A stretch of 64,000 nt of DNA, taken from the NCBI RefSeq assembly GCF_016756315.1, contig NZ_AP024235.1, forward strand, positions 2,666,001 through 2,730,000, read 5' to 3'. Origin of the DNA: Alteromonas sp. KC3 (GTDB lineage: Bacteria > Pseudomonadota > Gammaproteobacteria > Enterobacterales > Alteromonadaceae). Position 1 is the first letter of the stretch. Each line of letters starts with the position of its first letter. The notes below the pieces were generated by a model, which was not told the origin of the DNA, did no database searches, and worked only from the letters and a program-made list of their open reading frames with translations. Of the stretch, positions 1 through 64,000 are shown piece by piece. The position numbers were made by a program, and so were the translations under genes.

Positions 1-2558
1 ACCCAATCTCGGGTCTGCCTAAACGCATCGCTAAATAATGTGGCTTGATGTTGGGCTTTGTGAAGTCTGAATAGTTGACGCTGACGGGATAATAAATACG
101 CTACGAACAGCCCAACTAATAGCGCGGTATAAATTCCGTAAGCCAAAGGAGAACGAAGCGGTGCGTAAGGCATAGACACTGAAATTTCGGCGGGAAGCAC
201 GGTAAAATCGAAACTGCCCGGTGTCGGTGACACTGAGAAGACATAGTCGCCTGGTTCAATATTCGCAAATGTAATTTTAGCGTCTTCTGTAATACCTTCA
301 GTTACAATCCGCTGATCTTTAAGCAATTTATAATAGTACTTTACCTTTCCAATTCCCGACATTGCAAGGGATGAGAAATGAATAGTAAGCCCAAAATCTT
401 CGTGTTCAAGGTCGAAGTGATGTCCATTCAAATTCAATAGCGGTTGCCTTAGTTCTCGATTATCTACCGAAACTTGCGTAATGGCGGTTTGCTTGTTAAT
501 AAGGCCTCGGCTGGCTTCAATGCTTTCTAGTTGTGCAGGCGAAAACACCACAACACCGCTGGTTGAGCCATACGCCAAACGCCCATCGTTCAGCTTAAGC
601 GACGCACCTTGGTTGAACTCAGACACACTGAGTTCGCGACCATAGATAAAGTTCTTAATTTGACCTGTGGCAGGGTCATATTTGTGAAGTCCTTTGTGCG
701 AACTGAACCAAATATTTCCACCGTCGTCTTTTTGTAACCCATATACAATGTTGGATAATAAAAGGTTGCTATCGTTTAGGTTATAAAGCGGCTCAAATGT
801 ATCGACATCAAGTCCTACTAATCCAACGCTATTATAGGCAAGCCACAATACACCAGTGTCATCAATTACCCATGATGATATAGAGCGGTCACGCCCACGT
901 TGTGATTCAGGAAAACGATAAACGAGTTCATGGGAAGAGGTATTGGGATCAATAAGCCACAACCCCCCTTCGGTTGATAAGAACAATCTGCCGCCGTGAT
1001 AAACTGACTCGCCCAAAAAGCCCTGTGTAAAGTTTATATCAAAAACACGAGGGTCTAACTCCATGTCGCGCAACGACTTTAACGCTGTGTCGTAGGCCAA
1101 AAAGTCTTCGTTGCCCACAAAATACAGAGTTCCGTCGCTTGCTAGTGTCGTTCCCGCACTGTAAGCATCAAAAACCTCTTCTTCGCCACCACTTAACACC
1201 TGTGGGCGCTGCGACTCGCCCGTTGAAGGGTCAAACAGGCGTATTCCGTCATAAGTTTGTAAAAATAGCTTATCGTCAGTTGTCGGGATAATTCGCTCAA
1301 CTGAGCCTTCCCCTATATAACTTAAAGGAGAGTCACTCGTTAAGTATTGCTTTGACTTGCCAGTAGCGAAGTCGTAGTGATTTAAACCGTTGGAGGTACC
1401 AATCCACAATTTATTTGGCTCAGTTTCCGCAAACGCCCAAGTAACGTGACTGGTTAGCAATTGCTCTTTTGCATGACGCTCATTTTGAATAGTAAAAATA
1501 TCTGCGCTTTTTACGCCAAAGTAGAGCGCGCCAGCATAGATAGAACTCAACCAAATATTACCTGTCTCGTCTTTTGCGATCGACGTAATCTTTTTATCTG
1601 AAATAGATGTTGAACCATTGTGTGGCTCTAAAATATGAACTTGCTCCCATCCACTCGCTGTCTTGGTAAGTGAATATAGCCCCCTGTTAGTCCCAAGCCA
1701 AAAGCTGTCGTCTTTAGCTTGCTCCATCGTCCACACGTTCAGCTGATCGATAACGAGTTCAAATGCGTTGTTTTGACCTTCATTAATTTGCTCAAGCAAT
1801 GCTTTTTTATCAGCCACAAACACGTTTTCAACGGTAGTAAGCCACACGCGCTCACTGCTATCTAACATCAGAAATTTAGCGTTTTCATTATCCAATGTTG
1901 GGGAAATACCATTGAGATATTCTACTGGTACTAAGGTTAAATCTGGATTGGTTAAGTCGTTACTAAATAGTCCCGTTGTAGTAGCAACTAACAATGTATT
2001 GTCGAGAGTGATGGCTGCTCTGATGCTATGGTAGTTTTCAATGGCAGTACTGCTGAGTTTTGCAATAGTCTCGACAGTTTTAGTTTTCGTATTAAAACGC
2101 TGGACCTCTTCCCCCAAAGAAATGATGAGATTGTTTTCATCTTGCCAATGAAAAAACTCAGCGTGCTGAATAAACTCTTCTAGTTCTTGGTATGATTTAG
2201 GTTCAATTTGAACGATGTCTTGTGTTTTAAGATCTAAGTAAAAAACACCTTGTCCGTAAACGCTAAACCATAGCGCTTTGTCACCTTGCAACGTGAGTTT
2301 ATAAATAGATGAGTCGATAAGCGTATTATTAGGCCCTTTTATTCTTTTCGTTCTAACGCCATCCCATCTTACAGCGCCTCCTTCCGTCGCTATCCAAACG
2401 AAGCCGTCATCATCTACCACGATGTCGTTCACCACATCTTGTGGCAAACCGTTTTTAGTCGATAAAGATTGAAAGACAGGGTTTGACAGCCGCGGCGATG
2501 CCTCAGCACTAAGAACAACTAAAAAAAGTAAAAGAATTAGGTAGATAAAACGGCTCAT
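1..2558 (-). CDS. Two-component-propeller sensor protein, N-terminal part (runs off left edge)
   Basis: The minus strand is open from an ATG at 2558 to the window edge, giving 852 residues with no stop. Residues 1-20 form a signal peptide. The next ~650 residues repeat the motif W(I/L/F)(G/A/S)T...GL, as in WIATEGG, WLGTNRGL, WIGTSNGL and WFSSHKGL, which is the signature of Reg_prop blades forming a periplasmic beta-propeller. A Y_Y_Y-type beta-sandwich follows, and a single membrane helix lies near residues 803-825. A charged coiled linker (SRQRQLFRLHKAQ) then leads off the edge. Such proteins are inner-membrane sensors whose cytoplasmic part is usually a histidine kinase or a GGDEF domain. 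Which one is present cannot be told here, because the effector lies outside the window. Confidence 0.85.
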   Translation of the reverse strand, partial: MSRFIYLILLLFLVVLSAEASPRLSNPVFQSLSTKNGLPQDVVNDIVVDDDGFVWIATEGGAVRWDGVRTKRIKGPNNTLIDSSIYKLTLQGDKALWFSVYGQGVFYLDLKTQDIVQIEPKSYQELEEFIQHAEFFHWQDENNLIISLGEEVQRFNTKTKTVETIAKLSSTAIENYHSIRAAITLDNTLLVATTTGLFSNDLTNPDLTLVPVEYLNGISPTLDNENAKFLMLDSSERVWLTTVENVFVADKKALLEQINEGQNNAFELVIDQLNVWTMEQAKDDSFWLGTNRGLYSLTKTASGWEQVHILEPHNGSTSISDKKITSIAKDETGNIWLSSIYAGALYFGVKSADIFTIQNERHAKEQLLTSHVTWAFAETEPNKLWIGTSNGLNHYDFATGKSKQYLTSDSPLSYIGEGSVERIIPTTDDKLFLQTYDGIRLFDPSTGESQRPQVLSGGEEEVFDAYSAGTTLASDGTLYFVGNEDFLAYDTALKSLRDMELDPRVFDINFTQGFLGESVYHGGRLFLSTEGGLWLIDPNTSSHELVYRFPESQRGRDRSISSWVIDDTGVLWLAYNSVGLVGLDVDTFEPLYNLNDSNLLLSNIVYGLQKDDGGNIWFSSHKGLHKYDPATGQIKNFIYGRELSVSEFNQGASLKLNDGRLAYGSTSGVVVFSPAQLESIEASRGLINKQTAITQVSVDNRELRQPLLNLNGHHFDLEHEDFGLTIHFSSLAMSGIGKVKYYYKLLKDQRIVTEGITEDAKITFANIEPGDYVFSVSPTPGSFDFTVLPAEISVSMPYAPLRSPLAYGIYTALLVGLFVAYLLSRQRQLFRLHKAQHQATLFSDAFRQTRDW

Positions 2559-2740
2559 ACCAAAAGTCGACGTAATTGAATTGTTATTATGCGTACAAGT
2601 GTAACAGAATGTTTTTGACTTGGGCAGAAAAGAAAGCAATCAAAATTACGCAGCATATAGTAAGTTTAACTCTATGATTGCTAGCGATTTATTGTAAATA
2701 ACGCCTGCCCTCCTGTCGCGTAAACTCGCAAGTTCCCAAC

Positions 2741-4135
2741 TTAGTCTTGGGCAAGAGGGATCCTTCCTGTTTTAATTACTTGTCTTCGAATGCTGGGTTG
2801 CGGAGCAAGTCTGTAAAGGTCGCCGTTACGCCCTACGTAATGTTTTTGTATACCGCATTCGCGAGCAATATTAGCATGCGCCTGTAAGTGCTCGTGCTCT
2901 CCGTGAACGGGTATCGCTATTTCAGGTTTCACCCAATGATACATTAACTTTATTTCTTCAGCACAAGGGTGACCACTTGCATGAATTGGCAAGGTACTGT
3001 TTTCACTGTGAATCACCTCAACGCCCTTAGTTTCAAGAAGCGCGGTAAGACGGCCCACTGTTTCCTCATTCCCCGGGATGACAATTGATGAGAATATCAC
3101 CGTATCGCCCTTTTCCAATTGCAAATGAGGGTGGTTATCCTTGGCTAATCGTGCCAATGCGGCATTTTTTTCGCCCTGACTCCCCGTGGCCACGCCAAGC
3201 ACTTCATTGGCGGGTAAATAGCCAAGATGTTGAGGATCTGCAATAGAAAGATCGTCGGGCCAAATACCCTGAAGCTTTGCTATTGCGTACATGTTCAATA
3301 ATGAGCGGCCATATAGACCGAGGTACCGGTTTGTTTTTTGTGCAACGCGGGCTAGAGAAATAAGCCTTGCGACATTACTTGCAAAGCAGCCTACAATTAC
3401 CCTTCCTTTTTTCGCTGATATAGTACTTAACAGACCATCATAGCAACTACGTTCAGAAACAGAGAAGCCAGGCTTAGGTGCGTTAGTAGAATCGCCGACT
3501 AGTGCTAACATGCGTTCTTTACCAAGTTGCTTATAGAGCGTTGCATCAAAAGGCTCCCCGGTAATGGGATTGGCATCAATTTTCCAATCAGCAGTGTGCA
3601 ATACCGTACCCGCCGTCGTGTTGATCTTAAGTGCAAATGGCTCTGGTAACGAGTGGGTAATGGCTAACCATGTAACGGAAAACGGTCCTATATTAACCGT
3701 CTCGTTGGCACTCACCTCAACGATTGGTATCTTGTTGGCGAGTTTACTGCGCGCAAGCTTTCGTCGTAGCACTTCAGCGGTAAACGCTGTGGTATAAATA
3801 GGTTTTTGAAATCGCTGCCACAAATAGGGTATTGCCCCCACGTGGTCTTCATGGGCATGGGTAATAACAATGCCAGCAAGTGAGTCTTTCTGATTGGCAA
3901 TGAAACTCGGATCGGGTGCTACTACTCTATGCGTGACCTGACTGGACGTTGTACTTTGATGACTTGAGGTCACATTATCATTTGTGCGTTTAGGTGTTAG
4001 CGGTTCGTCAAATGACACGCCACAATCCACCATCAACCAACTGTCGTTATGACCGTATAAATTGAGATTCATACCAATCTCACCTGTTCCACCAAGTGGA
4101 ACAAACCACAAATCATCAGCGCTGGGGGACAACAA
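2741..4135 (-). CDS. RNase J-like beta-CASP metallo-beta-lactamase ribonuclease
   Basis: This 464-residue protein has the RNase J N-terminal signature PLGGTGEIGMN and the zinc motif HAHEDH at residues 93-98. Further metal or fold motifs are HTADWK, GDSTNA, ASGHP and PVHGEHEH. RNase J is a 5'-3' exonuclease and endonuclease of RNA; here it would act in the cytoplasm. Firmicute RNase J has about 550 residues, so the C-terminal domain is short or missing. Residues 47-72 are an unusual Ser/Thr/Asn-rich insertion before the metal motif. The likely start is TTG at 4135, with GGAG 10 bases upstream; no upstream ATG fits. It follows a small frameshifted ORF. RNase J is uncommon in gammaproteobacteria, which normally rely on RNase E, so its RNA targets are open. 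Confidence 0.85.
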   Translation of the reverse strand: MLSPSADDLWFVPLGGTGEIGMNLNLYGHNDSWLMVDCGVSFDEPLTPKRTNDNVTSSHQSTTSSQVTHRVVAPDPSFIANQKDSLAGIVITHAHEDHVGAIPYLWQRFQKPIYTTAFTAEVLRRKLARSKLANKIPIVEVSANETVNIGPFSVTWLAITHSLPEPFALKINTTAGTVLHTADWKIDANPITGEPFDATLYKQLGKERMLALVGDSTNAPKPGFSVSERSCYDGLLSTISAKKGRVIVGCFASNVARLISLARVAQKTNRYLGLYGRSLLNMYAIAKLQGIWPDDLSIADPQHLGYLPANEVLGVATGSQGEKNAALARLAKDNHPHLQLEKGDTVIFSSIVIPGNEETVGRLTALLETKGVEVIHSENSTLPIHASGHPCAEEIKLMYHWVKPEIAIPVHGEHEHLQAHANIARECGIQKHYVGRNGDLYRLAPQPSIRRQVIKTGRIPLAQD

Positions 4136-4188
4136 GCCTTAATTACTCCATTTTCACAAAATCATTAAACGTGCGACATCGTAGTGAC

Positions 4189-4325
4189 TTATTCGGCATG
4201 CAGTTGAGCATTAAGTTGATCAATAATCTCGGCCCAATCAGCATCTTCGTCAATGGCTTGCTTAAGGAATGCGGCTTGGGTTTGAGTGCAAAAAGACTAT
4301 TCATCGATGGTGGCTCAGTAAACAC
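4189..4325 (-). pseudogene. Small ORF broken by a single frameshift (or missed 45-residue gene)
   Basis: A GTG at 4325 has GGAG seven bases upstream and reads MFTEPPSMNSLF before meeting a run of five T (plus-strand A, 4290-4294). One added base in that run would join it to a frame that reads TQTQAAFLKQAIDEDADWAE and on to LNAQLHAE and a TAA at 4189-4191. That second frame has no start codon of its own but looks strongly protein-like, being acidic, helical and free of rare codons. Without the frameshift the first frame continues as low-quality sequence to 4143. The family is not recognised. It sits in line with the RNase J gene 53 bases downstream. It could be a sequencing error in the homopolymer, a genuine decayed gene, or less likely programmed slippage. 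Confidence 0.45.
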
Positions 4326-4356
4326 TAGTCAGCTCCGTTTTGAACGGGTTCTCAAT

Positions 4357-4388
4357 GTCTACCGTTTAGTTTAAACGATAACGTAGAC
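4357..4388. repeat. Nested inverted repeat (GTCTAC...GTAGAC enclosing CGTTTA...TAAACG)
   Basis: The outer arms GTCTAC (4357-4362) and GTAGAC (4383-4388) enclose the inner arms CGTTTA and TAAACG. Together they make an interrupted hairpin between the DUF2750 gene and the small frameshifted ORF. There is no T-run on either side, so it is a weak terminator candidate. An operator or an RNA structure in the leader of the RNase J transcript is equally possible. Confidence 0.35.
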
Positions 4389-4424
4389 CTTGTTTTAAAC
4401 GCCGTCCACGTCATCGGGATCACC

Positions 4425-4775
4425 TTACAAATATTCTGCGAATTCTTCGGGGGTTATCACCTCACCTTCTTCAGCAGGAACTGGGCAGACGATAACCATA
4501 AGCTCGTCTTGAGTCATACCGGGAACCCACTTAGTAAGAAATTCCTCACTAGAAAGCTCCATGGCCTCGCAATGTTCCCAATCATCCGTCGCCCATAGTA
4601 GAGCCAGTTCAGCATCTGGCCATACCGGCACACCATCTTCTTCGTCTGTTGTAAGCATGACGCAGCCATGCTCGTCTTTAAGGATAAATAACTTTTGTTC
4701 TTTTTTGATAGTCGCCAAGCTCGCTTCCAAACGCTGAAACGCATTCTTTTCAAGCAACGGGTGTAAATCAGACAT
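4425..4775 (-). CDS. DUF2750 domain protein
   Basis: This cytoplasmic acidic protein of 116 residues matches the DUF2750 pattern: an N-terminal helix, FILKDEHGCVML in the first strands, then PVWPDAELALLWA and a C-terminal stretch ending EEFAEYL. Members are uncharacterised, so no function is assigned. ATG at 4775 is preferred because AGGA lies six bases upstream and the start falls just after the stop of the LysR gene, 10 bases away. An upstream in-frame start at 4829 would overlap that gene. The tight spacing indicates co-transcription with the HdfR-like regulator. Confidence 0.75.
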   Translation of the reverse strand: MSDLHPLLEKNAFQRLEASLATIKKEQKLFILKDEHGCVMLTTDEEDGVPVWPDAELALLWATDDWEHCEAMELSSEEFLTKWVPGMTQDELMVIVCPVPAEEGEVITPEEFAEYL

Positions 4776-4785
4776 AGAATTCCTA

Positions 4786-5616
4786 TTAATGATGTTGGGT
4801 AACGCTTTCAATGATTTCAGGCAATCCAACTCGCCTTACTTGTTTCATGGTATGTACATAGACACTAAATGAAATGCTGTCTAGTGTTTGCAGTAAAGTA
4901 ACTTTCGCATTTTTTGGAAATTGAGACTCTACCCCCACCGGCAGCACAGCTACACCGCCCTCACTCGTCAAGTTATTGATAGCCAAGTTTAAAGAGTTAG
5001 TGCGCAACTTAGCATCTCTTAACTGGGGATAGGCAGTTAAGAGCCAATCACGCGCTTTGGTCCCCCAATCTATAGCGACAAAATCTTGCGCTTCCACTTC
5101 ACTCGATACTTCGCCTACTCGATAAAGCGCAAGTGTTTTTTCTAGCATGACCTCGCTGTTAACTTCTTCGGATTTTAACGGCTCACTAGAAAACGCAATA
5201 TCAGTTACACGCTCGTGCAATTGTCTAGACAAGGAGTCTAACGTGAGTACTTCAGCTTTGACTGACCAATCTGGAAAGCGACTGTGAAGGTGGCTTAGCA
5301 TTTTAGGAAGAAGCAACTCACTAGCTAACTGTGTAGCACCACACACCACATATTCAGACGACTGAATTTGAAGCTCTTGTTTTGCCTCATTTAATGTCGA
5401 ACAAAGTTGTTTTGCATAAGGGAGTAACTTCTCACCCGACTGAGTCAGTTGAATACTGTTTCGCTGTCGAATAAATAGCGTAGTATGAAAGTACTCTTCA
5501 AGAAGTTTAATTCTTGCACTTACCGCAGATTGAGTAAGATATAAATTTTCAGCGGCTTTGCCAAAATGACGAGTTTTAGCCACCTCTATAAAGGTGGTGA
5601 GAAAGCGTATATCCAT
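4786..5616 (-). CDS. hdfR: LysR-family transcriptional regulator, HdfR-like
   Basis: A 276-residue LysR regulator. Its N-terminal winged helix reads RHFGKAAENLYLTQSAVSAR followed by LFIRQRNSIQLTQSGEKLLP, close to the HdfR family. HdfR in E. coli represses flhDC and lies divergent from maoP (yifE). Here maoP likewise lies divergently about 600 bases away, with one small gene between, which supports the name. The effector domain (~residues 90-270) is shortened relative to typical LysR proteins of about 300 residues, as in HdfR. It is probably co-transcribed with the DUF2750 gene downstream. The targets in this organism are not known from sequence. Confidence 0.75.
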   Translation of the reverse strand: MDIRFLTTFIEVAKTRHFGKAAENLYLTQSAVSARIKLLEEYFHTTLFIRQRNSIQLTQSGEKLLPYAKQLCSTLNEAKQELQIQSSEYVVCGATQLASELLLPKMLSHLHSRFPDWSVKAEVLTLDSLSRQLHERVTDIAFSSEPLKSEEVNSEVMLEKTLALYRVGEVSSEVEAQDFVAIDWGTKARDWLLTAYPQLRDAKLRTNSLNLAINNLTSEGGVAVLPVGVESQFPKNAKVTLLQTLDSISFSVYVHTMKQVRRVGLPEIIESVTQHH

Positions 5617-5742
5617 GCTTGTATAACAACCGAATCAAGGTACTTTTAAAGTGACACAGATGATACGGCAAGTAAACACAAAAGCACAGAAGCGCACCGT
5701 CATAAACGGTACGCTTAATCAAAATTTCACCAAGTCGGCTAA

Positions 5743-5910
5743 TTAGTACTCTTCTTGGTGCAGACGACGCTGCTTATCACGGCGTTGCAAATCTCTTTTC
5801 TGCTTTGCCTTCACACTGCTTTGACGCTTTGCATTAGGCTTTTTAGCGTGGAGGTCGTCCTCTTCTACCGAGTCCCATTCATCACGCTGGTAACGATAGT
5901 CTTTGCTCAT
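5743..5910 (-). CDS. Small highly charged protein, PA3496-like
   Basis: A 55-residue protein with an acidic centre (DEWDSVEEDD) and a strongly basic, glutamine-rich C-terminus (RDLQRRDKQRRLHQ). It resembles the short charged proteins annotated as PA3496-family envelope integrity proteins, but the match is by composition and context and is tentative. ATG at 5910 has AGAGA a few bases upstream. An earlier TTG in frame has weaker support. It sits between hdfR and maoP, reading in the hdfR direction. Low complexity makes homology hard to judge; the reading frame itself looks real because of its start site and conserved position. Confidence 0.5.
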   Translation of the reverse strand: MSKDYRYQRDEWDSVEEDDLHAKKPNAKRQSSVKAKQKRDLQRRDKQRRLHQEEY

Positions 5911-6217
5911 TGATTTCTCTAATTGGTAAGGGTTGTAAACACCTCTCAATTATTGACCTAACGAAAAAAATAGAAAACGAATTTTAATCATCGTAGCGAT
6001 AAGAAATTTTAATTGTGGTGTTCGAGCAAAAATTCATACCGCTTATCAAGCAAGCGAAATGCCTACACATCGGTCAACTCAACGCGATTAACTACACAAT
6101 ATTGATAGAAATTAAACAGTTAAAAATTTTTTATTGATAAGAGAAAAATCTTTTGTTTTATCTTCGTTGGGATTTCACTTAAAAGTGCGCTGAACATTCA
6201 ATCACGTTGGGTACATC
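5911..6217. other. Intergenic region upstream of maoP
   Basis: This 307-base AT-rich stretch separates the small charged gene from maoP and must hold both promoters. I find no ORF, clear hairpin or RNA gene. In E. coli the maoP partner site maoS lies in the hdfR-maoP interval, so an equivalent site could be here, but I cannot recognise one by eye. Confidence 0.5.
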
Positions 6218-6574
6218 ATGAAAAGTTTAGCTATTCGACTCTCAGTAAAACCATTTATCGATCGTCTTAAGTTCCCTTATGGCTTTCGAAAGTCTGGTGA
6301 CTTTAGTATTACAGAAGCAGACTTGCTAACGAAATATGGAAAAACCTTATTGGGCCTTGAAAGTGGAGAACTTAGTCCTGAAAGCGACGACGAAAGTCAT
6401 TTCGTTGACTTTATAAGCGGTAAAGTCCCCGCTGAGAATAGTGTAGAAAAAGCATGGACGAAGTATGTTCGCCTTGCTAGAGGCAAAAAGCATTTTTACA
6501 CGCTTCACAGTAGCGCAAGTAATCAGTCTGATTTTGATGATGATTATACAGATGAAGAGTTTGATGTGGCTTGA
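6218..6574 (+). CDS. maoP: MaoP/YifE (DUF413) macrodomain organisation protein
   Basis: A 118-residue protein matching the DUF413/YifE family: YGFRKSGDFSITEADLL near residues 21-37, then ESHFVDFISGKVPAEN, KAWTKYVRL and KKHFYTLHS, ending in an acidic tail DDDYTDEEF. In E. coli MaoP acts with the site maoS to organise the Ori macrodomain of the chromosome. Its divergent placement relative to hdfR is the same as in enterobacteria. It is single-gene and followed by a strong intrinsic terminator at 6651. The N-terminus is about ten residues longer than in E. coli, and the start is ATG at 6218. Confidence 0.85.
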   Translation: MKSLAIRLSVKPFIDRLKFPYGFRKSGDFSITEADLLTKYGKTLLGLESGELSPESDDESHFVDFISGKVPAENSVEKAWTKYVRLARGKKHFYTLHSSASNQSDFDDDYTDEEFDVA

Positions 6575-6650
6575 TTAATAAAAAGTAAGCGTTGGACGCC
6601 CCGTTTTAAGCAACGGAAGCTATGCGTTGCAACGACAACAATTCAAAAAA

Positions 6651-6678
6651 ACGCCCACAGTTTTGTGGGCGTTTTTGT
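6651..6678 (+). terminator. Intrinsic terminator after maoP
   Basis: A nine-base perfect stem ACGCCCACA / TGTGGGCGT (6651-6659 and 6664-6672) with a four-base loop, followed by a T-rich tract. Confidence 0.85.
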
Positions 6679-6873
6679 TTGTGGGATTATGATCTATATC
6701 ACAAACTAACACGAACAAAATGGTGAAAACTTAAGGAAAGTCTACACTTAGAGTGTGTTTGCTTATCACTTATATTCAGCGCGACTGTGTTTGCCTGAGT
6801 GAAGTATAAGTGGCTGTCTTGTCATAGAGCATCACTCTCTTGTATGAAAAGTCACGTAAAGGAGACTGCCAGC

Positions 6874-7620
6874 ATGATCACCAGTTCAAAACAACTTACC
6901 CATTACGCTATCCATGCCACTGATGACAAAATTGGCGGAGTACGCGACATACTTTTCGATGATGAAACATACACCGTAAGATATCTCGTCGCAGATACAA
7001 ACACTTGGCTTCCCCTTAGCCGAAAAGTTGTTATCTCACCAATATCAGTTGTCAATCTCGATACAGAAAACAATAGTGTGTATATCGATATGACAGTAGA
7101 AACGCTAAAGAATAGTCCCTCTATCGACGAGCACAAGCCCGTTTCAAGAGAGTATGAAGAAAACCTCTTTAAGTATTTTGGTTACGGCTATTATTGGATT
7201 GGCCCAGGCGCATGGGGAGAGTTTGCTCATCCAAATGAACTGGTTGAACTGCAACACGCTGAAGAACAACAGCAACAGAGCGAAAAACAAGAGAATCATC
7301 TAAGAGCATGTGGCGAAGTTGTTGGTTATGAGGTGGCTACCAAAAGCGACAATGTAGGTCACATAAGCAATTTCATTATTGACAACGCTAGTTGGAAAAT
7401 TGTCGCTATTGTAGTTGATACCAATAATTGGCTGCCCGGTGGTAAACACCTTGCACTACTACCGAAAGATATCAACGAAATTGACTGGGCTGCACATCAT
7501 GTTTCTGTTTCACTTACCCATGACGAACTACTCGAAAGGCCAGAGATCGATCAAGATAGGTTGGCAGAGACAGGTTATATTGATGCACTGTGCAAAGAGA
7601 TAAGCAATGTCTCTCAGTAA
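6874..7620 (+). CDS. Protein with two PRC-barrel domains
   Basis: A 248-residue protein with two copies of the PRC-barrel pattern. The first copy (residues ~8-75) reads IGGVRDILFDDETYTVRYLV then LPLSRKVVISP. The second (residues ~150-220) reads VGHISNFIIDNASWKIVAIVV then LPGGKHLALLPKDI. A Gln/Glu-rich linker separates them. PRC-barrel proteins bind partner proteins, RNA or pigments; stand-alone tandem forms like this are often linked to envelope or stress responses, but no defined role can be given. ATG at 6874 is chosen because AAAGGAG lies upstream; an earlier GTG in frame at 6799 lacks support. No signal peptide is visible, so it is probably cytoplasmic. Confidence 0.75.
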   Translation: MITSSKQLTHYAIHATDDKIGGVRDILFDDETYTVRYLVADTNTWLPLSRKVVISPISVVNLDTENNSVYIDMTVETLKNSPSIDEHKPVSREYEENLFKYFGYGYYWIGPGAWGEFAHPNELVELQHAEEQQQQSEKQENHLRACGEVVGYEVATKSDNVGHISNFIIDNASWKIVAIVVDTNNWLPGGKHLALLPKDINEIDWAAHHVSVSLTHDELLERPEIDQDRLAETGYIDALCKEISNVSQ

Positions 7621-7634
7621 AAAGAGACAAGAAT

Positions 7635-7664
7635 AAAGGAGAGTTGTTGATACTCTCCTTTTTA
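7635..7664. terminator. Bidirectional terminator between PRC-barrel gene and arsR-type gene
   Basis: The ten-base arms AAAGGAGAGT and ACTCTCCTTT enclose a seven-base loop, with T-runs on the plus side and A-runs giving T on the minus side. It lies between two convergent genes. Confidence 0.8.
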
Positions 7665-7973
7665 TTCGCAGAAAAATTCATACATAAGTGCGATAAGACG
7701 CTTAACCCGCTCATCGGCTAAACGGTAGTAGATGGTTTGACCGTCTCTTCTGGTCGCCACCATTTTTGATTCACGAAGCAATGCTAGGTGCTGGGAGATG
7801 ACAGGTTGAGACACGCTAACCACATCAAGTAACTCCGTGACCGACTTTTCTTCCTTAAGCAAAGAGCACAACACCATTAAACGTGTTTTGTTGGCGAATT
7901 GCTTAAGAAAAATCTCAGCTTCTGATGCATGCTCCATCATATTGTCTGAACCAATAACCCTATCCTCGGACAT
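7662..7973 (-). CDS. ArsR-family regulator of the BigR/SqrR persulfide-sensor type
   Basis: A 103-residue winged-helix repressor: FANKTRLMVLCSLLKEEKSV, then the recognition helix SQPVISQHLALLRESKMVATRR. It has cysteines at 36 (VLCSLL) and 102 (FFCE). Their 66-residue separation is the same as between the two redox cysteines of SqrR and BigR, which form a tetrasulfide link when reactive sulfur species rise and so release DNA. No ArsR/SmtB metal motif (ELCVCD) is present. ATG at 7973 has GAGAG six bases upstream. The gene is divergent from a rhodanese, with two palindromes between them. The persulfide-sensor role is an inference from the cysteines and the neighbour. Confidence 0.8.
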   Translation of the reverse strand: MSEDRVIGSDNMMEHASEAEIFLKQFANKTRLMVLCSLLKEEKSVTELLDVVSVSQPVISQHLALLRESKMVATRRDGQTIYYRLADERVKRLIALMYEFFCE

Positions 7974-8017
7974 AATCACTCTCAATTTGTGTGAACTCGG
8001 CTCAACTTAGCCACTTA

Positions 8018-8033
8018 TTATACTAAAGTATAA
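8018..8033. promoter_or_regulatory. Operator-like palindrome near the arsR-type start
   Basis: TTATACT-AA-AGTATAA is a perfect inverted repeat with a two-base spacer, 45 bases upstream of the regulator's ATG. Its size and AT-rich form fit operators of BigR-type repressors and suggest autoregulation. Confidence 0.55.
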
Positions 8034-8100
8034 GACAATCTGCTAAGTTGCCAATATATACGACGAAAAACCATAGTTTATATTGTTTTGGAAATGTCTC

Positions 8101-8132
8101 AAATATACATTAGGATGAACTAATGTATATTT
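8101..8132. promoter_or_regulatory. Second operator-like palindrome, upstream of rhodanese gene
   Basis: The 13-base perfect arms AAATATACATTAG (8101-8113) and CTAATGTATATTT (8120-8132) flank six bases. The site ends 23 bases before the rhodanese ATG. The cores TATAC and GTATA recur in the first palindrome, consistent with one regulator binding both. Confidence 0.6.
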
Positions 8133-8155
8133 ATGCTATCCATTAAGGAATCAAC

Positions 8156-8503
8156 ATGCTAATAGATTTGAAATCACGTATTGAGAACATTGAATACGAC
8201 TTAAGAATGGTCACTGCACAACAAGCTTCGCAAGAAATACAGCAAAACAAAGGACTATTGATAGATGTGAGGGAACCCGGCGAAGTCAGCAGCCAGCCAG
8301 TTTCAGCTGCCATCAATATTCCTCGAGGCGTGCTTGAAATGAAAATGCTAGAACAAGTCAAAGAAGCGTCAACACCAATATATCTTCATTGTGCATCGGG
8401 TATGCGCGCTAAGCTGGCAGCAGAGCAACTAATTAATATTGGTTATGAGAATGTGAGTGTTGTGACATGCCCTATCACAGACATCAACCAAGCTGACATT
8501 TGA
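8156..8503 (+). CDS. Single-domain rhodanese (sulfurtransferase)
   Basis: A 115-residue rhodanese-fold protein with the CH2A-type motif LLIDVREPGEV near residue 34 and the active-site loop CASGMR starting at Cys79. That six-residue loop is typical of sulfur-sulfurtransferases. The enzyme would carry a persulfide on Cys79 and move sulfane sulfur between donors and acceptors in the cytoplasm. The start ATG at 8156 has AAGGA six bases upstream. Its divergent pairing with a two-cysteine ArsR regulator suggests induction by persulfide or sulfide. It lacks a second rhodanese domain, and no persulfide dioxygenase or SQR gene is visible nearby, so the pathway in the window is partial. Confidence 0.85.
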   Translation: MLIDLKSRIENIEYDLRMVTAQQASQEIQQNKGLLIDVREPGEVSSQPVSAAINIPRGVLEMKMLEQVKEASTPIYLHCASGMRAKLAAEQLINIGYENVSVVTCPITDINQADI

Positions 8504-8568
8504 TTTAAGGCTGTGCTATAAGACCCATTAATGTAGTGCGATAATAGCAAATTGAAAAAAGGTCACTC

Positions 8569-9483
8569 ATGCTTAAGTCAACGTTAGAGCAATGGCGCAT
8601 GTTCAAAGCAGTGGTTGATGCCGGAGGGTTTAACCAAGCTGCAGCAGAAGTACACAAGAGCCAGTCTAGTGTGCACCATGCCGTACAAAAACTAGAAAAC
8701 GCCATAGGTGTTGTGCTGTTTGAAAATGAAGGAAGAAAGGTCAAACTGTCCCCTCAGGGCGAACTCATGTATCGCCGCGCCTCGTTTTTACTGAATGAAG
8801 CGCAAAAACTTGAAGCAGTTGCCAGTAGTCTGCAATCGGGTACTGAAACAACATTGCGTATTGCAGTTGACATTATTTTCCCTTCTGAGCTTTTGTATAA
8901 CGTGCTAGCGAAGGTATCAGCTGAATTTCCTTTGCTCAGAATTGAGATTGAAGAAACTGTGTTAAGTGGCGCAAATGCACTGCTTAATGATGGCAAAGTT
9001 GACTTAGGGATCTCACCATTTGTTTTTCCCACAGGGTTTAGCGAAGACTTGTGTGAAATAGAATTTGTTGCTGTCGCGCATGTCGACCACCCACTGCACC
9101 AGCTCAATAGAACACTGACTTTGGAAGATTTAAAAGCACACAGACAAATTGTAGTTCGAGATTCGTCTGCTGAACGCAAAGCTGATGTGGGCTGGTTGGG
9201 TGCCGAGCAACGCTGGACGGTAGGCCATGTTCGAACGTCTCTTGATATCATTGCACAAGGCTTGGGATTTGCTTGGCTCCCTATCGCTATTATTCAAGAA
9301 GAGTTGGACAACGGAACCTTGTTACCCCTCCCCCTAGACAATAACGCGGCACTGCGCAAAGCGTTGCTGTACCTGTCATTTGAGGACGGTGACTCGCTAG
9401 GCCCCGCAGCAAGGGCATTTATGGGTGAACTTCGTTATCAGACCATGAATCTTCCGTCTAGTGATTTCATTCACGACACATGA
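8569..9483 (+). CDS. LysR-family transcriptional regulator
   Basis: A 304-residue LysR protein. The DNA-binding helix region reads FKAVVDAGGFNQAAAEVHKSQSSVHHAVQKL, followed by the wing with KLSPQGELM. The effector-binding domain starts about residue 95 (TLRIAVDIIFPSELL) and keeps the usual pattern ending in GLGFAWLPIAII. The ligand and targets are not evident. The nearest convergent gene is an exoD-like gene. The start is ATG at 8569, 65 bases after the rhodanese stop; AAAAAAGG lies upstream. It may be read through from the rhodanese promoter, as no terminator is seen between them. Confidence 0.85.
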   Translation: MLKSTLEQWRMFKAVVDAGGFNQAAAEVHKSQSSVHHAVQKLENAIGVVLFENEGRKVKLSPQGELMYRRASFLLNEAQKLEAVASSLQSGTETTLRIAVDIIFPSELLYNVLAKVSAEFPLLRIEIEETVLSGANALLNDGKVDLGISPFVFPTGFSEDLCEIEFVAVAHVDHPLHQLNRTLTLEDLKAHRQIVVRDSSAERKADVGWLGAEQRWTVGHVRTSLDIIAQGLGFAWLPIAIIQEELDNGTLLPLPLDNNAALRKALLYLSFEDGDSLGPAARAFMGELRYQTMNLPSSDFIHDT

Positions 9484-9578
9484 ACATATTAACTGGCGAC
9501 CAATAACCACGTACTTGCGACTTCTAGGTTTAATACTGTATGGATGTGCGTACGTATATTTGTGGCACGCTTGAATCA

Positions 9579-10184
9579 CTATGCGATGATAGCAGCGAGC
9601 TGCTCGCCGCCCAAAACGAAACCAAATAGCGATATTGATACACCAATAAGGGCCACCGCACCGTCGTCTGCGGCCATACCAATTGCCATTATAAATACCG
9701 CAAATGCAGGTATTAGCCCCATAAATGGAATGAGTTCCAGAGGAATCATTACTAAACCACAACCTACGCAGCATAAAGCAATTAGCGAGCGGAAAACGGT
9801 CTGACGCATAAAAAAGCACCGAGGAACTAAGAATCTATCTACTCTGACGGCATACGGTTTTACTTTTTCAACAATAACCCGCAATTGATCTGCCTCACAC
9901 TCTAGCTCCATTACTTTTTGTGGTAACCATGGATGACGCCGACCAAGTAATATTTGCAAAGAGATGAGTAAGATTGTCACACCTGCGATTGACGGGACAC
10001 CGGGGATGGCGCCAATAGGTGTACACGCGATAAAAGATGGCAGCGCAAGCATTGGACCGAATCCACGCTTTTCCATCACGTCCCAAAATTCGCCAAACTC
10101 AAAAACGTCTTGTTTGCGACGAGGCTGCATTTTTCCAAGCATCTCGTACAACGTCATTGATCTTACTGCTGTTTTCGCCCACAT
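9579..10184 (-). CDS. ExoD-family membrane protein
   Basis: A 201-residue protein with ExoD-family features: an N-terminal FWDVMEKRGFGPMLALPSFIACTP, then PGVPSIAGVTILLISLQILLG with RRHPWLP after it, and hydrophobic helices towards the C-terminus (LIALCCVGCGLVMIPLELIP and AVALIGVSISLFGFVLGG). ExoD proteins were named for an effect on exopolysaccharide synthesis in rhizobia, but their biochemical role is not known. ATG at 10184 is chosen because AAAGG lies seven bases upstream; a TTG two codons earlier is less likely. It is convergent with the LysR gene and alone. Confidence 0.8.
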   Translation of the reverse strand: MWAKTAVRSMTLYEMLGKMQPRRKQDVFEFGEFWDVMEKRGFGPMLALPSFIACTPIGAIPGVPSIAGVTILLISLQILLGRRHPWLPQKVMELECEADQLRVIVEKVKPYAVRVDRFLVPRCFFMRQTVFRSLIALCCVGCGLVMIPLELIPFMGLIPAFAVFIMAIGMAADDGAVALIGVSISLFGFVLGGEQLAAIIA

Positions 10185-10675
10185 ATTCAATTCCTTTGAG
10201 TATAGTCACACCTGTAAAATGGCACTAGATGAGACATTTAAGACACTACCGTCTCCCCTTTTCGAGTATTTATCTCATTGCATCCTTTGAACAGGTACTC
10301 ATTAACATTTGAATTAATTGTGCGAAAAATATGCCATTTGCTTAATTTACTCTTTCGTACAACAGTAGGAATGGTAATTGCTAAATTGCTAAAGGTAAGC
10401 GCTAAAGACTAGAAATGGAAAATGCTAATTGCAATAACTAATTCTGGCTAATAGTGCCTACAATAAAACTAGAGCCTAGCGCGTTTTGGCGGCAAACAAT
10501 CGTAAAATCATGGCAAAAAAGTGGTTTATATTACCTTTCTTTCGCTAGGCAAGAGTGTCAAACGCTAAATATAAAATACGTTAACCCACCGGATTGTGTT
10601 AGCGTATGATAAGAATAATTTGTTGATATTGTTCCATAATTTTTATGTATGGAATAAAAAGAGAAGGACATCCAA
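10185..10675. other. Long intergenic region upstream of the two-component cluster
   Basis: These 491 bases have no credible ORF. The sequence GCTAA recurs at 10380, 10388, 10401, 10424 and 10447, the last two steps being 23 bases each. A seven-base inverted repeat TTCCATA / TATGGAA (10632-10638 and 10648-10654) lies just before the regulator's start. I find no clear sigma-54 -24/-12 element. Confidence 0.5.
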
Positions 10676-12007
10676 GTGCTAACTATCTTACTCGTTGATG
10701 ATGACGCTGAATTTACTGAAGTGGCATGTACGATAATTGAATTTCTTGGTCACGAAGTACTGACTGCTGCTACGCTCGAAGAGGCGCGCAGTTGGTTAGA
10801 AAAAGAAACCTTCGACCACATTCTGCTCGACTTTATGCTGCCCGACGGTAGCGGCGCACACTTGTTTAATGAACTTGACGCGTTGCCGAAGCGTCCACGC
10901 GTAACGCTAATCACCGGCCACCCTTCTGTTAAAGGTGTAATCAAAGGGTTGTGCGGCCCAAATATCGATTATCTCGTCAAACCCATTCAGCGCGAAGAAA
11001 TAGAAGCAGTTCTAAGCCAAAAACCCAAAGCTCAAGTAAAACCAGAAGATAAAATAGAGAAGCATTTTGACCTTCTAATTGGTGAGTCGCCAGTTATGAA
11101 GGAACTGTACAAACTGATCTCTCGAGTGAGTAAAACCAGTGCAAACGTAATGCTATTAGGTGAAAGTGGTGTAGGTAAAGAAGTGGTTGCAGCCGCCATA
11201 CATCGCGCTTCAGAAAGTGAGGGGCCTTACATTGCTACCAACTGCGGTGCATTTTCAAAGGAACTGATTGGAAGCGAATTGTTCGGGCACGAGAAAGGCG
11301 CGTTTACTGGCGCAGTCGGTCGAAAGGAAGGCGTGTTTGAACAAGCAGAAGGCGGGACATTATTTCTCGATGAAATCACTGAAATGCCAATTGATATGCA
11401 GCCTAACTTGTTGCGAGTGTTAGAAAATAAGGTTGTCATTCGCGTGGGTGGAACAAAAACTATACCAGTAAATTGTAGGGTCGTTTCAGCGACAAACCGA
11501 ACAATGGAAGAAATTGCCCAAAGTAAGGTGCTGCGCGAAGATATTTACTTCAGACTTGCCGTATTTCCTATCACTATTCCACCATTACGAGAGCGCAAAG
11601 AAGATATCCCGTTGCTAGCTAAAACCTTTATCGAAGAGTTTAACAAAGACAATGGTGCCAATTTTAAATGGGAAGAGTCTCAATTAGATACGCTTCAAGC
11701 CTACGATTGGCCAGGCAATGTTCGAGAATTACGCCATTTTGTTCACCGTGCCGCCATCATGAGTGACCCGGAAAAGCAAAACGTAGAACTGCCAAAAACC
11801 ATAGAGTCACCTTTTGCACAAAAGCAAAGCACTACACCAGCACTGCAAGCAGGACGGACAATTGAAGACGTTGAAAAAGAGTTGATTTATGCGACGCTCG
11901 ATAAAGTAAACGGCAACAAAACCATGGCAGCAGAAATGCTAGGGATCAGTACTAAAACGTTGTACAACCGTTTACACGCCTACGGCGACTTAAGCAAAGA
12001 TGATTAG
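10676..12007 (+). CDS. NtrC-type sigma-54 response regulator
   Basis: A 443-residue regulator with an N-terminal receiver (acidic pocket VDDD at 7-10, phospho-acceptor Asp52 in LLDFMLPDG). The central AAA+ domain has Walker A GESGVGKE, the sigma-54 contact loop GAFTGA and Walker B GGTLFLDE. A Fis-type helix-turn-helix ends the protein (NGNKTMAAEMLGISTKTLYNRL). It should open sigma-54 promoters when phosphorylated. The start is GTG at 10676 with GAAGGA upstream. It heads a run of five signalling genes, so its cognate kinase is likely the CHASE3 kinase or the hybrid kinase downstream. All key residues appear intact. Confidence 0.9.
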   Translation: MLTILLVDDDAEFTEVACTIIEFLGHEVLTAATLEEARSWLEKETFDHILLDFMLPDGSGAHLFNELDALPKRPRVTLITGHPSVKGVIKGLCGPNIDYLVKPIQREEIEAVLSQKPKAQVKPEDKIEKHFDLLIGESPVMKELYKLISRVSKTSANVMLLGESGVGKEVVAAAIHRASESEGPYIATNCGAFSKELIGSELFGHEKGAFTGAVGRKEGVFEQAEGGTLFLDEITEMPIDMQPNLLRVLENKVVIRVGGTKTIPVNCRVVSATNRTMEEIAQSKVLREDIYFRLAVFPITIPPLRERKEDIPLLAKTFIEEFNKDNGANFKWEESQLDTLQAYDWPGNVRELRHFVHRAAIMSDPEKQNVELPKTIESPFAQKQSTTPALQAGRTIEDVEKELIYATLDKVNGNKTMAAEMLGISTKTLYNRLHAYGDLSKDD

Positions 12008-12037
12008 AGCATTAACCGTTACCAAGGGGTAATCAGT

Positions 12038-12262
12038 ATGACTAATGACGAGTTTTCTCAACTTAGTGTTTTCGTACACGATGCGCGTAAACCCTTAAAT
12101 CGTATTTCTATGCAAGCAGAGCTTGTAAAAATGGCACTTAATGGCGAAGTGCCGACAGAAAAAGCGCTAGCCGCGTTAGATAAAATTATAAGCAGTGCGA
12201 AAGACTGCAGTCACACTCTTGCTGAACTTACTTCAGCGATGAGTGTGAACATTTCGGAATAA
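12038..12262 (+). CDS. Stand-alone histidine-kinase dimerisation-like (DHp) mini protein
   Basis: A 74-residue protein whose residues 11-30 read like an H-box, with VFVHDARKPLNRISMQAELV and the candidate phospho-accepting His14. A second helix with KALAALDKIISSAKDCSHTL resembles the DHp second helix. No ATPase domain, receiver or membrane segment follows. It lies 30 bases after the NtrC-type gene and four bases before the sensor kinase gene, so it is part of the operon. It could accept phosphate from a neighbouring kinase, act as a shuttle like an HPt protein, or bind and inhibit a kinase. These are inferences from shape and position. Confidence 0.6.
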   Translation: MTNDEFSQLSVFVHDARKPLNRISMQAELVKMALNGEVPTEKALAALDKIISSAKDCSHTLAELTSAMSVNISE

Positions 12263-12266
12263 ATGG

Positions 12267-13778
12267 ATGATCACCAAATTACTCTCATCCTTGTACAGTT
12301 GGATTATTATCGTTGTACTTGTGATTGTTGTGATGACCGCAAACTCGTTTTACGTGGTTAGTACGCTAAATGACTTGTCAGCACTTGAAGCTCGCTTATT
12401 TACTACTAACAGAGTGATAAATGCCGTTAACAGATTACACGTTGCCGTTCTGCGAGTGGAATCCGGCCAACGTGGCTATATGCTAACGGACAATGAAGAC
12501 TATCTAACCGATTACACCGAAACGTTGAGTGTGTTAACCGAACTTATTGATGAGGTTGAGGTTAGCGCCTTCTCATCCGATATTGAAGAACAACCTGCAC
12601 GTATATCAGAACTTCTTGAGCTTACGCGACTAAAAATCAATGAAATGATTGAAGCGGTTGAATTGACTAAGTCCGGTGCCAACACCCAAGCACTGGCGCT
12701 AGTTAATAGTGATAAAGGCTTTAAGCTCTACAAACGCTTTGAAGCCTTGTTTAGGCAAATCGATGACTCTGAACGAGACATGCAGGGTACGCATTTAGCA
12801 AATTTGATGAGTTTACGCAGAGACTCAGTCAATACACTGATAATTTCGTCAGCAACCACGCTCTTGTTAATCATTACAGTGTTTCTCCTACTCAAAATCA
12901 ATACTCGTGAGCACGAAAAGTACCTCGATGACCTAGAAAAAGTTAATGAGCAGCTAGAATCTCGCATTGAAGTGCGTACGCAAGAGCTGAAAATATATTC
13001 AGATGAGCTTTCTCGCAGTAATAGAGAGCTTGAAGACTTTGCGTTTGTGGCCTCTCATGACCTACAAGAACCGTTGCGTAAAATCCGCGCATTCGGCAAC
13101 CGGTTAGAGTCGGGATACGCCGATGTTATTGACGAAAGAGGTAAAGATTTTCTCGCTCGGATGCTAAACGCAGCAGAGCGAATGTCTATGCTCATTTCAG
13201 ACCTACTGGCATTTTCACGCGTATCGACAAGAGGCAAAGACTTTGGCGACGTTGATTTAAATAAGGCACTTAGCAGCGTGCTAAGTGATTTGGAAATTGC
13301 CATTGATGAGAAGTCAGCAAAGGTCAACATGGACCAATTGCCAATCATTCGCGGCGACCGAACTCAGATAGAACAATTATTTTTGAATTTAATTTCCAAC
13401 GCACTCAAATTTCAGCCCGAAGGCGTAGCGCCTGAGGTAAACGTGACGTGCTCAGTGCCTGATGAAGCAGAGCTGGCCGAGATTGTCATGTCAGATGAGT
13501 TTGACTGGGTGAAGATTAAGGTAGCTGACAATGGCATTGGTTTTGACCAGTCATTTGCTGAAAAAATATTCGCGCCATTTCAGCGCTTACACGGAAGAAC
13601 TGAATATAAAGGGACGGGTATTGGTTTAGCGGTATGTCGACGCATAGTAGAAAGACATAACGGCCAAATTACCGCACAGAGCGTACAAGGAGAAGGAGCT
13701 ACATTCACCATCCTAGTACCGAAAGACAGCGAGCCTTTTGGCTCTAATAATAACGGAGAAAAGCACAATGACGCGTAA
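12267..13778 (+). CDS. CHASE3-domain membrane sensor histidine kinase
   Basis: A 503-residue inner-membrane kinase. Membrane helix 1 spans ~12-32 and helix 2 ~190-210. Between them lies a periplasmic CHASE3-type four-helix domain with the usual ESGQRGYMLT motif. A coiled coil (~215-255) leads to the H-box SHDLQEPLRKI with His264. The ATPase domain has NLISNALKF (N box), VADNGIGFD (G1), FAPFQRL (F box) and GTGIGLAVCRRI (G2). The sensed signal is unknown. It starts at ATG 12267, four bases after the mini-protein stop, and overlaps the next gene by 11 bases, indicating translational coupling. Kinases of this SHDLQEPL subclass often pair with single-domain receivers such as the one that follows. 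Confidence 0.9.
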   Translation: MITKLLSSLYSWIIIVVLVIVVMTANSFYVVSTLNDLSALEARLFTTNRVINAVNRLHVAVLRVESGQRGYMLTDNEDYLTDYTETLSVLTELIDEVEVSAFSSDIEEQPARISELLELTRLKINEMIEAVELTKSGANTQALALVNSDKGFKLYKRFEALFRQIDDSERDMQGTHLANLMSLRRDSVNTLIISSATTLLLIITVFLLLKINTREHEKYLDDLEKVNEQLESRIEVRTQELKIYSDELSRSNRELEDFAFVASHDLQEPLRKIRAFGNRLESGYADVIDERGKDFLARMLNAAERMSMLISDLLAFSRVSTRGKDFGDVDLNKALSSVLSDLEIAIDEKSAKVNMDQLPIIRGDRTQIEQLFLNLISNALKFQPEGVAPEVNVTCSVPDEAELAEIVMSDEFDWVKIKVADNGIGFDQSFAEKIFAPFQRLHGRTEYKGTGIGLAVCRRIVERHNGQITAQSVQGEGATFTILVPKDSEPFGSNNNGEKHNDA

Positions 13779-14220
13779 ACAGACCCAACCAATAAATATT
13801 CTTATGGCTGATGATGACGAGGACGATCGCCTACTAACAGTTGATGCACTAAAAGAAAGCCGCGTTTTAAATAACCTTTTTTGTGTTGAAGACGGTGTCG
13901 AGCTTTTAGAGTTTCTAAGACACGAAGGGAAATATACTGACCCTGCGGCAGCACCTCGCCCCTCTTTAATCTTACTTGATTTAAATATGCCAAGAAAAGA
14001 TGGTCGCGAAGCGTTGCAAGAGTTAAAGAACGACCCTAAGTTGCGCAGTATTCCGGTTGTTATTCTTACCACGTCGAAAGAAGAGGAAGACATGTTGAGA
14101 GGTTACGATTTAGGTTGTGCATCGTATATTACTAAACCAGTAAATTTTGAAGGCCTTGTTGAACTAATGCAGGCACTCGGACGTTACTGGATAGAGTTTG
14201 TAGAGTTGCCACACGAGTAA
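13768..14220 (+). CDS. Single-domain response regulator (Rcp-like)
   Basis: A 150-residue protein made only of a receiver: acidic pocket ADDDEDD near residues 14-20, phospho-acceptor Asp71 in ILLDLNMPRKDG, and the conserved Thr and Lys in VVILTTSKEE and YITKPVNF. It has no output domain. Receivers of this Rcp1-like type commonly partner SHDLQEPL-type kinases. ATG at 13768 has ACGGAGAA upstream and overlaps the kinase gene by 11 bases; an earlier in-frame start would overlap further. It is probably the direct phospho-partner of the CHASE3 kinase and could pass phosphate onward in a relay. Confidence 0.9.
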   Translation: MTRKQTQPINILMADDDEDDRLLTVDALKESRVLNNLFCVEDGVELLEFLRHEGKYTDPAAAPRPSLILLDLNMPRKDGREALQELKNDPKLRSIPVVILTTSKEEEDMLRGYDLGCASYITKPVNFEGLVELMQALGRYWIEFVELPHE

Positions 14221-14231
14221 AGAGGTTCTAG

Positions 14232-16292
14232 ATGGCAGAGGTTATAAAAATTCTGTTAGTTGAGGATGACGAAGATGATTACTTCTTAACCTCTGATTAT
14301 CTAGCAAATTGTGAGTCGCCTAAGTTTGAGTTAACTTGGGTGACAAACAGCGCTGATGCACTTGACGTGCTTAAGACTCACAGCTTCGATTTGTGCTTGT
14401 TAGACTACCTACTAGGTGCGGAAAATGCCATTGATGTACTTGGCGCGTTAAAATCTAATCAAATTAATTTACCCGTTGTTATATTAACTGGCCAGTCGGA
14501 TACCGCCGTTGACGAAATGGTCATGCGTGCAGGGGCTGCTGACTATTTACAGAAGTCAGAAATTGAAACTCCGAGATTTATGCGCACTATTCGCTACGCT
14601 ATGGTGCGTAGAGATATTGAAAACGAGCGTCTTGAACGCAATAAAATTGAGCAAAAGAACAAAGCGAAAGACAAGTTTTTGGCCCATCTAGGCCACGAAT
14701 TGCGCACTCCACTCACGTCTATCCTTGGTTATACAGAACTGCTGATAGACGACGCAAAAAATCAAGGGATACAACAAGAACTCTCGATTATTCATTCCAA
14801 CGGCAAACATCTACTTAGTTTGTTAAACGATCTGTTGGATATGTCGCGAATTATGGCCGAAAAATTGGAACTAAATGTAAAAGATGTCAATTTAACGGCA
14901 TTTCTGACCGACATCCACTCGCTCATGCGACTCAACGCCAAAGACAAAGGTGTTTTTCTCGACCTTGTGTCAGATACTCGAGTCCCTGAATTTATAAAAA
15001 CAGACCCTACTCGTTTGCGTCAAGTATTGCTAAACCTAATCTCTAATGCAGTTAAGTTTACTGATAAAGGGAGTATTACGCTGACTGTTTCGTTAGACGA
15101 AAGCGATGCACAATCAAACGCTAAGCTGCGCTTTTCGGTTACAGACACGGGGATAGGCATGCCACCCGATAAGCTTAGAAATATCTTCCAGCCATTTGAG
15201 CAAATTGAAGATGTGATGAGAGCTAATCACGGCGGCGCAGGGCTTGGGCTAGCTATCTGCAAGGAACTGGTCACAAAACTAGGTGGTGACATAGCCGTTA
15301 GCTCTAAGCTTGGTGAAGGCAGCACCTTTGTGTTTGATATAGACCCAGGCGATATCTCATTACAGCCGAAAGTTGAACTCATTTTGGGGCAAATCGCGCC
15401 TGTTGAATCAGGACAAATAAATTTACAACTTAGCGGACGTGTACTCATTGTAGATGATTTGCGAGAAATACGCCGACTTACAGGGCACCTGGTTAGTCAG
15501 TCTCAAGCTGATATTAGTTTCGCTGAAAATGGTGTTAAAGCACTAGAAGCTGTACTTCAAGCCGATGAAAGTGACACGCCATTTGACTTGGTTCTGATGG
15601 ATATACACATGCCGGTTATGAATGGCATTGAAGCATTGCATGCGCTACGACGCCACGGTCAAAAGCTACCCGTGGTTGCAGTTACAGCGGCTAGTCGCAA
15701 AGGACTTAGAGACTCTCTAATAGACGAAGGCTTTAATGATGTTATTGGCAAGCCTATCGATAAGCTCGCGTTAGCTAAGCTTTTAGGTAAGTACCTGTCA
15801 GGTAGCCATCCAGATACCTTTTCTAATGTAGAGAAGCATGTAAGTAACATGCCAATTAAAAAACCTTATGTGCCTGAAGATGTTCGCTTCACTGAGTGCT
15901 CTAAAGCGCCAATTAAATCGTCGCCATCAAGCAAAGAAGAAGTAAGCGATAAAGCGAAAAGTGTGCTTGTTATTGAAGACGACGAAGATGCTGCTGAGTT
16001 ACTCCAACTCTTCCTAACTCACTTGGGAAATCAAGTTCACGTAGAATACTGCGGGGCTGATGCGCTGCAGTTAATTAACGATAAGCAGTTTGACCATGTA
16101 TTGATGGACCTGACACTTCCAGATTATGACGGCTATGAATTGGCTGGGTTAATTAGAAAAGCGGTACCAGAGGCGACAATCACCATTGTCAGCGGTCATG
16201 AAGCTAATGAGGGCCGTATGAAATCAATAGGCATTGACAGTGCACTGTTAAAACCAGTGACAAAAGATGACCTCGCATCAGTATTAAAGTAA
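14232..16292 (+). CDS. Hybrid histidine kinase REC-HisKA-HATPase-REC-REC
   Basis: A soluble 686-residue kinase with no membrane segment. The N-terminal receiver (Asp58 in LCLLDYLLGAE) is followed by a short coil and the H-box HLGHELRTPLTSI with His155. The ATPase domain has NLISNAVKF, VTDTGIGM and GGAGLGLAICKEL. Receiver 2 has LIVDD and LVLMDIHMPVMNG; receiver 3 at the C-terminus has LVIEDDEDAAE and VLMDLTLPDYDG. Three receivers in one chain suggest integration of several phospho-inputs. It starts 11 bases after the single-domain receiver and is the last gene in the cluster. A linker rich in Ser and Lys (~residues 540-570) separates receivers 2 and 3. Confidence 0.9.
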   Translation: MAEVIKILLVEDDEDDYFLTSDYLANCESPKFELTWVTNSADALDVLKTHSFDLCLLDYLLGAENAIDVLGALKSNQINLPVVILTGQSDTAVDEMVMRAGAADYLQKSEIETPRFMRTIRYAMVRRDIENERLERNKIEQKNKAKDKFLAHLGHELRTPLTSILGYTELLIDDAKNQGIQQELSIIHSNGKHLLSLLNDLLDMSRIMAEKLELNVKDVNLTAFLTDIHSLMRLNAKDKGVFLDLVSDTRVPEFIKTDPTRLRQVLLNLISNAVKFTDKGSITLTVSLDESDAQSNAKLRFSVTDTGIGMPPDKLRNIFQPFEQIEDVMRANHGGAGLGLAICKELVTKLGGDIAVSSKLGEGSTFVFDIDPGDISLQPKVELILGQIAPVESGQINLQLSGRVLIVDDLREIRRLTGHLVSQSQADISFAENGVKALEAVLQADESDTPFDLVLMDIHMPVMNGIEALHALRRHGQKLPVVAVTAASRKGLRDSLIDEGFNDVIGKPIDKLALAKLLGKYLSGSHPDTFSNVEKHVSNMPIKKPYVPEDVRFTECSKAPIKSSPSSKEEVSDKAKSVLVIEDDEDAAELLQLFLTHLGNQVHVEYCGADALQLINDKQFDHVLMDLTLPDYDGYELAGLIRKAVPEATITIVSGHEANEGRMKSIGIDSALLKPVTKDDLASVLK

Positions 16293-16537
16293 AAAGATGT
16301 TAATGGAGATAAAAGTAGAACATTAAGGCCCGCTTTTTTCACGCTTGGCGGGTCGTTATAGAGTGAGAAAATATTACAGAGATATGAAACAAAACTGTGT
16401 GACTGTTTCAAAGCGACGCCCTCCCCGCTCCTTACGAAAAGACATACCCCATATAATTCAAACACTTAAATACAACAAAAGCTTGGTACAAGCGTTGCAG
16501 CACCTACTGTGAACCCATAAATTTTAAGGAGAATATT

Positions 16538-16876
16538 ATGGCTACGCAAACTTCTACTCGCTCTCATGCAGGTAAATCAAACGGTGCAGCGCAGACAAAT
16601 GGCATTAAAGAGCCTGCACATCCGGTGACAGATAGTCTACAAGCGACACTACATGCGTCGGTGGATAAATTAGCTGACAGCGCAGGTATCGCTGAAGAGA
16701 ATATTCGCAAGACCGCAGCGTCTTCTGCAGAGAACATGTCTGCGCGAAAACGCCTTGCAGAGAAAAAATGGCATGCGTCTAAGGTCCGTGCATATGCGAT
16801 TGAAAACCCAGTAGCAACTGCGGGTATTGCATTTGCCGCAGGTATGCTAGTAACGTCTCTACTACGCAAAAAATAG
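16538..16876 (+). CDS. ElaB/YqjD-like (DUF883) membrane-anchored protein
   Basis: A 112-residue protein with a long amphipathic helical region (~30-85, Ala-, Lys- and Glu-rich) and a C-terminal hydrophobic anchor, YAIENPVATAGIAFAAGMLV, closing with RKK. This tail-anchored layout is that of ElaB, YqjD and YgaM, which bind ribosomes in stationary phase in E. coli. AAGGAG lies upstream of the ATG. It leads a three-gene set whose order (ElaB/YqjD-like, YqjE-like, small gene) matches yqjD-yqjE-yqjK of enterobacteria. The ribosome link is known for the E. coli relatives only. Confidence 0.75.
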   Translation: MATQTSTRSHAGKSNGAAQTNGIKEPAHPVTDSLQATLHASVDKLADSAGIAEENIRKTAASSAENMSARKRLAEKKWHASKVRAYAIENPVATAGIAFAAGMLVTSLLRKK

Positions 16877-16878
16877 TC

Positions 16879-17391
16879 ATGGCCTTTGCACCTGACTTCC
16901 GCCGGGCTCAATTTATATTGAGCCCGGCAAATCCATATCAGTTAACTGCTCCGAGGGCGAGCACGCTCTTTTTCGCTGAAGAGAAAGAGGCGGAAACTGA
17001 AGATAGGATTAATCAGCCCTATCCTGACCCTACGTTTAACGATGTTTTCGATTCATTGCAAAACGCCCTGAATCAGAAAAAGTCTCAATACTTTGCTTTT
17101 TGTGAACTTGTCAACAGCGAGCTTGTGCTCGTTAAAAAGTCGTTTTTCGTCACTGTTTTTGCCGCACTTTCTGCATTTGCTGTAGGAACCGTTTGTTGGC
17201 TCATATTCAACATTGCATTGGCTGCTATTTTTCACGAACTCGGCATTCACTTTATTGCTAGTTCTCTTATTTTACTGCTGCTTAATGCGGTCACCGCCTG
17301 GGGCCTATTTCGCTTAGCAAAGAACGCATACGGATACTTAAGTTTTTCTCGTGTTATAAAGCTTTTAGAGCGAGTAGTAGGCACTAAGTAA
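16879..17391 (+). CDS. YqjE-like holin-superfamily membrane protein
   Basis: A 170-residue protein with two strongly hydrophobic segments (~93-125 and ~135-160), as in the YqjE/phage-holin-3-6 family. A charged N-terminal half precedes them. The start codon lies two bases after the previous stop and has no good ribosome site, so translation is probably coupled. The N-terminal ~50 residues (PDFRRAQFILSPANP onwards) are not usual for the family and may overstate the start. The function of YqjE proteins is unknown; the family name does not imply that this one lyses cells. Synteny with the DUF883-like gene supports the call. Confidence 0.65.
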   Translation: MAFAPDFRRAQFILSPANPYQLTAPRASTLFFAEEKEAETEDRINQPYPDPTFNDVFDSLQNALNQKKSQYFAFCELVNSELVLVKKSFFVTVFAALSAFAVGTVCWLIFNIALAAIFHELGIHFIASSLILLLLNAVTAWGLFRLAKNAYGYLSFSRVIKLLERVVGTK

Positions 17392-17453
17392 TGCTTTGGT
17401 GCTGCAAGCACAAAAGGCCAAATAAACTGCTTAACTATAGTAAGGAGTGAAAA

Positions 17454-17711
17454 ATGAATGTTTTTATCAAGTCAAATATTCGCGAAATTGCCGAAAAGGA
17501 ACATACTTACTTTGTACAAAAACACAATGCCGAGGTTGCACTTACCCAAGCAAAGAGGCAATGTAAACTATTAATGGGTAAACCCGAAACAATCATAGGT
17601 ATCGCGGGTGTTGGCGCGTACAAAGGCGCCAGCGATGCAAAACCTAAAGCAAGACGAAATCAAGCACTTATGGCGATTAGCCGCACGGCGCTACTATCGC
17701 TATTTCAATAA
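17454..17711 (+). CDS. Small basic protein in the position of yqjK
   Basis: An 85-residue basic protein, with KHNAEVALTQAKRQCKLL in an N-terminal helix, a glycine-rich middle (IIGIAGVGAYKGAS) and a helical C-terminus (NQALMAISRTALLSLF). I do not recognise the family with confidence. It sits third in the yqjD-yqjE-like set, where enterobacteria carry yqjK, which is similar in size. AAGGAG is present upstream of the ATG. Position suggests a related role in the same envelope-associated unit, but the sequence alone does not prove homology. Confidence 0.55.
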   Translation: MNVFIKSNIREIAEKEHTYFVQKHNAEVALTQAKRQCKLLMGKPETIIGIAGVGAYKGASDAKPKARRNQALMAISRTALLSLFQ

Positions 17712-17741
17712 AATCAGCACGAAGTACAAGGAATTTGTCTG

Positions 17742-18320
17742 ATGAGCAATGTCACTAGAAAACGTAATTTCACTAAGCGAGCCTGCGCACTTTGCGCGAG
17801 CGTTTTTGTATTGGGAGGACTCGCAGCATGCTCATCAACGCCTGTGGCAGCCCCTACCCCTTATAAAGCTTCGACAACTAAGGGCGGCTATGGCTATTCA
17901 AGTGAGAAGATTTCAGGCAATACCTATCAAGTGCGATTTAAAGCAACAGACAAAACCCCGGCAGACTTGGTTCAGCAATACGCCTTACATCGCGCGGCAG
18001 AAATTGCCCAGCAAGAAGGGTTTACATTCCTTGCGGTACAAAAAACTAACGTTGACAAAAAACCTGTTCTCGCAAGAGAAATTGTGGCTACTAATGATAA
18101 ACCTGTAGTTTTACCAAATGACAAACAATGCACTATGTCTGGCTGTGACAACGTCGCCCAGCCCATGGCTGGCGCAACGTCCAACGACGTAGTGAAAACT
18201 CAGATAAATAACATTTACTACACAATTACTATAGAAATGGCAAATAGTCCCAATGAGCTTCACAAAAACGCATTAAGTGTATCTGAGCTACTTGCAAAAC
18301 CTCTCAAACCGAAAAACTAG
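17742..18320 (+). CDS. Lipoprotein of the CC0125/CC1285 type
   Basis: A 192-residue exported lipoprotein. The signal sequence ends in the lipobox LAAC (Cys30), followed by serine at +2, which favours the outer membrane. The mature part has GGYGYSSEKISGNTYQVRFK and then QYALHRAAEIAQQEGFTF, the pattern of CC0125/CC1285-family lipoproteins, which are uncharacterised. Two further cysteines in QCTMSGCD could form a disulfide. It follows the small gene by 30 bases and ends before a strong terminator at 18353, so it may be the last gene of the same transcript. Confidence 0.75.
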   Translation: MSNVTRKRNFTKRACALCASVFVLGGLAACSSTPVAAPTPYKASTTKGGYGYSSEKISGNTYQVRFKATDKTPADLVQQYALHRAAEIAQQEGFTFLAVQKTNVDKKPVLAREIVATNDKPVVLPNDKQCTMSGCDNVAQPMAGATSNDVVKTQINNIYYTITIEMANSPNELHKNALSVSELLAKPLKPKN

Positions 18321-18352
18321 CACCGTTAAATTAAACCAATTTCTTGTGTTGT

Positions 18353-18388
18353 AAAGCGCGTTTCACTTGTGAAATCGCGCTTTTTTTA
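18353..18388 (+). terminator. Intrinsic terminator after lipoprotein gene
   Basis: The stem AAAGCGCG plus TTTCAC pairs with GTGAAA plus CGCGCTTT, with a single bulged T, and ends in a run of seven T. Confidence 0.85.
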
Positions 18389-18571
18389 TCACTTATTGAC
18401 AGGCTCTAGCTAAAAGTGGGTTCATGCGCTGTTAATCTGCTTTTAATCTTGCATGAAAGCGCATGTCATCAACGCTGTATATCCTTAAAGCATGTCACTA
18501 CGATTCTTCCTTTCTTAAAGAGTTGGTAGTGAAGTAGGTTTTACGTATTTGCAGACTTAAGGAGTCCAGCG

Positions 18572-19216
18572 ATGAAAACACTATCAACACAATTTACGAA
18601 AATAGCCTTGGTAATGACAACAGTATGCGTGACAACGGGATGCAGTGCGGTGGCTAAGACTCAGGTAGCTGATTCCAAGTTAAATAAAAATTCAACCTTA
18701 CAAGCAAAGGCAATAGATAATGCGCTTCTCTACTCAGATGAGTGTATTACGGAAAGAGAAGTCGTTAATGCACAAAAAATGTGGGGCAACGGTATTGTTA
18801 GGATCGGTAGCGTATATTCAAACAACGGGGATTATGCCCTAGAGGCCGCTGATTTTATTCAAGACATGTACGGATACGATCTAAGCAGCGTACTATTTAA
18901 ACCTACATTGGCAGCTAATGATCAGTTTCGCTCTAGTTTCGACGCAGCACTCTCTTACTTTGTTGGGGGCAACGATGCATATGCTGAAGACAAAGGTTTT
19001 GCAATTAAGCCCTATACCAATGTTAAGTTTGATAATGTGGGCATTATCAATAATAGCTGTCGTATGGCAGTAGCCATGGGCAATTATTTTTTTACTGACA
19101 CCTCTGGCGGTGAGACTAAGGTTGAGTATACCTTTGCTTATGTGAAAGACAGCGATGGAGATTTGCGTATCGTTGCTCACCAATCGTCTTTACCCTACAA
19201 CCCCGCTTCAAATTAA
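18572..19216 (+). CDS. Exported lipoprotein with NTF2-like (SnoaL-type) fold
   Basis: A 214-residue protein. Its signal sequence ends in the lipobox TTGCSA (Cys24). The mature part has alternating helices and strands: EVVNAQKMWGNGIVRIGSVY, then AADFIQDMYGYD, and a C-terminal sheet with MAVAMGNYFFTD, VEYTFAYVK and LRIVAHQSS. The latter motif, ending in the IxxHxSS pattern, is usual for SnoaL or CaMKII-association-like domains. The ligand is unknown. It is a single gene with AAGGAG upstream of ATG 18572. The fold call is by pattern and not by close family match. Confidence 0.6.
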   Translation: MKTLSTQFTKIALVMTTVCVTTGCSAVAKTQVADSKLNKNSTLQAKAIDNALLYSDECITEREVVNAQKMWGNGIVRIGSVYSNNGDYALEAADFIQDMYGYDLSSVLFKPTLAANDQFRSSFDAALSYFVGGNDAYAEDKGFAIKPYTNVKFDNVGIINNSCRMAVAMGNYFFTDTSGGETKVEYTFAYVKDSDGDLRIVAHQSSLPYNPASN

Positions 19217-19301
19217 TCTGAGCAATGAATCTGAGCATAATGCGTTGCGACCGCTGGAACATCGTGAAATAGCGGTGTTCCAGCGGTAACAAAAAACAGC
19301 G

Positions 19302-19949
19302 CTAATTACTGTCTAAATGTAGTGTATTCGCCCGTTCAATCCACTCAAGGTCTTTGGTCTGTTCGTCGAGCGTGCCCTTAGCATCTTCTAAGAAGATTTG
19401 GCAAAAGTAATCTACGGCTTTTAACCGATCTCTATAGCCCTTTAACTGTACTTCCATTTCTTGCATAGCATTGGAAAATTCACAGTTCGATTTTGCAAGT
19501 TCATAATCACATTTAAGATAAGCACAAAGCACATCAGCGGCTTTTGCAAGTACAACATGCTCATCGTCCTTGTCTTGCTCAATTAGCGGTGTGTATCTAG
19601 CCTGTAATGCTTCGGGTAAGGTTTTTATTAACATCGCTTCAAAACGGCGCTCAAGCTTTTTTATTGCAGCTGTAGTTTCTGGATCGTGATACTTGACGGG
19701 GCTTGGTATATCACTCATTCCTGCAATTTCGCTTCCCTCATGAAAAATCGCCATCGCCGCCACGCGATCAGGATTTATGTCTTCACCAAACACATCACAC
19801 GCAATCGCGCCCAACATATGCGCAACGACAGATGCCTCGTAAATGTGGGTAGAAAGCATCTCGTCTTGGAATTGCGCCATTAGCGGCCAACGCTTTACGT
19901 TTTTCGCTCGTTGCATCAAACCAATAAAAGCTGAGTGTGTATTTGCCAT
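19302..19949 (-). CDS. YfbR-like HD-domain nucleotidase with HE in place of HD
   Basis: A 215-residue protein close in pattern to YfbR 5'-deoxynucleotidase: KRWPLM near residue 19, SVVAHMLGAI, SDIPSPVKY and AKAADVLCAYLKC. YfbR removes the 5' phosphate of deoxynucleoside monophosphates. The HD motif of the family (YHDASE) reads FHEGSE here, so the metal-binding Asp is replaced by Glu, and the usual Glu before the first His is Thr (STHIYEA). The other metal and substrate residues remain. Glu may still bind metal, or the activity may have changed. ATG at 19949 has AAGGAG upstream. It is a single gene. Confidence 0.75.
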   Translation of the reverse strand: MANTHSAFIGLMQRAKNVKRWPLMAQFQDEMLSTHIYEASVVAHMLGAIACDVFGEDINPDRVAAMAIFHEGSEIAGMSDIPSPVKYHDPETTAAIKKLERRFEAMLIKTLPEALQARYTPLIEQDKDDEHVVLAKAADVLCAYLKCDYELAKSNCEFSNAMQEMEVQLKGYRDRLKAVDYFCQIFLEDAKGTLDEQTKDLEWIERANTLHLDSN

Positions 19950-20184
19950 AGCGCGCTCCTTGTCGTGATTATTATTACCACGTTCACCTGTAAAACTACT
20001 ACGTTAAGTGAGCTGTGTAAAAAGTGCAAAAAATACTGTAAAGCCGAATAGCTTTGGAGACAACAACACGTACTTAAAAAAATAGAAACTCAAGTTTTTA
20101 CTTATAAAACATACAGATAGCAAAGAGGCACAAAGTTAGCATTACCTATTGTGAATGTAACGGAAGCAATAAGAGGAATTAGCT

Positions 20185-20361
20185 ATGTTAGGTTGGGCAA
20201 TTACATTTTTTATTATCGCCATTATTGCAGCAGTTTTTGGCTTTGGAGGCATCGCAGGTGCAGCAACAGGTATCGCACAGTTTCTATTCTTTGTGTTTAT
20301 CGCGCTGCTAGTAATTTCACTTATCGCAAATGCGCTACGTGGTCGATCGCCTAAGGTCTAG
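20185..20361 (+). CDS. DUF1328 (YtjA-type) small membrane protein
   Basis: A 58-residue protein starting [20 protein letters not shown], with a glycine-rich turn ([12 protein letters not shown]), a second membrane helix ([15 protein letters not shown]) and a short basic tail. This is the full DUF1328 layout: two membrane helices with a GGIAG hinge. These proteins are common and often stress-induced, but have no known biochemical role. AAGAGGAA lies upstream of ATG 20185. It is followed after 33 bases by a small lipoprotein gene, and the two likely share a transcript that ends at the terminator at 20603. Confidence 0.8.
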
Positions 20362-20394
20362 ATAAGATTTAATTCAAGGAAAAGGAGTAAGGAT

Positions 20395-20589
20395 ATGTTT
20401 TCATTTAAAAATTTGTCAAAGGTACTAGTTGCTTCAGCTTTTGCTCTTTCACTCGCCGCATGTGGTGATGGTGAAGCAGAAGACGCAGGTGAAGAGCTAG
20501 ACGAAATCGTTACTGATGCAGGTAACGCAGTAGAAGACGCTTGTGAAGATGTGAAAGAAGGCGTAGACGCTGAAGATAAAGATTGCTAG
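20395..20589 (+). CDS. Small acidic lipoprotein
   Basis: A 64-residue protein with a signal sequence ending in the lipobox LAAC (Cys23). The mature part is short and very acidic (EAEDAGEELDEIVTDAG), with two later cysteines (DACED and the C-terminal KDC). Helical heptads with Val and Ala suggest a short coil. It resembles the small entericidin-like or acidic lipoproteins that follow DUF1328 genes, but I cannot name a family. AAGGAG lies upstream of the ATG. Confidence 0.7.
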   Translation: MFSFKNLSKVLVASAFALSLAACGDGEAEDAGEELDEIVTDAGNAVEDACEDVKEGVDAEDKDC

Positions 20590-20602
20590 ACAATCACCGA
20601 TG

Positions 20603-20631
20603 AAAAAGCCAGACATTGTCTGGCTTTTTTG
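20603..20631 (+). terminator. Intrinsic terminator after acidic lipoprotein gene
   Basis: The arms AAGCCAGACA and GTCTGGCTT close a tiny loop and are followed by T6. Confidence 0.85.
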
Positions 20632-20656
20632 TTCCTGTCTGTAAAGCAAGCTTCCA

Positions 20657-20872
20657 CTACACTTCCTGACCGCCTAATTCTCGTGCGAGATCATCTAAGG
20701 TGCTTAACGTAATATCAAACTGCCCGAGTATATAGCGATACTTAACACTCACGTGGTGATCGCTGCGACCAAATTTCACTTTTAACCCTTCAGCATCGAT
20801 ATGCTTTACAGTATTGAGAAATCGGTACGCTGACATTTCGCTTTCGAATTCAAACTCTACCGTATTTTCCAT
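20657..20872 (-). CDS. Small conserved-looking protein downstream of DUF349 gene
   Basis: A 71-residue protein with a mixed alpha-beta pattern: VEFEFESEMSAYRFLNTV, then LKVKFGRSDHHVSVKYRYI and a final helix LDDLARELGGQ. It has no signal or membrane segment. The family is uncertain; it could be a DUF3630-type protein as seen near DUF349 genes in related genera, but I cannot confirm this. Its ATG follows directly on the stop of the DUF349 gene, so it is co-translated with it. Confidence 0.6.
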   Translation of the reverse strand: MENTVEFEFESEMSAYRFLNTVKHIDAEGLKVKFGRSDHHVSVKYRYILGQFDITLSTLDDLARELGGQEV

Positions 20873-23698
20873 TTATGCCAGCACCTCTGGATGCGCATTC
20901 AGCACAGCACTTAATCGTTGTATAAACGGTTTATCAGATTCGGTTATCGTCGCCACCGTTAACCAATCGGCTAAAATGTCGGACGCCGTTGAAGACACAC
21001 CTTGTTCAAGTTTTGCTGTCATCATCTTAAGCTGTACACTCGAACGTATAGAGGCATCTTGTTCAGGGCTAGGCATATCTGTACTCACTTCTAACGCAAC
21101 AGTAAGCCACTGCCTGTCATGCAAAGTGTTCGATGTGTCATCCACTTGAGTAGATTGTTCTAATAGGGAAGTCCATCGTTTACCTAACGTGGCTTTAAGT
21201 GACGCTTCATCTTCACTTAAATCAGTTACTTTCGATTGTACCAGTGAGACAAGTGCATTCACTTTTTGCTTGAGCACTTGCTCTTGCTTATTTAGCTCTG
21301 CTTCGTCACGATTAGTCTCAAGGCGCGCGATCTTCTTTTCTAGCTTAGTACGCAGCGCTTTAGGCAGCGACTGCGCATTTTCTGACAACGCATGAATTCT
21401 CTCGTCAAAGTCATGGGCGTGGATGTCAATTACAGCAATGGCTGCATCCAATTCGCTGGCTTGTTTATCAAACGCACTGCTTTGCGATTGTCGCTGTGCT
21501 TTCAACTTTTCAAAAACAGCATCATTAACCGCTTTAAACTCAGCCCAGAGCCTACTCTCTTCGCGTTTACCCGCATGACCAACTTGCTTCCACTGAGCCT
21601 GAAGTTGTTGCGCTTCAGTCGCTGCATTAGCCATGTCTTCATTGTCCAACAGCACCTTTACACTTGAAATTAGCGCGCGCTTTTGCTGTTGATTATCGCG
21701 CTGCCACGCGTTGACCTTATCAACCAACACTGAGGAAACTGCTTTCCATTCGTGTTTTAGGTTTTCATACGCAGTACGCTCAACTTGTCCTGCCGAATGC
21801 CACTGCTTTGATAATTTGTCATACGCTTTGGCAAGCTCCGCTGCTGGCATTTCAACGTCAAGCGCTTGTGCCGCTTCAATTATACGTTGGCGTGTTTCTA
21901 GTGCTTCACTGCGCTTCGCATCTAGCTCTGCATAGTATACACGACACGGTTCAAATGCTTGCTCTAGCGCATTATCAAACGCTTGCTGAAGCGTGTCATC
22001 TTCACTGTTTTCGCTCTGAATGCTGGTAAGCGACAACCATTGCTGGCGAAGATACTTGATTGCATCACTGCGGGCTTTGATGTTCTCGGCAGGTGTCTCA
22101 GCCAGTGCTTTCGCTTCTTCAACCAAAGCGGGCTTCCTAGGTGCTGCTAGGTAATCTTGCCAACCAGCTAAACGAGAGACATCTTCACAGGTTTTTTGAT
22201 AACGCTTCTCCAATGACCCCTTTGCACTTTCTGACAAGGTTTCAAAACTCACTTTTAACTTGTTGAACTTTGCCATAGCAACGCGAAACTTGCCTTGCGC
22301 AATCAAGTTATCGATAAGTGTTAGCTGCTTTTTAATGGCATTGATCGACGATGCCTGTTTTGCTTTAAACGCTTTCGCTTTGGCGTTTACGCGTTTATTC
22401 GCTGTATTAAATCGCTGTGCAAACGTGTTTGGCAGTTGTATAAGCGCGCTTTTTACTTCGTTATAACCTTGTTTGGATTCATTAAATTCATTCAAGAGTG
22501 TCGATTCAACGTCACCGTCTTGTGCATCTATCTTCGAAGCAAGTTCCTCTAAACTTTGCAAGCGGACTAGCAATTTTTGTCCATATTGCTGTTGCATTGA
22601 AAAGCTATCGAGCTTTTCATTGAGCCCTGCAACAACATCACTGTATGCACGAAGGCGTTTATCGCTAATACCGCCCTCCATTAAACGTCCCAATTGCTCA
22701 ATGGTTGCCTCAAGTCCACGAACGCTCTCGTTTACGGTCGCCACATCAGCTAACGTTGCATCACATAAACGCTCTTGGAAAAGCCAATTCACTTGCTGCG
22801 TGGCGTAGTCAAGTTGTTGGTCACATAACGCTTTTGTATTGGCTATCTCTAACGCTTTTTGCTGTTCTTCCCATGCTGGACGTATTCGCGCTAGATAGCG
22901 CTCGACTTGATCTGCAATGCGTGCCTGCTTTTCTTCAAATAACGCTTTGTCTTGGGTATCAAGCACATCACATTGAGACATGAGGCCTTTGAGCTCACTC
23001 TCCAAATGTGCCTGTTGTTCAATAACAAATTGCACATCAGGTTTATCCAGTAACGCCTGATATTTGGACAAGCATAATGTGAGCTGCTTTTTTAGCTCTA
23101 CAGGTTTTTGCTCAGCCAATCTGATAGCGTCTATACGTGCTTCTATCTGCGCTCGTATGGATTCGTCGTGTACCTTCTTAGTTAACTTTTGAAGCACATT
23201 TACATCAGATTCTTCGTTAACGATATGTTGGCGAAGTGCTTCGCTGCTTGTGTTTGAAAACACGAACTGCGTGAACGAAGGCTTACTGATTTTAGTCATC
23301 AGTTGTTTAGACAATTCATCGTCATCTAACAAACTGGGATCGCGCTGTACAATCTGAATAATAAGTTCACTATTGGCTGACTCTGTAAGGAAACTGGCCT
23401 TTTCATCAGCTCGAAGGGCGATGTCACTTTGCCCCAAAATAGCGTCGTTCACTTTTTGCTCACAAACTCGCTTTACCTTTGGTGATCTAGCGATTTGCGA
23501 CATTTTCAGCCAAAGTGCAAACACATTTAGCTTGTTAAGCGCTGCTAAACTTACGTCGGCATTATCATCGTTAAATGCCAACTCATGAAGAATTGTTTTC
23601 TCTGTTGCCCTTTCTGGTGAAAGGCTTTCTATGGCCTGAATCCTTTTCTCAGGCTTTGAGCTTGCATGTGCAGGCGCAAATAGTCGACTAAATATCAT
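20873..23698 (-). CDS. Large coiled-coil DUF349 repeat protein
   Basis: A 941-residue cytoplasmic protein made mainly of long helices. DUF349 units are recognisable by repeated (W/Q)xxW(K/Q/L)xx(G/S) patterns, such as LRQQWLSLTSIQ, LSKQWHSAGQVER, LKHEWKAVSSV and LQAQWKQVGHAGKREESRLWAEFK. The protein is rich in Ala, Gln and Lys, with coiled coils throughout; the N-terminal ~150 residues have a HEAT-like helical pattern. DUF349 proteins are uncharacterised. It is translationally linked at both ends, overlapping the upstream DUF1315 gene by 11 bases and abutting the small gene downstream. Its order with a zinc-ribbon protein and a YeaC-like protein marks an operon of unknown function. Confidence 0.8.
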   Translation of the reverse strand: MIFSRLFAPAHASSKPEKRIQAIESLSPERATEKTILHELAFNDDNADVSLAALNKLNVFALWLKMSQIARSPKVKRVCEQKVNDAILGQSDIALRADEKASFLTESANSELIIQIVQRDPSLLDDDELSKQLMTKISKPSFTQFVFSNTSSEALRQHIVNEESDVNVLQKLTKKVHDESIRAQIEARIDAIRLAEQKPVELKKQLTLCLSKYQALLDKPDVQFVIEQQAHLESELKGLMSQCDVLDTQDKALFEEKQARIADQVERYLARIRPAWEEQQKALEIANTKALCDQQLDYATQQVNWLFQERLCDATLADVATVNESVRGLEATIEQLGRLMEGGISDKRLRAYSDVVAGLNEKLDSFSMQQQYGQKLLVRLQSLEELASKIDAQDGDVESTLLNEFNESKQGYNEVKSALIQLPNTFAQRFNTANKRVNAKAKAFKAKQASSINAIKKQLTLIDNLIAQGKFRVAMAKFNKLKVSFETLSESAKGSLEKRYQKTCEDVSRLAGWQDYLAAPRKPALVEEAKALAETPAENIKARSDAIKYLRQQWLSLTSIQSENSEDDTLQQAFDNALEQAFEPCRVYYAELDAKRSEALETRQRIIEAAQALDVEMPAAELAKAYDKLSKQWHSAGQVERTAYENLKHEWKAVSSVLVDKVNAWQRDNQQQKRALISSVKVLLDNEDMANAATEAQQLQAQWKQVGHAGKREESRLWAEFKAVNDAVFEKLKAQRQSQSSAFDKQASELDAAIAVIDIHAHDFDERIHALSENAQSLPKALRTKLEKKIARLETNRDEAELNKQEQVLKQKVNALVSLVQSKVTDLSEDEASLKATLGKRWTSLLEQSTQVDDTSNTLHDRQWLTVALEVSTDMPSPEQDASIRSSVQLKMMTAKLEQGVSSTASDILADWLTVATITESDKPFIQRLSAVLNAHPEVLA

Positions 23699-23981
23699 CC
23701 TGTTTAAACCGCGCTATAGTATTTTTATCATCTTGAGGTTCATTTAAAGAGCGCTTAAAGTCCGACTTACTTTTATGGACAATTTCACCACTCTCACCTA
23801 CGGTCATATGCTCAGAAGACTTCTCAACTTTTGACTGGTAAAGCATGACAGCTTGCATGCTGCTTGCCTTTTGCTCTTCACTTAGTGGCGTGCCATCAGG
23901 CCACTTTCCAGTTTCCACGGCACTGCGCAAACGCTCGAAAATCTCAGGCGTCATGCTGGCTAATAATGCATCTATATTCAT
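23688..23981 (-). CDS. DUF1315 (YeaC-like) protein
   Basis: A 97-residue protein with the YeaC pattern: LASMTPEIFERLRSAVETGK followed by WPDGTPLSEEQ and QAVMLYQSK. The C-terminus is charged and low in complexity. The function is unknown. It begins directly after the stop of the zinc-ribbon gene and overlaps the DUF349 gene by 11 bases, so the three are one transcription unit. Confidence 0.8.
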   Translation of the reverse strand: MNIDALLASMTPEIFERLRSAVETGKWPDGTPLSEEQKASSMQAVMLYQSKVEKSSEHMTVGESGEIVHKSKSDFKRSLNEPQDDKNTIARFKQDDI

Positions 23982-24308
23982 TTAGGAAAAACGCTTAATG
24001 TAAACAATACGTGCGCGGTTAACGAGGTACCATACAAAGCCCACTACCGCACCTAAAATTGCTAGGTTGTGTTGCAGATCACCAGGGCGGGTTCCACCCC
24101 AATACATAAAACCGAAACTCGCTACAAAAATTAACATTGCAAGTAGCGACTGGTTTTGAATGCTTTGTAACTTCTGAAATCGCTGTAAGCTTTGTTTGCG
24201 CTCTATATCTTCAGATGTTGCATCACCAATCTTAAAACCACAATGAGGACATGTTTTCGCCTTATCAGACGTTTTCTTATTACATGAAGGACAGTCAACT
24301 AATGCCAT
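23982..24308 (-). CDS. Zinc-ribbon membrane protein
   Basis: A 108-residue protein beginning with a zinc ribbon (CPSCNKKTSDKAKTCPHCG). A charged linker follows (DIERKQSLQRFQKLQ), then two hydrophobic helices (LLAMLIFVASFGFMYWGG and LAILGAVVGFVWYLV). ATG at 24308 has GGAG six bases upstream, and an earlier in-frame start at 24359 is rejected because it lacks this and would add a poor N-terminus. It heads the operon with DUF1315 and DUF349. No specific function can be given. Confidence 0.75.
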   Translation of the reverse strand: MALVDCPSCNKKTSDKAKTCPHCGFKIGDATSEDIERKQSLQRFQKLQSIQNQSLLAMLIFVASFGFMYWGGTRPGDLQHNLAILGAVVGFVWYLVNRARIVYIKRFS

Positions 24309-24431
24309 ATGTTGCTCCTGTTTGTTAGGTGCGAGAGATAAACGCGTTGTGCCTAGCACTCTTCGTTTTTACGCGGACGGGTATCATACTTAACTTAATG
24401 GCAACAATGAAGTCGATTACACCGTTTTAAA

Positions 24432-24482
24432 AACAAAAAATGCGTGCTAAGCACAACAGAATCGAAGGCTTGAACACGCATT
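24432..24482 (-). terminator. Possible terminator of the symporter gene
   Basis: On the minus strand, AAATGCGTG and CACGCATTT pair over a loop of about 28 bases, and T-rich sequence follows. The large loop makes it weak. Confidence 0.35.
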
Positions 24483-24517
24483 TAGCAAGGGCAAATGCCC
24501 TTTACTGTATAGACAAT

Positions 24518-26176
24518 CTACTTCTTATGTCTGCTCCAGTAATCGTTTACCGTTTCTTTCATTTCTTTGCACAGTAGCATAATGCCAAAAAGGTTCGGTA
24601 GGGTCATTACCACAATAGCAACAGCAGACAACGCCCACACAAGGGTAGTATCAGAGAACGCTGCCCAAACGAAACCGGCAACATAAATGACGCGATATGG
24701 CATAACTGAACGCGGCCCTAGTAGGTAAGTCATAGCGCGATCACCGTAATAAGACCAAGCAATAGCCGTTGAGAACGCAAACAACATTAAGCCGATTGAC
24801 ACAATGTACTGCCCAAAATCGCCAAAGAAACCGCGAGTAAACGCGATAGTAGTCAACGCAGCAGAATGTACCAGAGACTTACCGCTTACTTCTAAGTTCT
24901 CTTTAACTGGCTTTCCATCGACAATCTTCAACGTACCCGTGAAAAGATCTTCACTACCGACAGAATATTTTACATCTTCAGCTACTGAACGAGAATTTAG
25001 CAACGTAAAGCCATCGCTTACTGCTGTGCCATTAACTACGGTAATTGACCCCGTATAAGCTTCTACTGCATTGCCCTCAACTTCATTAAGGTAACCGTAT
25101 AGCTTATCGACGTCGGCCTGCTTGGTGTCATCATACTGACCCGCTACAAAGAACATATCCGAGCGGTCAAAGACATTCTCGTGTTTTTCTTTCCACACGC
25201 CAGAAGACAAAATAACAAGGCCCGTTACAGTACAAATCAAAATCGTATCGATGAAAGGCTCAAGCAACGACACCATACCTTCAGAGGCTGGCTCTTTGGT
25301 TTTTGCGGCTGCGTGAGCAATTGGCGCTGAACCCTGACCCGCTTCGTTAGAAAACAGACCACGGTTTACACCACGATTAAATGCGTAAGCTAGAGACGCA
25401 CCTAAAAAGCCACCCGCAGCTGCGGACCCAGTAAACGCATCACCAATTACACTTGCGAACGAAGGACCAATATTTTCTAAATTCGCTAAGATAACGGCCA
25501 GCGCACCAATTAGGTAAATCACTGCCATCACAGGCACAACTCGCGCGGTAAACGCGGCAATACGCTGAATACCACCAAGAATAACCAGCGCCAGTAGAAT
25601 ACCTAGCACGCTCCCTACCATCCAAGGCTCAAAGCCAAATGTCGCCTCAATACTTTGCGCAATACCATTACTTTGAGGAAGGTTACCCGTACCAAAAGAG
25701 CTAACAACCGTAGCGATGGCAAATGCAACCGCTAGCCATTTCATGTTTAAGCGACGGTCCATGTAATACATAGGGCCACCAGCCATAGTGCCATCTTCTG
25801 TTTTCACACGATATTTATGGGAAAGCGTAACCTCAACAAATTTGGTCGTCATACCTAAAAATGCAGTAACCCACATCCAGAATAATGCTGCTGGGCCACC
25901 TAAAAAGATAGCGAAAGCTACGCCAGAAATATTACCGGTTCCTACCGTGCCTGATAATGCCGTGGTTAGCGCACGAAAATGCGTGGTGTCACCTGGATCG
26001 CTCTCTTTGTCGAATTTACCCGTAACAACTTGCCACGCGTGCTTGAAGAAACGAATTTGTGGAAACTTAAGATAGATAGTGAAAAATAGACCGACGCCTA
26101 ATAGCACGTAAGGAAACCAAAACGCGCCTCCTAGAAAGCCATCTAACATCGTTAGAAAACCGTATAACCCTTCCAA
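24518..26176 (-). CDS. AGCS-family sodium:alanine/glycine symporter with a large insertion
   Basis: A 552-residue inner-membrane carrier. The AGCS signature [20 protein letters not shown] occurs near residues 76-95, with [27 protein letters not shown] and [19 protein letters not shown] following in family order. It would import alanine or glycine with sodium. Members usually have about 450-490 residues. Here an extra polar domain of about 105 residues (~320-425, rich in Asp, Val and Thr, with [15 protein letters not shown]) interrupts the helices and should face the periplasm or cytoplasm as one loop. The start is ATG 26176 with GGGAAG upstream. It is a single gene. Confidence 0.85.
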
Positions 26177-26293
26177 GGTACTTCCCCTTTTTTATTATGA
26201 TTACTTATTTATTGTGATTATTGTCGTAGCTTTTTGATTCGAGAGCGTTTAGGGCAACCCAACTGCAATACAAAAAGCGACTTTGAACGCACT

Positions 26294-26319
26294 AAAAGGC
26301 CTCTTAAAGAGGCCTTTTT
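26294..26319 (-). terminator. Terminator after the carboxypeptidase gene
   Basis: AAAAGGCCTC pairs with GAGGCCTTTT around a short A/T loop, with T on both outward sides. It lies between the carboxypeptidase stop and the symporter start. Confidence 0.7.
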
Positions 26320-26350
26320 AACAGAAGCTCGTGCTTCTAACTATACTTTC

Positions 26351-27481
26351 TTAGCCTTTCAGCTTTTTTACTACCGCATTAACGCCAATAAGTAAATCTT
26401 CACCTAACTGTCGACTGCGCTGAACAGACCAGCCGTAAACATCATCCGGTACATCAGCGTTATCTTTAAATGGCATTTCAACGGTATATGCCATACATTT
26501 GAACTTTTCACCAACCGCATTTGACGCCACGGTAAGGTTTGCCTTACCCGGCTCATCTTTGTCATAACCAAATTCATCTTGGAATTCAGGCGTAGCATTT
26601 AACAGTGCTGATTTGAAGGTGTCTTCTAGCGCTTTAATATCGTCGTTGTAACTAGGGTTCCCCTCGCTGCCCGCAACAAAGTTGTACGGCAATGCCTCAT
26701 CACCGTGCAAATCTAGGTACATATCTACACCAATTTCAGACATAGCATTTAGCACATAAAGAACTTCTGGGCTTTTTTCTGCACTCGGCGTTGCCCATTC
26801 ACGGTTTAGATTAGTGCCTACAGCATTAGTACGAAGGTGACCTCGCGCGCTTCCATCAGGGTTCATGTTCGGCACAATGTAAAATACAGCGTTATCAAGC
26901 AACTGTCGCGCCAAACCATCTTGCTCGTCGAGCAAGCGATAGATAATGCCCTCCGCGCACCACTCAGCCATTGTTTCACCGGGATGCTGACGCGCAGTGA
27001 TCCACACCTTTTTCTTTTCAGGTGTTTCTTCTCCAATCACAAGCAATGACATGTCGCGGCCATCGAGCGTAAGACCTAAGAATCGATGTTCACATAACAG
27101 TGACATTTGCGCATCGTGCACAAGGTCTAAGTGACGCTCGTAGCTATACGGAATAAAATACGCAAAGTAGACACTAGGCTGTTCTAACGTTAGTGAGAAT
27201 GAAAGATTGTCGCCGTCAAAATCACTTGGAATTCTAAACCATGTTTGACGGTCGTAAGATGCAAGAACGTTATACCCCTTCCAACCTTCAGGGTAAGCAG
27301 ATTTCGCTAGATTTTCGATTGTCATTGTGTGAGTAACAAAGGTTTCACCGACTAAACGAAAATGGAACCACTGAGCAAACTCTGACTGATTGTCTTTGGG
27401 AATAGCAAGACGAATGTCTTCTGGTGATTGCGCCTTAACAACTTCAATGTTGCCGCTGTCGAATTGACTTGAGATATGCAT
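26351..27481 (-). CDS. M14 metallocarboxypeptidase, cytosolic (CCP-like) type
   Basis: A 376-residue protein without a signal peptide. The N-terminal ~120 residues form a beta-rich domain as in cytosolic carboxypeptidases of the Nna1/CCP kind. The zinc ligands are H166 and E169 in RQHPGETMAEW and H259 in LDLHGDE, and the catalytic glutamate is E335 in YTVEMPF. Substrate-site motifs NMNPDGSARGHLRTN and GTNLNREW are present. It would remove C-terminal residues from peptides or proteins in the cytoplasm; bacterial substrates are unknown. All catalytic residues are present. It is a single gene between two terminators. Confidence 0.85.
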   Translation of the reverse strand: MHISSQFDSGNIEVVKAQSPEDIRLAIPKDNQSEFAQWFHFRLVGETFVTHTMTIENLAKSAYPEGWKGYNVLASYDRQTWFRIPSDFDGDNLSFSLTLEQPSVYFAYFIPYSYERHLDLVHDAQMSLLCEHRFLGLTLDGRDMSLLVIGEETPEKKKVWITARQHPGETMAEWCAEGIIYRLLDEQDGLARQLLDNAVFYIVPNMNPDGSARGHLRTNAVGTNLNREWATPSAEKSPEVLYVLNAMSEIGVDMYLDLHGDEALPYNFVAGSEGNPSYNDDIKALEDTFKSALLNATPEFQDEFGYDKDEPGKANLTVASNAVGEKFKCMAYTVEMPFKDNADVPDDVYGWSVQRSRQLGEDLLIGVNAVVKKLKG

Positions 27482-27593
27482 AGACTGTCGTTTTCCTCAT
27501 TATTTGTGCGCTAATTTAGCATAGACACCAATACAAATACCACGCGGACAAGAGGGTTTTATCACACTAAAAGTAAACAAATTGTTTACACCA

Positions 27594-27624
27594 ATAAAAA
27601 ACCGACCTATTGGGTCGGTTTTTT
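27594..27624 (-). terminator. Terminator after long-form gapdh gene
   Basis: AACCGACC pairs with GGGTCGGTT around TATT-type loop bases, with A/T runs of six on both sides. Confidence 0.8.
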
Positions 27625-27671
27625 GAACAATTTAGTGGTTTACAACCGCGTTGGGTGAACCCTTTTGCTGC

Positions 27672-29117
27672 TTAAAGTGGCAGTGTAGGAAAGCTTAGTC
27701 CAGCCATATCGCGCACAACGCGCAGTACCTGACAGCTATAACCAAATTCATTGTCATACCACACGTAAAGTGTAAGGCGGTTATCTGCTGCGATTGTTGC
27801 TTGAGAATCAACTACCGATGCAGCGCGAGAGCCAACCAAGTCTGTTGATACAATCTCTTTACTTGCAGTGTAGTCAATCTGGTGTTGAAGTTTTGAGAAC
27901 AACGCCGTATCGCGCAAGAACTCGTTGACTGCAACGCGGTCTACTGATGTCTTAAGGTTCAAGTTAAGGATAGCCAATGACACATTAGGGGTAGGTACGC
28001 GAATGGCATTACCCGTTAGCTTTCCTGCCAACTTAGGGTACGCTTTCGCCACAGCTTTTGCCGCCCCTGTTTCAGTGATAACCATGTTTAATGGCGCACT
28101 GCGACCACGACGGTCACCTTTGTGATAATTATCGATAAGGTTTTGGTCGTTAGTGTAAGAGTGCACGGTTTCAACGTGACCGTTGTCTATACCGTACTCT
28201 TCGTCAAGCGCTTTAAGCACTGGCGTAATAGCATTGGTTGTACAGCTCGCAGCAGAAACAATGGTGTCTTCAGCTGTAACTTCCTCGTCGTTTACACCGT
28301 GAACGATGTTTTTAATGTCACCTTTGCCCGGGGCAGTCAAAATTGCTTTTGCAGCGCCTTTCGCTTTTAGGTGAAGACCTAGACCATCGCGGTCACGCCA
28401 GATACCTGTATTATCAATAATGATTGCATTATCAATTCCATATTGCGTGTAGTCTACTTCATCAGGGCTGTTAGCGTAGATCACCTGAATGTACGAGCCG
28501 TTTGCTTTAAGTGCGTTGCGCTCGTGATCAATAGTGATGCTGCCGTTGAATGGACCATGTACAGAATCGCGACGCAGTAAACTTGCACGCTTTTCAAGAT
28601 CGCCATCGCGACCGCCGCGCACTACGATAGCGCGCAAACGAAGTTTATTATTTTTACCCTGGCGCTCAATTAACAAACGCGCTAATAAACGACCTATACG
28701 GCCAAAACCATATAGTACAACGTCTTGAGGCTTCTGATCGTCCTCTTTACCGGCAACGTCATTTAGTTTTTCGTTGAGGTAGGCCGTAAGGTCGTTGTTG
28801 TCAACCGCAGAACCATAATGGAAATCGAAGGCTAATTTGCCAATATCAATTTGCGCTGGCGCAAGTTGCATATTGCTTAATGCTTCTAAAATTGGGTAGC
28901 TTTCACGTAAACGTAGTTTAATACCTTCGTGCAGGCGCACTTTACGATGCGCTTTAATAACATCAATGGCACTAGCGTTAAGTAGCGAGCGGCCATAAAC
29001 TGAAATTTCTACTGCCTTATTTCGGTATAACTTACCAATAAGGGGCAACATCATTTCCGCGTATTCCTGACGCTCTTGCCAGCTGCTTTGTAATTCCTGC
29101 TCAAACTGTTGATTCAT
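27672..29117 (-). CDS. Long-form glyceraldehyde-3-phosphate dehydrogenase
   Basis: A 481-residue GAPDH with an N-terminal helical extension of ~125 residues before the NAD-binding motif [14 protein letters not shown]. The catalytic cysteine is in SAASCTTNAI, with the family motifs HSYTNDQNLID, RGRSAPLNMVITETGAAKA and YVWYDNEFGYS. It is unlike the ~331-residue GapA encoded at 39420 and belongs to the long GAPDH class found in pseudomonads and marine gammaproteobacteria. It would interconvert GAP and 1,3-bisphosphoglycerate, perhaps with a bias towards gluconeogenesis, but this is not shown by sequence. ATG at 29117 has GAAGG upstream; an earlier in-frame ATG lacks support. Confidence 0.85.
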   Translation of the reverse strand: MNQQFEQELQSSWQERQEYAEMMLPLIGKLYRNKAVEISVYGRSLLNASAIDVIKAHRKVRLHEGIKLRLRESYPILEALSNMQLAPAQIDIGKLAFDFHYGSAVDNNDLTAYLNEKLNDVAGKEDDQKPQDVVLYGFGRIGRLLARLLIERQGKNNKLRLRAIVVRGGRDGDLEKRASLLRRDSVHGPFNGSITIDHERNALKANGSYIQVIYANSPDEVDYTQYGIDNAIIIDNTGIWRDRDGLGLHLKAKGAAKAILTAPGKGDIKNIVHGVNDEEVTAEDTIVSAASCTTNAITPVLKALDEEYGIDNGHVETVHSYTNDQNLIDNYHKGDRRGRSAPLNMVITETGAAKAVAKAYPKLAGKLTGNAIRVPTPNVSLAILNLNLKTSVDRVAVNEFLRDTALFSKLQHQIDYTASKEIVSTDLVGSRAASVVDSQATIAADNRLTLYVWYDNEFGYSCQVLRVVRDMAGLSFPTLPL

Positions 29118-29188
29118 GCTTCTGCCTTCATCGATAAAAAATTGCGTTAGTTGCACGTCAGCTTTTTATTATTTTTAGGGTACACTAG

Positions 29189-30145
29189 GTGAGGTTTCGT
29201 CTGACGGTGACGAGCAGTATCTTAAATAAACACACAAGGATGACCAAATTGTTGATAAGTTTCATAATGCCCATAAAAAGCGCGTTGAACGCTGCATTAT
29301 TTAGTAAGTTTCCAACAAACTGGCGCAATAAAATAAGAACGGTGTTGGCAGGTATTTTAACAGTGCCCCTTTTAGCGGGGTGCGGTGATTTATTTGAACC
29401 GACAATCAGCGAGATTTGCGAAACGCACAGTGAGCTATGCTTAGACTTAAGCTTAGATGCACGGTGCCGTTTTGAGCGTGCCGATATCATTCGCCTTCGC
29501 TATTACAATCAAGACAATAAAGACGATGCCTATAAGTATCCTCTGTTATTGCATTTTGAAGAGTATTTAGAATGTGTCGAAGAGGTACAGCATATAGAAC
29601 ATGTTAAACGCAAAGGTAAAGAAGCCACACGCTTAAAAGGCGTTATTACCGCACGCAACGAAATAAAACGGTTAAGCAGAGAGACTAAAACCTCCCTTGA
29701 CCCTTACCTTTCTTATTACCACTGGACACGATATAACGACCAAGATGCGTTTCATCGCTTTGAGCGCTTTGCCGCGAGTGACCGCGTGACCGACCCCGAA
29801 CTATTAGTTTCTCTTGCCTCTGTGCAAATTAAAACTGATCAACAGCGTGCCTTAACAACCCTGTATCGAGCGCTAGGTCTATACACTGACAGCGACAATA
29901 TTGATATCGGCATTTACCATTCACTAGCAAGCATTGGCATGGATAGCGAAAACTATCGATTGGCTTACGTATGGTATGGCGTTGCAGAAGAGTTTGATGA
30001 TGCATTACCGAGTATTCAGCGCGAACAACTAGGCAAAACTTATGATCTCCCTGTTGATATTCTGAACAACATTATTGATGACATCACAAGCGCGTTAAAC
30101 AGCAACACGTTCAATGCCGAAAAACTTAAGCTAAATAAACTCTAA
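29189..30145 (+). CDS. DUF2989 lipoprotein
   Basis: A protein of up to 318 residues. A hydrophobic segment ends in the lipobox LLAGC (Cys65 if the GTG at 29189 is the start). The mature part begins CGDLFEPTISEICETHSELC, the DUF2989 pattern, and continues in helical TPR-like segments such as DPELLVSLASVQIKT and YRLAYVWYGVAEEF. The start is unresolved: GTG 29189 has AGGG eight bases upstream, while ATG 29267 gives a more normal signal peptide length. It is divergent from the long gapdh gene. The function is unknown. Confidence 0.7.
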   Translation: MRFRLTVTSSILNKHTRMTKLLISFIMPIKSALNAALFSKFPTNWRNKIRTVLAGILTVPLLAGCGDLFEPTISEICETHSELCLDLSLDARCRFERADIIRLRYYNQDNKDDAYKYPLLLHFEEYLECVEEVQHIEHVKRKGKEATRLKGVITARNEIKRLSRETKTSLDPYLSYYHWTRYNDQDAFHRFERFAASDRVTDPELLVSLASVQIKTDQQRALTTLYRALGLYTDSDNIDIGIYHSLASIGMDSENYRLAYVWYGVAEEFDDALPSIQREQLGKTYDLPVDILNNIIDDITSALNSNTFNAEKLKLNKL

Positions 30146-30185
30146 TTTCTGAAAGTAACTTTCACAAAAATTCATTACCAAAAAC

Positions 30186-30216
30186 AAAAAAACCGCCTTT
30201 TATAGGCGGTTTTTTA
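30186..30216 (+). terminator. Terminator after DUF2989 gene
   Basis: AAAACCGCC pairs with GGCGGTTTT around TTTTATA, ending in T6. Confidence 0.8.
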
Positions 30217-30295
30217 TATCATTTTGAAAGTGGCTACGAAAAGCGCTCACTTTTTAACCAGATGTTTACCTTATTTCTGTTCAGGCTGTGTGGCG

Positions 30296-30700
30296 CTAGC
30301 CTTTTACTACGGTGTTATTTTCACCCTTAAAGGTCATTGAGACTGAATTCACACAGTAACGTTGCCCCGTTGGCTCAGGACCGTCCGGAAAAACGTGACC
30401 TAAATGCGAACCGCATTGCTTACAGAAAATTTCTACTCGTCGCATGCCATGAGATAAGTCCTCTCGATAATCAACATTTCCATCTTCTAACTGTTTGTAA
30501 AAAGATGGCCAACCACAACCAGCATCAAACTTGGTATCCGACGGAAACAATGGTGCCTCGCAACACTTACACACATATAGGCCATTTCGCGTTTCATCAA
30601 GCAGCGCGCCCGTAAATGGTCGCTCTGTGCCCGCCTCTCTGCATACACGGTATTCTTCTTCACTGAGCGTGTCACGCCATTGGGTATTCGTTTTTGACAT
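30296..30700 (-). CDS. msrB: Methionine-R-sulfoxide reductase
   Basis: A 134-residue MsrB. The catalytic cysteine is C116 in QRYCVNS; zinc is held by C44, C47, C93 and C96 (VCKCC and FCKQCG). Other motifs are FDAGCGWPSF and HLGHVFPDGP. It reduces the R form of methionine sulfoxide in free or protein-bound methionine, using thioredoxin. No signal peptide is seen, so it acts in the cytoplasm. It is a single gene with the terminator of gnd just upstream. Confidence 0.95.
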   Translation of the reverse strand: MSKTNTQWRDTLSEEEYRVCREAGTERPFTGALLDETRNGLYVCKCCEAPLFPSDTKFDAGCGWPSFYKQLEDGNVDYREDLSHGMRRVEIFCKQCGSHLGHVFPDGPEPTGQRYCVNSVSMTFKGENNTVVKG

Positions 30701-30720
30701 ACATTACCTCTTACAATGAA

Positions 30721-30752
30721 AAAAGGTGTACTTGCTGCCAAATACACCTTTT
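30721..30752 (-). terminator. Terminator after gnd
   Basis: The ten-base arms AAAAGGTGTA and TACACCTTTT flank a 12-base loop, and a T6 run follows on the minus strand. Confidence 0.8.
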
Positions 30753-30813
30753 AATGGTCTTGTTACGCCTAAAATTCATTATCTAAGCGCGTCACTTGTT
30801 TCAAGCTCGAGTA

Positions 30814-32367
30814 CTATTTTTTAATAGCAGTTTGTGGACGTGAAGGATCACTCCATTCGATGTGATACTTCTTACCAGCTGGCTTGTCTATACGTTGATA
30901 AGTATGCGCGCCGAAATAATCACGCTGCCCTTGCAGCAAATTAGCGGGTAACACAGCAGTACGATATGAATCGTAGTAGCTCAACGCCGACATCATCGAT
31001 GGGCACGGCACTCCAGCTAGCGTTGCTTGTGCTATTGATTCACGCCAGTCTGCTTGGTATTGAGTGATTTGCTCTGCAAAATACGGATCCATAAGCAGGT
31101 TGGCCAAGTCTTCATTGTTTTCGTACGCTTTAGAGATCGACTGAAGAAATACGGCGCGAATAATACAACCAGCGCGCCAAATTTTTGCGATTTCACCAAA
31201 CTCCAACGTCCAGCCGTGCTCTTTGCCTGCCATTGCCATAAGCTGGAAACCTTGAGCATAGGCACAAATTTTAGAGCAGTATAACGCTTGTTCAAGCTTG
31301 TTAATGATAGACATTTTCTGTTCATCATTGAACACTGGGGCATCAGGACCAGCTAGTACTTTGCTTGCCGCTATGCGCTCCTCTTTTAAACTTGAGATGC
31401 TACGAGCAAATACAGCAGAGGTAATGGTTTGCGCAGGGCTACCAACTTGAAGCGCACTCACTGCGGTCCACAGCCCTGTGCCTTTCTGCCCGGCTCTATC
31501 GAGAATAACATCAACAAGGGGCTGCTTGGTTTCTGGATCAAGTTGCTCAAGAACTTCGGCGCTAATTTCCATTAGGTAGCTATTTAGTTTGCCTTCATTC
31601 CAACGACGGAAAACTTCAGCTATTTCAGCAGGCGCCATGTGTAATGCTTGGCGCATTACGTGGTACGTTTCACAAATAAGCTGCATGTCAGCATATTCAA
31701 TGCCGTTGTGTACCATTTTCACATAGTGTCCCGCACCAACAGGCCCTATGTATGTTGCACATGCCTCGCCTTCTAACACCGGCTTTCCTGGTGTGTGACT
31801 TTCTAAAGGTTTGCCTGTTTCAGGATCAACTTTAGCGGCAATTGACTTTAAAACGGGTTCAATGCGTGTCCAGGCATACGGGTTGCCCGACGGCATTAAT
31901 GAAGGACCGAAACGTGCACCTACTTCGCCACCCGAAACAGCGGTAGAGAAGAAAATAAACTTACCCTTATATTGCTCTTCACGTGCAACAGAGTCTGTCC
32001 ATAAGCTGTTGCCGGTATCTACGACAATGTCATCAGCGTGAATGCCCGCATCAATTAGGTGGTTGCAAACATGATCTACCGGGTCGCCCGCTGGCACAGA
32101 AATAATGATAAGATGAGGGGCTTTTAATTTGCTCAAAAGCTCGGTGTAAGAACTGCAGCCTTCAACGCGAGGCTCAGTGTCCTCACCTCTTTCACTTGCG
32201 TCTTTTGCTAGAATGGATTCAACTTTGTTTTGATCTAAATCGAAACACGCTACGCGGTATCCGTGATCAACGAGGTTCATGGTTAGGTTGCTACCCATCA
32301 CCCCCAAACCGATAAAACCAATGTCGCACGCATTATCATCGTGCGAATTACCACCTTTATTTTGCAT
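30814..32367 (-). CDS. gnd: 6-phosphogluconate dehydrogenase, decarboxylating
   Basis: A 517-residue enzyme with the NADP-binding GFIGLGVMGSNLTMNLVDHG and substrate motifs SGGEVGARFGPSLMPSG, GHYVKMVHNGIEYADMQLI and WRAGCIIRAVFL. It oxidises 6-phosphogluconate to ribulose 5-phosphate and CO2, making NADPH. E. coli Gnd has 468 residues; the extra length comes from short insertions (one near residue 50, ASERGEDTEPRVEG) and the C-terminus. ATG at 32367 has GAGGG eight bases upstream; the earlier in-frame start at 32400 is weaker. It competes with Edd, encoded nearby, for the same substrate. It lies after glgX and behind a palindrome at 32503. Confidence 0.95.
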   Translation of the reverse strand: MQNKGGNSHDDNACDIGFIGLGVMGSNLTMNLVDHGYRVACFDLDQNKVESILAKDASERGEDTEPRVEGCSSYTELLSKLKAPHLIIISVPAGDPVDHVCNHLIDAGIHADDIVVDTGNSLWTDSVAREEQYKGKFIFFSTAVSGGEVGARFGPSLMPSGNPYAWTRIEPVLKSIAAKVDPETGKPLESHTPGKPVLEGEACATYIGPVGAGHYVKMVHNGIEYADMQLICETYHVMRQALHMAPAEIAEVFRRWNEGKLNSYLMEISAEVLEQLDPETKQPLVDVILDRAGQKGTGLWTAVSALQVGSPAQTITSAVFARSISSLKEERIAASKVLAGPDAPVFNDEQKMSIINKLEQALYCSKICAYAQGFQLMAMAGKEHGWTLEFGEIAKIWRAGCIIRAVFLQSISKAYENNEDLANLLMDPYFAEQITQYQADWRESIAQATLAGVPCPSMMSALSYYDSYRTAVLPANLLQGQRDYFGAHTYQRIDKPAGKKYHIEWSDPSRPQTAIKK

Positions 32368-32502
32368 AGGAACACCCTCACATTTCAGATGGGAGCGCAT
32401 GATACCACCTGAACTAATAAAGAACAGCCAAACATCAACAATTTAGTACGGTATGCCGTATTTGTCGCCAATGGTAAATGTATTCGCCACGTTTTTTACT
32501 AT

Positions 32503-32525
32503 TTTTAGGTATGTCATACCTAAAA
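32503..32525. promoter_or_regulatory. Perfect 11-base palindrome between glgX and gnd
   Basis: The arms TTTTAGGTATG and CATACCTAAAA flank one base. It lies about 136 bases before the gnd ATG and 23 bases past the end of glgX. The central loop is too small for a usual terminator and no T-run follows, so an operator is more likely. The regulator is not identified. Confidence 0.5.
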
Positions 32526-32547
32526 CGGTGCGTAATTAAGCTTGGTG

Positions 32548-34635
32548 CTATGCGTCAAAGCTGGCGAAACTGAACAATGTCAACGACGAACTCGCCTGAA
32601 GAAATACTTTCTGGATACAAATTGAAGGCTGCTCTTCAAGTGACGCATAACGCGTATCTAAATGCATCGTCCATCCACCTCGTGGTAAAACAGACGGTAA
32701 GTGAAAGCGTACATCATTTTCGCTCGCATTGACGCATAAAAACCAATGCTCTGGCTTTTGTGTTCCCGAAGCACACCCTTTAATCTCTACACCAAACGCT
32801 TTATTGTGCAAAGCATTCCAGTCTTCTGACGCTTTATCGGAGCCGTCTGGTTTATACCAATTTATTTCCTTAACGTTTCGCGACAAATGATAAGTATCAT
32901 CGTGTAACTTGAGCTCGCTTAATAAAGACGACGATTGCCGCAATCGAATGACATACTGGCAAAAACGCAAGAAATCCTGCTTTCGCTTATTAAGCTCCCA
33001 GTTAAACCAACTAATGGGATTATCTTGACAATAAGCATTGTTGTTACCTTTTTGCGTACGACTTAGTTCATCCCCACCAAGAACGTGCGGCGTACCTTGA
33101 GAGAAAATCAGTGTGGCAAACAAATTGCGTTTTTGTCTCTCGCGCATGGCAATAATGTCTGGGTTTGATGTTTCCCCTTCAACACCATAATTGGCTGACA
33201 GGTTGTGCCCGTGCCCATCGCGATTTTCTTCCAAATTGTCCAGGTTATGACGCTCTGCGTAGGTCACCATGTCGTGAAGTGTAAAACCATCGTGGTACGA
33301 GATATTATTTACTGACGTGCTGATATGGCGATGACCTTTATGAAAGATATCCCGCGACCCCATCAACCTTGTCGCAAAGTCAGCTGTTACGCCGTCGTCA
33401 CCACGCCAAAACGCTCTCACGGTGTCGCGATATTTATCATTCACCTCAAGCCATGGAGAAGGGAAATTGCCAACCTGGTATCCACCTGGTCCAATATCCC
33501 AAGGCTCAGCCAACAACACTTTATTTTTCAGCACAGGGTCACTGCTAATAGCACGCAATAGTCCGGATTTTTTATTGTATTGCTGAGGTTCACGCCCTAG
33601 GCTTACAGCAAGGTCAAAGCGAAAACCGTCTACGCCTATAACCGATACCCAATGGCGCATTGCATCTAAAATCAGTCCCATCATAAAAGGTTGTGCGGTG
33701 TTAATTGTATTGCCACAGCCTGAATGATTCGAATAAACCAACTCACCCGTTTTAGTTTGCTCTAGGAGATAAGCTTGATAAGGGCAAAAGCCTTTGTATG
33801 ACAGTATCGGCCCTCCCTTCCCTGCTTCAGCGGTGTGATTAAACACAACGTCCACAATAACCTCTAGCCCAGCGCGGTGATATGCTGCCACCATCTCTTG
33901 CAATTCAGCTAATGCGTCGCTGACGCCATAGCGCGGCTCTGGAGCAAAGAAGTTTACTGGGTTATATCCCCAGTAGTTGGTTAATCCTTTCTCGGTAATA
34001 AAGGGCTCAGGCATGAACGAACAAAGTGGCATGAACTGCACTGTTGTTATACCTAATGCCTTCAAGTGCTTAATAACACTGGGATGAGCAGCGCCTAGAA
34101 ACTTGCCTTGGTGCGCTTTTGGTACGTCCGGGTGTAGCTTTGTAAGTCCTTTGACATGCGCTTCATAAACAATACGCTTGTGCTTGGGTACCTTAGGTGA
34201 GGTTATGACTGGCTTGGCATAGTTTTCATCATCAATAACGATACACTTAGGTATCATAAATTGAGAATCATGCTTGTATTGTCTGGCATCCCACTTTATC
34301 GGGCGACTAAGCTTTTTAGCATAAGGATCGATGAGCAGTTTATGCGTGTTTGCAGCATGAAGACCGCCCTCGCCACGCTCTACGCGATACCCATAATATT
34401 GCCCTGCTTTTACACCGCTAAAATAGCCGTGCCAGATGTCACCGGTTTTCTCAGGCAGTACATGCTCAACGGTCGCTTCTTCAGTATCTTTGTTAAAAAA
34501 GCACAGTATAACGGCCTTCGCATCGGGCGCATAAACTGCAAAATTGCATCCATCAGGTGTCGGCGTTGCTCCAAGAGGAAACGCCTCACCCACACTATGT
34601 TCTGCAGCAAGCAAATTTTTGCGATGTTCGTTCAC
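32548..34635 (-). CDS. glgX: Glycogen debranching enzyme (GlgX type)
   Basis: A 695-residue GH13 enzyme. An N-terminal CBM48-like domain (GATPTPDGCNFAVYAPDAKAV) precedes the catalytic barrel, which has VVFNHTAE, the nucleophile region GVDGFRFDLAVS, the acid/base region VLLAEPWDIGPGGYQVGNF and NNISYHDGFTL. The GlgX-specific stretch GDELSRTQKGNNNAYCQDN is present. It hydrolyses alpha-1,6 branches of phosphorylase-limit dextrin during glycogen breakdown. It lies 33 bases after glgB with no terminator between, so it is co-transcribed with it. Confidence 0.95.
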   Translation of the reverse strand: MNEHRKNLLAAEHSVGEAFPLGATPTPDGCNFAVYAPDAKAVILCFFNKDTEEATVEHVLPEKTGDIWHGYFSGVKAGQYYGYRVERGEGGLHAANTHKLLIDPYAKKLSRPIKWDARQYKHDSQFMIPKCIVIDDENYAKPVITSPKVPKHKRIVYEAHVKGLTKLHPDVPKAHQGKFLGAAHPSVIKHLKALGITTVQFMPLCSFMPEPFITEKGLTNYWGYNPVNFFAPEPRYGVSDALAELQEMVAAYHRAGLEVIVDVVFNHTAEAGKGGPILSYKGFCPYQAYLLEQTKTGELVYSNHSGCGNTINTAQPFMMGLILDAMRHWVSVIGVDGFRFDLAVSLGREPQQYNKKSGLLRAISSDPVLKNKVLLAEPWDIGPGGYQVGNFPSPWLEVNDKYRDTVRAFWRGDDGVTADFATRLMGSRDIFHKGHRHISTSVNNISYHDGFTLHDMVTYAERHNLDNLEENRDGHGHNLSANYGVEGETSNPDIIAMRERQKRNLFATLIFSQGTPHVLGGDELSRTQKGNNNAYCQDNPISWFNWELNKRKQDFLRFCQYVIRLRQSSSLLSELKLHDDTYHLSRNVKEINWYKPDGSDKASEDWNALHNKAFGVEIKGCASGTQKPEHWFLCVNASENDVRFHLPSVLPRGGWTMHLDTRYASLEEQPSICIQKVFLQASSSLTLFSFASFDA

Positions 34636-34668
34636 TTGTCTCTCTTAAACTATGTGATTGTGTGAAAT

Positions 34669-36855
34669 TTATTGAGCGTCTGTGACATAAAACACAGTAG
34701 AAAGCGGCGGCAAATTAATCTCTACTGAATGCTGTCTTTCGTTCCACGGTGTTGGTGTCGATGTTACGTGTTCCACAACCGCGTAGCCGCTCCCCCAATA
34801 AGCACTATCATCAGTATTAAGTGCTAACGTCAAACGGCAAGCATCATCCACGCCAATTCTAAAATTGTTGCGTGGCACCGGCGTGAAATTCGATACTACG
34901 TATACCTTTTGACGGCCGTTTTTCGCAGAGCGGACAAAAGAGACTACGCTCTGCTCTGCATTATTGTGATCAATCCACGCAAACCCTGCAGGATTATGGT
35001 CCTGTTCATATAGCGCTGGAGTATTTTTGTAGAGATGATTTAGCGCTCTGTAAAGTGCTTGTATTCCCGCGTGCTTATCAAAGTCAAGTAAGTGCCAATC
35101 TAAACTCGCATCATGATTCCATTCGCGTGATTGTCCAAGCTCATTGCCCATGAAATTGAGTTTTTTACCTGGATGACCGAACATGAAGCCTGCGTAGCAG
35201 CGAAGGTTTGCGGCTTGTTGCCACTCGTCACCAGGCATTTTACGCAACATACTCCCCTTTCCATGAACGACTTCATCGTGAGAAATGGGCAGCACAAAAT
35301 TTTCGTCAAAGGCATACACCATGCTGAACGTAATGTCGCCATGATGATAGTTGCGATAAGCAGGGTCTTTGGCGATATAGTGAAGGGAGTCGTGCATCCA
35401 CCCCATATTCCATTTGAAACCGAACCCTAACCCACCGTCGAATACAGGACGGGATACTTTAGGAAAAGAAGTGGACTCTTCCGCAATGGTCATTGCATCA
35501 GGGAAATGCTTGTACACTTCTTCATTCATCCACTTAAGTAAACTAATCGCTTCGTAGTTTTCGTTGCCGCCATCTACATTCGGGATCCACTCGCCGTCAT
35601 TACGTGAATAATCCAGATATAGCATTGAAGCGACTGCGTCGACACGCAAACCATCTACGTGGAATTTATCCAACCAATACAGCGCATTAGCGACTAAAAA
35701 TTGACGGACGGTGTCTTTTCCAAAGTCGTAAATACACGAGTTCCAATCGGGATGCCATCCCTTGCGAGGATCTTCATACTCATAAACACACGAACCATCA
35801 AAGCGAGCAAGACCGTGACCATCTTCTGGAAAATGCGCAGGCACCCAATCTATGATAACGCCGATACCGGCTTGGTGACATCGGTCAACAAAGTACTTAA
35901 ATTCGTCTGGATTACCGAAGCGACTTGTAGGTGCAAACATACCCACGGGTTGGTAGCCCCAAGAACCGTCAAAAGGGAACTCAGAAATAGGGAGTAATTC
36001 TAAATGGGTATATCCCATATCACTGACATAACCAATGAGATCGTCAGCGAGTTCGCGATAAGAGAGATAGCGCGCGTCACTGTCATCACCAGGACGCTTC
36101 CACGACCCCAAATGCACTTCATAAACACTCATTGGCGTTTCGTACTTATTAACGCTACGCTTTGACATCCAAGTGCTGTCACCCCACTCATAATTGTTGT
36201 GGTTGTACACTTTTGACGCGTGTGAGGGATACTGCTCAGCGCTAAACCCTAACGGGTCAGCTTTGTGCGGTAGGTCATGGCCCCTCGCATCCTTAATTTG
36301 GTATTTATACCGCTCACCTTCAGCTAGCTCTGGAACACATAAAACCCAGTAACCCATTGAGGTTTTTTCCATTGGGTGTAAGCGCCCGTCCCAGCCATTA
36401 AAGTCACCAATAACAGATACCGATGAGGCATTTGGCGCAAACACACAAAATCTGACACCGGCTACCGTGGTGCCCTGTTCGTCACCAAGCGAGATTAGCT
36501 GTGCACCAGCTTGTTGATACAAGTTTGCGGGACTAGCATCGATATAATGAACAGCATGAAAGGCATTGTCAGTAAATTGATAAGGATCGACATAATCGAA
36601 TTGCGCGTTGTCACTGTCGACAAAAACGCGATACAGGGTCTTCGCTTGTAGCTGTGAAATACGCCCTTCGTAAAGACCACCACCGTTAGATTGCAGAGTA
36701 ACGTCTGCTAGCGCTGCACTTTCCCACTTGACTGTCACCGACTTTGCGTCTGGACGATAAACGCGAAGTAAGTACTCTCCTTTGTCTTCTAAAACACCTA
36801 GTTGAGAAAACGGCTGTGAACATAATGCCTGTTCTAACTGCTGCGCTAATTGCAT
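34669..36855 (-). CDS. glgB: 1,4-alpha-glucan branching enzyme
   Basis: A 728-residue GH13 branching enzyme, the same length as in E. coli. It has two N-terminal CBM48-like domains (~20-110 and ~130-220, the latter with GVRFCVFAPNASSVSVIGDFNGWDG). The catalytic region contains DWVPAHFPEDGHGL, the nucleophile region HVDGLRVDAVASMLYLDYSR, the acid/base region MTIAEESTSFP and LPISHDEVVHGKGSM. It transfers short glucan chains to form alpha-1,6 branches. It is read after malQ, but a terminator-like hairpin at 36872 separates them. Confidence 0.95.
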   Translation of the reverse strand: MQLAQQLEQALCSQPFSQLGVLEDKGEYLLRVYRPDAKSVTVKWESAALADVTLQSNGGGLYEGRISQLQAKTLYRVFVDSDNAQFDYVDPYQFTDNAFHAVHYIDASPANLYQQAGAQLISLGDEQGTTVAGVRFCVFAPNASSVSVIGDFNGWDGRLHPMEKTSMGYWVLCVPELAEGERYKYQIKDARGHDLPHKADPLGFSAEQYPSHASKVYNHNNYEWGDSTWMSKRSVNKYETPMSVYEVHLGSWKRPGDDSDARYLSYRELADDLIGYVSDMGYTHLELLPISEFPFDGSWGYQPVGMFAPTSRFGNPDEFKYFVDRCHQAGIGVIIDWVPAHFPEDGHGLARFDGSCVYEYEDPRKGWHPDWNSCIYDFGKDTVRQFLVANALYWLDKFHVDGLRVDAVASMLYLDYSRNDGEWIPNVDGGNENYEAISLLKWMNEEVYKHFPDAMTIAEESTSFPKVSRPVFDGGLGFGFKWNMGWMHDSLHYIAKDPAYRNYHHGDITFSMVYAFDENFVLPISHDEVVHGKGSMLRKMPGDEWQQAANLRCYAGFMFGHPGKKLNFMGNELGQSREWNHDASLDWHLLDFDKHAGIQALYRALNHLYKNTPALYEQDHNPAGFAWIDHNNAEQSVVSFVRSAKNGRQKVYVVSNFTPVPRNNFRIGVDDACRLTLALNTDDSAYWGSGYAVVEHVTSTPTPWNERQHSVEINLPPLSTVFYVTDAQ

Positions 36856-36871
36856 TCGCTACTCCTATTAA

Positions 36872-36896
36872 AAACCCGCACTAAAGCGGGTTTGTT
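36872..36896 (-). terminator. Terminator or attenuator between malQ and glgB
   Basis: AAACCCGC pairs with GCGGGTTT around ACTAAA, followed by a T5 run on the minus strand. It lies between the two genes, so it may only partly stop transcription. Confidence 0.75.
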
Positions 36897-36982
36897 TTAG
36901 TAAAGTGTCAATAGTGACGCTTTATCTTACTCGATTAAGAAGTCTTTCGTCACTCCTTAATTTTTACCGGCCTTAAGACGCG

Positions 36983-39184
36983 CTACTTGTTGCCGCTCGC
37001 CTGCTTTCTAGCGTGTGTAAGCTTAGATGCCAAATCGTTAATGTCATCTCTGTTGAACATCGATTCGATGTTTTCAGTAAGCTTTCTGCGCCAGTTAGGA
37101 TACTCATCGAACGTACCTGGAATATTTACAGGCTTATCCATCTCAAGCCAATCTTCAAGTTGTAAACTCAACAGCGCACTTGAACCTCCCGCCATGTGAA
37201 CTTGCATTCCGTTATTAAGCTCTCGGTTCATGCCGGTGTAATTCACATCGCGACCTACATGTTCTGCTACAGAACCGTGTCCATGAAGCGTGTCAAGAAT
37301 GGCTTGTTTGTTTTCATGTCGATCTGCGTAAAGTGTCTGCAAAATTTCTTCTGTTGGATAAAGCCCAATTTCTTTGCCTAACTCTAAGTCTAGGCAATGC
37401 CAATACCCAATTAATGTCGGCATGTCATGCGTGGTCAATGTAGACATTGATTGTACTGGGTAATGACTTGGCGAGAAGAAACCGCCATCTTCCGCTTGTT
37501 CGAAAAAGAATACACGGTAAGAGTAAACACCGTTTTCAGCCAGCTTACTACGAATCTCTTCTGGTACTGTTCCGAGGTCTTCTCCAATGACTAAACTTTC
37601 ATTGCGCACGCTTTCAAGCGCCAAAATTCCCAGAAGATCGTCTACCGGATAATAAACATAGCCACCGTCTTTAGCGTTGTCGCCCTTCACAACCCACCAC
37701 AAGCGCAAAAGTGCCATTACGTGATCGATACGAAGTGATCCGGACGATGCCATATTTGAAGCAAAGAGGTCGATAATGGGTTGATAGCCTTGCTCGTAAA
37801 GCTTGCGAGGGTCCATCGGAGGTAGGCCCCAATTTTGACCTAGAGGGCCAAGAATATCAGGCGGTGCACCAACACTTGCATCTGTACAATACAAATCTTT
37901 ATTGCCCCAAATTTCAGCGCTGCCTTCGCTTACCCCTACCGCAAGGTCGCGGTACAGACCAATGGTCATGCCAGCTTCAGAAGCCTTGTTGCTAGCAGCC
38001 TCGAGCTGCTGTGCAGCAATCCATTGCAAGAACAAATAAAATTTAACGTCTTGCTCGTTGGCCTTCTTGAATTTAGCAACCGCTGGGTTGTGGTAGTCTT
38101 TGTATTCTTTTGGAAATACTGGCCAACCCCAACTTTCTTTGCCTTCTGCTTTTAGGTGAGACTGCAGCGCGTCGTACACTGCCAACATGTCTAGGCTCTC
38201 GCCACCTGCTTCAACAAACGCTTTAAACGCTTTGTTTTGCTTTGTGTTTTTGCGTAGATATTTGGCATCATAAACATCGAATACTGCTTTAAGTGCAGCA
38301 AGTTTTAATTGAGCAACGGCTTCGTAGTCAACATGCTCAACATTTCGAGCATGGGCAAGCGTTGCGTTAAAGTCATCGCCTGTCACGACATCCTGCACCG
38401 ATTTATCGTCATAACCTTCAACTGCGGTTACATCGATATACAAATAGTTTAACCAGCGGCGTGAACTTGGACCATAAGGTGAGCAGGCATTTGGGTTAGC
38501 AGGATACAATGCATGGATGGGATTAAGGCCAATAAAGTCTGCACCAACGCTTGCTGCTTTTTCGATAAGCAATGCTAAGTCAGAAAAATCACCAATACCC
38601 CAATTTTTCTCACTACGCACACAATAAAGCTGAACGCTAAGGCCCCAAATTTTTTTGCCGTCTTTAATTTCTTGTGGGGTGTAACACGCCTGTGGTGCAC
38701 GAATTATGCGTGATGTCCCTAACTGGTCATCATCAGCCATCAACACAACATCGTGGTAACCGAGTGGTAAATCCAAAGGCAGGGTTACAACGTATTCATG
38801 AAACTCTACGTCGTCTATGTGTGCCATTGTCGTCATTTCTTGGTCAACCGGCGTAAAACGATGTTCAAGTACATCACCGTTTTCACAAGTCACAACAAGC
38901 ACATGTTCGTCATTAACTAATTCAATTGGAAGTCGAACTGCAAGGTTAATGTCTTCGTGAGCACGAACGACTTGAACAGGATTAAGCACAGAAAGCCAGA
39001 CTGATTGAATGTCTTTGGCAATTTGAGACTGAATTTGTTCGTCACTTGAGGTGTCATAACCTAATACGTTAAGCAACTTAGCTTTGCTTGATTCTGCGAT
39101 GGTTGCAGGTTTACCCCATGCGTCAACATATTGGGTTTCGATTCCCCGCATTTCAACCAGTTGCTGCAGAAGTTGTTGTGTCAT
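36983..39184 (-). CDS. malQ: 4-alpha-glucanotransferase (amylomaltase)
   Basis: A 733-residue GH77 enzyme. The N-terminal extension and beta-domain (1-170) precede the catalytic barrel, which has WGLSVQLYCVRSEKNWGIGDF, GLNPIHALYPANPNACSPYGPSSR, the nucleophile region GSLRIDHVMALLRLWW and the acid/base region VIGEDLGTVPEEI. It transfers maltodextrin segments between chains, releasing glucose. It is the first gene of a malQ-glgB-glgX set, giving cleavage, branching and debranching activities together. There is no glgC or glgA in the window. Confidence 0.95.
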   Translation of the reverse strand: MTQQLLQQLVEMRGIETQYVDAWGKPATIAESSKAKLLNVLGYDTSSDEQIQSQIAKDIQSVWLSVLNPVQVVRAHEDINLAVRLPIELVNDEHVLVVTCENGDVLEHRFTPVDQEMTTMAHIDDVEFHEYVVTLPLDLPLGYHDVVLMADDDQLGTSRIIRAPQACYTPQEIKDGKKIWGLSVQLYCVRSEKNWGIGDFSDLALLIEKAASVGADFIGLNPIHALYPANPNACSPYGPSSRRWLNYLYIDVTAVEGYDDKSVQDVVTGDDFNATLAHARNVEHVDYEAVAQLKLAALKAVFDVYDAKYLRKNTKQNKAFKAFVEAGGESLDMLAVYDALQSHLKAEGKESWGWPVFPKEYKDYHNPAVAKFKKANEQDVKFYLFLQWIAAQQLEAASNKASEAGMTIGLYRDLAVGVSEGSAEIWGNKDLYCTDASVGAPPDILGPLGQNWGLPPMDPRKLYEQGYQPIIDLFASNMASSGSLRIDHVMALLRLWWVVKGDNAKDGGYVYYPVDDLLGILALESVRNESLVIGEDLGTVPEEIRSKLAENGVYSYRVFFFEQAEDGGFFSPSHYPVQSMSTLTTHDMPTLIGYWHCLDLELGKEIGLYPTEEILQTLYADRHENKQAILDTLHGHGSVAEHVGRDVNYTGMNRELNNGMQVHMAGGSSALLSLQLEDWLEMDKPVNIPGTFDEYPNWRRKLTENIESMFNRDDINDLASKLTHARKQASGNK

Positions 39185-39316
39185 TGTGTGTCATTCCTGT
39201 TATTCGGTGAAAAACGCATCAAAGAGAAAGCATAGTGCGTCTACAAACAATTTTTTAACATTATTCTAGAAACAAGGCTTTGGCGAAATCTGAATACGAT
39301 TGCAAAAGCCATTGTT

Positions 39317-39331
39317 CGTAATTTTGCAACA
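39317..39331. promoter_or_regulatory. Possible weak HexR-like site before gapA
   Basis: CGTAATTTTGCAACA matches the left half of the HexR palindrome TGTAATnnnATTACA well (5 of 6) and the right half poorly (3 of 6). It is about 90 bases before the gapA ATG. It is listed only because gapA is a known HexR target in related bacteria. Confidence 0.25.
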
Positions 39332-39407
39332 CTTTAGCTTTTTATTTTGCTAATTATGGCATTTTGATCCATACTTTACGTAATTTATTTTCATTTTATT
39401 TAAATAA

Positions 39408-40415
<1,008 letters not shown>

Positions 40416-40470
40416 AAAGTATCATTTAGAACAAATATTTAATTAACTTGTTGTAAAGTTGAGTTAATCT

Positions 40471-40503
40471 AAAAGGTGTAAGCAATAAGCTTGCACCTTT
40501 TTT
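40471..40503 (+). terminator. Terminator after gapA
   Basis: AAAAGGTGTAAGC pairs with GCTTGCACCTTTT, allowing one G-T pair, and ends in T6. Confidence 0.8.
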
Positions 40504-40629
40504 GTTTTCCGAGCGCTAAATACTTATTAGTTTTCTATAATATAAAGTAACGCTAGCGCCTTTTGTTTCCGTGACAATCACTTGTGCTCTGTCACTTCGT
40601 TTTTAAAAACGTTTGTCCAAGGAGGGTTT

Positions 40630-41481
40630 ATGCCGCCCGTTAATTCAGTGAACGTTAGTGAGTCTAACGGACTGACTTTTTTAGATATTGAAAATAGTAA
40701 CGCTGTAGCCCGAATTAGTTTATTTGGCGGTCATGTGCTGTCGTATGTACCTAAAAAGGACAACAAAGAACGTTTATGGGTGAGCCCTCACGCTTACTTG
40801 AATGGAGAGCGCCCGATTCGCGGCGGTATTCCTGTTTGCTGGCCATGGTTTAGCGACGACCACGGTAGAGAAAAAGGCGCCCTGCCCGCTCACGGTTTCT
40901 TGCGTACACAAGTATGGAAATTAATTGATTCTAGAGATACTGAATCAGGTACTGAAATTACACTTTCTCCAAGTTTTTCACGTGCAGAAGGCTTTGAATA
41001 TGACTGTGCGGTACAACTTGTTATACAGGTTGGTGACACCCTAAGCGTCTCTTTGGAAACTCAGAACACAGGTGTAGTGCCCTTTGACTACAACTGTGCA
41101 CTGCATACTTATTTCCATGTTGACCACATTCAGGACACTCAGTTAACAGGTATGCATGGAGAATTTAAAGATAAGTTGGATGATTGGGGGCTTAAACCTA
41201 CGCCCTCGCCCTATCTAATTACAGGGGAAACAGATCGTATCCATGTAGAGGCGATTGAGAATGCAACGATTGAAGTGAGCAATCAAGCATTTACGTCGGT
41301 AAATTCTCAAGGCAATGACTCTGTCGTGGTATGGAATCCATGGCAAGGCGCAGCCTCTATCTCAGATATGGATCCATTTGGTTACAAGCATATGCTATGC
41401 GTAGAATCGGCGATTACAAAAGGAAAAACGCTTGCCCCTGGTGAGCGCCACGCGCTGACGCAAGTTATCGTTCCCCTCTAA
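40630..41481 (+). CDS. D-hexose-6-phosphate mutarotase (YeaD-like)
   Basis: A 283-residue aldose-1-epimerase-superfamily protein: RISLFGGHVLSYVP, RPIRGGIPVCWPWFSD, GALPAHGFLRTQVW and HTYFHVDHI, with the C-terminal VVWNPWQGAASISDMDPFGYKHMLCVESA. The histidine in AHGF and the glutamate in CVES match the active-site residues of YeaD. It interconverts alpha and beta forms of glucose 6-phosphate, matching the anomer needs of Zwf and glycolysis. ATG at 40630 is preceded by AGGAGGG. In many gammaproteobacteria yeaD likewise follows gapA. Confidence 0.9.
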   Translation: MPPVNSVNVSESNGLTFLDIENSNAVARISLFGGHVLSYVPKKDNKERLWVSPHAYLNGERPIRGGIPVCWPWFSDDHGREKGALPAHGFLRTQVWKLIDSRDTESGTEITLSPSFSRAEGFEYDCAVQLVIQVGDTLSVSLETQNTGVVPFDYNCALHTYFHVDHIQDTQLTGMHGEFKDKLDDWGLKPTPSPYLITGETDRIHVEAIENATIEVSNQAFTSVNSQGNDSVVVWNPWQGAASISDMDPFGYKHMLCVESAITKGKTLAPGERHALTQVIVPL

Positions 41482-41506
41482 GCAAATCCACTCTTTTTAT
41501 AGGAAT

Positions 41507-41536
41507 AAAAAAACCTGCCAAATGGCAGGTTTTTTT
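41507..41536. terminator. Bidirectional terminator between yeaD-like gene and eda
   Basis: The perfect 14-base arms AAAAAAACCTGCCA and TGGCAGGTTTTTTT flank a two-base centre, between convergent genes. Confidence 0.9.
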
Positions 41537-41556
41537 GAAAATCAGTACACCTGATA

Positions 41557-42201
41557 TTACTTAGCAGCGCCAGCAACCGCTTCTTTTGCCAATTGCGTTA
41601 TACGTGCCCAATCACCCGCTTCAATGGCATCATCTGGTGCTAACCACGAACCGCCCACACACTTAACGTTATTTAGTGCTAAGTAATCGTTGTAGTTATT
41701 TGGACCAATACCACCCGTTGGGCAGAATGTCACATCAGGGAAAGGACCGCTGATTGACTTTATGGCTTTCACACCACCTGACGCTTCTGCTGGGAAGAAT
41801 TTCATATGTGTGTAGCCTGCATCTTTGCCTTTCATTAGATCAGACGTAGATGAAATACCTGGAATAAGCGGAATTTCAGCATCCATACCCGCTTTCAATA
41901 AGTCAGCTGTCATACCAGGGCTGATTGCAAACTTCGCTCCTGCTTCTACGACTGCTTTCAACTGCTGAGCATTGGTTACCGTGCCTGCTCCGATAAGTGA
42001 ATCTGGCACCTCTTGTGCAATGCGTTTAATCACATCTATTGCAGCAGGCGTACGCAGTGTCACTTCCAGTACTTTAATTCCACCTTCCATTAGCGCTTTT
42101 GCCAAAGGTACAGCTTTTTCAACATCGTTGATAACCAATACAGGTACCACAGGACCGGCTGCAAAAATTTCCTCTGGTGAGTATTTCCATTTCGTTGTCA
42201 T
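41557..42201 (-). CDS. eda: KDPG/KHG aldolase
   Basis: A 214-residue class I aldolase with [34 protein letters not shown] and [10 protein letters not shown]. The Schiff-base lysine is in [11 protein letters not shown], and PTGGIGPNN completes the site. It cleaves 2-keto-3-deoxy-6-phosphogluconate to pyruvate and GAP, the last step of the Entner-Doudoroff route. It starts four bases after the glk stop and is the last gene of the zwf-pgl-edd-glk-eda operon. Confidence 0.95.
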
Positions 42202-42204
42202 AAT

Positions 42205-43158
42205 TTAGCTCGCTGTATTTTGGTTCAGATAAGCAGCAGCACCAAGAAGACCATGGTCAGGCTCTGCTATCAAATAGGTAGGAATGTCTTTGACGTAATG
42301 TTTCATTTGCCCTTTTGCTTCAAAACGTGCTCTAAAGTCACTGTTTTGGATAAACTCAGGGAAACGATTTGCGATACCGCCACCAATAAAGATGCCGCCC
42401 GTTGTCGCCATGTTCAACGCCAGATTACCCGCAAAACTACCCATAATGCGGCAAAATTGGGTCAATGTGGCTTCAGCTAATTTACAGCTTCCCGACAATG
42501 CCGCTTCAGTGATTTGCGCAGGCTCGGTGAACGTCACCGGCTCACCGGCATGTTTAGCGAGTGCAGTATAGATATTATGTAGGCCTCGACCAGACATAAC
42601 TTCTTCAGCAGAAGCTCGACCAAACGTTGACTGTAGATGGCGCCAAACAATGATGTCGGTCTCATCAACAGGGGCAAAGTCCACATGACCGCCCTCACCG
42701 TCTAAGGTTTGCCAACCTGACGTTGTCATTGTGATATGTTCAACGCCAAGCCCTGTACCTGGGCCAAATACCGCAATATTACCGTTAGGTTTTGCGTTAC
42801 CCTCACCTATTTGGACAACTTGCTCGTCACCAAGCACAGGCAATGAGTGCGCCACTGCAGTAAAATCATTGATGACATACAGTGCGTTCAACTTTAATTG
42901 AGAACGAAGCGCGTTTTGTGAAAATGCCCAACTGTGGTTGGTCATTTCTACCTGATCGCCAAGTACCGGGCACGCGATAGCAATACACCCTTCGGTAAAA
43001 GCATATTCGGGCATATCAGCAAAATACTGTGCTATTGCCAAATCGATACTGGCAAAGTCATTACACATGTATTTTTTGATATCAGCCACACCAGATTCGG
43101 TCACACGCGCTAGACGTATATTAGTCCCGCCTACATCTGCGACAAATTTCTGCCCCAT
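42205..43158 (-). CDS. glk: Glucokinase
   Basis: A 317-residue ROK-like bacterial glucokinase with the ATP motif FVADVGGTNIRLARV, YVINDFTAVAHSLPVLG, AVFGPGTGLGVEHI and DGEGGHVDFAP, and a C-terminal GGIFIGGGIANRF. It phosphorylates glucose to glucose 6-phosphate with ATP, feeding Zwf in the same operon. Its ATG at 43158 overlaps the edd stop codon by one base (TAATG), with GGAG upstream. The presence of glk fits glucose released by MalQ or taken up without a PTS. Confidence 0.95.
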   Translation of the reverse strand: MGQKFVADVGGTNIRLARVTESGVADIKKYMCNDFASIDLAIAQYFADMPEYAFTEGCIAIACPVLGDQVEMTNHSWAFSQNALRSQLKLNALYVINDFTAVAHSLPVLGDEQVVQIGEGNAKPNGNIAVFGPGTGLGVEHITMTTSGWQTLDGEGGHVDFAPVDETDIIVWRHLQSTFGRASAEEVMSGRGLHNIYTALAKHAGEPVTFTEPAQITEAALSGSCKLAEATLTQFCRIMGSFAGNLALNMATTGGIFIGGGIANRFPEFIQNSDFRARFEAKGQMKHYVKDIPTYLIAEPDHGLLGAAAYLNQNTAS

Positions 43159-44984
43159 TATGCTTGCTCCTGTGTGTAGAACAGTGAACATGCACCTTCT
43201 TCTGCACCCGTTAGCATCGCGCGCATTCCTGCAAACATTTCACGTCCCATACCGACATGATGCTTTGCAAGATTGGCAGGTTGCGCTTCACGTGCCGCTA
43301 ATGTCGCATCATCAACATGTAGTGTTAATTCGCCAGTCACGGTGTTTAATTCTATTAAGTCGCCGTCGTGTACTTTTGCAAGCAAACCGCCTTTGTAAGC
43401 TTCTGGCGTAACATGAATTGCAGCTGGTACTTTACCCGATGCACCAGACATTCTGCCGTCTGTCACCAATGCAACTTTAAAGCCGCGATCTTGAAGTACA
43501 CCAAGTGGCGGTGTTAATCGGTGTAGCTCAGGCATACCAATGGCAGAAGGCCCTTGGAAGCGAACTACTACGATACAATCTTTATCGAGCGCACCAGATT
43601 TAAATGCTTCGTCAAGTTCAAACTGGTCTTCAAATACAACTGCAGGCGCTTTGAGGGTGCAGTGAGGCGTACGAAGTGCAGATGTCTTAATTACGCCACG
43701 CCCTAAATTACCGTCAAGAACGCTCAAACCACCGTCTGGTTTAAATGGCGCTTCCACGGTTGCCAATACGTCTTTGTCTAATGATTCAGTAGGACCATCA
43801 CGCCACTCAAGCTCGCCATCAATAAGCACTGGCTCTTTGGTATAGAAGTCTAAGCCTTCACCGCAAATGGTTTTCACATCGTTGTGCAGTAGACCGGCAT
43901 CAAGTAGTTGTCTAATTAAGAGAGACATACCGCCTGCGGCAACGAAGTGGTTGATATCAGCAGACCCGTTGGGGTAAATGCGCGTAAGTAGTGGCACTGC
44001 GTTTGAAATGTCTGAAAAATCATCCCAGTTCACGATATAACCAGCAGCACGAGCAACGGCAATCAAGTGCATAGTGTGGTTTGTTGAACCACCTGTAGCT
44101 AACAAGCCTACGAGTCCGTTTACAATCGCTTTCGCGTCTACAATGTGGCCAATTGGCGTGTAATTATCACCCAAATCAGTTAAGCGTGTTGCTTGCACTG
44201 CAGCGGCTTTTGTTAATGCATCACGTAATGGCGTGCCTGGGTTTACAAACGACGAGCCAGGCAGGTGTAAGCCCATCATTTCTACCACTAACTGGTTAGA
44301 GTTAGCTGTACCGTAGAACGTACAGGTTCCCGCTGAGTGATAAGACTGCGACTCAGCTTCTAGCAATGCGTCGCGACCTACTTTGCCTTCCGCAAACTGC
44401 TGACGTACGCGTGCCTTTTCTTTGTTCGGCAAACCAGAAGGCATTGGGCCTGCTGGAACGAAAACTGTTGGAAGGTGGCCAAATGTCAAAGAACCAATTA
44501 GTAGCCCTGGTACGATTTTGTCACAGATACCCAACATCAACGCGCTATCAAACATGTTATGAGACAACGCAATAGCTGCGCCCTGCGCAATGTTATCGCG
44601 GCTCATCAGGCTTAAATCCATACCTGATTGACCTTGCGTTACGCCATCACACATTGCCGGAACACCACCAGCGAACTGTGCTACACTACCAACTTCTTTC
44701 ACCGCTTCTTTGATAAGCGCTGGATAAGTTTCATAAGGCTGGTGAGCTGAAAGCATGTCGTTATATGCAGAAACAATCGCCACGTTGGCTTTTGTCATAG
44801 AGCGAAGATCTGCTTTTTCACTTGTACCACAGGCAGCAAAGCCGTGGGCTAAGTTACCGCATGACAATGCGCCACGGTGCGGACCTTGACGTCGTGCATG
44901 TTCAATTTTCTCTAGGTACGCCTTACGGGTTTCTTTACTACGCTCGATGATTCGTTGCGTAACTTCAGCAATTTTGGGGTTCAT
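43158..44984 (-). CDS. edd: 6-phosphogluconate dehydratase
   Basis: A 608-residue IlvD/Edd-family dehydratase with the iron-sulfur cysteines in [26 protein letters not shown] and [11 protein letters not shown]. Later motifs are [17 protein letters not shown] and [24 protein letters not shown]. It converts 6-phosphogluconate to KDPG, the defining step of the Entner-Doudoroff pathway. It lies nine bases after pgl and its stop overlaps the glk start. Confidence 0.95.
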
Positions 44985-44993
44985 AATCGTCTC

Positions 44994-45686
44994 CTATGGC
45001 GCCCACATCAAAGTTACCGGTGCTCTATTCACAACGGCAGTGATGGGCTTTTGCGCTTCGGTGGCATTTTCAATAGCGTCTAGCAAGACATGCTTCTTCT
45101 TTTCACCTGTAAGGTGCAAAAAGATATTACGGCTATTGAGCAACGCTGGTAGCGTCAATGAAATACGTTGGTGAGGTGCTGTTGTAGGTTGAACAGCAAT
45201 GCACGTTCTGCCGCTGTCCATATTTAAGCCGTCTAGCACTTGCTCTGAGCATGGAAAAAGTGACGCCGTATGGCCATCTTCACCCATTCCTAGAATTAAC
45301 GCATCGAAAGGCTGAGACATTGCTTCAAGGTTTTTCTCTGCAATGCTCACACCGTCTTTTGCATCTTCTGCTTCGCTTTTTAACTCGATAAAACGAGCTG
45401 CCGCGGCTTTATTTTGAATTAAGTTCTGCTTTACTAAGCTGGTATTACTCGCCTCATGGCTTTCTTCAACCCAGCGCTCGTCAGCTAATGTAATATCAAC
45501 TTTATCCCACTCTAGGTCGGTTTCGCTGAGTTGCTTGAATAACGCCAATGGAGTACGTCCACCACTGACCACAAGTGAAGCGCGACCACGGGTTTTAATG
45601 CCCGTTTTAAGGATACTTACTAAGTCTTCTGCAAACGCATTGGTCAGCGCATCAGGAGTTTCAAATGAAAGTGTTGTTAACGCCAT
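44994..45686 (-). CDS. pgl: 6-phosphogluconolactonase
   Basis: A 230-residue DevB-type lactonase with SLVVSGGRTPLALFKQL, DITLADERWVEESHEASN, ALILGMGEDGHTASLFP and ISLTLPALLNSRNIFLHLTG. It hydrolyses 6-phosphogluconolactone made by Zwf. ATG at 45686 begins one base after the zwf stop; an earlier in-frame start would overlap zwf and adds a basic stretch foreign to the family. It is the second gene of the operon. Confidence 0.95.
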   Translation of the reverse strand: MALTTLSFETPDALTNAFAEDLVSILKTGIKTRGRASLVVSGGRTPLALFKQLSETDLEWDKVDITLADERWVEESHEASNTSLVKQNLIQNKAAAARFIELKSEAEDAKDGVSIAEKNLEAMSQPFDALILGMGEDGHTASLFPCSEQVLDGLNMDSGRTCIAVQPTTAPHQRISLTLPALLNSRNIFLHLTGEKKKHVLLDAIENATEAQKPITAVVNRAPVTLMWAP

Positions 45687-45687
45687 C

Positions 45688-47181
45688 TTATTTCTTCTTC
45701 GCTGTTTTGCTTTCATACCAGCTACGGTTTTCACGCGCTAGCAAACCAATTGAATCTACAGGTCCCCATGTACCAGCTTGATACGGCTCTGGTGGCTCGC
45801 TTGATTGCTTCCACGCTTCAAGAATAGAGTCTACCCACGTCCACGCCTGTTCAATTTCATCGCGGCGAACGAATAGCGCTTGGTTACCCAACATGACTTC
45901 TAGTAATAGCTTTTCATAGGCATCAGGGATTCTCTCGTCTGCAAATGCCTCAGAGAAACTCAAGTTAAGCTTAGATTTTTGCAAATCCATAGAACCTGAA
46001 CTCGTAAGACCCGGTACTTTGTTCATTACCGTGATTTCAACACCCTCATCAGGCTGTAAGCGGATTACTAACTTATTAGGTGGAAGGTTCTTGAAGCTGT
46101 CGCCAAATAAGTTGTGAGGCTGACGCTTAAAGTAAATAACAACCTCACTGACCTTGGTTGGCATGCGCTTACCTGTACGAAGGTAGAATGGCACACCAGC
46201 CCAACGCCAGTTGTCAATCTCAGCCTTGATAGCCACAAACGTTTCCGTTCTGCTTTGTGTATTAGCGCCCTCTTCTTCAAGGTAACCAGGCACTTCTTCA
46301 CCTTTAACAAATCCCGATGTGTACTGACCGCGCACGGTACTATCGTTGATGTTGAATGAGTTAATAGGACGCAGCGCTTTAAGTACCTTCAGTTTTTCAT
46401 CGCGAATGCTGTCAGCGTCAAGTGTTGTCGGCGGCTCCATTGCGACCAAGCTAAGGATTTGTAGCAAGTGGTTTTGCACCATATCGCGCATTTGACCTGC
46501 GTCATCAAAATAACCCCAGCGCCCTTCAATACCAACCGATTCAGCAACTGAAATTTGAACGTGATCGATGCAATTATGATCCCAGTTCGTCGCAAAAATT
46601 GAGTTCGCAAAACGCAATGAAACCAGGTTAAGTACTGTTTCTTTGCCAAGGTAGTGGTCAATTCGATAGATTTGTTTTTCGTCGAAGTATTCAGCAACTT
46701 GCTCATTAATAACTTTTGACGATGCCAAATCGTGTCCGATTGGCTTTTCAAGCACTACACGCACGCTTGAGTCGATAATCTTGCAGCTGTGCAAACCACG
46801 ACAAATATCACCGTAAATCGCCGGTGGTGTAGCAAGGTAACACACCATGGTGCGCGTAGGGTCAACATGGTCATCAAGAACGCAATAGCTCTCTACGTCT
46901 TTCATATCAACACAAGCATAATGTAAACGCGCTTTCATGCGTGCCCATGTTTCTTCACATAAGTTCTTTTCACCAAATTTAATAAGGTTTGTGTGAACTT
47001 CTTCAACGTACTCATCTAAAGACATTTCCTGACGCGCAACACCCACAATAGTGGTGTCTGGATGCATCAGGTTTGCTTTTTCAAGCTGATATAATGAAGG
47101 CAATAACTTGCGTCGTGAAAGATCACCCAATGTACCGAAAAGTACAAAATCACAGGGATCGTAGGAATTATCCAATACCAT
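45688..47181 (-). CDS. zwf: Glucose-6-phosphate 1-dehydrogenase
   Basis: A 497-residue enzyme with the NADP-binding FVLFGTLGDLSRRKLLPSLYQL, in which the usual GASGDLA motif reads GTLGDLS, the active-site motif YRIDHYLGKETV, and RWAGVPFYLRTGKRM. It oxidises glucose 6-phosphate to the lactone, giving NADPH. It heads the zwf-pgl-edd-glk-eda operon and is divergent from hexR. Two HexR-like palindromes lie in the shared interval. The Thr-Leu in place of Ala-Ser in the nucleotide loop is a modest variation. Confidence 0.95.
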   Translation of the reverse strand: MVLDNSYDPCDFVLFGTLGDLSRRKLLPSLYQLEKANLMHPDTTIVGVARQEMSLDEYVEEVHTNLIKFGEKNLCEETWARMKARLHYACVDMKDVESYCVLDDHVDPTRTMVCYLATPPAIYGDICRGLHSCKIIDSSVRVVLEKPIGHDLASSKVINEQVAEYFDEKQIYRIDHYLGKETVLNLVSLRFANSIFATNWDHNCIDHVQISVAESVGIEGRWGYFDDAGQMRDMVQNHLLQILSLVAMEPPTTLDADSIRDEKLKVLKALRPINSFNINDSTVRGQYTSGFVKGEEVPGYLEEEGANTQSRTETFVAIKAEIDNWRWAGVPFYLRTGKRMPTKVSEVVIYFKRQPHNLFGDSFKNLPPNKLVIRLQPDEGVEITVMNKVPGLTSSGSMDLQKSKLNLSFSEAFADERIPDAYEKLLLEVMLGNQALFVRRDEIEQAWTWVDSILEAWKQSSEPPEPYQAGTWGPVDSIGLLARENRSWYESKTAKKK

Positions 47182-47273
47182 ATTCGTCGACCTTTTAAAT
47201 GTATGTGTCCGCGGCGTATTGTACAGTTATTTACAACACTAACGACTATTTTTACCGTATAGTTAACACCAAA

Positions 47274-47288
47274 TGTAGTAAAATTACA
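47274..47288. promoter_or_regulatory. HexR-type operator 1 between zwf and hexR
   Basis: TGTAGTAAAATTACA matches the known HexR palindrome TGTAATnnnATTACA at all arm positions but one. It is 92 bases before zwf and 177 before hexR. HexR sites at zwf/hexR are established in Shewanella and pseudomonads. Confidence 0.75.
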
Positions 47289-47368
47289 ACTTGAACCAAC
47301 TACAGGATCTGAATCTTTGTTGTTTCCCTCAGTTTACCCTGATTTAACCTCGCCAAAACAATAAAAAA

Positions 47369-47383
47369 TGTCAAAAAATTACA
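47369..47383. promoter_or_regulatory. HexR-type operator 2 between zwf and hexR
   Basis: TGTCAAAAAATTACA differs from the HexR palindrome at two arm positions. It lies 82 bases before hexR and may serve autoregulation. Confidence 0.5.
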
Positions 47384-47465
47384 TTTTTCTTGTCACAGTC
47401 GTCACATTGGGTACTATTACAGATGTACCTTACAACAACTTGCGTTATTTAATTGCTATATCTGT

Positions 47466-48317
47466 ATGAACATTTTAGAAAAAATTACACAAAATAAAGC
47501 GGCGTTTAGCAAATCTGAGAAAAAGGTGGCAGAGGTTATTCTTGCGAACCCTCAAACAGCCATTCATTCGAGTATAGCAACACTTGCTAAAATGTCGGAT
47601 GTAAGTGAGCCAACGGTTAACCGCTTCTGCAGAAGACTAGACACCAAAGGCTTCCCCGATTTCAAATTACATTTAGCGCAAAGCCTTGCCAATGGTACGC
47701 CATACGTTAATCGCCATGTTGACGAGAACGATAGCCCAGACGAATACACCAATAAAATTTTTGAATCTACCATGGCGTCACTTGAGGTTGCGCGACAGTC
47801 TGTCGATGTCAATGTCGTCAATCGCGTGGTAGATTTGCTTACACAAGCACAGAAGATCTCATTTTTCGGACTCGGCGCATCAGCGTCGGTCGCTCACGAT
47901 GCACTAAATAAATTCTTCCGTTTTAACGTACCCGTTGTTTATTTTGAAGACATCTTGATGCAACGCATGAGTTGTATGAATTGCTCAGATGGTGACGTTG
48001 TAGTGCTTATAAGCCACACCGGTCGCACAAAGAGCTTGGTAGAGATTGCACAAATAGCGCGAATGAATGACGCTACTGTCGTTGGAATAACATCGGCAGA
48101 TAGCCCGTTGGCACAAGAGTGCAGTTACGTTTTATCGCTTGAAGTACCTGAAGATACCGACATGTACATGCCAATGGCATCGCGTATTGCACAGCTTACG
48201 CTTATAGACGTGTTAGCTACTGGCTTTACACTGCGCCGCGGAAACAAATTCAGAGAAAACCTGAAGCGCGTTAAAGATACCCTTCGCGGTTCTCGGTATG
48301 AGAAACGCAACGACTAA
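47466..48317 (+). CDS. hexR: HexR, RpiR-family regulator of central carbon genes
   Basis: A 283-residue regulator with an N-terminal RpiR helix-turn-helix (HSSIATLAKMSDVSEPTVNRFCRRLDTKGFPDFKLHL) and a C-terminal SIS domain that binds sugar phosphate (KISFFGLGASASVAHDALNK and VVVLISHTGRTKSLVEIA). In relatives HexR is released from DNA by KDPG, the Edd product, and controls zwf, edd, eda, gap and pyk. Its place between zwf and pykA, with matching palindromes on both sides, fits this. It is divergent from zwf, and a possible terminator hairpin follows. Confidence 0.9.
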   Translation: MNILEKITQNKAAFSKSEKKVAEVILANPQTAIHSSIATLAKMSDVSEPTVNRFCRRLDTKGFPDFKLHLAQSLANGTPYVNRHVDENDSPDEYTNKIFESTMASLEVARQSVDVNVVNRVVDLLTQAQKISFFGLGASASVAHDALNKFFRFNVPVVYFEDILMQRMSCMNCSDGDVVVLISHTGRTKSLVEIAQIARMNDATVVGITSADSPLAQECSYVLSLEVPEDTDMYMPMASRIAQLTLIDVLATGFTLRRGNKFRENLKRVKDTLRGSRYEKRND

Positions 48318-48632
48318 CAGCTGCAACAGGGCAAGCGAGTTGATTTCATCATTCGCTTGCCTTCACTTGATAATTTGACCCCAATACCAGAAAACCGCGT
48401 TTGTTATTAAGCAACCACACCTTACTTAGTCTATTATTTGTTCACATTGTAAGTTAAAGCCGCTTAACTGGTCGAGCCAGTTATGACTTTTTCTTTCTTT
48501 CATTCACATTTTTGTCAAATTCAACTACTATTCTGTAATAAAATTACGTAAAGCGATTACAGGTGACTATTTTAATAATATTCACCTAACACTCTTTGTC
48601 ATTTCTAACTACAGAAACAGCGACGGAATCTC
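48318..48632. other. Intergenic region hexR-pykA
   Basis: These 315 bases have no ORF. A nine-base stem GGCAAGCGA / TCGCTTGCC (48330-48338 and 48353-48361) just after hexR may be a terminator, although no strong T-run follows. The HexR-type site at 48534 and the pykA promoter occupy the other half. Confidence 0.55.
48534..48548. promoter_or_regulatory. HexR-type operator before pykA
   Basis: TGTAATAAAATTACG matches the HexR palindrome at 11 of 12 arm positions. It is 84 bases before the pykA ATG. Confidence 0.75.
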
Positions 48633-50069
48633 ATGACTAGAAGAACGAAAATTCTTGCCACCTTAGGTCCAGCAACCGACTCATTAGAAAAAATTCAAGC
48701 ACTGATTGCCGCAGGCGCAAATACAGTACGAATGAATTTTTCTCACGGTCAAGCAGAAGACCATATTGAACGCGCTAAACGCGTTCGTCAGGCGGCCAAA
48801 AACTTAGGCAAATACGTTGCAATTTTAGGCGATCTCCAAGGCCCTAAAATTCGCGTTGCACGTTTTGCACAAGGTTCTGTTCATCTAGAGATTGGCGCTA
48901 AATTCGTTTTAGATGCAGAGCTTGGACGTGACGAAGGTAACGACCAGCAAGTGGGTATCGACTACAAAGCTCTGCCAGACGACGTTTCTGCGGGTGATAT
49001 ATTATTGCTAGACGACGGCCGTATTCAGCTTAAAGTGACTGGTGTAGAAGGTCGTAAAGTCATCACCGAAGTAACTGTAGGTGGTAAGCTATCAAACAAT
49101 AAAGGCATCAACCGCCAAGGTGGTGGCCTTTCTGCCGATGCGTTGACTGAAAAAGACAAAGAAGATATCAAAACAGCCGCTAAGATTGGCGTAGATTACC
49201 TTGCCGTATCGTTCCCACGCAGCGGCGCAGATCTAAATTATGCTCGCGAACTGGCTGAAGCAGCAGGTTGCTACGCAAAAATTTGTGCCAAAGTAGAACG
49301 CGCTGAAACCGTTGCAACTGACGAAGCTATGACAGATATCATTAGTGCATCGGATGCCGTAATGGTTGCTCGTGGTGATTTAGGGGTTGAAATTGGCGAT
49401 GCCGAGCTTGTAGGTGTACAGAAGAAGCTTATCGCGCGCTCTCGTCAGCTTAACAAAGTGGTCATTACCGCAACGCAAATGATGGAGTCGATGATTGATA
49501 GCCCAATGCCAACGCGCGCAGAGGTTATGGATGTAGCTAACGCAGTGCTTGACGGTACCGATGCGGTGATGTTGTCTGCTGAAACAGCCGCGGGTAACTA
49601 CCCTATTGAAACGGTTGCGGCTATGGCGCGCGTTTGTGAAGGTGCAGAAACACATCCAAGTGTTAAAATTTCAAAGCACCGCATGGACGAACAATTCTCG
49701 TCTACCAGTGAGTCAATTGCACTTTCAGCAGTTTACGCAGCAAACCACCTGCCAAGTGTTAAGGCAATTGTTGGTTTGACCGAAAGCGGAAGCACGCCAA
49801 CGCTGATGTCACGCATCACGACATCGTTGCCAATAATTGCAATGTCACGTCACGAAACAACACTAAATACGATGGCGCTTTGCCGCGGCGTCAAGCCGGT
49901 TTACTTTGACTCATCACAAAGTGAGCCAGGTCGCTTGAAGTATGACGTTATTGCTTCACTTAAAGAGAAAGGCTTAGTGAAAAGCGGTGACAGCATTATT
50001 TTGACCTACGGTGACGAGATGGAAAAAGTAGGTGCAACCAATACGCTTAAAATTGTCGATGTAGAGTAA
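48633..50069 (+). CDS. pykA: Pyruvate kinase, PykA type
   Basis: A 478-residue enzyme with [39 protein letters not shown], the active-site lysine in YLAVSFPRS and [21 protein letters not shown] and [10 protein letters not shown], and a C-terminal allosteric domain. It converts PEP and ADP to pyruvate and ATP. The N-terminus is of the PykA kind, which responds to AMP and sugar phosphates. It is followed by a strong terminator and preceded by a HexR-type site. Confidence 0.95.
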
Positions 50070-50110
50070 GACTAATAATTTAAAGAATGGCATAGAGCGC
50101 TAAAAGAATA

Positions 50111-50144
50111 AAAGCGAAGCCTGACGTCAGGCTTCGCTTTTTTT
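50111..50144. terminator. Bidirectional terminator after pykA
   Basis: The perfect palindrome AAAGCGAAGCCTGAC / GTCAGGCTTCGCTTT is followed by T-run sequence, between convergent genes. Confidence 0.9.
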
Positions 50145-50146
50145 AT

Positions 50147-50524
50147 TTAGATTGAAGATACAGAATACGATTCTGCATCGTTTTGAACACTAACCGCATA
50201 TTGGGTTAAATGATGCGACAAAATGTTTTCAGCGCGTTCAATCAAATCTTTGCGCTCATGGTCCCACCCACGCAAGTCAGCTTGTTTTGCTTGTGCAATG
50301 TAATGGTCCATACGCATCTTGCGTAGCAAATGAGACTTTCTACTTAAATCGAATTTAACTTGCGAATACGTGCCTTCTATTTTCACAATATCTGGATGAA
50401 GCTCACGCTCTTGATCATCCGCTGTCGCTTGACTCACAAAAGTACTACCGTTACTCGCCATTCCAACGATAACTACAAAAAAAGATACAACCAATCCCGA
50501 AACAACCCAGCGTAAAATATTCAT
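50147..50524 (-). CDS. Small exported or membrane-anchored protein
   Basis: A 125-residue protein. Residues 7-26 form a hydrophobic signal or anchor (VSGLVVSFFVVIVGMASNGS). The mature part is polar and helical, with YSQVKFDLSRKSHLLRKM and RKDLIERAENILSHHLTQYA. It has no known domain that I recognise. The start ATG at 50524 has AAGGAG upstream. It is a single gene, and the function is unknown. Confidence 0.65.
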   Translation of the reverse strand: MNILRWVVSGLVVSFFVVIVGMASNGSTFVSQATADDQERELHPDIVKIEGTYSQVKFDLSRKSHLLRKMRMDHYIAQAKQADLRGWDHERKDLIERAENILSHHLTQYAVSVQNDAESYSVSSI

Positions 50525-50748
50525 GCCACTCTCCTTGAAGCGTCTAGTTAATGATAGATTGCAGTTATCGAGCCAACAATAAAATCCATATAAAACAATG
50601 ATATATGCAATTTTAGCTATTTATTGATAATGAAGGTTGGGAATTTTGTACACAGCGCTTTGAATATTTCACGCTACGACAAAACAAAGATGTGTTTGTC
50701 GAGCAGAGTTTGGGAAATGAGGTTGAAAACAAGTTGTCGATTAAAACA

Positions 50749-50775
50749 AAAAAGGGGCTCGAGGCCCCTTTTTCT
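50749..50775 (-). terminator. Terminator after BON-domain gene
   Basis: GGGGC and GCCCC with flanking A and T runs of five or more close a TCGAG loop. Confidence 0.75.
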
Positions 50776-50793
50776 ATCAGTGATTAAACGCAA

Positions 50794-51393
50794 TTAGTTC
50801 ATTGCTGTTTCAGTCACCACACGTAAGTTATCTTCGACATCTTTTACATCAGATGCATTTTTTGCAATCTCAATCGCAAGGTCACGCTCAGCATCAGAAT
50901 CGACATCGCCCGTTAGGGTTACATTGCCGTTTTCTACATCGACATCAATGTCAAAACCAGAGATATCCGTATCCATGAGAAGGCGAGTTTTAATTACGGT
51001 AGCGATTTTCGCGTCAGTTAACTCACTCGTACCTTCGTCGTACGTCTCTTCCATGTCTTCTGACATATCAGAATCCATGTCAGCTCTTGCAACAACCGTT
51101 AGTTTGTTGTCTACCGACTTTACGCCATCGATGTTAGACACTAGCTCTTCAGCCAGCTTCTTCTCAACAGAGTTATCCACCTTACCAGTAAGAACAACAT
51201 TGCCGTTTGAAACATCGGTGTTAATATCGAATGAATCTAGGTTGCCATTGAACAACAGCGTAGCTTCAGCTTTGCCATCAATCCATGCGTCTTTGGCGCC
51301 CTTTTCCCACTTGTTGTCAGAGTTCATATCACCTGCATAAGCTGCAGTAGTCAACGATGTAGCAACAATCATAGAAAGTAGTGTGCGTTTCAT
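50794..51393 (-). CDS. Periplasmic protein with two BON domains
   Basis: A 199-residue protein. Residues 1-20 are a signal peptide (MKRTLLSMIVATSLTTAAYA). BON domain 1 (~40-105) has DINTDVSNGNVVLTGKVDN, then DGVKSVDNKLTVV. BON domain 2 (~125-195) has DIDVDVENGNVTLTGDVDS, then VKDVEDNLRVV. An acidic Met- and Asp-rich linker joins them. BON domains bind phospholipid or other envelope surfaces; OsmY is the known relative. It is a single gene with GGAG upstream of the ATG. A role in osmotic or envelope stress is likely by family and unproven here. Confidence 0.85.
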   Translation of the reverse strand: MKRTLLSMIVATSLTTAAYAGDMNSDNKWEKGAKDAWIDGKAEATLLFNGNLDSFDINTDVSNGNVVLTGKVDNSVEKKLAEELVSNIDGVKSVDNKLTVVARADMDSDMSEDMEETYDEGTSELTDAKIATVIKTRLLMDTDISGFDIDVDVENGNVTLTGDVDSDAERDLAIEIAKNASDVKDVEDNLRVVTETAMN

Positions 51394-51700
51394 AACATTT
51401 CTCCTTTGTCGAAACTCAAATGGGGTAATGCCAAAATAATGCCAACGGCATAACGTACTGATTTAAGTATAAAATATTAAAAACTTCACACTACAAGCAA
51501 TGTTTAAGATGAAAAGTTTGCTTGCTTTGCAGCAATTTTTACTCGCCAAAGAATAATAATTCTTATTTAGCACATCTACATTGAATCTAAACTATTCTCT
51601 TCTCGCCGGCGTAATCATTAACAATTCTTAACCGCGTAACCGTAATAAAACTGCTCGCTAGGCTTAATGGCGAGTTCTATGGCTCAGGGAGGCTATCTAA
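51394..51700. other. Intergenic region between BON-domain gene and EEP gene
   Basis: These 307 bases lie between divergent genes and have no ORF. An AT-rich palindrome AAGAAT-AATA-ATTCTT occurs at 51549-51564, loosely similar to iron-regulator (Fur) boxes but not close enough to assign. Nothing else is evident. Confidence 0.5.
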
Positions 51701-52684
51701 ATGGAAATAGTGTTGTCGGTTTTTTCTGTAATCTTCATAGCGATATCTTTTATTCCATTACTTCCCTCGTCGCATTGGACAATTAGAGTATGGGAATTTC
51801 CTAGATTACAAATAGCGACTTTGCTTGCAGTGTTACTTGTGGCCTATACAGTGAAAGCAATCTCTTACACTTTATCAGCATTTGATGTTGTATTAGTGCT
51901 AGGGCTTGCCGTCAGTTTGCTTTATCAATGCATGTGGATTATCCCTTATACGCCACTTTACAAGCGCGAGGTACGTCGTGTAGCGGCTGAGCCTAAAGAA
52001 ACATTGAGCATCCTATCAAGCAATGTTTATATGCCGAACGACGGTTATCAAAAGCTACTATCCCATGTGCATACCACCCAACCTGATTTTTTAGTTACCC
52101 TTGAGTCCAATAAAAAATGGCAAGATCACCTCAGTGAGCTTGAAAAAGATTACCCCCATCAGAAATTTTGCCCATTAGAGAACTTATACGGCATGCATGT
52201 TTACAGCAAGTATGCTTTTGAAAATGTGACCTTACGCTTTTTGATTGAGGATGACGTACCGTCGATTAGAGCAACGATTAATGTTGATGGGCAAAAAGTA
52301 ACCTTATACTTTTTACACCCTAAACCACCAAGTCCAACCGAAAACGAATATGCAAAACCGAGAGATGTTGAACTACATGTGGTTGGAAAGGAAATTTCGA
52401 AGCAAAGCGGCCCTGTTATTGTTGCAGGAGATCTAAATGATGTTGCCTGGTCACCCACCACGCGCCATTTTAAAAAGATAAGTGGCCTGCTTGACCCGCG
52501 AGAGGGACGAGGATTTTTTAACACCTTCCATGCACACTATCCACTTGTGAAGTGGCCGCTTGACCACGTATTTCACTCGAAGCACTTTTCATTAGTACGT
52601 ATTGAGAGACTAAGTGATATTGGCTCTGACCATTACCCTCTTTTCACTCAATTAGCACTTGTTGCACCACCCAACCGGGATTAA
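51701..52684 (+). CDS. Membrane-anchored endonuclease/exonuclease/phosphatase-family hydrolase
   Basis: A 327-residue protein. Three hydrophobic helices fill the N-terminal ~85 residues, and the EEP catalytic domain follows (SILSSNVYMPNDGY, then LVTLESNKKW, IVAGDLNDVAWS, LDHVFHS and DIGSDHYPLF). The catalytic Asp-Asn pair and the terminal Asp-His are present, so it should be active on a phosphodiester or phosphomonoester. The substrate (DNA, lipid or nucleotide) cannot be told. The family layout with N-terminal helices is common in marine bacteria. The start is ATG 51701 with GGGAGG upstream. Confidence 0.85.
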   Translation: MEIVLSVFSVIFIAISFIPLLPSSHWTIRVWEFPRLQIATLLAVLLVAYTVKAISYTLSAFDVVLVLGLAVSLLYQCMWIIPYTPLYKREVRRVAAEPKETLSILSSNVYMPNDGYQKLLSHVHTTQPDFLVTLESNKKWQDHLSELEKDYPHQKFCPLENLYGMHVYSKYAFENVTLRFLIEDDVPSIRATINVDGQKVTLYFLHPKPPSPTENEYAKPRDVELHVVGKEISKQSGPVIVAGDLNDVAWSPTTRHFKKISGLLDPREGRGFFNTFHAHYPLVKWPLDHVFHSKHFSLVRIERLSDIGSDHYPLFTQLALVAPPNRD

Positions 52685-52694
52685 TACGCCCTAG

Positions 52695-53279
52695 TTAATG
52701 AGATGAACGATGCTGAACGCACCACATAACGCTCTCACATGCCTCTTCGCGCTTTTTGAAATGGGCTAACCCCACCAATTTGTCGCTGTACGGCCAAACT
52801 GCTTGCTTGAGTAGCGCTATGTCTTGCTCTGAAAGCTTCTCATAGTCCAATTGAATCTCAACAGCTTTTTTATTGGGTTTGATAAGTGTTGGCTTTGCAT
52901 CGACGACTAATGAAGAGTCGACGCATATGTACTCTCGAGCAACTGGATCTCTTACAACGCCAATGAAGTTCTGGTCGCAGATAATAGCTGGCCAACCTTC
53001 CGAGATACGGCTTTGGCCAAACATTACCAATGTAAACGCGACCAACACAAAAAGCGTTAATCCGATGAACTGAGCGCTCAAGTCTGGCGCTACTGCCACA
53101 ATGATACCCACTACTGCAGCGAAAAATATCCAGCCGCCAAATACCCGCCTCATTGCGTTTGGAGAGATACCGGAGATAACGTCGACTGTTTTTAACGACT
53201 GTTTGTCATATTGACGAACGACTACTGAAGATTGTACTGACACAGCCTTTACACCACTTGAAAATTTAATAACCAACAA
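52695..53279 (-). CDS. Unknown membrane protein with two helices
   Basis: A protein of up to 194 residues. Two hydrophobic helices at ~46-66 and ~70-90 (WIFFAAVVGIIVAV and IGLTLFVLVAFTLVMFG) divide a polar N-terminus from a soluble alpha-beta C-terminal part (EIQLDYEKLSEQDIALL). No family is recognised. The start is unresolved: TTG 53279 is the furthest, GTG 53243 has AAAGG very close upstream, and no ATG fits before residue 43. It is convergent with the EEP gene. Confidence 0.55.
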   Translation of the reverse strand: MLVIKFSSGVKAVSVQSSVVVRQYDKQSLKTVDVISGISPNAMRRVFGGWIFFAAVVGIIVAVAPDLSAQFIGLTLFVLVAFTLVMFGQSRISEGWPAIICDQNFIGVVRDPVAREYICVDSSLVVDAKPTLIKPNKKAVEIQLDYEKLSEQDIALLKQAVWPYSDKLVGLAHFKKREEACESVMWCVQHRSSH

Positions 53280-53691
53280 CTTATACGGTTAAAGTAAAGC
53301 CATGGACTCACATTAACGAGCATAGTACATATTGCAGAGTGTGGCATGCAATTCATCCACATTTTAGACCAAAGTTCACATTGCGGAACACCGAAGAACA
53401 CTCGATGTGAACCTTTACAATACAAAGAGTTATATTACTGAAGGTAAGAATATCAAATCTCTAACCTGGCGCATAGTAGAAACGTTTGGCTACGCGTGTA
53501 ACTCTTTCTCACTGTCATAGCCTATCTACCCAATGAGCAACGACACACACTGTCACCCACGTTCACCAAACAATAAAAAACATTATTAAACAGATAGTTA
53601 ATCAATTAGGACTATTTTTTGCTTAATAGCTATCAAAAGTTATGCGTCGTACAAGTGAATGTTGAGACAGCGACATGCGAGGGAGGCCTTC
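53280..53691. other. Intergenic region before the GT2-like gene
   Basis: These 412 bases have no credible ORF. The inverted repeat GTTCACAT / ATGTGAAC occurs at 53374-53381 and 53405-53412, with 23 bases between; it could be an operator or a hairpin. No RNA gene is recognised. Confidence 0.5.
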
Positions 53692-54672
53692 ATGCACATG
53701 CCAGTGAGTGTAGTGACTATTGTCAAAAATCGTACCGATAAGCTTTGCCGTCTTATTTCGCAATTAGAGGCAGGCACCGACAAGCCTTCGGAGTTGATTG
53801 TAGTTTGGATGGCACCACCGTCTGAACTTTCTTTGATGAAAAGTGATCACTTCGACATTGTCCATAAGTTCACAACGCAACAGACATTACCCATTGCAAG
53901 AGCAAGAAACAAAGGCATGTTAGCCGCAACATATGACACGATTTTGTATGTAAATGTTGAGGCTATTATCGCGCCAACGTTAGTGGGTGATGGTGTACGT
54001 AAATTGGCATCAAACAGTATTGTTTTTACGTCAGTAAAATGTGTACCTGAGGATTTATGTCGAAGCTCGTACAACCAGCTCAAGCGCAGCCATATTGCAC
54101 TATCAACGGGCGACCGCTCGAGCAATGATGACATGACATTCCTTGAAAACGTAATTGGCAATCAACAAAATCAGGAAATTAACTATGGAAAGTTTAGTAA
54201 CGATAGTATTTGTTCTACAGTGTTTTTTATTCGTAAGACAGACTTTGAAAAAACCGGCGGTTTCGATGAAAGTTACACAGGTTTCGGATTAAACGACGAA
54301 GACTTTTTCACCACATGTCGACATCTCAGACTGCAGCTTGTGCAGCTAGAGACAGTCACCTTTGTACCAGAAAGACTCACTTACCGATGTCCACTAAATC
54401 ACTTGTTGGATTTTGTTTCTAACGCGCAGCGATTTCACCACAAATGGGGATTCTACCCTTGCAACGCGGTGCTAAAACGCTATGCGGCACTAGGCTACAT
54501 TAATAATGACTTCGAAACTCAGGGACTGCATGTAAAACATCTTCCTTCAGAGGAAGAGATGCGATCCTCATCAAAAGAAAAGCGTGCCCGTTTCAAAAAG
54601 TTTCACCATACTGCTCAGAACGAAGTCACTATTTCACCCACTTCCAAGAGGGCTCTTGAACCCATTGCTTAA
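53692..54672 (+). CDS. GT2/GT-A-like glycosyltransferase with altered DxD motif
   Basis: A 326-residue protein with the GT-A start pattern VSVVTIVKNRTDKLCRLISQL, then LPIARARNKGMLAATYDTILYV. In this family the next segment is usually LDVDCI, carrying the metal-binding DxD; here it is NVEAII, so both acids have changed. The C-terminal half keeps the acceptor-side pattern GGFDESYTGFGLNDEDFF. It may be inactive, metal-independent, or use other residues. ATG at 53692 has GGAGG upstream; an earlier ATG is weaker. The donor and acceptor are unknown. It is followed by a hybrid kinase gene 81 bases on. Confidence 0.7.
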   Translation: MHMPVSVVTIVKNRTDKLCRLISQLEAGTDKPSELIVVWMAPPSELSLMKSDHFDIVHKFTTQQTLPIARARNKGMLAATYDTILYVNVEAIIAPTLVGDGVRKLASNSIVFTSVKCVPEDLCRSSYNQLKRSHIALSTGDRSSNDDMTFLENVIGNQQNQEINYGKFSNDSICSTVFFIRKTDFEKTGGFDESYTGFGLNDEDFFTTCRHLRLQLVQLETVTFVPERLTYRCPLNHLLDFVSNAQRFHHKWGFYPCNAVLKRYAALGYINNDFETQGLHVKHLPSEEEMRSSSKEKRARFKKFHHTAQNEVTISPTSKRALEPIA

Positions 54673-54753
54673 TCCGCAATAAATGTTTCAATTACACCGT
54701 TAGGCGTTTGCGTTACGCCGTGGCATCTATTATCTTGAGATGAGTGCTAACTC

Positions 54754-56892
54754 ATGCTCACATATATGTCATTACGCTTTCGATACATCGTCGCGTTATT
54801 GCTAACAGCAACGCTTGTCACACTGTCCTTTTTTATTATTTACAGTCTGATTGATGAGCAAAAATACGACGCAGAAATCATCAATATTGCAGGGCAACAA
54901 CGCATGCTATCGCAGCGTATTGCGTTATTGAGCTCTACAGGCGCTGCGTGTAGAGGCTCATTAGAAGAGACATACCTAGAGGCAACACTAGAAACCTTTA
55001 AAGTAAATCATTACAGACTTACCTCACTCCCTAACCTTCCTGTTAATGTAAAAGACGCTTATTTTGGTAATGGCCAACTTGACGAGCACGTAAGAAACTA
55101 CATCAACGAAGCGCAAAATATACTGGAAAGCCCAATGTGCGAAAAGGGTTTGAGTTTGTCTATTGAGCAAGTCACCGATTTACTCACTGCATTAGACAAT
55201 GTCGTTAATTTCTTCGAGCAAGAAGCTTCAACGCGCGTTAGTGATGTCGCTCAGATTGAAATATTTATTTGGCTAGCCACTTTGCTATTACTGACGATTG
55301 AAGCTTTTGTTATTTTTTGGCCTCTGGAAAAAACAATTAAAGCCGCTTTTGATAAGCAAATTATACTCAGAAACGAGGCACAAGCATTAGCTCGGCAAGC
55401 TGAGAAAGCCAGTAAGGCAAAGTCCGAATTTCTTTCTAGCATGAGTCATGAACTACGCACCCCAATGAATGGTTTGTTTGGCATGATTGAATTGGCGCTA
55501 GACAATCCAAGTAAAAGCGATGTTTACCTAAAGAAAGCACGGGCATCTGGTCGCCAGCTCCTCGTGTTAATAAACGATATTCTGGATATATCGAAAATTG
55601 AAGCTGGCAAAATAATTGTTGAGCAAGCGCCTGTGGATATTTTACAAGTTCTCGATGACGTTGTGTCGCTACAGCGCGTGGCATGTCAGCGCAAGGGGCT
55701 AACGTTTCATTATTATAAAGATCCGTCTTTACCGCATGTTATAACCGGAGATATCACTCGATTATCTCAGGTGTTACATAACTTACTCAGCAATGCGATT
55801 AAGTTTACCGAAAAAGGTAGTGTGACCTTTCAAGTGTCGTACCTTCGCAAGTCGAAATCCAATGTGCTTTCTATTGAAATTACCGATACAGGAATTGGCA
55901 TTGAAGAAAAGCAATTGGCGCATATTTTTAACAAGTTTGAGCAGGCAGACAATTCAACAACCCGTTCATATGGTGGTACTGGATTGGGGTTAAGTATAGC
56001 CAAGCAACTTGCCCAACTTATGAAAGGTGACATTTCTGTGCGATCAACGTATGGCAAAGGAAGCACGTTTACTTTTTCCATTCAAGTTGAAGAGTCGACG
56101 CTTCCAGTATTAACTGTTAAACCTAATTCCAGCATTCGGTGTGCAATTGTAGATGACCTACAAACTAGCAGAGAATATATCAATCACGTGGTCTCTTCCT
56201 TACAGATTGAAAGCGCGTGCTACTACAGCGCTAAGTCATTTCTCGCTGATGATCCACTTTCATTCGATGTTATTATTCTCGATATCGCTATGCCTGAAAT
56301 GAGCGGGCCTCAGTTGCTTCGGGAACTAAGAAACCAAGAGCCCATCAACTTTCCTCGCGTCATTCTCATATCTGCGGAACTCGAGCGATTAGAATACGAA
56401 GACGACGTTTCTTCTTTGATTTGGAAGACACATGCTAAGCCTATAAATCGACGCGAACTAGAAAACGACTTAACATCGCTCATTCAGGTTCAAGACAATA
56501 AAAACGATACTGCTCACACGCGTAATGACAATGTGCGTATTCTTCTGGCCGAAGACAATGAGATTAACGCTGAAGTAGTGAAAACAATGCTGAAAAGTGC
56601 AGGTTACAAATGCTTACACGTAAAGAATGGAAAGGACGCTGTAGATGCCTGTAAACAACATACCTTTGACCTCATCCTGATGGATTGCAATATGCCAATT
56701 ATGGATGGCCTTGAAGCATCGAGTATATTAAGAAATACACTGAGTATTAACACTCCAATAGCTGCGCTTACTGCCAATGCTTTTTTGGAAGATAAAGAGG
56801 AATGTCTAGCCGCTGGCATGAATGACTTCCTTACCAAACCACTAGACAAAGCAACTTTACTCGCTTGTATTAACAAGCACACCAAGCACTAG
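54754..56892 (+). CDS. Hybrid sensor histidine kinase with PilJ-type sensor
   Basis: A 712-residue inner-membrane kinase. Helix 1 (~8-30) and helix 2 (~168-190) bracket a periplasmic PilJ/NarX-type sensor domain with INIAGQQRMLSQRIALLSS, the pattern of nitrate-sensor-like domains. The H-box is SSMSHELRTPMNGLF, and the ATPase motifs are NLLSNAIKFTEKG, ITDTGIGIE and GGTGLGLSIAKQL. Two receivers follow: REC1 with AIVDD and VIILDIAMPEMSG, and REC2 with LLAEDNEIN and LILMDCNMPIMDG. There is no HPt domain, so the phosphate must leave by another protein. The start could also be the ATG at 54769. Confidence 0.9.
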   Translation: MLTYMSLRFRYIVALLLTATLVTLSFFIIYSLIDEQKYDAEIINIAGQQRMLSQRIALLSSTGAACRGSLEETYLEATLETFKVNHYRLTSLPNLPVNVKDAYFGNGQLDEHVRNYINEAQNILESPMCEKGLSLSIEQVTDLLTALDNVVNFFEQEASTRVSDVAQIEIFIWLATLLLLTIEAFVIFWPLEKTIKAAFDKQIILRNEAQALARQAEKASKAKSEFLSSMSHELRTPMNGLFGMIELALDNPSKSDVYLKKARASGRQLLVLINDILDISKIEAGKIIVEQAPVDILQVLDDVVSLQRVACQRKGLTFHYYKDPSLPHVITGDITRLSQVLHNLLSNAIKFTEKGSVTFQVSYLRKSKSNVLSIEITDTGIGIEEKQLAHIFNKFEQADNSTTRSYGGTGLGLSIAKQLAQLMKGDISVRSTYGKGSTFTFSIQVEESTLPVLTVKPNSSIRCAIVDDLQTSREYINHVVSSLQIESACYYSAKSFLADDPLSFDVIILDIAMPEMSGPQLLRELRNQEPINFPRVILISAELERLEYEDDVSSLIWKTHAKPINRRELENDLTSLIQVQDNKNDTAHTRNDNVRILLAEDNEINAEVVKTMLKSAGYKCLHVKNGKDAVDACKQHTFDLILMDCNMPIMDGLEASSILRNTLSINTPIAALTANAFLEDKEECLAAGMNDFLTKPLDKATLLACINKHTKH

Positions 56893-56906
56893 TCAATAGC
56901 AAACTC

Positions 56907-57791
56907 TTATTGAAACGGCACCTGTTGCCCGATATAGCCAGGTGCAATGGCCAAATTATCTGTGTTAGCAAGCGAGCTCTGATTGCGCAACCACAGCTGA
57001 TACTCCCCCGTTTTCAAGCTGGCGTGTTTGGTACAGTCTACATTCCAACGGCGTAATAGGTATCCCGCCATTGCAGCACGTACTTGCAAAGTCAATACCC
57101 CCTCTTCCATCGCATAATCTAATTCTATCGCCGTAGGAAATTTTATATTCTTGGGGTGCGGTACAATTTCTAGTGGAATTAAGCGCTGCCACTGCTCATC
57201 ACAGTCAATACATTCATGAGGCTCTGGCGCGGATTTAACGGTAACTTTACTGATGCGCGTTAATACAAAATCTCTAAAGCTCTGCGATTTTCTATCAAAT
57301 GCTCTAACATGCCACCGTTGTCCGTTATCAACAATGCTGTGAGGAACTATCTCTCGTGCGCCGCTACCACTGGAAAGTGACGTATAGATAATGCTAATAG
57401 CCTTTTGATTAACTATGGCCTGAACAACCTTAGCAACAACAAAAATGTCTGGTACGTTTAATGACGACGCGCTCTCCACAGGAAAGTGAATATCACCGAT
57501 AGCGTCGAAACCATCCGATATATCATTAGCCAGCTTAACGAGCGTACGCCTAGCGTCATGTTCAAATAAGGGAGAGTAAGTCTCGGTTTGAAAATACCGT
57601 TTCTCTCGCGGATCATAAATCAGGTTATCCGGTGCTAATTCTTTGTATAGTGTGAAATCTCGCGACCCCGCAGATAACCCTACTTGAAACCGGTTGATGA
57701 GATCCTGACGATGGATAGCACCTTTAAACAAAAGGCAAAAATCGATATACGCCAAACGCTGGCGTTGTGAAAATGAAATTGAATCTAACAT
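56907..57791 (-). CDS. WYL-domain transcriptional regulator of BrxR/CapW type
   Basis: A 294-residue protein from ATG 57791. The N-terminal winged helix reads SQRQRLAYIDFCLLFKGAIHR, followed by FQVGLSAGSRDFTLYKELAP, then NLIYDPREKRYFQ. The WYL domain (~125-200) has ISIIYTSLSSGSGAREIVPHSIVDNGQRWHVRAFD and RDFVLTRI, and a WCX-type C-terminus ends it. This is the layout of BrxR/CapW regulators, which repress BREX and CBASS anti-phage systems. No defence genes lie beside it here, so its targets are open. A longer start at 57917 adds a poor 42-residue N-terminus and is not used. Confidence 0.75.
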   Translation of the reverse strand: MLDSISFSQRQRLAYIDFCLLFKGAIHRQDLINRFQVGLSAGSRDFTLYKELAPDNLIYDPREKRYFQTETYSPLFEHDARRTLVKLANDISDGFDAIGDIHFPVESASSLNVPDIFVVAKVVQAIVNQKAISIIYTSLSSGSGAREIVPHSIVDNGQRWHVRAFDRKSQSFRDFVLTRISKVTVKSAPEPHECIDCDEQWQRLIPLEIVPHPKNIKFPTAIELDYAMEEGVLTLQVRAAMAGYLLRRWNVDCTKHASLKTGEYQLWLRNQSSLANTDNLAIAPGYIGQQVPFQ

Positions 57792-57890
57792 ACAAAGCGC
57801 TGGTTGTTTTTCTTCAGTGTGGTTTATTTTAAGTCGTATGTAAATAGTGGTTTTCAACTTGGCGCACATTTTCTTAGCGTTTATCAGCTT

Positions 57891-57927
57891 AAAAAAAAGC
57901 CCGGTGCTTGTTATCAAGCCACCGGGC
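57891..57927 (-). terminator. Terminator after the PEP-CTERM gene
   Basis: AGCCCGGTG pairs with CACCGGGCT with an inner CTTG/CAAG pair, followed on the minus strand by T8. Confidence 0.9.
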
Positions 57928-57949
57928 TACCACTACACTGCAAGTTTAT

Positions 57950-58549
57950 TTATTTTGCATTTTGCTTACGGCTATACACCAATGCAGCCAAACCTAGCAG
58001 TGCCAGTATTCCTGTGCTTGGCGCAGGAACCTGACTTACAGTAAAGCGCGCAGTTTCAACATCAGCAGTTTGAGTAGAGCCCAAAGCAGCATCAAAAAAA
58101 TCGCTTTGCGTAAAACTAAACGCGTCGATGTTATCGCCCGCAGCAGTAGCAATAAACTGTAACGTATACAAGCCTACCGTTGTCATACCCGATTGGAAAA
58201 ACGGATTTGCCATCGGAGAAGCAATTGAAGAACCTGATACCATATTCCCTGTAACGCTACCGGCAAATAGCTCAGATGGAAATATGCCAGGCGCCATAGA
58301 AGGGCCAAACGCCATTAAACTAGTTAGGCTTGGCTCAACTGCACTGAGTACACTTGAATCAAAGTTGAATGCCGTTACATATGACGAAAAGAATGTTTGC
58401 GTGCCGTTTTCAACTAAGCCAGTCAAACTCACTGTCACGCTAATGGTGTCACCCACGTTATATTCAGTTTTGTCAGTAGTCAGTGTGATAAATGCAGCGT
58501 TTGCATTAAATGTCATTGCTGCCAAAAATACTAAAATAAGCTTTTTCAT
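57950..58549 (-). CDS. Exported cohesin-like protein with PEP-CTERM-type sorting tail
   Basis: A 199-residue exported protein. The signal peptide is residues 1-18 (MKKLILVFLAAMTFNANA). Residues ~20-165 have a cohesin-like pattern: DKTEYNVGDTISVTVSLTGL, then AFNFDSSVLSAVEP, and later VGLYTLQFIATAAGDNIDAF. The C-terminus is VPAPSTGILALLGLAALVYS followed by RKQNAK, which is the Pro-x-Pro, hydrophobic helix and basic end of the PEP-CTERM class, normally handled by an exosortase. None is in the window. ATG 58549 lies 16 bases after the stop of the dockerin-bearing nuclease gene. The cohesin call is by pattern only and needs a profile search; many PEP-CTERM proteins have such domains with unknown partners. 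Confidence 0.65.
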   Translation of the reverse strand: MKKLILVFLAAMTFNANAAFITLTTDKTEYNVGDTISVTVSLTGLVENGTQTFFSSYVTAFNFDSSVLSAVEPSLTSLMAFGPSMAPGIFPSELFAGSVTGNMVSGSSIASPMANPFFQSGMTTVGLYTLQFIATAAGDNIDAFSFTQSDFFDAALGSTQTADVETARFTVSQVPAPSTGILALLGLAALVYSRKQNAK

Positions 58550-58565
58550 TATGTTTTTCCAAAAA

Positions 58566-61500
58566 TTAAATTGCACAACCAGCGCGCGAGCACATGCCCA
58601 TCAGCGCTTGAATATCAAAGAAGTTAACCATACCGTCGCCGTTAAAATCGTAGCTCGCATCAGTCGCTTGACCAGATAAGAAGGCTTGGTAAAACGCCAT
58701 AATGTCGTTGTAATCAACGTCGTTATCACCATCTAAATCACCCACTACTACCTCTTCAGGGAAGTTCATCACTACCACTACAGGGTCGTGATCAGAAGAG
58801 CGATAAGCGTCCGCGCCGTAGTAGCTAGCAAGTTGCGTTTCCGATTTAAATTCAACGTTGTAGTCAAATACGCGAGGCTCATCAGCATTGATATGCCACA
58901 CTGATGTGTCAACGACATACTCAGTTAGCGTGCCGCTTGTTAGTGCATGGTCTAGGTAACCCATTTCACCGCCAAAGCTATACGAGTAAGCATTAGCGCC
59001 TACAAACTGATTAACAACGTTGGTATAACCTGCTGCTTCCAATGCCAAAATTGGAGACTCTTTCGCGTAAGCATTCAAATCGCCCATAATCAGTACGCGG
59101 TCTGAAAGCACTTCGCTGTTTGCTTCAATAAGTGCCAATAAACCTTGTGCTGCTTCGGTACGAAGTGCATTCCAGCAACCTTGACCATCACCTAAATCGG
59201 CGTTGTCACCTGTAGCGCTGCCACAGCTTCCTTTCGACTTAAAGTGGTTGATAGCAAAAGCAAAGCTTTCGCCGTTACTGTTTACGCTGAAGTTTTGAAT
59301 AAGTGGTTGTCTATTGCCGTAATCAAAAGGCGCAGCATTTGAGGTAATTGGATTACCGACAGGCGTAACGACCGCTTGCTTGTATAGCATGCCTACCGCA
59401 ATAGCATCGCCACCTAATAGCGACTCAAGTGCCACATAAGCATATTCATCACTACCCAACTCGGCATTTACGCTATCGACAAGTGTCGCTATCGCTGAGT
59501 CATTGCCATAACCGTCGTTTTCAATCTCAACAAGACCTAAAACATCAGCGTTCATAGCAACAATAGCGGCAACCGTTTTCGCATTTTGACGGTTGAACTC
59601 TAGCTCACTATCAGCACCGCGAGACGTTGGGAACTCTGGGCCATTGAAGTAGTTAAGCACGTTAAAGCTTGCTACTTTCACGTCGCCTTGTGCACGTAAA
59701 ATTGGCGCGCGTGTTCTTGGATTAGTGCGGGTGGTCTGCAAATCACCTACAGGGATAAGATTATACGCACCGAACGCGTAGTGTAGTACGCCTTCTAAGC
59801 TTTCAACGCTATCACCTAAACGAAGCGAATTAGTATGAGAAAGACCACCCACCGGGAATTCAAGACCATCGCGGTTTTGCGAGCTGTATCCATCGTCAAC
59901 CAAAAGTGAATCTACTGCGTTTTGCGCAGCCAATGCCAGCGCCGCTTCAGAATTTGCTTCATATTGGTTTGTTGGGATCATTAAACGCTGCGATGAAACA
60001 GTGAATTGACCGTAACGGCCTAAGTTGTATATATCTGAAACCTTTAGAGTTTGCTCGAAGCTAATTTGCATACCTTCAAAGGCTTCCAGATCCACTTCTG
60101 CGTTCAGTGGCAATGACAACGTTGAATACAGTACGCTTTCACCAGCGCCCAGTACCTCGGCATTTGCAGTAAGCGTTAATTGAGTAACACCATAGCGCTC
60201 GCCAACTGTCGCATTTAAGCGAACTGCATCGCCAGCTTGTGGCATCTCGTTGTATGCGCCGACGTAAACGAAAACACCTTCTGAAGTAGCGGTATTGTCA
60301 TCAGAGTCACTGGCTTCTTCTTGTACAAAGAAGCCATCCATACCTGGTACAACTTTAGTAACTACTGCCTCTACAACTACGTCGCTTCCAACTAGCTCAG
60401 ACGCTGCAGACGCTCCCTGGATAGCGCTGATAAGCACTACTTCAGGTACTGGGTCAGTAGGATCTGTTGGGTCTGTTGGGTCTGTTGGGTCTGTTGGACC
60501 GCTAACATTACCGTTATGGGCACCAAAATTGCTGAATGTATTTTGCGCGAAGCTGTCCCACTCAACACTTGCATCGAAGCTTCCACTACGCGACGTGTTA
60601 CCGCCGGTTACAGTGCTTTTACGCACTAACGTTACGTCTTTACCCCAATTAGTTCTAACGCCAAACGTCCCTAGAGAGTCCACAACGTCGCCGTTGTACG
60701 TCAACTCTATGTAGTCATCGCCGTTAAAATTGATAACAAAATCACTAATGGTCGAGCCAGAAGTAAGTGATGCATCAGCCTGGCTGTTAGCAAATGTCGC
60801 CACGCCACCTGACGGTATTGAGCCTTCTAAGGCAAGTACTTTGCCGTCATTTTCACCTGAGGCGCCGTTTGAAAACAGTACTAACGAGTAACCAGAAAGG
60901 TCGACAGCTTCAGCACTGCTATTGAACAGTTCAATCGCTTTGTTGAAACTACTTCCCTCGATGTACTCAGAAATGTAAACACTGTGAGATGAAGGCGGTG
61001 TATTTCCACCAGTATCGCCACCTGTGTCACCGCCAGTATCGCCACCTGTGTCGCCGCCAGTATCAACGCCAGTATCACCGCCAGTGTCGCCACCTGTATC
61101 AGTACCGCTGCCATCACAGCTCTCATTATATATAAGCGATGCAAGCTCAGGTTTATCAATAAATGGGTTGCGGTTTCCTTGGAATTCGAAAACGCGCTCG
61201 TTACGACGTCGCTCAAAGTCATCTACAGGATCACTTTCATGCCATTGTAGTAACACGCACAATTTACCGAAAGCGGCTTCTTCCGTCGTAGTTAAACGGT
61301 TTAGAAGTACGAGGTCTTCCTCAGTATCGCCAGCCGTATTTCCATCATAGCGCACATCCATATAAAGCATTGAACGGGCAACATCCCCTTTCACCGCATC
61401 ACGAGGTTCAAAAGAATCATTGTCAACGCGGTTAGCTGGCGCTTCGCTTAACGGACTATCACTGAAATCAAAATCGAGATTACCACGAGAACTATTGACC

Positions 61501-62603
61501 GAAATGTCAGTAGGACGCAAATGTAGAATATCTGTGTACGCCGTTAGGCTCGAGCTAGAGAAACCATGGCTTTTCGCCCACACATGTTCGCGGTTCCAAT
61601 TGTCTGGATTTGAGCTTTGTGTACCGCTTCCATTTGTTGACTTAGCTTGAGAAACACCCTTATAGAACAACACAACATTATCGGTATTTGCAGGGTCTTC
61701 ATCGGTATAAGTAAGTGCTGTCCATACTTCAGAATAGCTAAGTGTGCGATGACCGTTTTCAATAATATCGTGAGCCGCTGCTTTAAGAGTGACCGCATTC
61801 TCATTATTAGCAATTGCAGTTTCTAGCGCTGCATAATAGTCTGACTCAACATAATCGCTGGCTAAATTAATTGCTTGTAAATCGGGGCAATTGAAGCACG
61901 TGCCAGACAAGAAAAGAAGCTCATTTGATGGGCTATCACCCTCATCAGGCGTATCACCACCAGTATCGCCCCCAGTTGAACCTGACGCTGTTACTTTAAC
62001 GCTGTCTAGGTTTGAATATTCGCTACCAGCATTGTTTGCCATAGCGACTTTGATTACGAGTGAAGCGCCAGAACCTATGTTGGCAGTTACTAATGCACTA
62101 CCAAAATCATCGAATACTGTTCTGCTGTCGCCTTCGTTTAAGGTTACTAATTCAAAAGCGCCACCGTCTATCGCGTACGACACGTCGATGTAATCAGCAT
62201 TTTCAAAAGTACCACTTTGAGAAAGCGCTACTTCTAACGTAATGTCGCCCTGACCACTAATATCAATTGTCTCGGTCTGCCATACAACGTCACCGTCAAC
62301 ATCACGTGCCTGCATAGCATTGTTGTTTACTTTGAACCAATCGCTTGTAGCGGTAATTTGTGCGCCGCTAACGTCAATTGACCAACGTTCAACACCGTCA
62401 ACTACAACATTTTGGCCTACAGGAATTGGGCCTGTTGCTCCTTTACCCTGAAGTTCAGCGGCTTCAAAGTTTTCTTCCCATAGCGTGGTAGCCGCGGCGT
62501 TAAAAGAGAGAACACTGAGTGAAAAAGCGCCGGTGAGAAGCGCATTGACGACTTTTGCCGTCTTTCTCAGTGAGAGGTTGTGTGTGTTATTCTGGATAGT
62601 CAT
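58566..62603 (-). CDS. Giant exported double nuclease (endonuclease I plus ExeM/NucH-type) with dockerin-like C-terminus
   Basis: A 1345-residue secreted protein. The signal peptide is at ~17-38. Residues ~40-205 are a beta-sandwich. Residues ~228-495 hold an endonuclease I domain with NWNREHVWAKSHGF (His340) and DILHLRPTDISVNSSRGN. A Gly-Gly-Asp-Thr repeat linker (~502-533) follows, then a lamin-tail-like domain (~540-690, SVYISEYIEGSS and KAIELFN). An Asp-Pro-Thr repeat leads to an OB-like domain and an EEP nuclease domain of ExeM/NucH type (VKVASFNVLNYFNGP, ENDGYGNDSA, MGDLNAYAKESP and SSDHDPVVV). The last 58 residues are two EF-hand loops, DLDGDNDVDYND and DFNGDGMVNFFD, as in type I dockerins. 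It would degrade extracellular DNA. ATG 62603 has GGAAG upstream. Confidence 0.85.
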   Translation of the reverse strand: MTIQNNTHNLSLRKTAKVVNALLTGAFSLSVLSFNAAATTLWEENFEAAELQGKGATGPIPVGQNVVVDGVERWSIDVSGAQITATSDWFKVNNNAMQARDVDGDVVWQTETIDISGQGDITLEVALSQSGTFENADYIDVSYAIDGGAFELVTLNEGDSRTVFDDFGSALVTANIGSGASLVIKVAMANNAGSEYSNLDSVKVTASGSTGGDTGGDTPDEGDSPSNELLFLSGTCFNCPDLQAINLASDYVESDYYAALETAIANNENAVTLKAAAHDIIENGHRTLSYSEVWTALTYTDEDPANTDNVVLFYKGVSQAKSTNGSGTQSSNPDNWNREHVWAKSHGFSSSSLTAYTDILHLRPTDISVNSSRGNLDFDFSDSPLSEAPANRVDNDSFEPRDAVKGDVARSMLYMDVRYDGNTAGDTEEDLVLLNRLTTTEEAAFGKLCVLLQWHESDPVDDFERRRNERVFEFQGNRNPFIDKPELASLIYNESCDGSGTDTGGDTGGDTGVDTGGDTGGDTGGDTGGDTGGNTPPSSHSVYISEYIEGSSFNKAIELFNSSAEAVDLSGYSLVLFSNGASGENDGKVLALEGSIPSGGVATFANSQADASLTSGSTISDFVINFNGDDYIELTYNGDVVDSLGTFGVRTNWGKDVTLVRKSTVTGGNTSRSGSFDASVEWDSFAQNTFSNFGAHNGNVSGPTDPTDPTDPTDPTDPVPEVVLISAIQGASAASELVGSDVVVEAVVTKVVPGMDGFFVQEEASDSDDNTATSEGVFVYVGAYNEMPQAGDAVRLNATVGERYGVTQLTLTANAEVLGAGESVLYSTLSLPLNAEVDLEAFEGMQISFEQTLKVSDIYNLGRYGQFTVSSQRLMIPTNQYEANSEAALALAAQNAVDSLLVDDGYSSQNRDGLEFPVGGLSHTNSLRLGDSVESLEGVLHYAFGAYNLIPVGDLQTTRTNPRTRAPILRAQGDVKVASFNVLNYFNGPEFPTSRGADSELEFNRQNAKTVAAIVAMNADVLGLVEIENDGYGNDSAIATLVDSVNAELGSDEYAYVALESLLGGDAIAVGMLYKQAVVTPVGNPITSNAAPFDYGNRQPLIQNFSVNSNGESFAFAINHFKSKGSCGSATGDNADLGDGQGCWNALRTEAAQGLLALIEANSEVLSDRVLIMGDLNAYAKESPILALEAAGYTNVVNQFVGANAYSYSFGGEMGYLDHALTSGTLTEYVVDTSVWHINADEPRVFDYNVEFKSETQLASYYGADAYRSSDHDPVVVVMNFPEEVVVGDLDGDNDVDYNDIMAFYQAFLSGQATDASYDFNGDGMVNFFDIQALMGMCSRAGCAI
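60451..60500. repeat. Nine-base tandem repeat encoding Thr-Asp-Pro linker
   Basis: Near-perfect copies of GGGTCTGTT in plus-strand sense, about five units, encode the (Asp-Pro-Thr)n linker before the OB/EEP part of the nuclease. The copy number may vary among strains. Confidence 0.8.
61006..61101. repeat. Twelve-base tandem repeat encoding Gly-Gly-Asp-Thr linker
   Basis: About eight degenerate 12-base units, alternating GTATCGCCACC and GTGTCACCGCC-like forms, encode the linker between the endonuclease I and lamin-tail domains. A shorter set lies near residue 210. Confidence 0.8.
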
Positions 62604-62927
62604 TATTTTAATCTTCCGATTTATAGGAAGGTATAAAATCTTATACATACGTATACACAGCAAGCACTTAACGAAAATAATAATATAAACGTCACACTTC
62701 TTATTAATCAGCAACTTACAGCTTTAAAATAAGTTTATTTATTAATTAACTCCACTGTACTTCGGGTCAGGGAAAGTTGAGTTGTCACATAGCGCGGTTG
62801 CTTGTGTTTTGAAGAAAAATAGAAGGTGTTTAGCGACCTAAGATGGTGCTGCGCGATTTACTTCTGCACAAAAAAAGAGCACCAAATGGTGCTCTTTTTA
62901 TTTACCTAATCGGTACCTTATTGCGCG
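62604..62927. other. Intergenic region upstream of the double nuclease
   Basis: These 324 bases are AT-rich next to the nuclease start, with its promoter presumably in 62620-62760. The terminator of the aminopeptidase gene lies at 62871. No ORF or further structure is seen. Confidence 0.5.
62871..62899 (-). terminator. Terminator after the aminopeptidase gene
   Basis: AAAAAGAGCACCA pairs with TGGTGCTCTTTTT around AA, with T-runs on both sides. Confidence 0.85.
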
Positions 62928-63998
62928 TTATTGCGCGTAGCTTGCTAAAAACGCATCAAAGTCAGCTTGAAACGCCTCCTTCAACCGCATACATTGCATA
63001 GACTCATCTTTCATTATTTCTACGCCGCGAGGCATACCCTGATGGTCATCTGCTATAGTGGCGTAGAAGTTAGTCGCTAACTTGAGGTTATCCGCTGAGC
63101 AGGTTACTGAGACAAACTCAGGCATGCGAGATACATGATAATCAGGCATTTTTGCTATCAAAGCTGTCTTGTTGTTCGACAGCCACTCATACAACATTGT
63201 ATGGTCGTCTAAATTACGCGCTACTCGCACTACCATATATAGCGTGTTAGCAGGCGTAATGCTGTCGGTCAGCGCCAAATCAAGCATCTTAAACACCGTC
63301 TCTTTATCGCTAAAATGCATTGAATAAATAAGCGTATTTTTCACGTTCGGCAACTGAGCTTCATTGAACGCTTTTTCTAAGCTTTCAAACCATTTTGCAT
63401 TGTTTGCGCCTTGGCTATTTTTAGTTGCTATTGCAATTGCGGTCCCCGCTATGCCTGATGGCACACTAGTAGTATCTTTAATGTAACGCTTCGCAATGGC
63501 TTCACTTTGCTCAACAAGCGTGCTGTTATTAGCGTGCATGCCTAACAACGTGTACAACTGGTTACGCAAGCGGATCACGTCGGTCGAGTCGCTCCCACTT
63601 TGCTCAAGCGATAACTTGTTAAGTAGTGGTAGATAATCTTGATTTAGCAATGCCGCAAATTGCGCTTTATTGCCCTCATTGACCAAATAATCAAATTCAG
63701 CTAATACACCCACAGCAGCGCGAATCACTTCAGCGTCATTATCTTTCGCCAAGGCATTCAACACTTTCATTACGCTATCAACGCCAACCTCATTTGCATT
63801 AAGCAGTGCTTGGTAGTTGTATAGTAAGTTTTTCTTTTCACGTTTGTTCAACGCATCAATATTATTTAACAATGCATTGAGTTGCCCAGACTCAATTGAC
63901 CAACGGAAGTAACCTGTTGCGTTATCATTCGGGAATACCCACTGTGCTTCTGCTAGTTGCGGTAGTGAAGTGGTTTTCTTGTCAATAAAGACAACGTC
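62928..63998 (-). CDS. M1-family aminopeptidase, C-terminal ERAP1-like region (runs off right edge)
   Basis: The minus-strand frame is open from the right window edge to a TAA at 62928, giving 356 residues with no start, so the gene is cut by the edge. The visible part begins VVFIDKK, then EAQWVFPNDNATGYFRWSIE, and continues as paired helices with KREKKNLLYNYQALLNANEV and FAALLNQDYLPLL, typical of the ERAP1-like C-terminal domain of M1 aminopeptidases. The zinc motif HExxH would lie upstream, off the window. An apparent start at 63872 (TTG) is internal. The protein would trim N-terminal residues from peptides. Confidence 0.7.
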   Translation of the reverse strand, partial: DVVFIDKKTTSLPQLAEAQWVFPNDNATGYFRWSIESGQLNALLNNIDALNKREKKNLLYNYQALLNANEVGVDSVMKVLNALAKDNDAEVIRAAVGVLAEFDYLVNEGNKAQFAALLNQDYLPLLNKLSLEQSGSDSTDVIRLRNQLYTLLGMHANNSTLVEQSEAIAKRYIKDTTSVPSGIAGTAIAIATKNSQGANNAKWFESLEKAFNEAQLPNVKNTLIYSMHFSDKETVFKMLDLALTDSITPANTLYMVVRVARNLDDHTMLYEWLSNNKTALIAKMPDYHVSRMPEFVSVTCSADNLKLATNFYATIADDHQGMPRGVEIMKDESMQCMRLKEAFQADFDAFLASYAQ

Positions 63999-64000
63999 AT

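Follow-up and report, generated by a model that had tools for sequence, protein, structure and literature searches.

Why is a gene for an extracellular nuclease with a dockerin at its C-terminus followed, after 16 bp, by a gene for a small exported protein with a cohesin-like pattern and a tail of the kind used in membrane sorting? We examined this question in a window of 64,000 nucleotides from the genome of Alteromonas sp. KC3, in which the nuclease ORF precedes the small ORF and both lie on the minus strand. An initial annotation had described a dockerin-bearing double nuclease with the small gene 16 bases on, and had suggested that the small protein could anchor the nuclease at the cell surface or in the matrix. 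The coordinates it gave for the two genes were right and are listed, with those of their parts, in Table 1.

The upstream gene product scored 618 bits against the ExeM/NucH model NF033681, above the cut-off of 300, and 432 bits against NF033680, the model of the GlyGly-CTERM form ExeM-GG, below the cut-off of 1300; its C-terminus is a dockerin. The Endonuclease I domain is an addition to the ExeM/NucH nuclease, which also has the lamin tail domain and this dockerin. Two dockerin-type loops had been read in the protein, and they were borne out: when the whole nuclease was scanned with a simple calcium-loop pattern, DLDGDNDVDYND (residue 1289) and DFNGDGMVNFFD (residue 1319) were the sole matches, both near the C-terminus, and the tail exceeded the cut-off of PF00404 (Dockerin_1; E = 7e-5, 23.4 bits, cut-off 22.9). 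With phmmer against the PDB, the top two chains for the tail were calcium-binding EF-hand proteins (4e-4, but without any one stretch that passed), and the third was the dockerin 6kge (0.0019), aligned over its length. The AF2 model of the tail was of low confidence (pLDDT 65.5), and rows 1-19 of 30 in the Foldseek comparison were dockerins or cohesin-dockerin entries, at E >= 0.25, which makes the fold of the tail too uncertain to serve as proof.

Table 1. Features of the nuclease-cohesin gene pair, in window coordinates.
Feature	Position	Strand	Residues	Description and basis
ExeM/NucH-type extracellular nuclease with C-terminal dockerin	58566..62603	minus	1345 aa from ATG	ORF, NF033681 and Pfam domains
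Putative Sec signal peptide of nuclease	62490..62603	minus	about 1-38	by eye: basic N-region, hydrophobic stretch, FNAAA
Endonuclease I domain (PF04231, Endonuclease_1) of nuclease	61146..61790	minus	272-486	7.2e-41
Lamin tail domain (PF00932, LTD) of nuclease	60666..60995	minus	537-646	1.5e-13
Endonuclease/exonuclease/phosphatase domain (PF03372, Exo_endo_phos) of nuclease	58788..59672	minus	978-1272	5.5e-10
Dockerin tail of nuclease	58569..58742	minus	1288-1345	two calcium loops, closing C-x4-C; PF00404
First calcium loop of dockerin	58704..58739	minus	1289-1300	DLDGDNDVDYND
Second calcium loop of dockerin	58614..58649	minus	1319-1330	DFNGDGMVNFFD
Single-cohesin exported protein with PEP-CTERM-like tail	57950..58549	minus	199 aa from ATG	ORF, fold, family profile
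Putative signal peptide of small protein	58493..58549	minus	1-19	MKKLILVFLAAMTFNANAA; by eye
Cohesin domain of small protein	58034..58492	minus	about 20-172	
PEP-CTERM-like tail of small protein	57953..58033	minus	173-199	VPAPS, hydrophobic helix, RKQNAK
Terminator-like hairpin	57891..57927	minus		stem with one bulge, then eight T, directly 3′ of the cohesin gene; by eye

The small protein has its strongest hydrophobic window at residue 5, and its putative signal peptide is conserved in an alignment of relatives (A1). Against PF00963 (Cohesin) it scored 22.6 bits (E = 1.3e-4; profile positions 2-51 of 139), below the cut-off of 24.1, and 24 of 65 relatives matched this model at E <= 0.01; by sequence alone its best match among solved structures was a cellulosomal scaffoldin (E = 0.019). 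Taken by themselves, these scores of its own sequence would leave the cohesin identity unproven. The predicted model, however, showed the beta-sandwich fold of cohesins in structure comparison, with the C. perfringens cohesins as its closest matches and with OlpA, OlpC, autonomous R. flavefaciens cohesins (3ul4, 4dh2, 4wkz and 4n2o) and the Archaeoglobus cohesin 2xdh as further ones, and a profile of the small protein and its relatives (A4) matched solved cohesins in the PDB, at best with 5.4e-17. Since fold and family profile settle the cohesin part, the cohesin-like character noted initially can be retained, even though the PF00963 cut-off is not reached. The relatives go by the database names 'hypothetical protein', 'PEP-CTERM sorting domain-containing protein', 'cohesin domain-containing protein' and 'MYXO-CTERM domain-containing protein' only.

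The PEP-CTERM-like tail is supported as one of exosortase type. VPAPS, the helix (residues 179-197 in the predicted model, with a hydrophobic window at residue 176) and RKQNAK, together with the N-terminal signal peptide, fit by eye the architecture of exosortase substrates of the PEP-CTERM type, but the tail reached neither the cut-off of PF07589 (E = 1.3e-3, 19.2 bits, cut-off 20.7) nor that of TIGR02595 (13.7 bits, cut-off 16). Its sorting motif reads PAP and not PEP. Among the 65 full-length relatives, 34 matched PF07589 at E <= 0.01 and 31 matched TIGR02595. An exosortase had been expected alongside, and the host genome indeed contains one match, XrtA (274 bits, cut-off 208). It sits amid polysaccharide (EPS) genes of the XrtA system, where TIGR03006, TIGR03013 and TIGR03027 were above cut-off and TIGR03108 reached 759 bits (cut-off 817). 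In 246 related genomes, counted regardless of shared ancestry, an exosortase was present in 85 of the 86 cohesin-positive and in 71 of the 160 cohesin-negative genomes, and just one of the 90 exosortase-free genomes carried a cohesin.

The host genome (4.56 Mb) has one dockerin match, on the nuclease, and one cohesin match, in the 199-aa protein; no multi-cohesin protein was found in it. That the sole cohesin match and the sole dockerin match adjoin places the pair beyond chance. We rejected a cellulosome as the explanation, given a single cohesin match in a protein of this size and a lone dockerin on a nuclease, which is not a plant cell wall enzyme. The bulged hairpin and the eight T just 3′ of the small gene suggest that the gene pair probably closes one transcript. 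A scan for promoter and terminator patterns gave no excess over shuffled sequences (5 vs 8.3 and 3 vs 4.9), and this hairpin was not in its list.

Is the pair peculiar to this genome? The A4 profile was built from one cohesin per 55%-identity group, with 8 of 73 dropped as doubtful or badly started, and mostly from cohesins adjoining dockerins. It located 130 cohesin sites in 86 of the 246 related genomes, and at 124 of them a dockerin gene lay on the same strand within two genes (111 directly upstream, seven directly downstream and six two genes downstream). The dockerin match ended at most 45 residues from the C-terminus in 117 of these pairs, the best match lying elsewhere in seven, and the cohesin ORFs encoded 160-245 aa. 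Where the dockerin gene was upstream, the median gap was 21 bp, and it was at most 60 bp in 91 of the 111 pairs. The pairs were distributed over 83 genomes, 52 with one, 21 with two and ten with three. A shared operon had been adduced in favour of the pairing, and the conserved pairing proves stronger than could be known at that stage. The cassette is real and recurrent, larger than first noted, and couples a dockerin enzyme with a PEP-CTERM-type protein that has one cohesin.

Because most loci had been chosen by their dockerins, and A4 had been built mostly from dockerin neighbourhoods, we looked separately at 27 loci chosen by the cohesin alone (L191-L217); 24 had a dockerin neighbour (C-terminal in 21) and three had none. 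Counts centred on dockerins are not independent, since the dockerin and cohesin HMMs came from the same neighbourhoods. In one such count of 126 loci the cohesin was the next gene in 76, near in 13 and absent in 37, as judged by an earlier cohesin HMM. This HMM still covered the signal and the PEP tail, and it can pick up PEP-CTERM proteins of other kinds, as it did in three cases. Some of the 37 cohesin-less loci do not resemble real C-terminal dockerins. Three PF00404 matches, each from a short contig or frame (G136:C797, G086:C126 and G129:C460), were left out of the locus reading. Among the genomes with a PF00404 match, 24 of 99 were without an A4 cohesin, ten of these in the genus of the host. 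Cohesins without a dockerin gene did turn up, but they were few: six of the 130 sites had no demonstrated one. Of these, the site in G046 lies where its contig ends, that in G029 is a fragment interrupted by stops and its surroundings were left out, that in G123 lost its ORF in filtering, and three have none within the stretch examined (G092, G163 and G190). In G105 two dockerin genes flank a single cohesin gene, and the same arrangement emerges in G111 when loci L055 and L067 are combined, so the pairing is not always private or strictly one to one.

A scan of named genomes with an alignment of closer rows (A3) gave at least one locus, in Alteromonas antoniana, where a cohesin gene again follows the gene of a protein with a nuclease domain and a dockerin-like tail. 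This tail was seen by eye and has no Pfam dockerin match. A 350-genome sample of the class yielded a cohesin match in 33 genomes, including three of the host's own family that had already been counted. Of 17 of the other sites, read with 1.5-kb flanks, eight had a neighbouring ORF with a dockerin match (L252, L254, L255, L257, L258, L262, L263 and L268), two had cohesin and dockerin matches within one ORF (L264 and L266), and seven had no dockerin match in these flanks (L259, L260, L261, L265, L267, L269 and L270).

The dockerin proteins, 148 in all, fell into 23 single-linkage groups, and the identity of the cargo was taken from one representative per group. Representatives paired with a cohesin carried BNR_4, porphyranase, M9 collagenase, von Willebrand A, M4, PKD/PPC, M43, S8, a second M9, CBM6, lambda-carrageenase, laminin-G-like, glucuronoyl esterase and IgGFc-binding domains. 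In some representatives the dockerin was the sole known domain, others had no known domain whatever, and a GH42-like dockerin protein (L084) was without a cohesin neighbour. The variety of these domains implies that the unit of dockerin tail and anchor serves many kinds of cargo. A display system for nucleic acids in particular, as initially envisaged, was too narrow, as the same type of anchor also accompanies proteases, algal polysaccharide enzymes, an esterase and others; since the cargo varies among cassettes, we rejected a system dedicated to nucleic acids.

The nuclease nevertheless constitutes the largest dockerin group, with 83 proteins in 83 genomes. At E <= 1e-10 the host ExeM core was matched by all 83 and by none of the proteins in the other dockerin groups. 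A cohesin neighbour was found for 63 of them and none for 20. The initial expectation, that neither gene should be widespread without the other and without an exosortase, held only in part: these 20 nucleases have no adjoining cohesin, yet all of them are in exosortase genomes (14 without any A4 cohesin, six with one elsewhere). Their anchor may have been lost, or another one may be used. Several unpaired nucleases carry a basic extension past the dockerin. ExeM itself was present in 175 of the 246 genomes, and the best 30 ExeM loci from these 175 genomes comprised 18 with a dockerin end and 12 without. All 18 were in genomes with an exosortase match. Seven of the 12 came from exosortase-free genomes (G131, G076, G090, G232, G078, G101 and G138) and five from genomes with an exosortase; some of the 12 end in a different C-terminal stretch, and one ends right after the nuclease core.

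If cohesin and dockerin are partners, their sequences might be expected to diverge together. Distances among the cohesins correlated with those among the dockerins at 0.574 over the 124 pairs, compared with 0.322 ± 0.037 when partners were reassigned within genomes (0 of 2000 reassignments reached 0.574). In the 31 multi-pair genomes alone the correlation was 0.592 against 0.141 ± 0.06 (0/2000), and in comparisons between different cargoes only, which omit the eight of 124 pairs without a group, it was 0.253 against 0.087 ± 0.034 (0/2000). A nearest-dockerin test was near even (88/158). Such matched divergence of the sequences fits co-adapted partners, and it also fits plain co-inheritance of neighbouring genes whose products make no contact.

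The gene order, the identity of dockerin and cohesin, the cohesin fold, the conserved pairing and the presence of XrtA are supported by these data. We consider it likely that the two genes form a display cassette, in which the dockerin nuclease is held by the neighbouring, exosortase-sorted single-cohesin anchor. For the binding, sorting, surface location, calcium dependence and physiological role we infer the following course. The nuclease would be exported, and its calcium-loaded C-terminal dockerin would plug into the single cohesin of the small protein, itself exported by its signal peptide, held by the PEP-CTERM-type helix and sorted by XrtA. Once sorted, the anchor would prevent the nuclease from diffusing off and retain it in the exopolysaccharide or on the cell envelope, and the tethered enzyme could degrade extracellular DNA for nutrients or for remodelling of the matrix. 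Across the family, with its many exoenzymes, one cohesin per dockerin enzyme would be the rule and the partners would be co-adapted. Several results speak against this course: the scores of the small protein under the cohesin and PEP-CTERM cut-offs and its PAP motif, the 20 nucleases that lack an adjoining cohesin, the 24 PF00404 genomes lacking A4 cohesins, the near-even nearest-dockerin test, a matched divergence that co-inheritance could produce, the cohesin genes of G105 and G111 with two dockerin neighbours, and the five dockerin-less ExeM loci in exosortase genomes.

Other readings of the same data have to be weighed. The pair might bind, yet the small protein might hold the dockerin enzyme, or help to export it, in the periplasm or at the inner membrane; it would then be a tether for retention or the enzyme's own chaperone, and not a surface anchor. 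We regard this as unlikely. Porphyranase and lambda-carrageenase must meet their polymers outside the cell, and their occurrence as cargo argues against such a role; the XrtA/EPS cluster of the host and the near absence of cohesins from exosortase-free genomes suggest onward sorting. The close pairing of the genes would nonetheless suit a holding factor, a PEP-CTERM-type tail would at first put the protein in the inner membrane (by the architecture given in the available part of PMC3237569), and Shewanella ExeM was, according to the available part of the source, recovered almost exclusively with the inner membrane (PMC6085458).

We give still less credence to the view that the two genes share an operon for a common process without mutual binding, so that the dockerin would be no more than a tail stabilised by calcium and the cohesin-like protein would have some other task, for example in the exopolysaccharide matrix. 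It is hard to reconcile with the 124 of 130 cohesins that adjoin a dockerin gene despite a complete change of cargo, and with a divergence that is matched even across cassettes of different cargo. Dockerins are, moreover, established ligands of the cohesin fold, although cohesin-like folds also occur outside docking and the 20 orphan dockerin nucleases would be easier to understand in this way. That loose beta-sandwich and EF-hand matches came together by chance or as an annotation artefact, as the small protein's own cohesin and PEP-CTERM scores just under the cut-offs could suggest, is hardly credible and is refuted in practice by the cohesin fold, the family profile and the pairing.

Returning to the display cassette, the same two-gene plan, repeated in relatives with many different enzymes, probably brings to light a means, overlooked so far, by which secreted enzymes are kept at the cell. 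We also lean towards a wider proposal, whose parts are meant jointly: the gammaproteobacterial family of Alteromonas and its relatives, and scattered relatives elsewhere in the class, would have a general system that provides a secreted depolymerase with a private exosortase-sorted single-cohesin anchor encoded next door. Parallel pair-specific docks would take the place of a scaffold, the dockerin would replace the covalent sorting tail of other ExeM enzymes, so that display would be non-covalent and calcium-reversible, and cargo could be exchanged by recombining enzymes onto the dock-anchor unit. If this is true, many non-cellulosomal cohesins and part of the PEP-CTERM proteins would gain a concrete function. 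The purpose of the latter is largely open, and a cassette at 124 sites in 246 related genomes carries an obvious binding prediction that makes the roles of cohesin and PEP-CTERM tail testable. It would also account for how marine bacteria prevent the surrounding water from carrying off their nucleases, proteases and enzymes for algal polysaccharides. A collection of docking modules from Gram-negative hosts would become available, paired by nature and possibly pair-specific.

Among known systems, the single-cohesin anchors of cellulosomes share the fold of the small protein (structures 3ul4, 4dh2, 4wkz and 4n2o). OlpA, OlpC and the autonomous ScaG-type cohesins are small surface proteins whose single cohesin holds a partner equipped with a dockerin; they are Gram-positive, are anchored by other means and are part of cellulosomes. 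The host pair, in contrast, is Gram-negative, its anchor has a PEP-CTERM-type tail, an anchor gene adjoins each enzyme gene, and no multi-cohesin protein was found. Cohesin and dockerin modules outside cellulose breakdown are also represented, as here, by NagJ/NagH of C. perfringens, the Archaeoglobus cohesin, the ANME archaea and the planctosome. According to the available part of the ANME review (PMC5244752), it is not known what these modules do when they are not part of cellulosomes, and in the available part of a planctomycete study a model with a peptidase complex was proposed (PMC6461901); an enzyme with a PEP-CTERM-cohesin cassette is described in the available part of neither. In openly licensed full texts we found no paper combining cohesin, dockerin and PEP-CTERM, or PEP-CTERM and dockerin, and none describing the pairing of a dockerin enzyme with a PEP-CTERM-type protein that has a single cohesin. 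A dockerin or cohesin domain together with an exosortase led, in the same texts, to the ANME review alone, whose available part leaves the topics unconnected, with exosortases and cohesins in separate sections (PMC5244752), and dockerin plus cohesin in Alteromonas led to texts that were off topic, as judged from their listed entries.

ExeM of Shewanella oneidensis, of the GlyGly-CTERM/rhombosortase type, belongs to the same nuclease family as the host enzyme. It is described, in the available part of the source, as a membrane-associated extracellular DNase requiring calcium and magnesium or manganese, with a membrane helix and RRRR at its own C-terminus (PMC6085458); in the host, the enzyme bears a dockerin and the helix is on a separate protein. 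With the PEP-CTERM/exosortase system of XrtA, the host shares the architecture of the tail and an XrtA with its EPS gene set. PEP-CTERM proteins are usually pictured as cargo themselves, whereas the sorted protein here would be the carrier of another enzyme.

In two related genomes, a lone cohesin gene has a same-strand dockerin gene on each side (contig G105:C166, locus L110; contig G111:C105, loci L055 and L067). The upstream flank encodes a dockerin protein of the nuclease group in both genomes, and the downstream flank encodes a dockerin-bearing M9 collagenase in G105 and a dockerin-bearing S8 subtilase in G111. The cohesin protein is possibly an anchor common to both of its neighbours. 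The order is reversed at loci L046, L047, L048, L135, L140 and L158, where the cohesin gene lies two genes ahead of the dockerin gene; the dockerin protein of L047, their representative, carries a von Willebrand A domain. Outside the Alteromonadaceae, the same ORFs at locus L266 carry both cohesin and dockerin matches, and at L268 a dockerin ORF is followed by two single-cohesin genes in tandem. Genome G029 has, besides its intact cohesin gene, a weak match to the cohesin profile that is interrupted by four stops; the two are approximately 21 kb apart, and the weak match may represent a decayed second copy.

Dockerin nucleases were also found without a cohesin neighbour (L066, L075, L079, L080, L089, L092, L097, L119, L147, L157 and ten others). 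A conserved gene with a product of approximately 586 aa adjoins several of these. In several, the dockerin is followed by a basic extension. In many same-genus relatives the cassette itself is adjoined by an ORF similar to the one that follows it in the window.

The window nuclease has linkers made up of GGDT and DPT repeat units. At the dockerin C-terminus, a C-x4-C motif (e.g., CTRxxCA) falls within the final 30 residues in 105 of the 124 paired dockerin proteins, and its cysteines could possibly form a disulphide that closes the tail.

Coordinates of additional features in the window and in genome G029
Feature	Location	Strand	Remark
Next same-strand ORF after the cassette	window 56907-57917	(-)	beyond the hairpin
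Nuclease linker repeats	window 61010-61110 and 60455-60500		
Weak cohesin-profile match	G029:C21:41616-41825
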